34,338 nt of DNA from Candidatus Methanophagales archaeon (GTDB lineage: Archaea; Halobacteriota; Syntropharchaeia; Alkanophagales; Methanospirareceae), in assembly GCA_017883965.1 (NCBI GenBank), contig JAFNKG010000011.1:11191-45528 (forward strand), written 5' to 3'. The position numbers and the translations under genes were made by a program. Under the pieces are notes generated by a model. The model was not told the origin of the DNA and did no database searches. It worked only from the letters and a program-made list of their open reading frames with translations. This document shows, piece by piece, positions 1-34,338 of the stretch. Within the stretch, counting starts at the first letter, position 1; the number at the start of each line of letters is the position of its first letter.

Positions 1-300
1 ACGGCAAATTAAACAAGCATGAGAGAGCGATAGAAGACTACGACAAGGCAATCGCGTTGAATCCTAATTTTGCAGAGGCTTACAACAATCGTGCTGCCGC
101 TTACGGCAAATTAAACAAGCATGAGAGAGCGATAGAAGACTACGACAAGGCAATCGCGTTGAATCCTAATTTTGCAGAGACTTACAACAATCGTGGTAAC
201 GCTTACGGCAAATTAAACAAGCATGAGAGAGCGATAGAAGATTACGACAAGGCAATCGCGTTGAATCCTAATTATGCAGAGGCTTACGGAAACAGAGGAA
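1..300 (+). repeat. tandem 102-bp coding repeat (TPR units)
   Basis: The phrase acggcaaattaaacaagcat begins at 1, 103 and 205, giving a period of exactly 102 bp (34 codons). The first two units differ at only a handful of positions, and the third diverges only near its end. Synonymous positions are conserved too, so the identity is at DNA level and not just protein level. Confidence 0.9.
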
Positions 301-671
301 TAGCGTATTCAAGAATAAGGAGATACGAAGAATCAGCACGCGATTTTAAAAAAGCGGGAATTTCATTCTTTTATTCTGGAAGGGTGGATGACTCTGTTAA
401 GGCTTTTTCCTTTTGTTTTGATTTACGAGAAGAAATTGAGAGTGGTGATGTAATTTGCTGTGGTATCGCTCTTTTCCTCATAACTTTAAATCATGATGTT
501 GTAATCGAGCTAAGGAAAATGAAGATAGAAAACGAAACCTTGAGGATAATCCTTGAACTTACAATGAGGAAATTGCAAAATGAAGACGTCTTAGAGGAAG
601 TGAGAGTGCTTGAGGAAAAGGAGAAGCGAGAGGAAATGAAGATTCTGTTGGAACTACTGAAGTTATTTTGA
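1..671 (+). CDS. TPR-repeat protein, 5'-truncated by the window edge
   Basis: The reading frame is open from base 3 and has no start inside the window, so this is the C-terminal part of a longer protein; the TTG at 57 is only an internal Leu codon. Three tetratricopeptide repeats of 34 residues are visible, each with the pattern NPNxAEAYxNRGxAYGKLNKH-ERAIEDYDKAIAL, followed by a degenerate fourth (AYSRIRRYEESARDFKKAG). TPRs form helical superhelices that bind partner proteins. The last ~110 residues are not TPR: a Cys- and hydrophobic-containing stretch, then a very charged Glu/Lys/Arg-rich helix rich in Leu that could form a coiled coil. No catalytic motif is visible and the partner cannot be guessed. 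The repeats are almost identical in DNA, which indicates recent expansion or gene conversion. Confidence 0.85.
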   Translation, partial: GKLNKHERAIEDYDKAIALNPNFAEAYNNRAAAYGKLNKHERAIEDYDKAIALNPNFAETYNNRGNAYGKLNKHERAIEDYDKAIALNPNYAEAYGNRGIAYSRIRRYEESARDFKKAGISFFYSGRVDDSVKAFSFCFDLREEIESGDVICCGIALFLITLNHDVVIELRKMKIENETLRIILELTMRKLQNEDVLEEVRVLEEKEKREEMKILLELLKLF

Positions 672-678
672 TAAAATT

Positions 679-843
679 TCAAGTCAGATTCCTATTCATC
701 AGCATGAGGGGCTCTGACAAGAAATATTTTTTCTGAGAAAATGAAGTCAATGTTTTATTCTCGTTATCCTCTCCCAAACCAACGATTCTACCTTTTCTCT
801 TAATAGCGAAGAAAGGAGAACCCAAGAAATTGGCTTTCCTCAT
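679..843 (-). other. short open frame of 54 codons, possible gene remnant; otherwise empty intergenic stretch
   Basis: Between the TPR gene and the PLD gene lie about 240 bp. On the minus strand an ATG at 843 opens 54 codons with a plausible protein-like composition (for example KRKGRIVGLGEDNENK), ending in TGA at 679. I see no ribosome binding site and no recognisable family. It may be the tail of a decayed gene or simple chance. Nothing else is visible in this gap. Confidence 0.2.
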
Positions 844-911
844 CGCATTATCGGTAAGCTCGAGTGATACTGAAGCTCGATTATTTCACTCATCTTCTAT
901 ATTTTTTATAG

Positions 912-2798
912 TTATACTCTCTTATACCACTTAACCACCCTGAAAATAACGAACGAAATAATAAGCGTCAATACCACGTACACGATTCTCATTTTTGTAG
1001 ACGTTCCCTCTTCGCTTCCTCCCCTTTCTTCTCCCCCTTCCTGTTCCATATTCACCGACGTGTTCCAATCGTGGAAGAAAACATCCACGTAAAACAATGC
1101 TATTTCCTCGTTCTCTACGATTACACCTGCTTCCCTGTTATAAATAGAATTGGCGTTCCAGTTCAGTGATGATATAAACACTTTTTTGCCATCCACGATT
1201 AATCCCTTGTTGTGTATTTTGGTTAACCCCAGCGAGTCCAAATCCGCTAATTTCGCTTCTAAACTCAAATTCTCTTCTCTCACTACTTCATTCAACCACA
1301 AAACGACTTCATCATTATTATTTTCCCCTTCTAAATACTTGGAATCTAACAGCACTTTAACTTCGCATCCCCTTCTCGCTGCTTCTATCAGCGCATAAAT
1401 GAATGTATTATCTTCTCCATCCCAGAATCTTCCTGTTGAGAGCTGCTGCACAAAAACGCTTTCTTTTGCGTTATTTATTGCACCCAATGTTGTTTCGGCA
1501 CTCAAAGCGGTATCGGGCGCTAAAACAGGAATCACCGTAAAATTGCAGTTCATGGTAAGTGGCTCAAAAACAGGCGCATAAGAGCCTTCGGGTATCTCTC
1601 TGCTCATGAAAAACCCTTTTGTTTCAAAATCATCTATCTCTGTTGAAAATTCTTTACATCGGTAGAAATCTTCAAAAAATACTGCTTTGAAGTAACTCGC
1701 CACTCCTTTGTTTTTTATCACGATACCCCAGCCACGGTTTCCAAACGAGTTGCTATAGGGAATGCCAGTATTTTTCCAGTTTTCCGTCATTACTATGGTT
1801 GTTTCATTGTCAATGACGGCATATTTCGCATGATTTATGAACGGGTCGTGGGCAAACCGGACTTCTCCTCCTCTTTCTTTTATTTTCTCCGCAATATACA
1901 GTTCTTCATCCTTGATTCCGGCAACAGGACTGCCTTCGAGCAGCAAACACACAGTCACTCCTCTATTAAAAGCATCTAAAACAATATCCATGAGGTACGG
2001 GTTCTCAAATTGGTACAGGTTGATAAACAAAGAAGAGGAAGCATTGTCTATTTCTTCTTGCAAAACGGAAAAACTACAATCCGGTGATACAAAAGCGGTG
2101 ATTTCGCCAGAGAAGGAGAATCTCTCCGGTGCGTGATAAGAAGCGCCAAAAGGAAGAATAAGCCAATCTTCGCACTGATTCGTGTCTTGAATACCCTTTC
2201 GTTTAAAAATCATTCCCTCTCTCGGCTTTCTCAACGGCTCAGCTCGCCAGCCTTCTGCTTTGTAATCTGAATCACCGTATATCACGACATCTACTTCTCC
2301 TCCACTCTCATCTTGCAGTATCACCTCGTCACCACTGTTACTTAACACAAATCTTCCTTCTGTTTGCATTTGACTAACCCTGGGATTAGAGTCCGAGCCA
2401 TATTCGAAATCCGGAAAAATGTCTTTGTTTGTTACGTTGCTCATTTGCTCTACGAATGCCGAAGCGGTTCTCGTAACATATATTGTCTCGCCTGAAGCGA
2501 CACTAAAAGTAGGGAAAGTGATTTTCCCTTCGTTATCTGTTATGCTATATCCTTCGATATTTTCAGGATGAGCGCAGGGATTGGTTATTGCAACGTATTC
2601 GTCTAACTCGTTTTTTGTAGCAGTGTTCGGATAGATTTCGGTTATTATCAAATTCGGCGGTGCTGTGGTATCAGAAGAGGAATAAGAGTAAGCAAAAGCT
2701 TCGTGTGTTAAGGTCAGAGGGAAAAGGAAAAGAAATAGAGAAGCGAATATAAACGCCGCAACGAAGCATATTTTTATAAGCACTGCTTTTTCCTTCAT
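912..2798 (-). CDS. secreted, membrane-anchored phospholipase D-like protein with lamin-tail domain
   Basis: 628 residues. Residues 1-36 form a signal peptide (Lys-rich start, long hydrophobic core, THEAFA before the likely cut). Residues ~48-170 match a lamin-tail (LTD) domain (LIITEIYPN...DEYVAITNP). Two PLD-type halves follow, with HxKx4D motifs at H323/K325/D330 (HAKYAVID) and H529/K531/D536 (HNKGLIVD), which together normally form one phosphodiesterase active site. A Glu/Gly/Ser linker leads to a C-terminal membrane helix (~603-623) followed by basic residues, so the catalytic part should face outside. LTD-PLD proteins are generally thought to be extracellular nucleases or phosphodiesterases; the substrate here is unknown. 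The ATG is preceded by GAGGAAT, 8 nt away. It starts 3 bp after mptN ends and is probably co-transcribed with it. Confidence 0.85.
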   Translation of the reverse strand: MKEKAVLIKICFVAAFIFASLFLFLFPLTLTHEAFAYSYSSSDTTAPPNLIITEIYPNTATKNELDEYVAITNPCAHPENIEGYSITDNEGKITFPTFSVASGETIYVTRTASAFVEQMSNVTNKDIFPDFEYGSDSNPRVSQMQTEGRFVLSNSGDEVILQDESGGEVDVVIYGDSDYKAEGWRAEPLRKPREGMIFKRKGIQDTNQCEDWLILPFGASYHAPERFSFSGEITAFVSPDCSFSVLQEEIDNASSSLFINLYQFENPYLMDIVLDAFNRGVTVCLLLEGSPVAGIKDEELYIAEKIKERGGEVRFAHDPFINHAKYAVIDNETTIVMTENWKNTGIPYSNSFGNRGWGIVIKNKGVASYFKAVFFEDFYRCKEFSTEIDDFETKGFFMSREIPEGSYAPVFEPLTMNCNFTVIPVLAPDTALSAETTLGAINNAKESVFVQQLSTGRFWDGEDNTFIYALIEAARRGCEVKVLLDSKYLEGENNNDEVVLWLNEVVREENLSLEAKLADLDSLGLTKIHNKGLIVDGKKVFISSLNWNANSIYNREAGVIVENEEIALFYVDVFFHDWNTSVNMEQEGGEERGGSEEGTSTKMRIVYVVLTLIISFVIFRVVKWYKRV

Positions 2799-2801
2799 TT
2801 T

Positions 2802-3764
2802 TTATTCCTCAAGCCGCTCAAACAACAATTCAACTATTCTTTCGGTAACGTCAATACCGCAGGCAAGTTTTATGCCTTTCCCGGAAGGTGTTGCATTTAC
2901 TTCGAGCAAAAATAATCCCTCTTCGCCTTCTATCAAGTCAACACCAGCGAAATCCGCGCCTACTGCTTTTGTAGCACTTATTGCGAGTTCTTCCATTTCT
3001 TCCGTTAACTCACACTTAACTGGTGTGGCACCCTGGCTCAAATTGCTGACAAATGAACCACTGCGCGGGACTCTGTAAATCGCACTTAGTGCTTCTCCAC
3101 CAACCACAAAAACTCTTATGTCTCGTCCGGGGTTAGGCACGAACTCCTGTAAATACAGCACGCCTCTTTCTTTCAGTAACGCTGCGAGTTTTGATGCTAA
3201 TTCGGATTCTGGTTGAGCACTCTCAAGTTTGATTATCCCCTTCCCCTGACTGCCAAAAATTGGTTTTACCACTGCGCTTCCAAATTTCTCGATTGTTTTC
3301 AACGCAACTTCTAATTCAGAAGTAACCATAGTGTGTGGAACAGGCAGGTGTGCGAGTTTGAAGAGGTAGAATGAGAAGAACTTGTTTGCGGCGTTCTGGA
3401 TTGCAGTTGGCGAATTTAAAACAGGGATATTCGAGTTTTCAAATTGACGAAGCAAATCGAACTTAAAAGAAATCTGTTCGAGTGCAAAGCTGATGCCAAC
3501 GTCTCTGACAAGGATAGCGTCGAGTTCCAGGTCTTTTAAATCTGCATCGAAAATTAAAAAATCTGAAGTGGAGACAGAAGCGTTTAAAGTTGAAAGGTTA
3601 ATAGGCAAGGCTTTTGCTTCTCTTTTTTCTATGTTCTTTAAGAACGCACTCGCAGTCCAGTCGTCAGGCTCGGTTAGGATTACGCCTATTTTTGCTACTT
3701 TAACATTTTGGTTTGGGTTGTGCATTTTGGTTTTGATGGTCGTTTTTTTATTTTCGACTTCCAT
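2802..3764 (-). CDS. mptN: RimK-type ATP-grasp ligase, probable tetrahydromethanopterin:alpha-L-glutamate ligase
   Basis: 320 residues from the chosen ATG. The protein has a RimK-like N-terminal domain (KIGVILTEPDDW, then ILVRDVG) and an ATP-grasp fold: SPTAIQNAANKFFS, the ATP lysine region AVVKPIFGSQGKGI, LQEFVPNPGRDIRVFVVGG, and the metal site GVDLIEGEEGLFLLEVNATPSGKG. Members of this group add glutamate to tetrahydromethanopterin (MptN) or to F420 (CofF) or LysW; the overall pattern fits MptN best, but CofF-like activity cannot be excluded by eye. The frame extends upstream to 3833, but a TATA-like element at 3789-3795 lies about 27 bp before ATG 3764, which favours that start on a leaderless transcript. 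The next in-frame ATG is at 3725. Confidence 0.75.
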   Translation of the reverse strand: MEVENKKTTIKTKMHNPNQNVKVAKIGVILTEPDDWTASAFLKNIEKREAKALPINLSTLNASVSTSDFLIFDADLKDLELDAILVRDVGISFALEQISFKFDLLRQFENSNIPVLNSPTAIQNAANKFFSFYLFKLAHLPVPHTMVTSELEVALKTIEKFGSAVVKPIFGSQGKGIIKLESAQPESELASKLAALLKERGVLYLQEFVPNPGRDIRVFVVGGEALSAIYRVPRSGSFVSNLSQGATPVKCELTEEMEELAISATKAVGADFAGVDLIEGEEGLFLLEVNATPSGKGIKLACGIDVTERIVELLFERLEE

Positions 3765-3786
3765 TCCATATCCTACTCTGTTGAGA

Positions 3787-3797
3787 TTGTATAGTGG
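3787..3797 (-). promoter_or_regulatory. TATA-like element for mptN
   Basis: On the minus strand the sequence CACTATACAATC is centred about 27 bp upstream of the ATG at 3764, the usual archaeal spacing for a transcript starting at or next to the start codon. There is no convincing Shine-Dalgarno site. Confidence 0.4.
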
Positions 3798-3900
3798 TGA
3801 AGAAGACGCTCGATACATGATGCAATGATACAAGTCAGAGAACAGAATTCAAAGTTCTCTCTATTTTTGTTCATATTCTGTATGCATTTCTTTGGATTTT

Positions 3901-4410
3901 CTAATGTGTGTCAATTTGTAATATTTTTCTTATGATAGATATTGCAAGTTTAGAAATAAAATCTCCTTGAGTTTTTTCAGACTTATTTGACATCGAATAA
4001 AGCAGGGGTTTATTTTTTATTCTACTTTTATTTATTGGTGGAGAGGATAAACTCTTAAGAATCATAAGATTTCCTCTGCCATGTTCTCCACTATATCTAA
4101 AGTCAGTTCTTACACCTATAATCTTCTTATCCTTCGCATAAGCATAGCCGATTTCCCAACTCGTGCCACTATCTATGTCTGCACCATCAAGAATAGCTAC
4201 TACACATTGAGATGCATCAAGCAGACTCCTATTTTTATCAAAAATATCAGATTCGGTGTTCCCTTCAAATTCTTGCGGGAGATGAAACCTGATTTCCAAT
4301 TTTCTCTGCGCCGATATCTTTTCTAGTTCCTCCTTCAACCTTACGTTAAACCATTGTTCACCCCAATTAAAGAGAGGTCCAGCGATATACACGTCCTTTA
4401 TTTTTTTCAT
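3901..4410 (-). CDS. nucleoside 2-deoxyribosyltransferase-like protein
   Basis: 169 residues. The start KDVYIAGPLFNWGEQWFN is the nucleotide-binding N-terminus of the nucleoside 2-deoxyribosyltransferase family (PF05014). The segment DGADIDSGTSWEIGYAYA, followed by KKIIGVRTDFR, is the characteristic acidic active-site region, with the Glu of WEIG as the likely nucleophile. Known members transfer or hydrolyse N-glycosidic bonds of (deoxy)nucleotides; related Rossmann-like domains also act as nucleotide sensors in conflict systems. A strong AGGTGG site lies 5 nt before the ATG and partly inside the intergenic gap. The gene lies only 12 bp after a multi-pass membrane protein, and the two are very probably co-transcribed. 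Whether it is an enzyme or a sensor cannot be settled from sequence. Confidence 0.8.
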   Translation of the reverse strand: MKKIKDVYIAGPLFNWGEQWFNVRLKEELEKISAQRKLEIRFHLPQEFEGNTESDIFDKNRSLLDASQCVVAILDGADIDSGTSWEIGYAYAKDKKIIGVRTDFRYSGEHGRGNLMILKSLSSPPINKSRIKNKPLLYSMSNKSEKTQGDFISKLAISIIRKILQIDTH

Positions 4411-4422
4411 ATTGCCACCTTT

Positions 4423-5268
4423 TCAACTTTTTTTGTTATTCCTTTTAAATCTTGGTAAAGCAGGCCATTTAAACCAGGACTCAGCTTTGTTTCGCAAATA
4501 CCACATGTAAAGCATCAGAAAAATATAAACAATGGATATAAACATAATTAACACAGAAAGCCAGGGAATTTCTTTCAAATAGGTAGAATAAAGCAAGATT
4601 CCCAATCCCGTAAAACCAAGAAGAGTATATAGAAATGACGATGTAATTGCGATATGCCCGGGTAACTTCCTGTACACATCTGAGAGCTTATGGCTAAGCA
4701 TTTTCACCTCTCTATAAATGTTTAGCTTTTCATCTTCTTTTTTGATAATATAGATTTCCCCTCCATCAGTAATCTTCCATTTATTATCTTTTTCTTTTTC
4801 AAGAGAGGCGTTTCTGGAAAGTATAATTTCTTTTTTAGTTTTAAACTCATCCTCCAATTTTTTGGAAATGATTTCCTTATCAAACTCATCTTCTAATTGT
4901 GCGTCTCTATCTATACTAAACGAATACCACTCTCTGATATCACTTATCATCTCTTGCAGCCTATCTTCTATCTCTTGGGCTCTTTCCACCGTCCCAACCA
5001 GGAACATATTATATTTGTGGTCGTATCCCCAAACCTGAAGGATCAGCATAATGGTAAAAAATGACACAACAATAGTTACATCTAAATATTCCAATTTTAA
5101 CAACAAACCATTACCTGCTATAAAACCAGTAACTATTGTAATTCCTTTGAATCTTAAATCTTTTAAAAGGTTGTCTAAATCGTCTATTTTATTCCTGCAA
5201 CTTTGATATTCCATTTTTAAGATATCCAGAGAATTATCAATATTTCGCCTTTTCTTACGCATGTTCAT
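4423..5268 (-). CDS. hypothetical multi-pass membrane protein with coiled coil
   Basis: 281 residues from ATG 5268. A basic start (MNMRKKRRN) leads to a helical segment and then a hydrophobic pair near residues 42-80 (ITIVTGFIAGNGLLL; TIVVSFFTIMLILQVWGY). A long charged cytosolic helical region follows (~90-205, many Glu/Lys, AQEIEDRLQEMISDI), then a second hydrophobic pair (SSFLYTLLGFTGLGILLY; SVLIMFISIVYIFLMLYMWY) and a basic tail. I do not recognise a named family. The layout of membrane-helix pairs plus a long cytosolic helix recalls SLATT-type effectors, but this is only a resemblance. The frame extends to a GTG at 5322; I prefer 5268 because a TATA element is centred 28 bp upstream. It is followed after 12 bp by the deoxyribosyltransferase-like gene. 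Confidence 0.75.
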   Translation of the reverse strand: MNMRKKRRNIDNSLDILKMEYQSCRNKIDDLDNLLKDLRFKGITIVTGFIAGNGLLLKLEYLDVTIVVSFFTIMLILQVWGYDHKYNMFLVGTVERAQEIEDRLQEMISDIREWYSFSIDRDAQLEDEFDKEIISKKLEDEFKTKKEIILSRNASLEKEKDNKWKITDGGEIYIIKKEDEKLNIYREVKMLSHKLSDVYRKLPGHIAITSSFLYTLLGFTGLGILLYSTYLKEIPWLSVLIMFISIVYIFLMLYMWYLRNKAESWFKWPALPRFKRNNKKS

Positions 5269-5289
5269 CGTTATGAAAGATATACAGAG

Positions 5290-5302
5290 AACATATAAAC
5301 AT
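5290..5302 (-). promoter_or_regulatory. TATA element for the membrane-protein/deoxyribosyltransferase pair
   Basis: The minus-strand sequence ATGTTTATATGTT is centred about 28 bp upstream of ATG 5268, suggesting a leaderless transcript. It would make the two-gene unit 3901-5268 independent of the cupin gene located upstream. Confidence 0.45.
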
Positions 5303-5347
5303 TTACACTCATAACCACTCACATAGCTCCCTTCTTCAATCCTTCCT

Positions 5348-5761
5348 TTACCTCTTATCCTTATCAGGTGGCGAATAAACCATAATCAACCGAAGTTTAT
5401 CTTTCCCTATCGATCTAAAACTGTGGGGGACACCTGAAGGAATATATATAGCTGTTCCGGCTTCCACCTCTTTCTCCTCTTTTCCTGTGCGGAGAAGCAT
5501 TTTTCCTTCTATAACAAAATATCCATGCTCTGCTCCATGTTCATGCATTGTTACACCTCCCTCTTCTTCCACCTCATTATAGAGCATAACGAAGTTCTTC
5601 ACATCCATTATCTTTGGACTTATCAAAGGTCTCGAGTCTGTCTTTTCGTAGTTTGGCGGGCATATCCCTTTCACATCCTTTACTCTAACAACACAGGCTT
5701 CCCCTATTCTATTCATCTTTATCCTATTCCTTAACTTTTCAAACCGATGTTTCTTGCTCAT
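5348..5761 (-). CDS. small cupin-domain protein
   Basis: 137 residues, a single cupin barrel. The first cupin motif is GGVTMHEHGAEHGYFVIEG, with H73, H75, E78 and H79 as candidate metal ligands. The second is GTAIYIPSGVPHSFRS, with H113. Such small cupins bind a divalent metal and act as isomerases, dioxygenases or sugar/ligand sensors; nothing here fixes the substrate. The N-terminal 20 residues are basic. It begins 9 bp after the end of the phosphatase-like gene upstream, so the two probably share a transcript. Confidence 0.85.
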   Translation of the reverse strand: MSKKHRFEKLRNRIKMNRIGEACVVRVKDVKGICPPNYEKTDSRPLISPKIMDVKNFVMLYNEVEEEGGVTMHEHGAEHGYFVIEGKMLLRTGKEEKEVEAGTAIYIPSGVPHSFRSIGKDKLRLIMVYSPPDKDKR

Positions 5762-5770
5762 CTGTCTATC

Positions 5771-6541
5771 CTAAGGACAACAAACAATCAAAGGCACCGT
5801 TGCAGGTGCTTTTCCATACTTCTTATCTTTATCCCTACCATGCATCTCATGGTCACCACAAATAAACAACAACCCGTTCCTTTCGCGAACAGCATTTGCG
5901 ATTGCCCTTACATTTTCATTTATAGCCTTTGCAGCAACACGTAAATCTTCGCCTCTATGTGCAAATCGGTCAATTGCACGGAGATGAGAAAACACCAACC
6001 TTAAATCATGCTTTTTCAACACGGAAATTGTGTGTGTTGTTATTAACTCGTCGTACTCAAATATGTCTTCCCGGTCATCAACCGCGAATACATAGCTTAT
6101 TCTTCCTGAAAGAGGTTCTGCACCATTTGTTTCGATTGCCGCTGCTGTTGGCTTTCCTTCGTCTTCAAGTATCTCCAAAATGGATTTTATTTTCGATTTG
6201 CCTACGTCATTATCCATGAAAATCCCGTGAGCTTCGGATGGTAATCCCGTGAGAATAGAAGCAATTGCCGGTGTTGTATGACTGCTTACTGCTTCACACT
6301 CGAATAGAAGTCCATCTCGTTCGACAAGCTCCTGAATTTCCCTTAACTCATCTGCGAAATCGGTATAAAACCGGAAATCGAGACTGTCTATCACCACCAA
6401 TACTACCACTTGAGGTTTGCGAGAATAAGCGAATTCGAGTATTTGCTCGACTGAGCGTGCTTGTGAGTTCAAATGCACCTCGAAAAACTCCGCTAAAGTA
6501 GGCGCTATTTGTAATAGAGAAATGGCTTGCATAAAAAACAT
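5771..6541 (-). CDS. alkaline phosphatase superfamily (type I phosphodiesterase-like) protein
   Basis: 256 residues, no signal peptide, so probably cytosolic. The AlkP fold is recognised from the first metal Asp in VVLVVIDSLDFRFY, the nucleophile loop SSHTTPAIASILTGLPSEAHG (Thr as likely nucleophile), the second metal set HLRAIDRFAHRG, and the distal GDHEMHGRDK. This arrangement resembles phosphodiesterase/phosphoglycerate-mutase-type members more than sulfatases, because no CxPxR sequence is present. The substrate is unknown. It is short for the superfamily (many are 400+), representing a core fold only. It lies between pelota (41 bp gap) and a cupin (9 bp gap), all on the same strand. Confidence 0.8.
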   Translation of the reverse strand: MFFMQAISLLQIAPTLAEFFEVHLNSQARSVEQILEFAYSRKPQVVVLVVIDSLDFRFYTDFADELREIQELVERDGLLFECEAVSSHTTPAIASILTGLPSEAHGIFMDNDVGKSKIKSILEILEDEGKPTAAAIETNGAEPLSGRISYVFAVDDREDIFEYDELITTHTISVLKKHDLRLVFSHLRAIDRFAHRGEDLRVAAKAINENVRAIANAVRERNGLLFICGDHEMHGRDKDKKYGKAPATVPLIVCCP

Positions 6542-6582
6542 TATTTGCTCATGGATTATAAATTTTTTTCTGTAAACGTTTT

Positions 6583-7701
6583 TTAAAAGGGTTTAATCCT
6601 GAACCGCAGTATCGCTGCAATACCTCCTAAGGCGTTTAGCCTCTTACCAGGCTCGAACTCGGTGCTGAACACCACTATTTTCCCTCTTTCTCTTTCCACT
6701 TCTTCGAGCATGCTTTCTATCTCTGATTCTTTCTCTCCTTCTTCCACTCTCGCCTTCATGAGTTTTTCATCACTGACCAGTAATGTTTCTATTGCACCAT
6801 ACTCCAACGCCATACTCACCCCTTCTTTTCCGTACACCGCCTTTCCACCCTTTTCCTTGCTTATCTCTTCCATTAACCTGTCCATCAGCTTAACTTCCTT
6901 TGTTAGCCGCTCCTCCTTTTTTAGCTTTTCCACAGCCCCTCTTTTCAACACTTCCATGAACCCCGACATACCTATTGAAGAAGCTTGTTCTATTCTTGCC
7001 CGATTCGCTAATTCCACATCCTTCTCCTTCAAGAAAGAAAAGAAATCGTCCTTTATGAAGCCGGGACCCGCGATGACTATTGCTTCTGCACCAGCAGATA
7101 GAAAAGAGTTTTTCAACTGCTTCAACACCTCGAAAAAAAAGTCCTTTTTACTACCCTCGTCTCTGCCCATACCTTTCCCAGAACCATACCTTATCGAAAA
7201 AAGCTCATCCACTCCATACTGTCTTACTATACCTGCAACTGCCTCCCCTTCCTCTATTGTAACTACAATTACATCAGGAGATGCCACAGCTTTTTCCGCT
7301 TCTCTTACCCTTCTTAGCTGATGTTCTTTCCAGTCCTTCACGATGGAAAGCTCCACACCGGGTTCGACGTTAAAGGTATGATAAGAACCTAATTCAGTAT
7401 CCAATCCTTTCTCAATCACGCCCTTTATACGCAATCTACGCGAGAATTTGTGAAATTCGATGCTTTCCGTTCTTATACCTAATCTAAGCGGTTTTTTTTC
7501 TGTCTTACCCGGTCTTATCTTATCGGTTGCCTCTTCTATCCTTCTATACGTAACCGAATACACGAGGTCACCTTCTTCTATCACATGCTTGAGATGCCAT
7601 AGATCGTCTAACGATTCGGGGATTAGAGAAATTTCCCCTATACGCTTTCTTTCTTCGCTCTCCTTCTCCTTTGTTTTCAGCTTCTTCTTTATGACCTTCA
7701 T
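6583..7701 (-). CDS. pelA: mRNA surveillance protein Pelota (aPelota)
   Basis: 372 residues from ATG 7701. The family hallmarks are present: N-terminal Sm-like domain (LIPESLDDLWHLKHVIEEGDLVYSVTYR), central domain with SPDVIVVTIEEGEAVAGIVRQYGV and AIVIAGPGFIKDDFFSFLKE, and an eRF1-3-like C-terminal domain (AVYGKEGVSMALEYGAIETLLVSDE...FEPGKRLNALGGIAAILRF). Pelota works with aEF1A or ABCE1 to rescue stalled ribosomes and is homologous to release factor aRF1; it lacks the GGQ loop, as expected. The frame runs upstream to a TTG at 7740, but the ATG at 7701 gives the normal Pelota N-terminus and lies about 27 bp from a TATA element. It is divergent from the ATPase gene. Confidence 0.93.
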   Translation of the reverse strand: MKVIKKKLKTKEKESEERKRIGEISLIPESLDDLWHLKHVIEEGDLVYSVTYRRIEEATDKIRPGKTEKKPLRLGIRTESIEFHKFSRRLRIKGVIEKGLDTELGSYHTFNVEPGVELSIVKDWKEHQLRRVREAEKAVASPDVIVVTIEEGEAVAGIVRQYGVDELFSIRYGSGKGMGRDEGSKKDFFFEVLKQLKNSFLSAGAEAIVIAGPGFIKDDFFSFLKEKDVELANRARIEQASSIGMSGFMEVLKRGAVEKLKKEERLTKEVKLMDRLMEEISKEKGGKAVYGKEGVSMALEYGAIETLLVSDEKLMKARVEEGEKESEIESMLEEVERERGKIVVFSTEFEPGKRLNALGGIAAILRFRIKPF

Positions 7702-7724
7702 CAAAATAGAAATATACGATAATA

Positions 7725-7732
7725 ATTTAAAT
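7725..7732. promoter_or_regulatory. palindromic TATA box shared by divergent genes
   Basis: The perfect palindrome atttaaat has its centre between 7728 and 7729. This is about 28 bp from the ATPase ATG (7757) on the plus strand and about 27 bp from the pelota ATG (7701) on the minus strand. No Shine-Dalgarno precedes either ATG, so one TATA box may direct two leaderless transcripts in opposite directions. Confidence 0.5.
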
Positions 7733-7756
7733 AGTTTCAATTTTAATAGCGTTATT

Positions 7757-9043
7757 ATGAACTATTTTGAAAGGGAACTGCTCGAAGAATTGAAAAAATG
7801 GCTGGAACGAAGGGAGATTCTCGCGATAAAAGGACCTCGGCAGTCAGGCAAGACAACCCTGCTCGAAATGTTGCAGGCAGTGCTGGAGGAAAAGGTTGGA
7901 GAAGAGAATATACTTTTCTTGACGTTTGAAGACCTGGAGGTGAGAGAAAAGTTCGAGACTGCTCCAAAGGAATTTATAGACAGTTTTATTCTTAATGCAG
8001 GACGATATTACTTCCTCCTGGATGAATTCCACTACGTAAAGGAAGGTGGTCAGCGATTAAAACTGCTTTACGACACGTTAAGAACTACAAAATTTGTAAT
8101 CACTGGCTCATCGTCTCTTGAATTGCGAGGAGAAACCGCAACCTATTTAACCGGGAGATTGTTCTCTTTTGAATTGCTTCCTTTCAATTTCTACGAATTT
8201 TTAAATACACGCGATAAGCGATTTGCGAGGATTTATAAAGAGAGAAATAGCCTGGTGAAGAATCTTCTCAACGGAACGGATTTCTCGGTAGAAGAGGATA
8301 TCTTTGTTGATGATTTATTGAAATTTCTGAATGAATTCATAAACTATGGTGGCTACCCGGAGGTTGTCAAATCAGGGAATGAGGAGGAAAAGCTGATGGT
8401 GCTCAAGAATATCGTGAATACCTATATAGATAAAGACATCATAAATTTCTTGAACATAACCGATGCCTTAAAATTCAAACGAGTCCTTACCCTGCTCTCT
8501 TCTATATGCGGAAATATCTTAAGATACGAAGCGATATGCCGGAATTCCAATACGTATTATAAAGAAGTGGTTCGCATCCTCGATATTTTACAACAGACAT
8601 ACGTAGTAGATTTAATCAGACCATACCACATGAATCTGGTTACTGAATTAAGAAAGAACCCAAAGGTTTATTTTCTTGACTCAGGGCTCAGGAATTATTT
8701 GATAAATAACTTCTCCGAACTCGATGTTAGAGTGGATAAAGGTATATTAGCAGAGAATTTCGTTCTTAATCGTTTGAAGAGCATTGTCGGCGACAAAGGC
8801 ATTATACACTTCTGGAGGACAACGGCTAAGGCAGAAGTGGACTTTGTCGTTGAGATGCCCGATAGATTAATTCCGGTAGAGGTGAAGTTCGAGCCTTTTA
8901 AAAAGGAAAAGATACCAAAAGGTTTATTTTCGTTCATCAGGACTTATTCGCCTGCCATTGCCATTATAGTGACAAATAATTTCCTGGGAGAAAAAATGGT
9001 AAACAAAACAAAGGTTAAATTTATACCAATTGTATATTTTTAA
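7757..9043 (+). CDS. AAA-type ATPase with DUF4143 / nuclease-like C-terminal domain
   Basis: 428 residues from ATG 7757; the frame extends further upstream, but that part is antisense to pelota. Walker A is KGPRQSGKTT (~25-34), Walker B YYFLLDEFHYV (~84-94), and sensor-like FVITGSSSLELRGE follows. The phrases LTGRLFSFELLPFNFYEF and YGGYPEVV are typical of the archaeal/bacterial ATPase group with DUF4143. The C-terminal part contains KVYFLDSGLRNYL and FWRTTAKAEVDFVVE...PVEVKFE, a PD-(D/E)XK-like Asp/Glu-Lys pattern. The cellular role of this large family is not well established; many copies occur singly in archaeal genomes and behave as accessory genes. It stands alone here, followed by an AT-rich palindrome that could end its transcript. 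Confidence 0.88.
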   Translation: MNYFERELLEELKKWLERREILAIKGPRQSGKTTLLEMLQAVLEEKVGEENILFLTFEDLEVREKFETAPKEFIDSFILNAGRYYFLLDEFHYVKEGGQRLKLLYDTLRTTKFVITGSSSLELRGETATYLTGRLFSFELLPFNFYEFLNTRDKRFARIYKERNSLVKNLLNGTDFSVEEDIFVDDLLKFLNEFINYGGYPEVVKSGNEEEKLMVLKNIVNTYIDKDIINFLNITDALKFKRVLTLLSSICGNILRYEAICRNSNTYYKEVVRILDILQQTYVVDLIRPYHMNLVTELRKNPKVYFLDSGLRNYLINNFSELDVRVDKGILAENFVLNRLKSIVGDKGIIHFWRTTAKAEVDFVVEMPDRLIPVEVKFEPFKKEKIPKGLFSFIRTYSPAIAIIVTNNFLGEKMVNKTKVKFIPIVYF

Positions 9044-9058
9044 TTAAACCCTTTTCTT

Positions 9059-9081
9059 TAAAACTTTTAAGAAAAGTTTTA
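9059..9081 (+). terminator. AT-rich perfect inverted repeat downstream of the ATPase gene
   Basis: Arms taaaactttt and aaaagtttta surround a 3-nt loop (aag), giving a 10-bp perfect stem that starts 15 bp after the ATPase stop codon. The stem ends in a T-run. It may terminate transcription, but archaeal terminators mostly need only T-tracts, so this is tentative. Confidence 0.4.
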
Positions 9082-9148
9082 TCAAAAAAGCTTTGCAGAA
9101 AAGAAAAGCGTTTACGGAAAAGAAAAACAATTCTAAAAAGTTTCTTTG

Positions 9149-9218
9149 ATCAAACTAAGCCCCTTCGGGGCTTGCGGGGACGTGGGCGGAGCCCACGATT
9201 TTCAAAAGAAAGTTTGAT
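9149..9218. repeat. multi-hairpin palindromic element (REP-like) upstream of the metallophosphoesterase gene
   Basis: Outer arms atcaaact (9149-9156) and agtttgat (9211-9218) are complementary. They enclose two perfect GC-rich hairpins: aagccccttcggggctt (9157-9173, loop ttc) and cgtgggcggagcccacg (9181-9197, loop gga). The GC content differs sharply from the very AT-rich flanks. An alternative outer pairing exists between tttctttga (9141-9149) and tcaaaagaaa (9202-9211). It ends 25 bp before the metallophosphoesterase ATG, so it could be a 5'-leader element, a terminator block or a dispersed repeat. Confidence 0.6.
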
Positions 9219-9242
9219 GTGTAATCTTGTGGTTATAAAAAG

Positions 9243-10034
9243 ATGAGACTGAAACCAATGATAGACGAAGCGGCGATGGTTGTAGAGAATGAATTTAAAG
9301 CTTTGGTGATTGCAGACTTGCATTTAGGTATAGAAGCTGAACTAAGACAAAAAGGGATAAATATCGGCAGTCAAACGGAAAAATTGCTAAAAAAAGCGAT
9401 AAAGTGCGTAAAAGCTGCCGAACCCGATGTAATAGTCTTATTAGGCGACGTAAAGCATGCAGTCCCAAAAATATCGTTTTCGGATAGAAAAGAAGTGCCT
9501 TTTTTCTTTGCCGCGCTGGCTGAGTATGCACCCGTATACGTGGCTAAAGGTAATCACGATGGACATTTAAACAAACTGCTGCCAGAAGCGACAGAGCCAG
9601 AATGGAAACCGAAACACGAAATACATATCAAAAGTGCACAAGGATTTTTGCTGGACCACGTAGGATATACACATGGGCATTCATGGCCTTCACAAGATTT
9701 GTTCTCTGCAAAATATATACTGGTTGGACACAATCATCCAAGGATACGGCTTGTAAGCCCAAGCTCGCATTATACGAGCATGAAAAGTGTATGGATTCGT
9801 GCTCAATGCGATTATGAAGCGGTAAAGAAGCAATATCCGGAGATAAGCAGTTGGGGTGATCCATGGGTAATAATAATGCCTGCGTTTAATGAAATATGCG
9901 GTGGCGTCACTTTTAATTCTGCGAAAAAAACGCTTCTGGGACCCATAGCCTCAAAACTTCTTCGTTTGGAGGATATGGAAGCGTATTTGCTGGATGGGAC
10001 GTATATAGGAAAAGTACGTGATCTGGAGGAATAG
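9243..10034 (+). CDS. calcineurin-like metallophosphoesterase (COG1407 type)
   Basis: 263 residues. All five metallophosphoesterase motifs are present in order: ADLHLG (D-x-H), LLGDVKH (GDxxH), KGNHDGHL (GNHD), THGHSWP (GH) and VGHNHPRI (GHxH), so a dinuclear metal site should be intact. This matches the archaeal COG1407 group of predicted Icc-like phosphoesterases. The substrate is not known; nucleic-acid or cyclic-nucleotide phosphodiester hydrolysis is possible. No Shine-Dalgarno is visible before ATG 9243; an ATG five codons in is an alternative. It converges with fqoF, with one base between the stop codons. Confidence 0.87.
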   Translation: MRLKPMIDEAAMVVENEFKALVIADLHLGIEAELRQKGINIGSQTEKLLKKAIKCVKAAEPDVIVLLGDVKHAVPKISFSDRKEVPFFFAALAEYAPVYVAKGNHDGHLNKLLPEATEPEWKPKHEIHIKSAQGFLLDHVGYTHGHSWPSQDLFSAKYILVGHNHPRIRLVSPSSHYTSMKSVWIRAQCDYEAVKKQYPEISSWGDPWVIIMPAFNEICGGVTFNSAKKTLLGPIASKLLRLEDMEAYLLDGTYIGKVRDLEE

Positions 10035-10035
10035 A

Positions 10036-11064
10036 TTATTTTCCGATATTCTCCTCCCGCTTCTTCTTATGCCCGATAAGGAAGCCCAGTTCTTCCGGCT
10101 TTGCCTCACCGAAATCCGCATATCCCTTCTTTTTGATGAAATCTATAATCTTCTTCGCATTCTCTTCGCGCACCACTACCGTTGAAAATCCCGCTGCACT
10201 GCCCACGCTTCCTACACTCGTATCGCTTTCTACCGCAGTAAAGTCCGTGCAAACATTGCATCCGCTTGGAAGTATCTCTTCAAGTGCTCTCACCTTGAAT
10301 TTCACCTCACCATCGGTCATAGTAGCGATGAACTTACCCATTGTTATATCCGTTTTAATGAGCTTCGAGAAATCAACACCTTTCTCTTTTAGATATTTTG
10401 TGAGTTCATCGTAATGGAAATTTTCAGTGCAGAACAAACCCACAACGAGTTTTATCTTCTCCCGGAAAAGAGGGAACTCCTGCTGTAATTTTCTAACTCC
10501 CGAAACCATGCACGGCGTTCCCACAACACCTACACCCTTCTTTGTGAACCTTACCGCTTTCTTCAGCTCAGGAAGCACACGCGCAAACGTATATTTTGTC
10601 CCTCCGAGCGTAGGAATTTCAAGCTGTTCAATGTCTCGCACGTGAAAAATCTCGGTCACCCAATCCTCATCCCTACCAACAAACAAACCACGGTCTATCA
10701 TTCCCATCTCTATCGCGGAAACGATAAGTTCTGTTACCATTGCCCCATCCTGTCCTTTGAACCGCTTCGACTGCCCGGCAATGAATTCTATATAGGAGCC
10801 CAAACCGCTTTTTGGCTCGTAAACAAATCTCGGACATACTTTCACACAGGCACTGCAATCAGTGCATTCCTCTTCATAATTCGGAAATTCCACTCCATCT
10901 ATTGCTATTATTCCATCCACAGGGCATACGCATGCGCATGTCAAACACCGACTACATAACTTTGTATCTATAACCGTGGCTTTCAAATTCTCAAAATACA
11001 ATTTTTCCTTCAATGTTTTTTCGGGAATCTTCACTTCCCATTCCGATTTGCCTATTGCTGCCAT
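10036..11064 (-). CDS. fqoF: F420H2 dehydrogenase subunit F (F420-oxidising input module)
   Basis: 342 residues. Two 4Fe-4S motifs lie near the N-terminus (C37/C40/C43/C47 and C67/C70/C73/C77), followed by a FrhB-like FAD/F420 domain (GQDGAMVTELIVSAIEMG, TLGGTKYTFARVLPELKKAV, GVGVVGTPCMVSGVRKLQ, VGLFCTENFHYDELTKYLKEKGV). FpoF/FqoF subunits take hydride from F420H2 through FAD and pass electrons to the Fe-S chain of the complex-I-like core. It is the last gene of the operon, directly after fqoI. The frame could begin at GTG 11073, but AGGGAG sits 8 nt before ATG 11064, so that ATG is chosen. As a cytosolic protein it may also reduce ferredoxin independently of the complex, as proposed for some FpoF homologues. 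Confidence 0.92.
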   Translation of the reverse strand: MAAIGKSEWEVKIPEKTLKEKLYFENLKATVIDTKLCSRCLTCACVCPVDGIIAIDGVEFPNYEEECTDCSACVKVCPRFVYEPKSGLGSYIEFIAGQSKRFKGQDGAMVTELIVSAIEMGMIDRGLFVGRDEDWVTEIFHVRDIEQLEIPTLGGTKYTFARVLPELKKAVRFTKKGVGVVGTPCMVSGVRKLQQEFPLFREKIKLVVGLFCTENFHYDELTKYLKEKGVDFSKLIKTDITMGKFIATMTDGEVKFKVRALEEILPSGCNVCTDFTAVESDTSVGSVGSAAGFSTVVVREENAKKIIDFIKKKGYADFGEAKPEELGFLIGHKKKREENIGK

Positions 11065-11069
11065 TTTTT

Positions 11070-11798
11070 TCACTCCCTAAAAAGCCTCAATATTTGCATT
11101 GGACACTCCTTAACACACAATCCACACCCTGTGCACTTATCCACATCTATCTTCATCCTCACCATACCATCTTCCTTTAAAGAAGAAACCGCACCACTTT
11201 CGCACATTCCCTCGCAAATCCCGCACCCAAGACAGTTCTCAGGCTCTACGCACAGGCTCACCAGTGGAACCCCTTGCGATGGTGCAACGTCAACAATAAG
11301 CTTGTCTATGCCTTTTGTCCGTTTTAACGAGAGATCCTCTTTGTCTATTACATAGTCCACATATCCTTCATCCTCCCGGATTATCTCCGGCGGTTCAATC
11401 ATTTCTTCTGTAAGCGTGAACATCTCGTCCATGTCTTTATATGCCACGTCATGGATCTTTGTTTGCTTTAATGCTCCTCCAGGACAGGTATCAACGCAGA
11501 AATGGCAGAAAATACATTTACCATAATCTAACGTGGGATAATACCTCCCGCTTGGTGCTTCCTTCATCCAGATCGCATTCGCAGGACATACAAAAGAACA
11601 CTGAAAACAACTTATGCACCTTTCGGGGTCGAAGAGAATATACCCCCTGAAACAATCGGGCATTTTCCTCCGCTCCCGTGGGTACTGTGTAGTTACGTTC
11701 AATGGCATTACTACCTCCTTCGCTGCTGTTGACAGAGCGGATACGTGATGCTTTAGCTTGTCTTTAATGTCGTATTCCGGTGTTGCAACTTTCTTCAT
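11070..11798 (-). CDS. fqoI: F420H2 dehydrogenase subunit I with four 4Fe-4S motifs
   Basis: 242 residues. The NuoI/FpoI core is recognised from RRKMPDCFRGYILFDPERC and two CxxCxxCxxxCP motifs at 61-71 and 95-105. Beyond the usual end of the subunit is a ~90-residue linker and a second ferredoxin pair: CLGCGICEGMC at 189-199 and CTGCGLCVKECP at 222-232. NuoI normally carries only two clusters, so this copy could extend the electron wire toward FqoF or accept electrons from ferredoxin. GGGGGTGA precedes ATG 11798 and that ATG overlaps the fqoH stop by 4 bp (ATGA), which fixes the start despite an open frame further upstream. Confidence 0.92.
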   Translation of the reverse strand: MKKVATPEYDIKDKLKHHVSALSTAAKEVVMPLNVTTQYPRERRKMPDCFRGYILFDPERCISCFQCSFVCPANAIWMKEAPSGRYYPTLDYGKCIFCHFCVDTCPGGALKQTKIHDVAYKDMDEMFTLTEEMIEPPEIIREDEGYVDYVIDKEDLSLKRTKGIDKLIVDVAPSQGVPLVSLCVEPENCLGCGICEGMCESGAVSSLKEDGMVRMKIDVDKCTGCGLCVKECPMQILRLFRE

Positions 11799-12904
11799 AA
11801 TCTCACCCCCATTACTACTATTGACCATCCCAGTGCAATTAATGCTAAGATAAGCATTGCACCCCATCCAATTCTCAAACCCTGGTCAAGCCTGTACCGC
11901 GGATACACTCCACGGAGGTTCGCCATTACCACCAGAACTATCAGGGTTTTTATCACGAACCAGATACCATAGGATAAATCGCCCAAACCCGGAATTACGG
12001 GACCACTACCACCTCCAAGGAATAACATGGTCATGATAGCACTGAGAACGTACATCTTCTCATATCCCATCACATAAGCAAGCCCGAATGCAATACCCGA
12101 ATACTCGACAAAAGGTCCAAAGGATACCTCTTGGTCTGCTTCCGGAATCTCAAAAGGCAGCCGTGCGGTAGCCATCACTGTTGCAATGAAGAAGGTGAGA
12201 GCAGCAAGAGGATTCTGGATAATCCCCCACCACACGCCGCTTTGCTTATCAATTACTCCTACGGTGTTGGATGTTCCATACAGAACGATCATTGCAAGTA
12301 TTACAACAATAAACGGGATTTCGTAAGCGAAATACAGGAACGCCTCTCGAACAGTACCGATAAAAGAGAACCTGTTGTTCGATGCCCAGCCGACACCCAG
12401 AATGAATACCGGCATCAAACTTATCAACGCCACCATTATTTGTAGTGCGTAATCAGTTTGTATCGGAACGAGAGGATTACCAGCAGTCCCCGCATTAATA
12501 AAAAGTAACGGAAGAAGCACGGGGATGAAATAAAGGAACGGGAACTGCAAGAAATAAAGTTTATGGGCGTCCTTGTGTATTATTACCTCCTGAAATAGAA
12601 ATCGTAATGAATCTGCAAGCAATTGGATGATACCTCTCGTGTGTGGTGAAATTTCACGCGGTCCTACCCGCCACTGCATCCGTCCGACCATTTTTCTTTC
12701 AATCCAGGGCAAAATGAGCAGCATGATTCCCATAGTAGCGAAACCCGGGATGAGTATTAATACAAAAAACGGTTTCCACAGTATAAGCGCAATTATATAG
12801 CCTATCACAGGCATTCCGAGCAAGGGATCGAGGAGCGGCTGTAGTAAGGGAATATTCACCTGGTTGTTCATTATCGTGCTTATGAGTGCGTTTATGTCAA
12901 TCAT
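11795..12904 (-). CDS. fqoH: F420H2 dehydrogenase membrane subunit H
   Basis: 369 residues, about eight to nine membrane helices. Typical NuoH segments are IERKMVGRMQWRVGPREISPHTRG followed by LLADSLRFLFQE, ARLPFEIPEADQEVSFGPFVEYSGIAFGL, and the C-terminal LRGVYPRYRLDQ. Subunit H forms the quinone-entry chamber and connects the hydrophilic arm to the membrane arm. The acidic loop between helices 5 and 6 (PEADQE, EYSG) is intact. In the first loop the usual short Gly-rich GPNRVG is changed to GPREISPHTRG. GAGGTGAT lies 7 nt before the ATG, overlapping the end of fqoBCD. Confidence 0.93.
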   Translation of the reverse strand: MIDINALISTIMNNQVNIPLLQPLLDPLLGMPVIGYIIALILWKPFFVLILIPGFATMGIMLLILPWIERKMVGRMQWRVGPREISPHTRGIIQLLADSLRFLFQEVIIHKDAHKLYFLQFPFLYFIPVLLPLLFINAGTAGNPLVPIQTDYALQIMVALISLMPVFILGVGWASNNRFSFIGTVREAFLYFAYEIPFIVVILAMIVLYGTSNTVGVIDKQSGVWWGIIQNPLAALTFFIATVMATARLPFEIPEADQEVSFGPFVEYSGIAFGLAYVMGYEKMYVLSAIMTMLFLGGGSGPVIPGLGDLSYGIWFVIKTLIVLVVMANLRGVYPRYRLDQGLRIGWGAMLILALIALGWSIVVMGVRL

Positions 12905-12915
12905 TTTTCATCACC

Positions 12916-15228
12916 TCACCTATCCGCCTCCGGCGGGAAGTACCCAAAACTACCATAGACTGCCCAGAAGTCCGCATATCGTGCACCTTTGAGAGCTTCC
13001 ATAAATCCTCGCAGGTTCATCCAGCAGGGGGTCATTACCCTCACACGGTACGGAACGTTTGACTCGCCATCACTGATAATCGAAAATAACAACGTGCCAC
13101 GACCTGCCTCGGTAATGGTAGTCCATTCACCCTTTGGAAGAACCAGGTTACCAAAAACTCTGAAGAAATTGCCCTTTATATCACTCGATGCCTCTTTGTA
13201 TTCTCCGAGGACGTCTTCGCTCAAAACTGCTCCTTTTATACCTTTCACGGCATCCACCGCCTGTTTTACAATTCTTACGCTTTGCTTTATCTCCTCCAGC
13301 CTACCCAGGAACCTTCCAAGACAATCTCCATCGTCTCCAGTTGTGACTTCCCAATCGAGCTTATCGTAAACTTCATAAGGTGCAATCTTCCTGATATCGT
13401 AATTTACCCCTGACGCCCTCAGGAACGGTCCTACCATTCCACATCTTATCGCATCCTCCTTCGTCAGCACCCCTACTCCTTTTGCTCTCGCTATCGTCAC
13501 CGGATTGTTCACAAATATATCCTCAAACTTTTTCATCCTTTTATGTATTGCAAAAGTGATGTTATCCGTCAATCCGAGCACGTCATCCGGAATGTCTCTC
13601 CTTATACCACCGGGAACCAGGAAAGAAGGCCCGCTTCTCGACCCGGTCATTCTCATCAGCGCTTCGATTATCATTTCCCGGATTGCCATTGAATACATGA
13701 ATCCCGTCGTATGTCCAAAGAACAGCGAAAATATCGCTGCGTCATAGTAGAATGCTTCTATCCTCGACAGTTCAGCCATTATCGTCCTCAAATACTGTGC
13801 TCTTTCTGGAACTTCAATACCCAGCGCTTTCTCTATCGTCCTGACATACCCTAAGTTCATGTTCACCGGGTCATTTATCGCCAATCGCTCAAATAGCGGA
13901 ATATTCTGGACATATAACTTGGTTTCCGCAAGCTTCTCCATTGACCGGTGTACAAATCCCGGTTCGGGAATGGCATCCACGATTATATCCCCCTTTATCC
14001 TAAAAGTCACTCTGAGATGTCCGCTTCCTGCATGATGCGGTCCTATTGGGACTACAATCTCGTCACTAGCATAGGCATCTTCTACGAATTCTTCTGAGAT
14101 TGGGATATACAGGTCTTTTGGAGGCTCAATGGGAACCATAAACTCAGGAGTTACACTCTTTTCAAAGACGTACCGCTCATCGGGAAGCTTGAATTCTTTC
14201 CTCAATGGTAGGTCCGGTGTGTCCGGAGCAAGAATGAACTTCTTTCCCATTCCTTCGTTTCCGTCGAACAAAACTCCGAAAAATTCATGCATTTCCCGTT
14301 CGGAATAATTAGCGCTTTCCCATAAGGAAGTAAGGCTCTGGATTTTCGCGTCTTTTACCCCCATCTCTGTGAAAACGGTTACAAGAACAGGCATCAGCTC
14401 CTCAACGCTATAACTTGAAACCACGTACTCCACAATAAACTTCCGTTCATGTGGCACTTCTATCACATTCACGCTCTTCACATGGTCCATCTTCATCTGG
14501 TCCCTGAGCTTCCGTGCAACCTCCATCAGGTTCTCTTGTGCTGTTCTGATGGCTATACTGTTCTTGCCGGTAATCGTTATGGATTTATAAAGACCATCCA
14601 ATTCTTTTTTGAGTTTATTCTCCAGCTCTTTCCCCCAATCCACCTCGCTTTTAACGTCCACTTTAATTGCAGGCGTAGGAGCAAATAGCTTTGGCGAAGT
14701 AGGCACCATTCTTTCTTTCAGCCGCTTTTCGAAAGGCAGTTCTACTTTCTTAAATTCTATCGTTTTTCTGTCTTTACCTATTATCTTATCTTGCGTTGCC
14801 CGCACACCACGTAAAAGGGCTTCCGGAGTTACTGGACATCCGGGAATAAAGAAATCTATCGGAACGATATCAGAAGGATGAGTTATATTATAACTGTTCC
14901 AGAATATTCCCCCTCTTTCTCCACATGCTCCTATCACGTTCACAAATTTCGGGTCGGGCATCTGCCCCCACACAAATTGCAAAGCCCTCGCCATCTTCCT
15001 TGTTATCGTCCCCTCTATTATGATATAATTCGACTGCCTCGAAATGCCCATATTCAATGTGCCCAATCGCTCACCATCATAGCCACATGCAAACGCATGG
15101 GCGAGCTCAACGCCACAGCACGAGGTGATGAAGTGGCAGGGCCATAAACTCCACTTCGCAGCCCATTTCTTGAATGGCGAAAGGAGTCCTGACTCGAGGA
15201 AGCGTATATTCGCGTTCTTATATTCCAT
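12916..15228 (-). CDS. fqoBCD: F420H2 dehydrogenase fused subunits B, C and D
   Basis: 770 residues combining three Nuo-type subunits. Residues 1-~155 are NuoB-like, with N2-cluster ligands C37-C38, C102 and C131 (TSCCGVE, GACGERGG, FIPGCPVTPEALL). A charged linker follows. Residues ~200-350 are NuoC-like (YSEREMHEFFGVLFDGNEG...PLRKEFKLP). Residues ~388-770 are NuoD-like (VPIGPHHAGSGHLRV, PEPGFVHRSMEKLAE, PERAQYLRTIMAELSRI, ending ADFWAVYGSFGYFPPEADR). The CxxC pairs that bind NiFe in hydrogenases are absent, so it is a dehydrogenase-type subunit. The frame is continuous without weak points. GAGGTGA lies ~14 nt before the ATG. Functionally it carries the last Fe-S cluster and half the quinone site. 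Confidence 0.93.
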   Translation of the reverse strand: MEYKNANIRFLESGLLSPFKKWAAKWSLWPCHFITSCCGVELAHAFACGYDGERLGTLNMGISRQSNYIIIEGTITRKMARALQFVWGQMPDPKFVNVIGACGERGGIFWNSYNITHPSDIVPIDFFIPGCPVTPEALLRGVRATQDKIIGKDRKTIEFKKVELPFEKRLKERMVPTSPKLFAPTPAIKVDVKSEVDWGKELENKLKKELDGLYKSITITGKNSIAIRTAQENLMEVARKLRDQMKMDHVKSVNVIEVPHERKFIVEYVVSSYSVEELMPVLVTVFTEMGVKDAKIQSLTSLWESANYSEREMHEFFGVLFDGNEGMGKKFILAPDTPDLPLRKEFKLPDERYVFEKSVTPEFMVPIEPPKDLYIPISEEFVEDAYASDEIVVPIGPHHAGSGHLRVTFRIKGDIIVDAIPEPGFVHRSMEKLAETKLYVQNIPLFERLAINDPVNMNLGYVRTIEKALGIEVPERAQYLRTIMAELSRIEAFYYDAAIFSLFFGHTTGFMYSMAIREMIIEALMRMTGSRSGPSFLVPGGIRRDIPDDVLGLTDNITFAIHKRMKKFEDIFVNNPVTIARAKGVGVLTKEDAIRCGMVGPFLRASGVNYDIRKIAPYEVYDKLDWEVTTGDDGDCLGRFLGRLEEIKQSVRIVKQAVDAVKGIKGAVLSEDVLGEYKEASSDIKGNFFRVFGNLVLPKGEWTTITEAGRGTLLFSIISDGESNVPYRVRVMTPCWMNLRGFMEALKGARYADFWAVYGSFGYFPPEADR

Positions 15229-15255
15229 TTTTGTTTTCTCTTCACCTCTCTATCT

Positions 15256-15630
15256 CTATTTAATGTAACTTTTTTCTATTTTTGACTCTGCCATTTCCAG
15301 TGCTATCTTATAACCCACATATAGTGCAGGTAGGAGTAACAAGAAAGAAAGCAGTAAAAGTACCAAAAAGCCTAAACCCGGGTATGCTGAGAATAAGAGC
15401 AGAATGACTACTATTGGTTCTACCGCCATAAACAGGAACATGTACCCGAAATATTGCATGGGAAGCGTATATTTCGGGAATTTCATCGGGGGGTTCCCTG
15501 CTTCCCACCTCCACATTTTTACCTCTGTTGGATCATACCGCGGCAATATTTTTACGAGCACGAGTAGAACTCCATCTGTCAGCACGCAAATAAGTATCAG
15601 GACGCCGATTATCAGAACATTCTCTATCAT
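15256..15630 (-). CDS. fqoA: F420H2 dehydrogenase membrane subunit A
   Basis: 124 residues, three membrane helices. The family pattern is RWEAGNPPMKFPKYTLPMQYFGYMFLFMAVEP, in which the usual YECG reads RWEAG and the usual FDVE reads MAVE. Subunit A packs against H and J next to the quinone channel and its first loop lines the quinone entrance. GGAGG lies 10 nt before ATG 15630, so this start is preferred over the in-frame ATG at 15660, which would overlap the end of fqoN. It lies 19 bp downstream of fqoN and 27 bp upstream of fqoBCD. Confidence 0.9.
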   Translation of the reverse strand: MIENVLIIGVLILICVLTDGVLLVLVKILPRYDPTEVKMWRWEAGNPPMKFPKYTLPMQYFGYMFLFMAVEPIVVILLLFSAYPGLGFLVLLLLSFLLLLPALYVGYKIALEMAESKIEKSYIK

Positions 15631-15649
15631 TTTTGGTTTTCCTCCTCTA

Positions 15650-16936
15650 TCATATTGCAATACCTATCGTTTGAGCAATGACCTCCATACCTTTAAAGAA
15701 CCAATCTGGTAGAAACGTAATCAAGGTTATTATTACTACGGCGATGCAGATGAAGTTTGTGAGATTCGTTTTCCAACCAACGCCGAGTTCTCGTGCGAGC
15801 CTTAGATAATAAGGAATGGATATTGCGGAATTTATAACCATGAGCGCAACCAGCCAGATATACTCGGCTTTGACCAGCGAGAAGAGAATGAATAGTTTGC
15901 CCCAGAATCCCATGAGCGGAGGGAGACCGATGAAAGAGAAAGCAAGCATGTACATCATGGGTGAAAAAGCACCCTCGCTCTTTATCGCAGTGAAGAAACC
16001 TATCTTTCCGGCTGCATTCGCAAACAGCATGAGCAATGCCCCGGTCAATGCGAAAAAGAAGAATTCTGGCTTTATAATCACCACGACACATGCTAAAACA
16101 TACCCCATGTTAGCAACAGTGGAGTAAGCAAGGACTCTCGCGTGCTCTTTTGACGTCAATGCCCCTATATTCCCGGTAAACATGGATACCGTTGCGAGCA
16201 CCGCAGTGAATAAGGTTATTGAAACGGTCAGCGAGTTAGAAGTGCTAATCAATATTCTCAAAGCGACGATAAATGGAACGATTTTTGCGAGAGAGGCGAT
16301 GATGGACATCGGGATCGGGTCTGCACTTGTGAAAACATCCGGCACCCATTCGTGCAACGGTGCAACTCCTACTTCGATACTTAACCCCAGTACAAGCATC
16401 ACATAGCCAAGTATGTAGTAAAAGCGTAAGAGAGGCTGGTCTTCCCACAAGAGAACACCGTCGAACGCGTTTTTTGTATAAGCCAGGATAATAGCACCGA
16501 TTAAAAACAGAACGGTGGCTAAAACCATAAACGTAATATATTTGATACCAACCTCTACGTTTGCTCCTCCTTCCCTAACCATAACTAGGATATACGTTGG
16601 CACGGAAACGAGGACGAACGCTGCCAGAATCATAGCGAGGTCTTGTGTAGTAAAAATGTACAGGGTTGCAAGTGCCATCATCCCCACCAATCCATAGTCT
16701 ATACCCTGAATCACGCTCTTTATCGCTTTAAGCGAAACTAGGTTGATGATACCTATTGCAAAGATAAATGCACTATAATAGATGAGCTGGGGTGCTGAGA
16801 GTGAAACAGCCGAAAACGCAATTATAATTGCCACTACCGCACCATAGAATCCCAACTCGCGGTATTTGAAAGAGAAAACTGAACCAAGCGTCAGGATTAC
16901 TAAAGCCATAAGCATCATCATCGGCAATTCCATCAT
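15650..16936 (-). CDS. fqoN: F420H2 dehydrogenase antiporter-like subunit N
   Basis: 428 residues, ~13-14 membrane helices. Proton-antiporter signatures: GVAPLHEWVPDVFTSADPIPMS, ASLAKIVPFIVALR, ARVLAYSTVANMGYVL, and GLPPLMGFWGKLFIL. K218 (helix 8) and the Lys in GFWGKL (helix 12) are kept, but the helix-7 Lys, seven residues before the His of PLH, is Glu (E188), and the helix-5 Glu is Val (V108). In complex I these residues form the central proton route, so this subunit may translocate ions differently or only serve as a structural relay. ATG 16936 overlaps the fqoL stop by 4 bp, with GGGGTG just upstream. Confidence 0.92.
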   Translation of the reverse strand: MMELPMMMLMALVILTLGSVFSFKYRELGFYGAVVAIIIAFSAVSLSAPQLIYYSAFIFAIGIINLVSLKAIKSVIQGIDYGLVGMMALATLYIFTTQDLAMILAAFVLVSVPTYILVMVREGGANVEVGIKYITFMVLATVLFLIGAIILAYTKNAFDGVLLWEDQPLLRFYYILGYVMLVLGLSIEVGVAPLHEWVPDVFTSADPIPMSIIASLAKIVPFIVALRILISTSNSLTVSITLFTAVLATVSMFTGNIGALTSKEHARVLAYSTVANMGYVLACVVVIIKPEFFFFALTGALLMLFANAAGKIGFFTAIKSEGAFSPMMYMLAFSFIGLPPLMGFWGKLFILFSLVKAEYIWLVALMVINSAISIPYYLRLARELGVGWKTNLTNFICIAVVIITLITFLPDWFFKGMEVIAQTIGIAI

Positions 16937-18846
16937 AGCCCCACCCCCCCTATCGCAGCTAAAATGAGAACAATCATCACAAGACCAAGAACGATGTTGA
17001 TGTACCTACTAAGGTATCCAGTCTGAATAGCCCTGATTCCTTTTGAAATCCCTCCGAATAAACCCGGTATCACCTTCGTATTGAAGAGTCCATCTATCCC
17101 CCTGTTTCCGTACTCCTGGACGATATGAGAGACGAAAAAGCCTGTCTTCGGTAGAATGTAATCGTTAGCAAAGGGGAGATACATCCGGTCGTTGAAGAAA
17201 GTACCGATTTTCGAAAGGGCGCTTATTTGCGGTTTGTACAATGCTACCACATAAGCAATTAATACCGCGAAACCCACAGCAAACGACACTGGTGCGTAGC
17301 CCGCGTGGACAAATTCCGCAGTTTCATCGCTTTTGAAGATAAGGTAAATCAAAACGAAAAGCACGGAGACCATCATCGAGTAGCCGAGTTTCATCAACCC
17401 ACCGCCTTCTAAATGTTCATGGTGCGGTTTCTCGCCTTTTATGAAGTTCAGGCTGAGGAACTTCGCCATAATCCCTGCATAAACCAGAGATGTGAGAATT
17501 AGAAGGATAAGCGGTAAAAAGCCAAGGTCATGAACCAGGTGTTCCATGACTTCATCCATCCCAGACTTCACCCAGTAAGCGGTGAAAGGAGGCATTCCCA
17601 CGAGGAAGGTCGTAGCTACAAAGGTAACAATAAAGGCGGGTTTTATCCGCTTCCCGAACTCGAGACCACCGCATAAGAACCTGCTGTGTGTAGCATGAAT
17701 CAAATGGCCACTTACGAGGAATAAACTCGCTTTTGCAAATGCATGTACAGCCATATACCAGAACGCAACGAGCACGGCGAAATGCCCAACCCAGAAAGAA
17801 GCGGCTGCCGCTGCGAACATCAAACCAATGCTCGACATCGTAGATGATGCAAGCAGAACCTTCCTCTCGAGCATCCCTGATCCTGAAAGCGCGCCATACA
17901 ATCCGGATAGCAAGCCGACGAATAGGACAACGATATAAACAGGCTCAAGCCCTGAGACACCATGCAAGTGCCAGGGTTCAATATACCACGTAAGTTTGAT
18001 GAACACAAAAGCACCGGCGGCTACCATGGTCGCTGAGTGCAAGAGTGCGCTAACGGTCGTTGGACCGGTCATCGCAGTCATAAGCCACTCGCTGAAAGGA
18101 ACCTGCGCCGATTTTGTGAACAGACCCATGAGGATACAAAGCAGAAGAATTACTGTTCCCGCAGTGCCAATAGTTCCAAAAAGCACGCCCCATTCTATCT
18201 CTGATATATTGAGATTGCCTGCTAATACCCATATCGCTGCGATTGCTAAAAACATGGGCACATCGCCAAATCTTATGGTTGAGATTGCCCGCCACCCGCC
18301 AAAGCTCGGTGGCCAGCTCAGTTCAAGTGGTCCTACTTTCCTTTTTGGCATTCCGACGTATGTAATCTCGTCATCGTCCCTGAACCAATGCCCGATCAAA
18401 CCCCACGAAGCTGCTCCAAGTCCTTCCCAGCCTACAAACAGCAGGAACAGGTTATCACTATATACAACGAGGAGCATGGAAGCAGTGAAAAGGTTGAAGA
18501 AGAACCAGTACCACGAGGGTCTGTAATCCCCTTTCATATAGTCCAGGCCGTAAACTGCAATGAAAAACGCTATAACTGCTGTTATAACGCCCATGTATCT
18601 GCTTAAATAATCGCACATGAAAACAAAGTTTATCCCAAGCTCAGGAATCCACGCGTAAGTATATTGCTGGTTTTCAGGGAAAACGAAGAATATATAAAGG
18701 CTCATAACCACCGAAACGAAGATACCAAACACAGAAAGATAAGGCAGTTTCTCCGTCCATCCCTTACTCTTATATGCTAACGCAATGGGAATACTGCTGA
18801 CAACCGGAGCTAACAAAAGCAGCAGAAAAACAATCCATTCATTCAT
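16933..18846 (-). CDS. fqoL: F420H2 dehydrogenase antiporter-like subunit L
   Basis: 637 residues, the usual length for NuoL/FpoL with a C-terminal lateral helix. Conserved proton-path residues are present: E141 in LFVGWEGLGAASWGLIGHW, K245 in LFTKSAQVPFSEWLMTAMTGPTTVSALLHSATMVAAG, and a Lys in PPFTAYWVKSG near helix 12. This is the distal pump of the membrane arm; the long amphipathic helix toward the C-terminus (around 560-600) ties L, M and N together. A strong AGGAGGTG lies 7 nt upstream of the ATG, and the start overlaps the fqoM stop by 4 bp. Confidence 0.94.
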   Translation of the reverse strand: MNEWIVFLLLLLAPVVSSIPIALAYKSKGWTEKLPYLSVFGIFVSVVMSLYIFFVFPENQQYTYAWIPELGINFVFMCDYLSRYMGVITAVIAFFIAVYGLDYMKGDYRPSWYWFFFNLFTASMLLVVYSDNLFLLFVGWEGLGAASWGLIGHWFRDDDEITYVGMPKRKVGPLELSWPPSFGGWRAISTIRFGDVPMFLAIAAIWVLAGNLNISEIEWGVLFGTIGTAGTVILLLCILMGLFTKSAQVPFSEWLMTAMTGPTTVSALLHSATMVAAGAFVFIKLTWYIEPWHLHGVSGLEPVYIVVLFVGLLSGLYGALSGSGMLERKVLLASSTMSSIGLMFAAAAASFWVGHFAVLVAFWYMAVHAFAKASLFLVSGHLIHATHSRFLCGGLEFGKRIKPAFIVTFVATTFLVGMPPFTAYWVKSGMDEVMEHLVHDLGFLPLILLILTSLVYAGIMAKFLSLNFIKGEKPHHEHLEGGGLMKLGYSMMVSVLFVLIYLIFKSDETAEFVHAGYAPVSFAVGFAVLIAYVVALYKPQISALSKIGTFFNDRMYLPFANDYILPKTGFFVSHIVQEYGNRGIDGLFNTKVIPGLFGGISKGIRAIQTGYLSRYINIVLGLVMIVLILAAIGGVGL

Positions 18847-20336
18847 GGCATAACACCTCCTAACCCTAAACCGGGCATTGCGTTAAGCCCTTGAATTAAC
18901 GCTGTTGATAGCGGTGGGAACAGTAACAACACGGAAAGAATACCGATTATAAATAGCGGAACATAAAGGTATCCGCTTATTTCCAGCCTCTTTGTATCTT
19001 TCGGCTTGCCATAAAATACATTTCTTATCGTATAGAAACCGTACCAAACCGAAAGGATGAACATGAATATCACAGCAAGAATAATTGCTAAGCCTCCAGT
19101 CCAGCCAAGGAAAGATGGAGATCCCGATTTGAGAAACGTATCTACAACACCGCGTAATATGAAAAATTCGCCCAACATGCCGACGGTTAATATACCTCCA
19201 AGGTTCAGGAACCCGATCACGGCAGCATTTGAAATTGTCGGGATGGAATCGTGCAACCCGCCCATCTTACTAATGTCACGCAAACCGTGATGAACCGCTA
19301 TAATCCCACCCGCGCTCGAGAACAAGATTGACTTACCAAAAGCATGCGACATATATTGAATAACTAAGCCTATAAGCCCAAAAGGACCAAGACAGAGCGC
19401 TGCCAACATATACCCCATCTGCGATACCGTGGAATAAGCGAGCAGTCTTTTGAAGTCGGTCTGTTTGAAGACCGAAAACCCGGCGTAAATGCTTGAAAGT
19501 ATCGCATAAGCAAGTATATAGTTTCGATAAGTCACAATAAAGGAGTAATCTATTAGAGCAATCCTCAGCAAAACATACCCTGCCAGACCCACGGTTAATG
19601 GGCTTAGTAATGCACTCACCGGTGTAGGCGCTTCTGCATGAGCCCATGGAAGCCATACATGAGGTCCCAGGACGGGGAGCTCTATTACCATACCTACGAA
19701 GATAAACGCCCATGCAATCTTTCCGACCGTAGTTATTACTTTGATGTTTTCATCAGTGCTAAAAAGCGCAAGCGTGTCATTATTAATACCAATTATGAGG
19801 AACCCTGCCAGCGTAAGAACACCTGCAATTAAACTCCAGATCAGGTATAATTGACCCACCCACCTCCTGTTACCATACCCATAGAAGTAAATGAGGAGGA
19901 AAGCGGTAATCAGTGCGATTTCAAGGAAAACATACAGGAGAATGAGGTTTCCACTGTAAACGAGCCACAACATCGAAGCGGCATAGAGGTCGTATAAGAA
20001 TATATATTTTCTGAACTCTCCTTCTACACTGAGCTCCATCTCCTCAAACCTGTGCTTCATGTAGGGTAGAGCGAAAAGCGCGACCATTGCGGAAACGATA
20101 CAAATAGTAAGTCCAAACGCGTGTGATATAAAGTCAAAGTTAAGGGAAATCTCACCTATTGGCGGCGAAAACGTCGTTAGATGGATATCCGCACAGCCAT
20201 TGAAAATACAGTAGAGTATAGCAAAAAAAGGGAGCATAAAGGACAATGATGAAAGATACGTTGCTTTCTTGGGTGCTAAAAGCGGTGCTAAACATGCTAC
20301 AAGTAAGGGTAAGAGCAGGAAGTAAAGCATCATCAT
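18843..20336 (-). CDS. fqoM: F420H2 dehydrogenase antiporter-like subunit M
   Basis: 497 residues, ~14 membrane helices. Family segments are LLYVFLEIALI (E139, the helix-5 Glu), VIELPVLGPHVWLPWAHAEAPTPVSALLSPL, FKRLLAYSTVSQMGYML, and GMLGEFFILRG (helix-12 Glu). The position of the key helix-7 Lys, seven residues before the His of GPHVW, is occupied by E219, and the helix-8 Lys is replaced by Gly (G250). It is otherwise an intact middle antiporter-like subunit. Three ATGs in a row begin the gene; GGTGAT lies 5 nt before the first, which overlaps the fqoK stop by 4 bp. Confidence 0.92.
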   Translation of the reverse strand: MMMLYFLLLPLLVACLAPLLAPKKATYLSSLSFMLPFFAILYCIFNGCADIHLTTFSPPIGEISLNFDFISHAFGLTICIVSAMVALFALPYMKHRFEEMELSVEGEFRKYIFLYDLYAASMLWLVYSGNLILLYVFLEIALITAFLLIYFYGYGNRRWVGQLYLIWSLIAGVLTLAGFLIIGINNDTLALFSTDENIKVITTVGKIAWAFIFVGMVIELPVLGPHVWLPWAHAEAPTPVSALLSPLTVGLAGYVLLRIALIDYSFIVTYRNYILAYAILSSIYAGFSVFKQTDFKRLLAYSTVSQMGYMLAALCLGPFGLIGLVIQYMSHAFGKSILFSSAGGIIAVHHGLRDISKMGGLHDSIPTISNAAVIGFLNLGGILTVGMLGEFFILRGVVDTFLKSGSPSFLGWTGGLAIILAVIFMFILSVWYGFYTIRNVFYGKPKDTKRLEISGYLYVPLFIIGILSVLLLFPPLSTALIQGLNAMPGLGLGGVMP

Positions 20337-20659
20337 ACTCTATCACCCCCTATGGTAATCGCACTTGTGTGAATATCCTTCTTCTGTTTGTCAAGTATGG
20401 TAATCGCCGAGATTAAAACTAAAAGTTCGCCGCTGCTCGTGAAAATCGTGATGATTGCGATACCGAATGCGGTATTAGCAAGGAAAGCAACAGAGAAGAG
20501 CGGGATCAAAGCCATAAACACGGCACCAAACATCAGCTCCAGTGATATAAGAAGCCGGATTACATCTTTACTTGAAATCGCTGCAAGGTATCCTACGAGT
20601 AGGATTGCAAATGATGTGGCATAGATTACCGATACACTCATTATATCAATTGCGGGCAT
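20333..20659 (-). CDS. fqoK: F420H2 dehydrogenase membrane subunit K
   Basis: 108 residues, three membrane helices. The two conserved membrane Glu residues of NuoK are present: E41 in LLISLELMFGA and E78 in SSGELLVLISA. These contribute to the proton path between subunits J and N. The hydrophilic C-terminal tail is short. The ATG directly abuts the TGA of fqoJ, with GGAG 6 nt before it inside fqoJ, indicating translational coupling. Confidence 0.9.
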   Translation of the reverse strand: MPAIDIMSVSVIYATSFAILLVGYLAAISSKDVIRLLISLELMFGAVFMALIPLFSVAFLANTAFGIAIITIFTSSGELLVLISAITILDKQKKDIHTSAITIGGDRV

Positions 20660-21148
20660 TCAGCTCTCCGTCCCCCCTATCCCTATTTTTAAGACCGATA
20701 ACAGCAGAAGCACAACGAGCGACATCAGAAATAAGATGAGCAAAAGGGGTTCAGTAATGGGTTCAGTAGCGGATATAAAATTTATAAGTTCAAATTCAAA
20801 CGTGCTGGAATATGCAGATTGCGGAGTGAGCCTGTAAATGGAGAAGCCTATGACAAAAGCGGTTATAACTACCGGCAGCGTCCATACCCATGAAAACTGT
20901 CTTTCCGGGGCTGCTCTATACGTTGCCGCAAGCGCCACTGTTACTATACCAATCGCACCCACGAATATAAACACGATTAAAACGAAAACCGGCTGTAAGT
21001 CAAAAAGGGCATAAACGCTTGCTACAAAAACCAATGTTATAGACATGAACAGCGATGCGTAAAAATTGTCCTTGCTGAGCAAAACCCCTAAGGAGAATAA
21101 CACGGCTGCCCCCACAAGGGCTGACAACAGCAACATTTCCACACTCAT
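20660..21148 (-). CDS. fqoJ: F420H2 dehydrogenase membrane subunit J
   Basis: 162 residues, five predicted membrane helices. The helix-3 segment VLIVFIFVGAIGIVTVALAATY resembles the Gly-rich helix of NuoJ (usual form YAGAIxVLFLF) that changes between alpha and pi-bulge forms during turnover in complex I. This is the first gene of the operon, which continues without real gaps to fqoF. There is no Shine-Dalgarno before ATG 21148; a TATA-like element centred ~27 bp upstream suggests a leaderless transcript start for the whole operon. Confidence 0.88.
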   Translation of the reverse strand: MSVEMLLLSALVGAAVLFSLGVLLSKDNFYASLFMSITLVFVASVYALFDLQPVFVLIVFIFVGAIGIVTVALAATYRAAPERQFSWVWTLPVVITAFVIGFSIYRLTPQSAYSSTFEFELINFISATEPITEPLLLILFLMSLVVLLLLSVLKIGIGGTES

Positions 21149-21169
21149 GGATTCAAAAATCTAAACACT

Positions 21170-21188
21170 CAGTTAAAAAACTTTCGGT
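21170..21188 (-). promoter_or_regulatory. BRE/TATA-like promoter of the fqo operon
   Basis: The minus-strand sequence ACCGAAAGTTTTTTAACTG reads as a purine-rich BRE (CGAAAG) followed by a T/A-rich TATA element, centred about 27 bp before the fqoJ ATG. A very similar sequence, ACCGTAAAGTTTTAAAGC, lies about 32 bp upstream of the DUF39-CBS gene. Confidence 0.5.
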
Positions 21189-21218
21189 TTTTTCGTGAGG
21201 TTACTTCACTCTTCACTC

Positions 21219-22208
21219 TCAAACTCGATTTTCTATTCTTTCCGCAGTTAAGTCAGTAATGAGCTGGAGTTTTGACTTCGCTTCCGAATCTTCAAGCCCT
21301 GCAATACACTTTTTCGCATTATTTACGAGTTCATTAGAAAGCTGAAGCGCGTAGTCAATCGAGCCGGAATTTACAAAAATTTCCCGCACTCTATCAATAT
21401 CAAAACCGTCAAACTCTCTTTTCCTTGTCAGTATCCCTTTTATATATTCCCTTTCTGAAGGTTTTGAATGGTTTAATGCGTGAATGACAAGAATAGTTCT
21501 CTCTCCATTTTTAATGTCCAATCCAACTGGCTTTCCTGTTCTCGCCGGGTCGCCGCAAATATCTAAAATATCATCCTGAATCTGGAACGCAATCCCTAAA
21601 TTTTTACCATAGTTACGAAGCCCCTCGATTTCTACTTCGCTTCCACCGCCAAGCACGGCACCTGCTTCTGTGCTCGCCATAAATGTAGAAGCAGTTTTCA
21701 GTTCCGCTACCTCCATGTAAGATTGCTCTGTCGCCTCCTGTAAGGTTCTTAACGTGAACTCCAGATACTGTCCCATAGCGATGTCAGAAACAGCACTCGA
21801 GACCAAACCCACGACTTCCGGCACTCCGCACCTTGAAAGCATCTCGCAGGAAAGCCCAAACAAGAAATCACCGATGACTATCGCCTTCTTTTCGCCATAC
21901 CTCGCAGGATTAGAAGGGTTTCTCCTTCGTATGTGATTCTCATCTATAATATCATCATGAACCAGAGAAGCGTTATGGAGTAGTTCAATCGCTATTGCAG
22001 TGAACAAAGCTTTTTCCCGTGAGCCACCAACCGCCTCCGCGGATAGAAGGCATATAATAGGACGCAGTCGCTTCCCACCTGTATCTTTTATATAGTTCAG
22101 CGCATCGTATAAAATCTTATTTGAGCACCCCTGCATCTTTTGCTCGATAACCTCCCCCATCTTGCAGTTGAAGTACTGCACCTCTTCTTGAAACTCCTTC
22201 TCTTTCAT
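21219..22208 (-). CDS. polyprenyl diphosphate synthase (long-chain type likely)
   Basis: 329 residues from ATG 22208; an in-frame TTG 15 bp upstream is less likely. Trans-prenyltransferase motifs: GGKRLRP, first Asp-rich motif SLVHDDIIDE (D85-D89), and second FQIQDDILDICGD (D212-D216). The enzyme condenses isopentenyl diphosphate onto an allylic primer. The residue five before the first Asp is Ala (NASLVHDD), as in long-chain synthases for quinone tails, whereas farnesyl/geranylgeranyl synthases usually have an aromatic residue there. It could still be the geranylgeranyl synthase for archaeal lipids. It ends 70 bp upstream of fqoJ on the same strand, so a link to quinone synthesis is an attractive inference. 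Confidence 0.88.
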   Translation of the reverse strand: MKEKEFQEEVQYFNCKMGEVIEQKMQGCSNKILYDALNYIKDTGGKRLRPIICLLSAEAVGGSREKALFTAIAIELLHNASLVHDDIIDENHIRRRNPSNPARYGEKKAIVIGDFLFGLSCEMLSRCGVPEVVGLVSSAVSDIAMGQYLEFTLRTLQEATEQSYMEVAELKTASTFMASTEAGAVLGGGSEVEIEGLRNYGKNLGIAFQIQDDILDICGDPARTGKPVGLDIKNGERTILVIHALNHSKPSEREYIKGILTRKREFDGFDIDRVREIFVNSGSIDYALQLSNELVNNAKKCIAGLEDSEAKSKLQLITDLTAERIENRV

Positions 22209-22393
22209 TTCAATTACATTCAATTACAATTTCCATTCCATATTAATAAAACCCTCTTATAAAAAGACACCTTATTTGTATGCCATAATACTACCAAACC
22301 CTGAGGTATGGCAATAGCTAATAGAATAGGCAACATACAGAATTTTCGAGTAGCTGGATAACTTAATACCGCATCCACTACCTGCACTGGACT
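22209..22393. other. AT-rich intergenic stretch, no gene seen
   Basis: Together with the small frame at 22394-22513 this fills the 375-bp gap between the prenyl synthase and the radical SAM gene. It contains TATA-like sequences on the minus strand (TTTTATAAG near 22260; TTTATTAATATGG near 22243) that could start the prenyl synthase transcript. No RNA gene or repeat is visible. Confidence 0.4.
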
Positions 22394-22513
22394 TCAAATC
22401 TGCACCATTATCGCAATCACCGAACCAACCATTATCAGCACCAATAATATACCTATTATCGCTCTCTGCCATCTCCCAGTACCTTTCTTCTTTACTCTTT
22501 TCTTTTTCACCAT
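22394..22513 (-). CDS. possible 39-residue single-span membrane peptide
   Basis: ATG 22513 opens a frame that starts MVKKKRVKKKGTGRWQRA, followed by the hydrophobic span IIGILLVLIMVGSVIAIMV and TGA. A very basic N-terminus directly before one strong membrane helix is the layout of a small N-in membrane protein, and is unlikely to arise in random AT-rich DNA. The frame after the TGA stays open for 57 more codons, so it could also be the N-terminus of a decayed longer gene. No strong Shine-Dalgarno is present. It lies 70 bp downstream of the radical SAM gene on the same strand and could be the last gene of that unit. I do not recognise a family. Confidence 0.45.
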   Translation of the reverse strand: MVKKKRVKKKGTGRWQRAIIGILLVLIMVGSVIAIMVQI

Positions 22514-22583
22514 CTTTTCTTTTTATCCCCAGACCTTCTTTTTATTTCTTTGGTAAAGCTCTCTTTTGTAAAGAAAGGTTTGT

Positions 22584-23663
22584 TTACTCGAAGTCCGGCA
22601 ACGCCGAACAAGCCCGGCAACGCACACACCCAGCCTTATTCTTACTCCAGCTCACTCCGTTATCATGCAATATCCCTGCTACCTCCTCGTATATGTAACG
22701 CATCCTATCAGGGCTTGGTGGTTTCTCATTTTCCATATCAGACCCGGGTATAGGACGCAGAGGCACGATGAACGGATAAACGCCAAGTTCGGCTAACATC
22801 CTGCTACCCTCTATGATAGATTCATCGCTCTCTCCCATTCCTGCAATTACGTAACTGCTGACTTGACAATCGCCGAAAATCTCCACGCTTCGCTTCCACG
22901 CTTCTATGTATTCCTGAAGCGGTATATCAGCCTTGCATAAAGCCACTTCTTCCAGCACTTCTCTGTCAAAGCTTTCCACATGGATTCCCACGGTATCCAC
23001 AGCATCATAAAGAACGTCTATCATACTGAACTCCTCCGGCGGTTCAAACTGAGCATGGATAGGCAATCCCGTTGCTTCTTTTATCGCTCTTGCAGTTTCC
23101 GCAAGGTGATTTATACCCTTGTCGGGAGTGGATGTCGTGCCCGTGGTAAGCGTCACGTGCTTCACGTGGTCCAATTTCTTCGCCATGAGTGCCACTTCTG
23201 CAAGTTGTTCCGGCTTCTTCTTCGCTATTGTCGCACCACTTTTCAGCGAGAGTTCGATTGCACAGAACTTACACCTCTTCGGCGTGTTCCAGTACACGCA
23301 AGTTTGTATCGTTGTAGTGGCTAAGCAATTACTTCCATGCAGAAGTGCGATTTTATTATATGGTATGCCATCTTCAGTCCTTAACTCCTGAAACTTTGCA
23401 TGCGGGAATCTCACTTGAGTAATTCGCTCATCAGCACTCTTGATTACATATTTTCCTTCCTCTTTTTCTACTTCAATGCTATAAGGCGACATAGAAACGA
23501 ACCAGCTCTGTGTTGGAACGTTTGCTACCGTATTGCCGAAGAGGAACATCCCGCCAGCGGCAGGACCCGCACCACCTTTCCTGCCTTTATTCACGCCTGC
23601 AAAAGAGACTTGTGCGCCCAAGCATAGCAACTCCACCTTCAAATCCTTAGTTTCCATTGCCAT
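22584..23663 (-). CDS. radical SAM protein with unusual cluster spacing (MSMEG_0568-like)
   Basis: 359 residues. The likely SAM cluster motif is C122-x8-C131-x2-C134 (TCVYWNTPKRCKFCAI), not the canonical Cx3Cx2C. Radical SAM barrel elements follow: HVTLTTGTTSTPDKG, LPIHAQFEPPE, DTVGIHVESFDREVLE, SSYVIAGMGESDESI, VPLRPIPGSDM. The C-terminus carries a second Cys set, CVRCRACS (C346, C349, C352), perhaps for an auxiliary cluster. This fits the group named MSMEG_0568-family radical SAM proteins; reaction unknown. The gene overlaps the 3' end of the DUF39-CBS gene by 25 bp (19 bp if the second ATG at 23657, better spaced from AGGAAG, is used), so they are translationally coupled. Confidence 0.82.
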   Translation of the reverse strand: MAMETKDLKVELLCLGAQVSFAGVNKGRKGGAGPAAGGMFLFGNTVANVPTQSWFVSMSPYSIEVEKEEGKYVIKSADERITQVRFPHAKFQELRTEDGIPYNKIALLHGSNCLATTTIQTCVYWNTPKRCKFCAIELSLKSGATIAKKKPEQLAEVALMAKKLDHVKHVTLTTGTTSTPDKGINHLAETARAIKEATGLPIHAQFEPPEEFSMIDVLYDAVDTVGIHVESFDREVLEEVALCKADIPLQEYIEAWKRSVEIFGDCQVSSYVIAGMGESDESIIEGSRMLAELGVYPFIVPLRPIPGSDMENEKPPSPDRMRYIYEEVAGILHDNGVSWSKNKAGCVRCRACSALPDFE

Positions 23664-25174
23664 CTCTTCCTTTTGCCTACCAATTTGCTTATCTCATCGC
23701 TTGTTATCATCCCGATAACTCTTCTATCCTTGTCTATGACTGGTAATGCGGAAATGTTATCTTTCACCAACTTTCTTATCACCAGTTCAAGGGGCTCCTC
23801 TAAATCCGCGGTTATTACCTTTTTCGTCATTATTTCCGCCAAACCCTCGTGTCTCTTCGCCACCGCCGCTGATATATCCCAGGCTGTTACTATCCCTTCA
23901 AGTTTTCCATCTCCTGATATAACGGGGATATGCGTAGATTGTGTTTCCATTATCAATTTCGCTGCTTCTGCTATACTCGCGCTTTCGCGTATCGTCTTCA
24001 CTTTTCTTATCATCACGTCCTTCACTAAAGGCAGCTCCTTCGTCTGTTTCATTGGCTTGAACACTGTATCTGTTGACAGTCTCTCTACCGGCAGCGAGAG
24101 GAAAAATTTACCGCTTTCTATTCTACTCTTCAACGCATCCGCAACTTTATTCGCCATGTAAAAACTGGAAAGAGGCGAAGTTGGCACTTCTTTACCCTCT
24201 ATTTCTATCATTCCAGATTTTAACTCCTCGTATGTTACTTTTCTCAATACAGGACGTTCCCGCCTGCAAACACCGTAGTCAATCACTTCTGTTACAATAT
24301 CCGCATCACATATCGCTGCCTTCTTCGCTATCCTCTCATTCAACACCGGTATCGGTATTCCAATACCAACGAACAGGCTTACTCCATACCCGTAGAAGGT
24401 GGCACCCTTGAGGAATTCAGGACTCATTTCCTTCAGGTTCCCTGAGACCATTAACGTTCCAAGGTGCTCAACAGGGTCGTGTTGCGTCCCCATTCCTGCT
24501 ACATATCCTCCGGCACCGCAGAGAAAAATCCTTGTGCCTACCCCGATGGTCTCGAAATCAGGGTCGTTTAAGAGAGGAGAAAGTGCGCCAGCACCGGAAT
24601 AATTTGCATTACGGTAATCCGGGAGCAGTGTGCCCATATAGGTGTATAATGTCCTGTCTGTGGAGTTTGTTGCAACAGCATACCTTTGATACGCATTCCG
24701 TGGATTTAACATAATCGCCTGATTTAAATCTTCGAGCGTAATTGTTGTTTCTATCTCTTTACGAGGGTAGCAATCCGTGCCATAGCCGGTAGCCCTCATT
24801 TCTATCGGCTTACCTGCCACTAAGTCCTCTATTACATATCCTCCACCGTATTCCAATCCTTTATCCTCTGATAATTGCGTCGCTCCAAGGTAAGCATCTA
24901 CTGCTGCAATCCCGGTATACGCTTCTACATCGTTAAGCCATAACCGCTGCAGTTTTATTGGCGGGTCTGCGTGACCAAAGTTGATGAACACGCCTGAGGA
25001 GCACATGGGTCCAAAAGTCCCTGTGGTGACAACATCTACTTCCTTTGCCGCTTCTTCTGCACCCAATTCGCTCACTATCTCACCCATTCTATCCGCTGTC
25101 ACTACGTGAACGCTGCCATCCTTGATTCTTTCGTTTATCTCCTCTATGCTTTTCTCTGTCTTTGTCTCTGCCAT
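23639..25174 (-). CDS. homocysteine biosynthesis protein, COG1900/DUF39 with two CBS domains
   Basis: 511 residues. Residues ~1-370 are the DUF39 domain (TGTFGPMCSSGVFINFGHADPPIKL with conserved Cys58, YTGIAAVDAYLGATQ, GTRIFLCGAGGYVAGMGTQHDP, PTSPLSSFYMANKVADALK). Residues ~385-505 are two CBS motifs (DVMIRKVKTIRES...IVTAWDIS; EIMTKKVITADLEEP...MITSDEISKLVG). In Methanosarcina acetivorans the homologue MA1821, with the ferredoxin-domain protein MA1822, is needed to make homocysteine from aspartate semialdehyde; CBS domains probably sense adenosyl compounds. The ferredoxin partner is not in this window. The promoter-like ACCGTAAAGTTTTAAAGC lies ~32 bp upstream. Confidence 0.9.
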   Translation of the reverse strand: MAETKTEKSIEEINERIKDGSVHVVTADRMGEIVSELGAEEAAKEVDVVTTGTFGPMCSSGVFINFGHADPPIKLQRLWLNDVEAYTGIAAVDAYLGATQLSEDKGLEYGGGYVIEDLVAGKPIEMRATGYGTDCYPRKEIETTITLEDLNQAIMLNPRNAYQRYAVATNSTDRTLYTYMGTLLPDYRNANYSGAGALSPLLNDPDFETIGVGTRIFLCGAGGYVAGMGTQHDPVEHLGTLMVSGNLKEMSPEFLKGATFYGYGVSLFVGIGIPIPVLNERIAKKAAICDADIVTEVIDYGVCRRERPVLRKVTYEELKSGMIEIEGKEVPTSPLSSFYMANKVADALKSRIESGKFFLSLPVERLSTDTVFKPMKQTKELPLVKDVMIRKVKTIRESASIAEAAKLIMETQSTHIPVISGDGKLEGIVTAWDISAAVAKRHEGLAEIMTKKVITADLEEPLELVIRKLVKDNISALPVIDKDRRVIGMITSDEISKLVGKRKRWQWKLRI

Positions 25175-25196
25175 ATTATACGTAAAAGATGCGAAA

Positions 25197-25217
25197 GCAA
25201 AGCTTTAAAACTTTACG
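25197..25217 (-). promoter_or_regulatory. BRE/TATA-like promoter of the DUF39-CBS gene
   Basis: The minus-strand ACCGTAAAGTTTTAAAGC, with a TATA-like core GTTTTAAAG centred about 32 bp before ATG 25174, closely resembles the fqo operon promoter sequence. No Shine-Dalgarno is present, so a short or absent leader is likely. Confidence 0.4.
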
Positions 25218-25233
25218 GTTTTTATTTTTATTT

Positions 25234-26274
25234 CTATTTCGCGTAATATACTTTCCTCACAGGCCACGATATTTCAATCTTTTCTTCATCGTATCGCTTT
25301 TTCAACGCTTTTATAAATTCATGCGTAACGACGTATTTGCTCACGGGTTCCTCCACACGCAAAATAATCGAGAAATCTATGTTCGAGTCGCCAAAAGTGT
25401 GATACCTGATGAGTGGTTCAAAGGTTTTAATCGCTCCCGGGACGGTTTCCTGTACCTTCTTCGCTACATCAAGCGTGACCTTTTCCACTTTTTCCAAATC
25501 CGATCCGTAAGCAACGCCGCACTGAATTACAGCCGACATCTCCAGCACCGGTAACGAATTATTTATGATTACACTCTCCGCAAGTTTTGAATTTGGAACA
25601 ATGACAAGTGTATTTGGCAGGGTTCGCACCCTCGTGGACCGCCAGCCAATGTCTTCCACGTACCCCGAAATACCGCCTTCTATTTCTATATAATCTCCAA
25701 CGTTTATTGGCTGGTCAGAAATAATATGCAACCCCGCAAAGAAATTTGAAAGCGTGTTTTGAAGCGCCAGTCCAATCGCTAAACCGCCTAACCCAAAAGC
25801 CGCAACTAAAGGCGTTATCTCTATTTCGAAATAGTCCAGAATCATCAAAAAAGCAATTAGGTAAATAGCAACTGCAACTATGTTACCCATCAATTTCGGC
25901 ATCTTCTCAAATTTCTTCTGCACCCTTAGCCAGCTACTTAGCAGAACGCCCAAAGTCCGGGATATAATCAAAGCCAGCAGCAATACAGTACCGATAAAAA
26001 ATATTCCGTTTATCCACATGGAATACGGGTCAAGAGCCGACAGAGACTTTGATGCTAAATAAAAACCAGCAAAAATGATAAAGATGCACAGAGGTTTTGT
26101 AACTATTTTCAATATGGCATCATCAATATCGGTCTTTGTTCGAGCAGCAATTCCTCTGACGTATTTCACGAGGATAAAATGAACAATCTTGGTAAGAATA
26201 AGAGAGCTTGCCAGAATTAAGAGGAAGTGAAAATATTCATCATGAATCAAACTCTCCATTTCTACTACCGCCAT
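25234..26274 (-). CDS. small-conductance mechanosensitive channel (MscS family)
   Basis: 346 residues. Four to five membrane segments in residues ~12-165 are followed by the pore-lining helix and beta domain: PLVAAFGLGGLAIGLALQN, TLSNFFAGLHIISDQPINVGDYIEIEGGISGYVEDIGWRSTRVRTLPNTLVIVPNSKLAE, then the alpha/beta C-terminal cage (YHTFGDSNIDFSIILRVEEP). The Gly/Ala-rich pore helix and VGD..EI turn are diagnostic. It releases solutes upon osmotic downshift. A TATA-like tttaaaaat (26298-26306) is centred ~28 bp before the ATG. It is divergent from the ABC ATPase gene. Confidence 0.93.
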   Translation of the reverse strand: MAVVEMESLIHDEYFHFLLILASSLILTKIVHFILVKYVRGIAARTKTDIDDAILKIVTKPLCIFIIFAGFYLASKSLSALDPYSMWINGIFFIGTVLLLALIISRTLGVLLSSWLRVQKKFEKMPKLMGNIVAVAIYLIAFLMILDYFEIEITPLVAAFGLGGLAIGLALQNTLSNFFAGLHIISDQPINVGDYIEIEGGISGYVEDIGWRSTRVRTLPNTLVIVPNSKLAESVIINNSLPVLEMSAVIQCGVAYGSDLEKVEKVTLDVAKKVQETVPGAIKTFEPLIRYHTFGDSNIDFSIILRVEEPVSKYVVTHEFIKALKKRYDEEKIEISWPVRKVYYAK

Positions 26275-26355
26275 GTCTTTATAGTTAGTTACAATACTTT
26301 AAAAATCCGATATAAAAAGGTTTGTAAATGATGGGCACTTTAATATTATTAATAG

Positions 26356-27303
26356 ATGGACGCGATAGAAGTAAAGAATTTGACAAAGAGGTTTAATAGC
26401 AAGGGTGGCTTTGCTGCCGTAGACCATATCTCGTTTAGTGTGGCAGACGGCGAGATATTCGGTTTGCTCGGTCCTAATGGAGCGGGGAAGACGACGTTGA
26501 TAAAAATATTGACTACTTTGTTGAAGCCGAGTTCGGGGATGGCGAAGGTAGCGGGGTTTGATGTTAGTAAGGATAAGGAAAAAGTGAGAGAGAGCATAGG
26601 GATTGTATTTCAAGAACCTGCTCTGGACTGGCGATTGACGGGTAGAGAGAATCTGGATTTCCATGCCCGGATGTATGGTATAAAGAGGAGCGAAAGAGAT
26701 GCGAGGGTGGAAGAGGCGCTAAAACTCGTTGAACTGGAAGATAAAGTGGATATAGTAACGGATAAGTATTCAAGTGGGATGAAACGCCGTTTGGAGCTTG
26801 CAAGGGGCTTTATTCACAACCCAAAAGTTCTTTTCCTTGACGAACCGACTATGGGATTGGATACGCACACGAGGAGGAGAATATGGGATTACATAAAGGA
26901 GTTAAACGAGAGCGAGGGAGTAACGATTGTATTAACCACGCATCAAATGGAAGAAGCGGATTATCTCTGTGAACGTGTAGGGATTATGGATAGCGGGAAG
27001 ATAATTGCTCTTGACACACCGCAGAACCTGAAGGATTTGATAGGCTCGGATTTGGTTAGTCTGGAGATAAATATAAATAGAGGTAGTTATGATTATGCGG
27101 TTTTTAAAAAGCTTGATTTTGTTACCGACTTCATTGCGCATGACGGTTTTGTAACGTTGAAAATGGAAAGAGGCGATTTAAGAATTCCGGCGATAATGGA
27201 GGTTGCGAATAAATCGGGGATAGAGATAAAATCCGTGAATTTACGGAAACCGAGCCTGGAGGATGTCTTCTTGCATTTTACGGGAAGGAGGATAAGGGAA
27301 TAG
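26356..27303 (+). CDS. ABC-2 type exporter ATP-binding protein (DrrA-like)
   Basis: 315 residues. Walker A LLGPNGAGKTTLIKIL, Q-loop GIVFQEPALDWRLTGRENL, signature YSSGMKRRLELARG (LSGGQ variant with Ser-Ser-Gly-Met), Walker B KVLFLDEPTMGLD and H-loop LTTHQMEEADYLCERVG are all intact. The ~80-residue C-terminal extension is typical of the DrrA/NodI-like group that works with an ABC-2 permease. The matching permease is at 28953-29729, but about 1.6 kb of other genes lies in between, so the two are no longer in a tight operon. A TATA-like gatataaaaagg (26309-26320) lies ~42 bp upstream of the ATG. Substrate unknown. Confidence 0.93.
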   Translation: MDAIEVKNLTKRFNSKGGFAAVDHISFSVADGEIFGLLGPNGAGKTTLIKILTTLLKPSSGMAKVAGFDVSKDKEKVRESIGIVFQEPALDWRLTGRENLDFHARMYGIKRSERDARVEEALKLVELEDKVDIVTDKYSSGMKRRLELARGFIHNPKVLFLDEPTMGLDTHTRRRIWDYIKELNESEGVTIVLTTHQMEEADYLCERVGIMDSGKIIALDTPQNLKDLIGSDLVSLEININRGSYDYAVFKKLDFVTDFIAHDGFVTLKMERGDLRIPAIMEVANKSGIEIKSVNLRKPSLEDVFLHFTGRRIRE

Positions 27304-27304
27304 G

Positions 27305-27339
27305 TAATTACTCAAAATCCTGTGGATTTCAAGTAATTA
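27305..27339. terminator. hairpin after the ABC ATPase gene
   Basis: Nested inverted repeats: outer arms taattact (27305-27312) and agtaatta (27332-27339), inner arms aaatcc (27315-27320) and ggattt (27324-27329) around tgt. The stem starts just after the stop codon and may end the ATPase transcript. If so, the downstream permease needs its own promoter. The rest of the gap up to 27523 is AT-rich and shows only a further small hairpin (cccacttggtgtggg, 27484-27498). Confidence 0.5.
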
Positions 27340-27523
27340 AATGCAAAATGCAAAGTGCAAATTGAAAAATGCGTTGAAAAGCTTTGCATAAAAAATTACG
27401 GTAGGCTTTATGCCACAAAAGGATAGAAAAAGAACAGCGATATATTCCATTAATTATCAGACAGCCTCTAAAATGCTGGGCATCCCACTTGGTGTGGGGC
27501 TCTTGAACAATTATTTTTCATTT

Positions 27524-28174
27524 TCACCTTTTCTTTTCTGTCATTATATATCTGTCTTTATCTGTCAAAATGCCTATTCCTACTACTGTTGTTAGGGCAA
27601 TTCCAGATATTAGTATTGCTATCATTGGACAACTACTCCACACAAACCACAAGAAAACAAGCGCCATGAAGAGGAGTATGATGAACCATGATTCACAATA
27701 GCCCGGTCTTCTTTTTCCCAGCCAACAGAGGATTTTTCTGCTCTCAGCCTTTTTTATTTCATCTCCTTGTTTCATGTAATCCATGCAATAATTATTAGAA
27801 ATATTCTTCTCTGGCCATTCCTTATGCGGCTTCAAAGGAAGCCTATCGGGGAAAATACGGTAATACCATTGACGGAAATATTCTTGGCGAGCAAGATTTT
27901 TCGCAAGAAGTACGTTAATTATGAAACCACCCATCGACACACCGATCATAGCCCACCGAACACTTATCGCATACTCAGGAGGCAATCGGACTAATATCGT
28001 GTTTAGCGTACTAAAAGCGGCTAACAAGCCAGCATTAAGTAGTATCGCACCAGAAACGATCTTCTCGATAATTGTATCAATGTGTTGAATTCTTGAAAGA
28101 GTATCCCTCCAAGTCCATGTAGTATATTCACAGTTCTCGCTATCTTGTCCCGCCTTATGTTTCGTATCATCCAT
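27524..28174 (-). CDS. hypothetical four-helix membrane protein
   Basis: 216 residues. After a hydrophilic N-terminus (WTWRDTLSRIQHIDTIIEKIVSG) come two membrane helices (GAILLNAGLLAAFSTLN; AISVRWAMIGVSMGGFIINVLL), a loop rich in aromatic and basic residues (RQEYFRQWYYRIFPDRLPLKPHKEW), a helix-forming stretch, and a second pair of membrane helices (SWFIILLFMALVFLWFVW; PMIAILISGIALTTVVGIGIL) with a basic tail. No family is recognised. It has the same overall plan (two pairs of membrane helices with a cytosolic middle) as the protein at 4423-5268, but I see no sequence similarity. It lies on the opposite strand between the ATPase and permease genes and looks inserted. Confidence 0.7.
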   Translation of the reverse strand: MDDTKHKAGQDSENCEYTTWTWRDTLSRIQHIDTIIEKIVSGAILLNAGLLAAFSTLNTILVRLPPEYAISVRWAMIGVSMGGFIINVLLAKNLARQEYFRQWYYRIFPDRLPLKPHKEWPEKNISNNYCMDYMKQGDEIKKAESRKILCWLGKRRPGYCESWFIILLFMALVFLWFVWSSCPMIAILISGIALTTVVGIGILTDKDRYIMTEKKR

Positions 28175-28245
28175 TGTTTTTGTATCTATTACTTTGGTTG
28201 GTTCTGTTTCTATACCCCGTATTTAACATACATAGCCTGCATTAT

Positions 28246-28284
28246 GTTATTGACATAACGATACATAAAAGCTTTTCGATGTAT
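28246..28284. promoter_or_regulatory. two adjacent inverted repeats, candidate operator/promoter region
   Basis: gttat-tgac-ataac (28246-28259) is immediately followed by atacat...atgtat (28261-28266 and 28279-28284) around aaaagcttttcg. They lie in the divergent region between the membrane protein and the permease fragment, ~40-75 bp before ATG 28323. Dyad symmetry of this kind suggests binding of a dimeric regulator; the winged-helix protein at 28586-28939 is a candidate. Confidence 0.4.
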
Positions 28285-28322
28285 GCAATTTTATTATTAA
28301 TAATAGTAGAAGGAGACGAAAA

Positions 28323-28526
28323 ATGGCAATAAGCTGGCAGGCAATCTACGTGCTGTGGCTCAGGGAAATGAAAGGGATGTTGAGGGCAAAGAGCAGAGTT
28401 GTTGGTGCGTTAGGGATGCCGATATTCTTCCTCGCATTTCTGGGATTAGGTTTTGGGCACGCATCTATACCGGGAATGCCGGAAGGGATAAATTATATTG
28501 AGTATCTCACGCAGGGGATAATAGGA
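28323..28526 (+). repeat. direct repeat copy 1 of permease 5' end
   Basis: A 204-bp segment repeated at 28953-29156 (offset 630 bp). I count 8 substitutions and no indels, about 96% identity. Homology begins at or next to the ATG and ends at the sequence ataatagga. Confidence 0.9.
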
Positions 28527-28574
28527 TTAACAACTTTGAATTTTAAATGTGCATTAAAGTATATTATAATATAG
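28323..28574 (+). pseudogene. truncated ABC permease 5' fragment (duplicate)
   Basis: The frame gives 83 codons. The first 68 match the N-terminus of the full permease at 28953 almost exactly (MAISWQAIYVLWLREMKGM...), covering the cytosolic start and first membrane helix, then it diverges (LTTLNFKCALKYIII) and stops. It keeps the better translation signal (aggag, 8 nt before the ATG) and the upstream regulatory region, which suggests that this is the original start of the permease gene, cut off from its body when the segment was duplicated. It might still be translated into a short membrane peptide. Confidence 0.75.
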
Positions 28575-28585
28575 AGGTAGTAAAA

Positions 28586-28939
28586 ATGGCGCTAAAACAC
28601 ATATTCGGAGAAACTCCCGTAGTAAAGATACTGGATTTTTTGATAGACCACAAAGGATATGACCACTCTAAGACAGAGATTGCCGAGAACTCAGGTATCG
28701 AATGGACGACACTTAACAGGTATTGGACTCTGTTAGAGGAATGGGAATTTGTGAAAGAGAGTAGAAAGAGAGGGAATGAAATGCGGTATAAATTGAACGA
28801 AAAAAATGCAATAGTAAAAAAACTACTTGAATTCGACCACGAAGCGGCAGTGCATATCTCAGAAAGGATTGCAGAGAAAGAGATGGCGGAAGAAAAAGTG
28901 CAGAGGGTAGAAGTAAAAGCGATTGAAATTCACGGATAA
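28586..28939 (+). CDS. winged-helix DNA-binding protein
   Basis: 117 residues from ATG 28586, which follows GAGGTAG at good spacing; the frame opens earlier but that part is the end of the permease fragment. Helix-turn-helix: TPVVKILDFLIDHKGYDHSKTEIAENSGIEWTTLNRYWTLLEEWEFVKESRKRGNEMRYKLN, with the wing at RGNEMRYKL. The C-terminal ~40 residues form a charged helix (FDHEAAVHISERIAEKEMAEEKVQ). It resembles small archaeal transcriptional regulators of the winged-helix type. It is located between the duplicated permease start and the complete permease (13-bp gap), so it probably controls or is co-transcribed with the exporter. It appears to have entered together with the duplication. Confidence 0.8.
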   Translation: MALKHIFGETPVVKILDFLIDHKGYDHSKTEIAENSGIEWTTLNRYWTLLEEWEFVKESRKRGNEMRYKLNEKNAIVKKLLEFDHEAAVHISERIAEKEMAEEKVQRVEVKAIEIHG

Positions 28940-28952
28940 CAAAACCGAAAAA

Positions 28953-29156
28953 ATGGCAATAAGCTGGCAGGCAATCTACGTGCTGTGGCTGAGAGAGATG
29001 AAAGGGATGTGGAGGGCAAAGAGCAGAGTTGTTGGTGCGTTAGGGATGCCTTTATTCTTCCTCGCATTTCTGGGATTAGGTTTTGGGCACGCATCTATAC
29101 CGGGAATGCCGGAAGGGATAAATTATATTGAGTATCTCACGCCCGGGATAATAGGA
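28953..29156 (+). repeat. direct repeat copy 2 of permease 5' end
   Basis: Second copy of the 204-bp repeat, here continuous with the complete permease gene. Differences from copy 1 change a few residues (for example Leu to Trp in KGMWRAKS, Ile to Leu in MPLFF, Gln to Pro in LTPGI). Confidence 0.9.
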
Positions 29157-29729
29157 ATGACCATGCTTTTCAGCTCTGTATTCGCGGGTATTTCCGTTCT
29201 CTGGGATAAGGAGTTTGGGTTTCTGAAGGAGGTGATGGTGGCGCCCGTGTCAAGGCTCTCCATCGTGCTGGGGAGAACAGCAGGTGGCTCTACGACTTCC
29301 TTAATGCAGGGGATTATGATTTTGATATTAAGTACGTTGCTGGGATTCAAAATAAAAGGTGTTATTCCTCTTGTCTCTGCGTTAATCTTCATGTGTTTGA
29401 TTTCATTTACTTTCGTTGGGTTAGGACTGGTCTTCGCATCGTTTATGCGGGACATGCATGGATTCCCATTGGTAATTAACTTCGTTGTGTTCCCGATATT
29501 TCTACTCTCCGGAGCTTTGTTCCCGGTAGAGGCTCTGCCGTCATGGCTTATTCCTGTTTGCTATATAGACCCGTTAACGTATGGCGTGGATGGTTTGAGG
29601 GGTGTATTGCTAGGAGCGGGAGCTTCAGAATTTCCTATACTGCTCGATTTTATTGTGATTGCTGCTATTTCTATTGGCATGGTGAGCGCAGGTTCTTATT
29701 TATTCGAGCGGACTGAGGTGGAGAGGTGA
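28953..29729 (+). CDS. ABC-2 type exporter permease (DrrB-like)
   Basis: 258 residues, six membrane helices. The ABC-2 signature is clear: FPIFLLSGALFPVEALPSWLIPVCYIDPLTYGVDGLRGVLLG, preceded by EVMVAPVSRLSIVLGRTAGGSTTSLMQG. It should dimerise and pair with the ATPase at 26356-27303. The frame is open from 28923, but the ATG at 28953 corresponds exactly to the ATG of the duplicated fragment. Its own Shine-Dalgarno is weak, so translation may depend on coupling to the winged-helix gene ending 13 bp upstream. Confidence 0.92.
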   Translation: MAISWQAIYVLWLREMKGMWRAKSRVVGALGMPLFFLAFLGLGFGHASIPGMPEGINYIEYLTPGIIGMTMLFSSVFAGISVLWDKEFGFLKEVMVAPVSRLSIVLGRTAGGSTTSLMQGIMILILSTLLGFKIKGVIPLVSALIFMCLISFTFVGLGLVFASFMRDMHGFPLVINFVVFPIFLLSGALFPVEALPSWLIPVCYIDPLTYGVDGLRGVLLGAGASEFPILLDFIVIAAISIGMVSAGSYLFERTEVER

Positions 29730-29810
29730 AAGCTTTCATCTTTTATACACACTATACAAAATAAAATATCACTGGTTAGCAAAAAAGAGAGTGGAGAAGA
29801 AAGAGCTAAA

Positions 29811-32612
29811 ATGGCAGAGATAAACTTCAAGGAGATAGAAGAGAAATGGCAGAGGATATGGGAAGAGAGCAAAATCTTTGATGCGGAAATCGGACAAGAG
29901 GAAAAGTTCTTTTTGACCGTCCCTTACCCTTACACCTCTGGTCCGCTGCACATAGGACATGGGAGGACGTATACCATAGGGGATATAATTGCGAGATTCA
30001 AGAGATTGCAGGGCTATAACGTCATCTTTCCAATGGCTTTTCACGTTACCGGAACGCCGATTTTAGCGATTGCCGACAGCATAGCGAAAGGAGAGAATGA
30101 GGTCGTGGAACGATATAAAGATTACGTCTCGATTTATGAAGATGCGGCGAAGGTTGATAAGATGGTCAATAGTTTTAGTAATGCGGAAAACGTTGCGGAT
30201 TTCTTCGCAGAACGAATTTCCGAGGACTTTAAGAGGATGGGGTATTCAATAGACTGGCGAAGGAAGTTCAACACCACCGAGCCAATTTACAATAAGTTCA
30301 TCGAATGGCAGTTTAAAAAGCTTTACGATAAGGGCGTGATAAAGAAAGGGAAATATCCTATTACATATTCTATTGAAGATGGGTCGGCAGTTGGAGAAGA
30401 TGACATAGAGGGAGGAGATACGGATAAGGTATCAATAATTGAACATACGACCATAAAGTTCGAACTTTCTGACGGCAGTTACTTAATTGCAGCGACGTTG
30501 CGTCCTGAAACCATTTTTGGCGTTACAAATCTATGGATAAACCCTGCTGCAAGATATGTTAAGGTTAAGGTCGGGAGCGAGTTCTGGATTGTATCCGGGG
30601 AAGCAGCGGAGAAATTGGGTTACCAGAGGGAAGAAGTTGAGGTTTTAGAGGAAATAGAAGGAGGATTTTTTGTAGGTAAGAAAGTCAAGGAGCAGGTGGA
30701 GGGAAGAGAGATTCCTGTTTTACCTGCAAGCTTCGTTGACGAAGACGTAGGCACAGGCGTGGTCTATTCGGTTCCGGCACATGCTCCTTATGATTACATT
30801 GCGCTCGAAGATTGGATGAAGGCGGAAGGGGTAGAAATACCGCCGATAAAGATAATAGACATAGAAGGGTATGATTTGCCAGCGAAAGAGATATGCGAAC
30901 GAATGGGGATAGAAAACCAGGAAGATGGGCGATTGGAGGAAGCCACGCAGGTAATCTATAAGGACGAATTCTATCGCGGTGTATTGAACGAAAAGTGCGG
31001 TGAATTTGCGGGTGTTAAAATCGCTGCGATAAAGGATGAAGTTAAGGATTGGCTAAAGGGGGAAAACATAGCGGATGTATTTTACGAGACTTCGAGGGAG
31101 ACAGTAACGAGAGGCGGAGGTAAGGTAATAGTCGCGGTCTTGCAAGACCAGTGGTTTATAGATTACACGCCGGGCTGGTGGAAGGATTTGGGGCATAAAC
31201 TCGTTGAAGGAATGACGTTCTATCCGGAGAAGTATAAAGCGTATATGCATGACATTATTGACTGGCTGGCTTTGAGACCCTGTGCGAGAAAAAGGGGTTT
31301 GGGCACAAAGTTTCCGTTTGAAAAAGGATGGATAATCGAATCTTTGAGTGATTCTACTATTTACATGGCGATGTACACCATAGCACACCTGCTCAGGCAA
31401 TTGCCGGTTGATGCCTTGGAAGAGAAGTTTTTTGATTACGTGTTTTTAGGAATTGGCGATGCAGAGGAGATAAACATTGACGTGGATGTTTTGAACAGGA
31501 TAAAGGAGGAGTTTGAATACTGGTATCCAAATGACTTGCGGCACACTGCACCACCGCACCTCTCTAACCATCTGGTTTTCTTTTTAATGAACCACGCAGC
31601 GATATTTCCTGAAAGCCGGTGGCCGAGGGCTATAACCCTGAACGAGTTGATGGTTAGAGAAGGGCGGAAGATGTCAAAGAGCAAAGGAAATGTGATTCCT
31701 TTAGCGAACGTGTCGGAACTTTATGGCGTGGATTTATACCGACTTTATTGTGCGATTAATGCGGATTTCGCAAGCGTAGTCAATTGGCGTGAACAGGACA
31801 CGGAGTCGTTGAGGAAAAGATTTAATGCGTTGATAGAGCTATTTGAGGAGAGTAGCGGGGTTGATGCGTTAAAAGAAAGCGAGTTTACGCATACCGATAG
31901 ATGGCTAATGTCGAAGTTTTACAGGAGGTTGAGGGAATCTATTGAGCGATTTGAAGCGTTTAGAATACGCGAAGCGGGAATAAATATGGTGTTCAACTTG
32001 CTGAACGACGTTAGATATTACGAGAAGCGGGAGAGCCAGGAACGGCGGAGACGGATTGTCAGGAATGTAATGGAGGATTGGCTGATAATTCTATCGCCTA
32101 TGGTGCCTCATATATGCGAGGAGATATGGCACAGGCTACACGGTCGTGGAGCAGAGCCTCACAGTTTTGTTTCTTTACAAACGCTTCCTGCGATAAAAGA
32201 GGAGTTTATTGATGACCGCGTGGAGCGGGAGGAGGAATATCTGGTTTCGCTGATTGCGGATATAAATGAGATATTGAAAATAGCCAGAATTAGGGCGAGT
32301 AAAATTTACGTTTATACTGCGGAGAAATGGAAGTGGGAGATATTCCACGCAATAAAGGATGTGCCCGATAAGGATAAGATTAAGGAGGCGATGAAGCGCA
32401 GAAAGGATAAAAGCACGGTGGATTTTGTAAAGCAATTGATGAAAAGTAACCTGGATTATTTCGAGCTTAGCGAGGAGGAAGTGCTGGAGCGCGAGAAGGA
32501 CTATTTGATGAAGGAGTTCGGATGTGAAATGGGCGTAAATGAGGAATACGATCCAAAGGGTAAGAAAGAGTTTGCTATTCCGCTTAAGCCCGCTATTTAT
32601 GTGGAGGGGTGA
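29811..32612 (+). CDS. leuS: leucyl-tRNA synthetase, archaeal type
   Basis: 933 residues, normal for archaeal LeuRS. Class I motifs: HIGH at 47-50 (SGPLHIGHGRTYTIGD) and KMSKS at 620-624 (REGRKMSKSKGNVIPL). The CP1 editing domain lies between them (LRPETIFGVTNLWINP; DEDVGTGVVYSVPAHAPYDY). The catalytic-core segment LALRPCARKRGLGTKFPFEKGWIIESLSDSTIYMAMYT is the archaeal/eukaryotic cytosolic form. The C-terminal part holds the anticodon-binding helices (MVFNLLNDVRYYEKRES) and a charged extension. It attaches leucine to tRNA-Leu in the cytosol. TATA-like ttttatacac (29741-29750) lies ~65 bp upstream; GGAGA lies before the ATG. It stands alone. Confidence 0.96.
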   Translation: MAEINFKEIEEKWQRIWEESKIFDAEIGQEEKFFLTVPYPYTSGPLHIGHGRTYTIGDIIARFKRLQGYNVIFPMAFHVTGTPILAIADSIAKGENEVVERYKDYVSIYEDAAKVDKMVNSFSNAENVADFFAERISEDFKRMGYSIDWRRKFNTTEPIYNKFIEWQFKKLYDKGVIKKGKYPITYSIEDGSAVGEDDIEGGDTDKVSIIEHTTIKFELSDGSYLIAATLRPETIFGVTNLWINPAARYVKVKVGSEFWIVSGEAAEKLGYQREEVEVLEEIEGGFFVGKKVKEQVEGREIPVLPASFVDEDVGTGVVYSVPAHAPYDYIALEDWMKAEGVEIPPIKIIDIEGYDLPAKEICERMGIENQEDGRLEEATQVIYKDEFYRGVLNEKCGEFAGVKIAAIKDEVKDWLKGENIADVFYETSRETVTRGGGKVIVAVLQDQWFIDYTPGWWKDLGHKLVEGMTFYPEKYKAYMHDIIDWLALRPCARKRGLGTKFPFEKGWIIESLSDSTIYMAMYTIAHLLRQLPVDALEEKFFDYVFLGIGDAEEINIDVDVLNRIKEEFEYWYPNDLRHTAPPHLSNHLVFFLMNHAAIFPESRWPRAITLNELMVREGRKMSKSKGNVIPLANVSELYGVDLYRLYCAINADFASVVNWREQDTESLRKRFNALIELFEESSGVDALKESEFTHTDRWLMSKFYRRLRESIERFEAFRIREAGINMVFNLLNDVRYYEKRESQERRRRIVRNVMEDWLIILSPMVPHICEEIWHRLHGRGAEPHSFVSLQTLPAIKEEFIDDRVEREEEYLVSLIADINEILKIARIRASKIYVYTAEKWKWEIFHAIKDVPDKDKIKEAMKRRKDKSTVDFVKQLMKSNLDYFELSEEEVLEREKDYLMKEFGCEMGVNEEYDPKGKKEFAIPLKPAIYVEG

Positions 32613-32619
32613 AGTGTTG

Positions 32620-32629
32620 AGGTATACCT
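32620..32629. promoter_or_regulatory. palindrome aggtatacct between leuS and the repeat-protein gene
   Basis: A perfect 10-bp palindrome immediately followed by TATA-like ttataaat (32629-32636), 57-64 bp before ATG 32693. It could be an operator next to the promoter of the repeat-protein gene. Other TATA-like sequences (ttttatatcc at 32644; aatattaaaa at 32664) make the real promoter uncertain. Confidence 0.3.
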
Positions 32630-32692
32630 TATAAATGCAGAGGTTTTATATCCTATAACTGGAAATATTAAAAAATAATAAGTGATAGAAAA

Positions 32693-34338
32693 ATGGAAAA
32701 AGAACAATTTAATTCAATAGCTTACGCGGTTGCAATGGAGGATTATGATAGAGCCCTTACGATAGTTAAAGAATTAAAGGAGCTTTATGTTACTACAAAA
32801 GAGGATACATTAGCCTCAATTTTTGAAAAAATCGAGAATGCGCTTATATATAGAAAAAATAAAGAATATGGTAAAGAACAAGAGCTATGGAGTGAAATTT
32901 CTGAGTTAGCCAAGAACATAGATAATACATTATCTATTTTTGCTAAAGCTTGTTATTATGATGCAATCGCAGATTCCGCTGAAGATAAAGCTAAAGCGCT
33001 TGAATACCACAAAAAAGTAAAAGAAGAATTTGAAAAAATTGGTGATGAAATCCTAATTTTACTTGCGTCAGCATGGATTGAGGAATTACCTGAAAAGGAG
33101 GTCTATGAGAAGATTGCCAAAGAATTTAAGAAAGCTAATTTTGGGAATTTAGCAAATCAAGCAATGGGCTTGCATTATTATGCACTGGCAAGTGCCACAG
33201 ATAAGTTAGATGAACAAGCAGAATTGAATAAGAAATCTGCTGATGAATTCAAGGAAGGGAACGATGAGAAGCGGTATCATTGGGCAATGGGCGGGCATTA
33301 TACTGCATTAGCAAATGCGGAAGAAAAGCCAGAAGAACAAGCTGAGCTATATAAGAAGTCTGCTGAGGAGTTCAAAGAAGGAAAACTTGATGAACATTAT
33401 CATCAAGCAATGGGCTTGCATTATGGCGTATTAGCAAATGCGGAAGAAAAGCCAGAAGAACAAGCTGAGCTATGTAAGAAGTCTGCTGAGGAGTTCAAAG
33501 AAGGAAAACTTGATGAATATTATCATCAAGCAATGGGCGGGCATTATGGCGTATTAGCAAATGCGGAAGAAAAGCCAGAAGAACAAGCTGAGCTATATAA
33601 GAAGTCTGCTGAGGAGTTCAAAGAAGGAAAACTTGATGAATATTATCATCAAGCAATGGGTTGGCATTATGGTACATTAGCTGGTATTATTGCCGAGTCG
33701 CCAGAAGAACAAGCGGAATTATATAAGAAGGCTGCTGAGGAGCATAAAGAAGGAAAAGATGAAATAACTTATCACCAAGCAATGGGTGGGCATTATAGTT
33801 TATTAGCTGGTGTTGCCGAGTCACCTAAAGAGCAAGAAAACCTATATAAGAAGTCTGCTGAGGAGTTCAAAGAAGGAAAACTTGATGAATATTATCATCA
33901 AGCAATGGGAGGGTATTATAATTCATTAGCAAATGCTACTGAAAAGCCAGAAGAGCAAGCGGAGTTATATAAGAAGTCTGCAGGTAGGTTTAAAAGAGGC
34001 AAGGATGAAATATCTTATCACCAAGCAATGGGCTGGCATTATGGTACATCAGCGGGTGTTGCCGAGTCACCAGAAGAACAAGCGGAATTATATAAGAAGG
34101 CTGCTGATGAGTACAAAGAAGGAAAAGATGAAATAACTTATCACCAAGCAATGGGGTGGTATTATAATTCGTTAGCTATTGCTACTGAAAAGCCAGAAGA
34201 ACAAGCTGAATGGTATAAGAAGACTGCTGATGAGTACAAAGAAGGAAGACTTATTGATCCGTATCACCAAGCAATGGGGTGGTATTATAATTCGTTAGCT
34301 ATTGCTACTGAAAAGCCAGAAGAACAAGCTGAATGGTA
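32693..34338 (+). CDS. helical-repeat protein (TPR/Sel1-like, 41-residue units), 3'-truncated by the window edge
   Basis: ATG 32693 (MEKEQFNSIAYAVAMEDYDRA) opens a frame that stays open to the window end: 548 codons visible, no stop. Residues 1-154 are a non-repetitive, helical, Glu/Lys-rich region. From residue 155 there are nine complete and one partial repeats of about 41 residues with the pattern YHQAMGxHYxxLAxAxEKPEEQAELYKKSAEEFKEGKxDE; each unit should form two antiparallel helices. The spacing of small and aromatic residues resembles TPR/kinesin-light-chain-like repeats. No signal peptide or membrane helix is seen, so a cytosolic scaffold or binding protein is likely; its partner is unknown. 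Neighbouring units are nearly identical in DNA. Confidence 0.8.
   Translation, partial: MEKEQFNSIAYAVAMEDYDRALTIVKELKELYVTTKEDTLASIFEKIENALIYRKNKEYGKEQELWSEISELAKNIDNTLSIFAKACYYDAIADSAEDKAKALEYHKKVKEEFEKIGDEILILLASAWIEELPEKEVYEKIAKEFKKANFGNLANQAMGLHYYALASATDKLDEQAELNKKSADEFKEGNDEKRYHWAMGGHYTALANAEEKPEEQAELYKKSAEEFKEGKLDEHYHQAMGLHYGVLANAEEKPEEQAELCKKSAEEFKEGKLDEYYHQAMGGHYGVLANAEEKPEEQAELYKKSAEEFKEGKLDEYYHQAMGWHYGTLAGIIAESPEEQAELYKKAAEEHKEGKDEITYHQAMGGHYSLLAGVAESPKEQENLYKKSAEEFKEGKLDEYYHQAMGGYYNSLANATEKPEEQAELYKKSAGRFKRGKDEISYHQAMGWHYGTSAGVAESPEEQAELYKKAADEYKEGKDEITYHQAMGWYYNSLAIATEKPEEQAEWYKKTADEYKEGRLIDPYHQAMGWYYNSLAIATEKPEEQAEW
33155..34338 (+). repeat. tandem ~123-bp coding repeats
   Basis: The unit starting aagtctgctgaggagttcaa recurs at 33356, 33479 and 33602 (period 123 bp), with one unit of 126 bp (extra codon) afterwards. 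The last two visible units share an identical stretch of ~75 bp beginning tatcaccaagcaatggggtg. All length changes are multiples of three, so the frame is kept. Confidence 0.9.

Follow-up and report, generated by a model that had tools for sequence, protein, structure and literature searches.

The gene directly upstream of fqoJ in the ANME-1 genome that we studied encodes a polyprenyl diphosphate synthase, which we call PS1. Taking all of the evidence together, the best explanation is that PS1 is the side-chain synthase of a membrane electron carrier, and we consider this likely. PS1 would start from a short allylic diphosphate, either FPP or GGPP, and add IPP until the chain exceeds C20; we propose this since helix D has Ala, not an aromatic stopper, at -5. 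A UbiA-type prenyltransferase would then move the product onto the ring of the electron carrier that is reduced by Fqo in the membrane. For this genome, menaquinone from the futalosine pathway is the most likely carrier. The GGPP for lipids would be supplied by a second synthase, PS2, which has Phe at -5. We predict that most transcription of PS1 starts at a promoter of its own, and that its place before fqoJ reflects an occasional linkage, not a fixed operon.

The window (the whole stretch of 34,338 nucleotides that was analyzed, to which the coordinates below refer) is from contig C13 of a 2.48 Mb MAG of ANME-1 (Methanophagales). The open frame of PS1 runs from a TTG at 22223 to 21219 on the minus strand. 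Because similarity to orthologs begins at 22208, we prefer the ATG at that position as the start, which gives a protein of 329 amino acids, instead of 334 from the TTG. The nearest named relative of PS1 is a gene in a Methanophagales (ANME-1) MAG, at 94% identity. PS1 belongs to PF00348 (polyprenyl_synt in Pfam): it is well over the cutoff (E = 6.5e-70; 235.6 bits, cutoff 27), and both the FARM (DDIID) and the SARM (DDILD) are present. The FARM region reads HNASLVHDDIID. The sequence-only reading had placed an Ala five residues before DDIID, and had reported that fqoJ and PS1 span 20660-22208 and are 70 bp apart on the same strand; the sequence bears this out (the gap is 21149-21218).

Features of the PS1 and fqo region (window coordinates)
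Feature	Position	Strand	Basis or remark
PS1, all-E medium/long-chain polyprenyl diphosphate synthase	21219..22208	-	PF00348, orthologs, separate clade
PS1 FARM, DDIID	21942..21956	-	sequence; without the two-residue insertion
PS1 Ala codon at -5 of FARM, chain-length position	21969..21971	-	invariant in 44/44 orthologs
PS1 SARM, DDILD	21561..21575	-	sequence
Probable PS1 promoter, TTTTTATAAG...TTTTATTAATA	22242..22265	-	about 45 nt before ATG
Probable fqoJ promoter, GAAAAAACCGAAAGTTTTTTAA, BRE/TATA-like	21173..21194	-	TATA center about 28 nt before fqoJ ATG
fqoJ, NuoJ-like membrane subunit	20660..21148	-	PF00499, E = 1.6e-4, below gathering score; conserved gene order
Rest of fqo cluster: K M L N A BCD(fused) H I F	10036..20659	-	Pfam complex-I families, FrhB_FdhB

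To place PS1 in a chain-length class, we rely mainly on the -5 residue. All 44 full-length orthologs of PS1, from 44 genomes of ANME-1 and its sister family, have Ala there. Since Phe is found instead in the paralog that this genome encodes and in almost all of the GGPP-type synthases that we compared, this Ala is not a matter of chance. In direct alignments, it corresponds to Ala79 of the E. coli octaprenyl-PP synthase and to a Tyr of the Pyrococcus GGPP synthase (PDB 1wy0), and the -5 residue of the deca- and octaprenyl synthases in the alignments is Ala. Among the enzymes of our comparison set, Ala(-5) is also found in E. coli IspB, Acinetobacter SdsA, and every GFPS-like archaeal protein.

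Published criteria distinguish several types of GGPP synthases (PMC9385802). Type I is aromatic at the -5 position, where PS1 has Ala; the FARM insertion that marks type II is missing from PS1; and instead of the His of type III, two residues before the G(Q/E) motif, PS1 has Ala (IAMGQ). These criteria, which consider sequence motifs, assign PS1 to none of the three types of GGPP synthases. It does have what is expected of medium- or long-chain all-E synthases, namely a small residue at -5 without the type II insertion. No named chain-length subfamily takes in PS1, as it misses every curated cutoff: for the long-chain equivalogs, it scores 192 of 383 bits (solanesyl), 176 of 412 (octaprenyl), and 166 of 457 (heptaprenyl II), and for the Methanosarcina-type geranylfarnesyl diphosphate synthase (NF040627), it scores 147.9 bits with a cutoff of 600. 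The product of PS1 is probably C25-C45.

The sequence-only reading had suggested searching the same genome for a second prenyl synthase with an aromatic residue and for menaquinone genes, and both were found. PS2 (contig C74, L002) has Phe(-5), which supports its assignment as a putative lipid-type GGPP enzyme that is distinct from the long-chain-type PS1. That reading would have been abandoned if PS1 were the sole prenyl synthase; because PS2 is present, it is not. In other ANME-1, the counterparts of PS2 carry Phe, Tyr, or Ser at -5, and nearly all of the ANME-1 genomes that we examined encode a synthase apart from PS1, in most cases with an aromatic residue at this position. These second synthases are of two non-orthologous types (L158, L159, L157, and L160 versus L153): one has HNFSLVHDDIED, and the other has MQS(Y/S)LL(I/V)HDDIMD and lies on a long branch. 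As for menaquinone, the window's genome encodes mqnE-mqnA-mqnC on contig C23 and mqnD on contig C39. It also encodes one UbiD and six UbiA proteins; we looked for the UbiA partner of PS1 through gene neighborhoods and found none. The radical SAM gene at 22584-23663, just upstream of PS1 in the window's genus, was considered as MqnC or MqnE and dropped, as it belongs to the MSMEG_0568 family (375 bits, cutoff 304).

Of 51 genomes of the ANME-1 family, 45 contain PS1, among them all 15 with a completeness of at least 90%. It is missing from six genomes, fewer than the 8.4 that incompleteness would predict. In a maximum-likelihood tree, the PS1 sequences group together as a clade of their own, with support of 100/100 when the divergent G054 row is set aside. 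Both the clade of GFPS-like long-chain synthases (100/100) and the clade with the Phe(-5) GGPP synthases (100/99) exclude it. When we searched with the GFPS model, no ANME-1 gene scored above PS1 itself, whereas the Syntrophoarchaeum-like genomes G056 and G057, from the same class, contain a GFPS-like gene. Because of this distribution, and because PS1 lies outside the GFPS-like clade, ANME-1 appears to use a non-orthologous enzyme for the side-chain task that the GFPS-like clade would perform in related archaea. We view PS1 as an ordinary member of its family in an informative place: it is a conserved, probable side-chain synthase of ANME-1.

PS1 is not restricted to genomes that can make menaquinone. 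Seven of the family genomes have neither MqnA/D nor MqnC, and all seven keep PS1. In G020 (L249, contig C121, 581-12809), the order is a 206-amino-acid gene, an ABC cassette, mqnE-A-C, mqnD, and an AhbD-like radical SAM gene. G003 (L245, C71, 9243-13554) and G021 (L246, C63) have the same flanks on a single contig with no mqn between them, and in G018 (L244, C9), the part from the ABC cassette to the radical SAM gene can be read on a single contig, again with no mqn. Since a single contig spans the site in these three genomes, incompleteness is ruled out there as the cause; it may explain the missing mqn genes in G006, G014, G015, and G017. In G003 and G018, the mqn-free site is combined with a PS1 gene next to fqo. 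Because PS1 is kept in at least three ANME-1 genomes whose mqn-free site is clean, it is not bound to the de novo synthesis of menaquinone, and menaquinone cannot be its sole possible use. For the same reason, the presence of mqn genes in one genome cannot be extended to menaquinone in all ANME-1.

The carrier of the mqn-free ANME-1 may derive from an imported precursor, or it may be a different compound. At the mqn-free site, an NMT1-type ABC importer cassette is left between the flanking genes, and it is possible that this cassette imports a quinone precursor. It is not a strict replacement for mqn, as it is also present in 15 of the 44 family genomes that carry mqn (Fisher p = 0.10). A more elaborate scenario is that some ANME-1 lineages lost de novo menaquinone synthesis and yet run Fqo on a prenylated carrier that is tailed by PS1, with a ring that is either imported as a precursor, perhaps via the NMT1-type importer, or is not menaquinone. 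We think that this is quite improbable. If it is true, then such methane oxidizers would depend on a partner for their electron carrier.

PS1 is directly upstream of fqoJ, on the same strand, in four genomes from three genera (G000, G023, G003, and G018), and it is 1.4-6.8 kb from fqo in G030, G031, G027, and a member of the sister family (G002), in which ahb/nirJ-type heme radical SAM genes are also near PS1. Some proximity to fqo does recur in other genera, but direct adjacency is confined to a minority of ANME-1. In most other ANME-1 genomes, PS1 adjoins ccmE (with ccmC/A/B-like genes), topoisomerase I, or hisA. The arrangement directly downstream of ccmE and the ccmC/A/B-like genes is seen in several genera (L006 7344-10007, L171, L172, L174, and L181), which is a link to cytochrome c maturation. 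From these gene orders, the neighborhood of PS1 is often respiratory and is not fixed. We rejected the adjacency of PS1 and fqo as a strong argument: it is absent from ten named ANME-1 loci, it is partly restored by G003, G018, and the g8 genomes, and it is weakened by the separate promoter-like elements described below. Nor is PS1 strictly tied to Fqo, since G008 (93% complete) has PS1 and no match to FqoH; a match to FqoH is likewise lacking from G010 and G013, of the same genus, despite mqn genes and PS1 in all three.

The window has some other features of note. FqoB, FqoC, and FqoD are a single fused protein of 770 amino acids (12916-15228). In a comparison of 10036-21148 with L003 9094-19027, from the same genus, the flanking genes are 89-97% identical and the Fqo subunits are just 59-86% identical, while the window's FqoH is 93% identical to that of G051, which is from another genus. 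From these identities, the fqo operon looks to have been partly replaced through exchange within ANME-1. At 912-2798, one protein combines a lamin-tail domain with two phospholipase-D-like domains.

Could PS1 instead be a GGPP (C20) synthase for membrane lipids, with a residue other than Ala(-5) as the stopper? Its best match in the PDB, and so its best solved relative, is the Pyrococcus GGPP synthase 1wy0 (E = 7e-54), and its top-scoring NCBIfam model is the short-chain IdsA, although at 262 bits it is far below the cutoff of 468. Small residues at -5 do occur in type II and type III GGPP synthases (PMC9385802), but PS1 lacks the hallmarks of both. Given that a separate synthase is available in nearly all of these genomes and that PS1 is not in the Phe(-5) clade, a C20 product for lipids is very unlikely. 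More serious is the question of which carrier receives the chain. The sequence-only reading had taken Ala(-5) to support quinone over methanophenazine. This does not follow: the geranylfarnesyl synthase of Methanosarcina (MM_0789; model NF040627) is the C25 enzyme of methanophenazine (PMC3017947), and L190, a homolog that is above the curated cutoff for this model, also has Ala(-5). This shared residue would fit a PS1 product of C25, or of similar length, that goes to methanophenazine or to some other lipid carrier that is not a quinone, rather than to menaquinone. The persistence of PS1 and Fqo in ANME-1 genomes whose mqn-free site is clean would fit this too, as would the phzF-like domains of ANME-1, whose membrane carrier was left undecided (Timmers 2017; PMC5244752). 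We nevertheless consider a non-quinone carrier rather unlikely: the window's genome encodes mqnE-A-C and mqnD, and its Fqo is nearer to Nuo than to Fpo (the NuoH and NuoD models score higher than FpoH and FpoD). PS1 is also outside the GFPS clade and far below the GFPS cutoff. Quinone is favored on those other grounds, that is, by the mqn genes, UbiD, and the Nuo-like scores of Fqo; it was already proposed for ANME-1 from Fqo and the futalosine genes (PMC9012536). The quinone claim is plausible from this other evidence, and the signature and position of PS1 do not show it.

The remaining alternative concerns transcription. The sequence-only reading implied a transcript shared by PS1 and fqo, and the short gap, the common strand, and the recurring adjacency or proximity would fit a single operon, dedicated to Fqo, in which PS1 is co-transcribed with fqoJ-F. 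However, PS1 and fqoJ are each preceded by an element that looks like an archaeal promoter. A TTTATAA-type element occurs in the same place before PS1 in most of 22 genomes with differing upstream genes. Similarly, GAAAGYTTTTTA is found right before fqoJ in nine of nine genomes, whatever lies upstream (in five of them, PS1 is not the neighbor), and its only exact match in the whole window is the one before fqoJ. As these are two separate, conserved promoter-like elements, a dedicated PS1-fqo operon is unlikely, and with PS1 beside unrelated genes in most ANME-1, we hold co-transcription to be highly doubtful. We do not count PS1 as a member of the fqo operon.

If PS1 is the side-chain synthase, as we favor, then the length of its product would give the expected mass of the membrane carrier of ANME-1. 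Also, the side-chain synthase of ANME-1 would be of a different lineage from those of its Syntrophoarchaeum-like and Methanosarcina-like relatives. Three known systems are closest. PS1 resembles E. coli IspB (PDB 3wjk/5ze6) and other bacterial quinone side-chain synthases, as all of these are all-E enzymes with Ala(-5) (Ala79 in IspB), the FARM, and the SARM; it is about 32-34% identical to them over nearly the whole length, but it is in a separate clade in the tree and has an archaeal host. With the geranylfarnesyl diphosphate synthase of Methanosarcina, PS1 shares Ala(-5) and a presumed role in making the side chain of a membrane electron carrier, but not the model score or the clade. With the archaeal type I GGPP synthases, such as Pyrococcus 1wy0 and PS2, it shares the family and its motifs, and differs in having Ala at -5 where theirs is aromatic.
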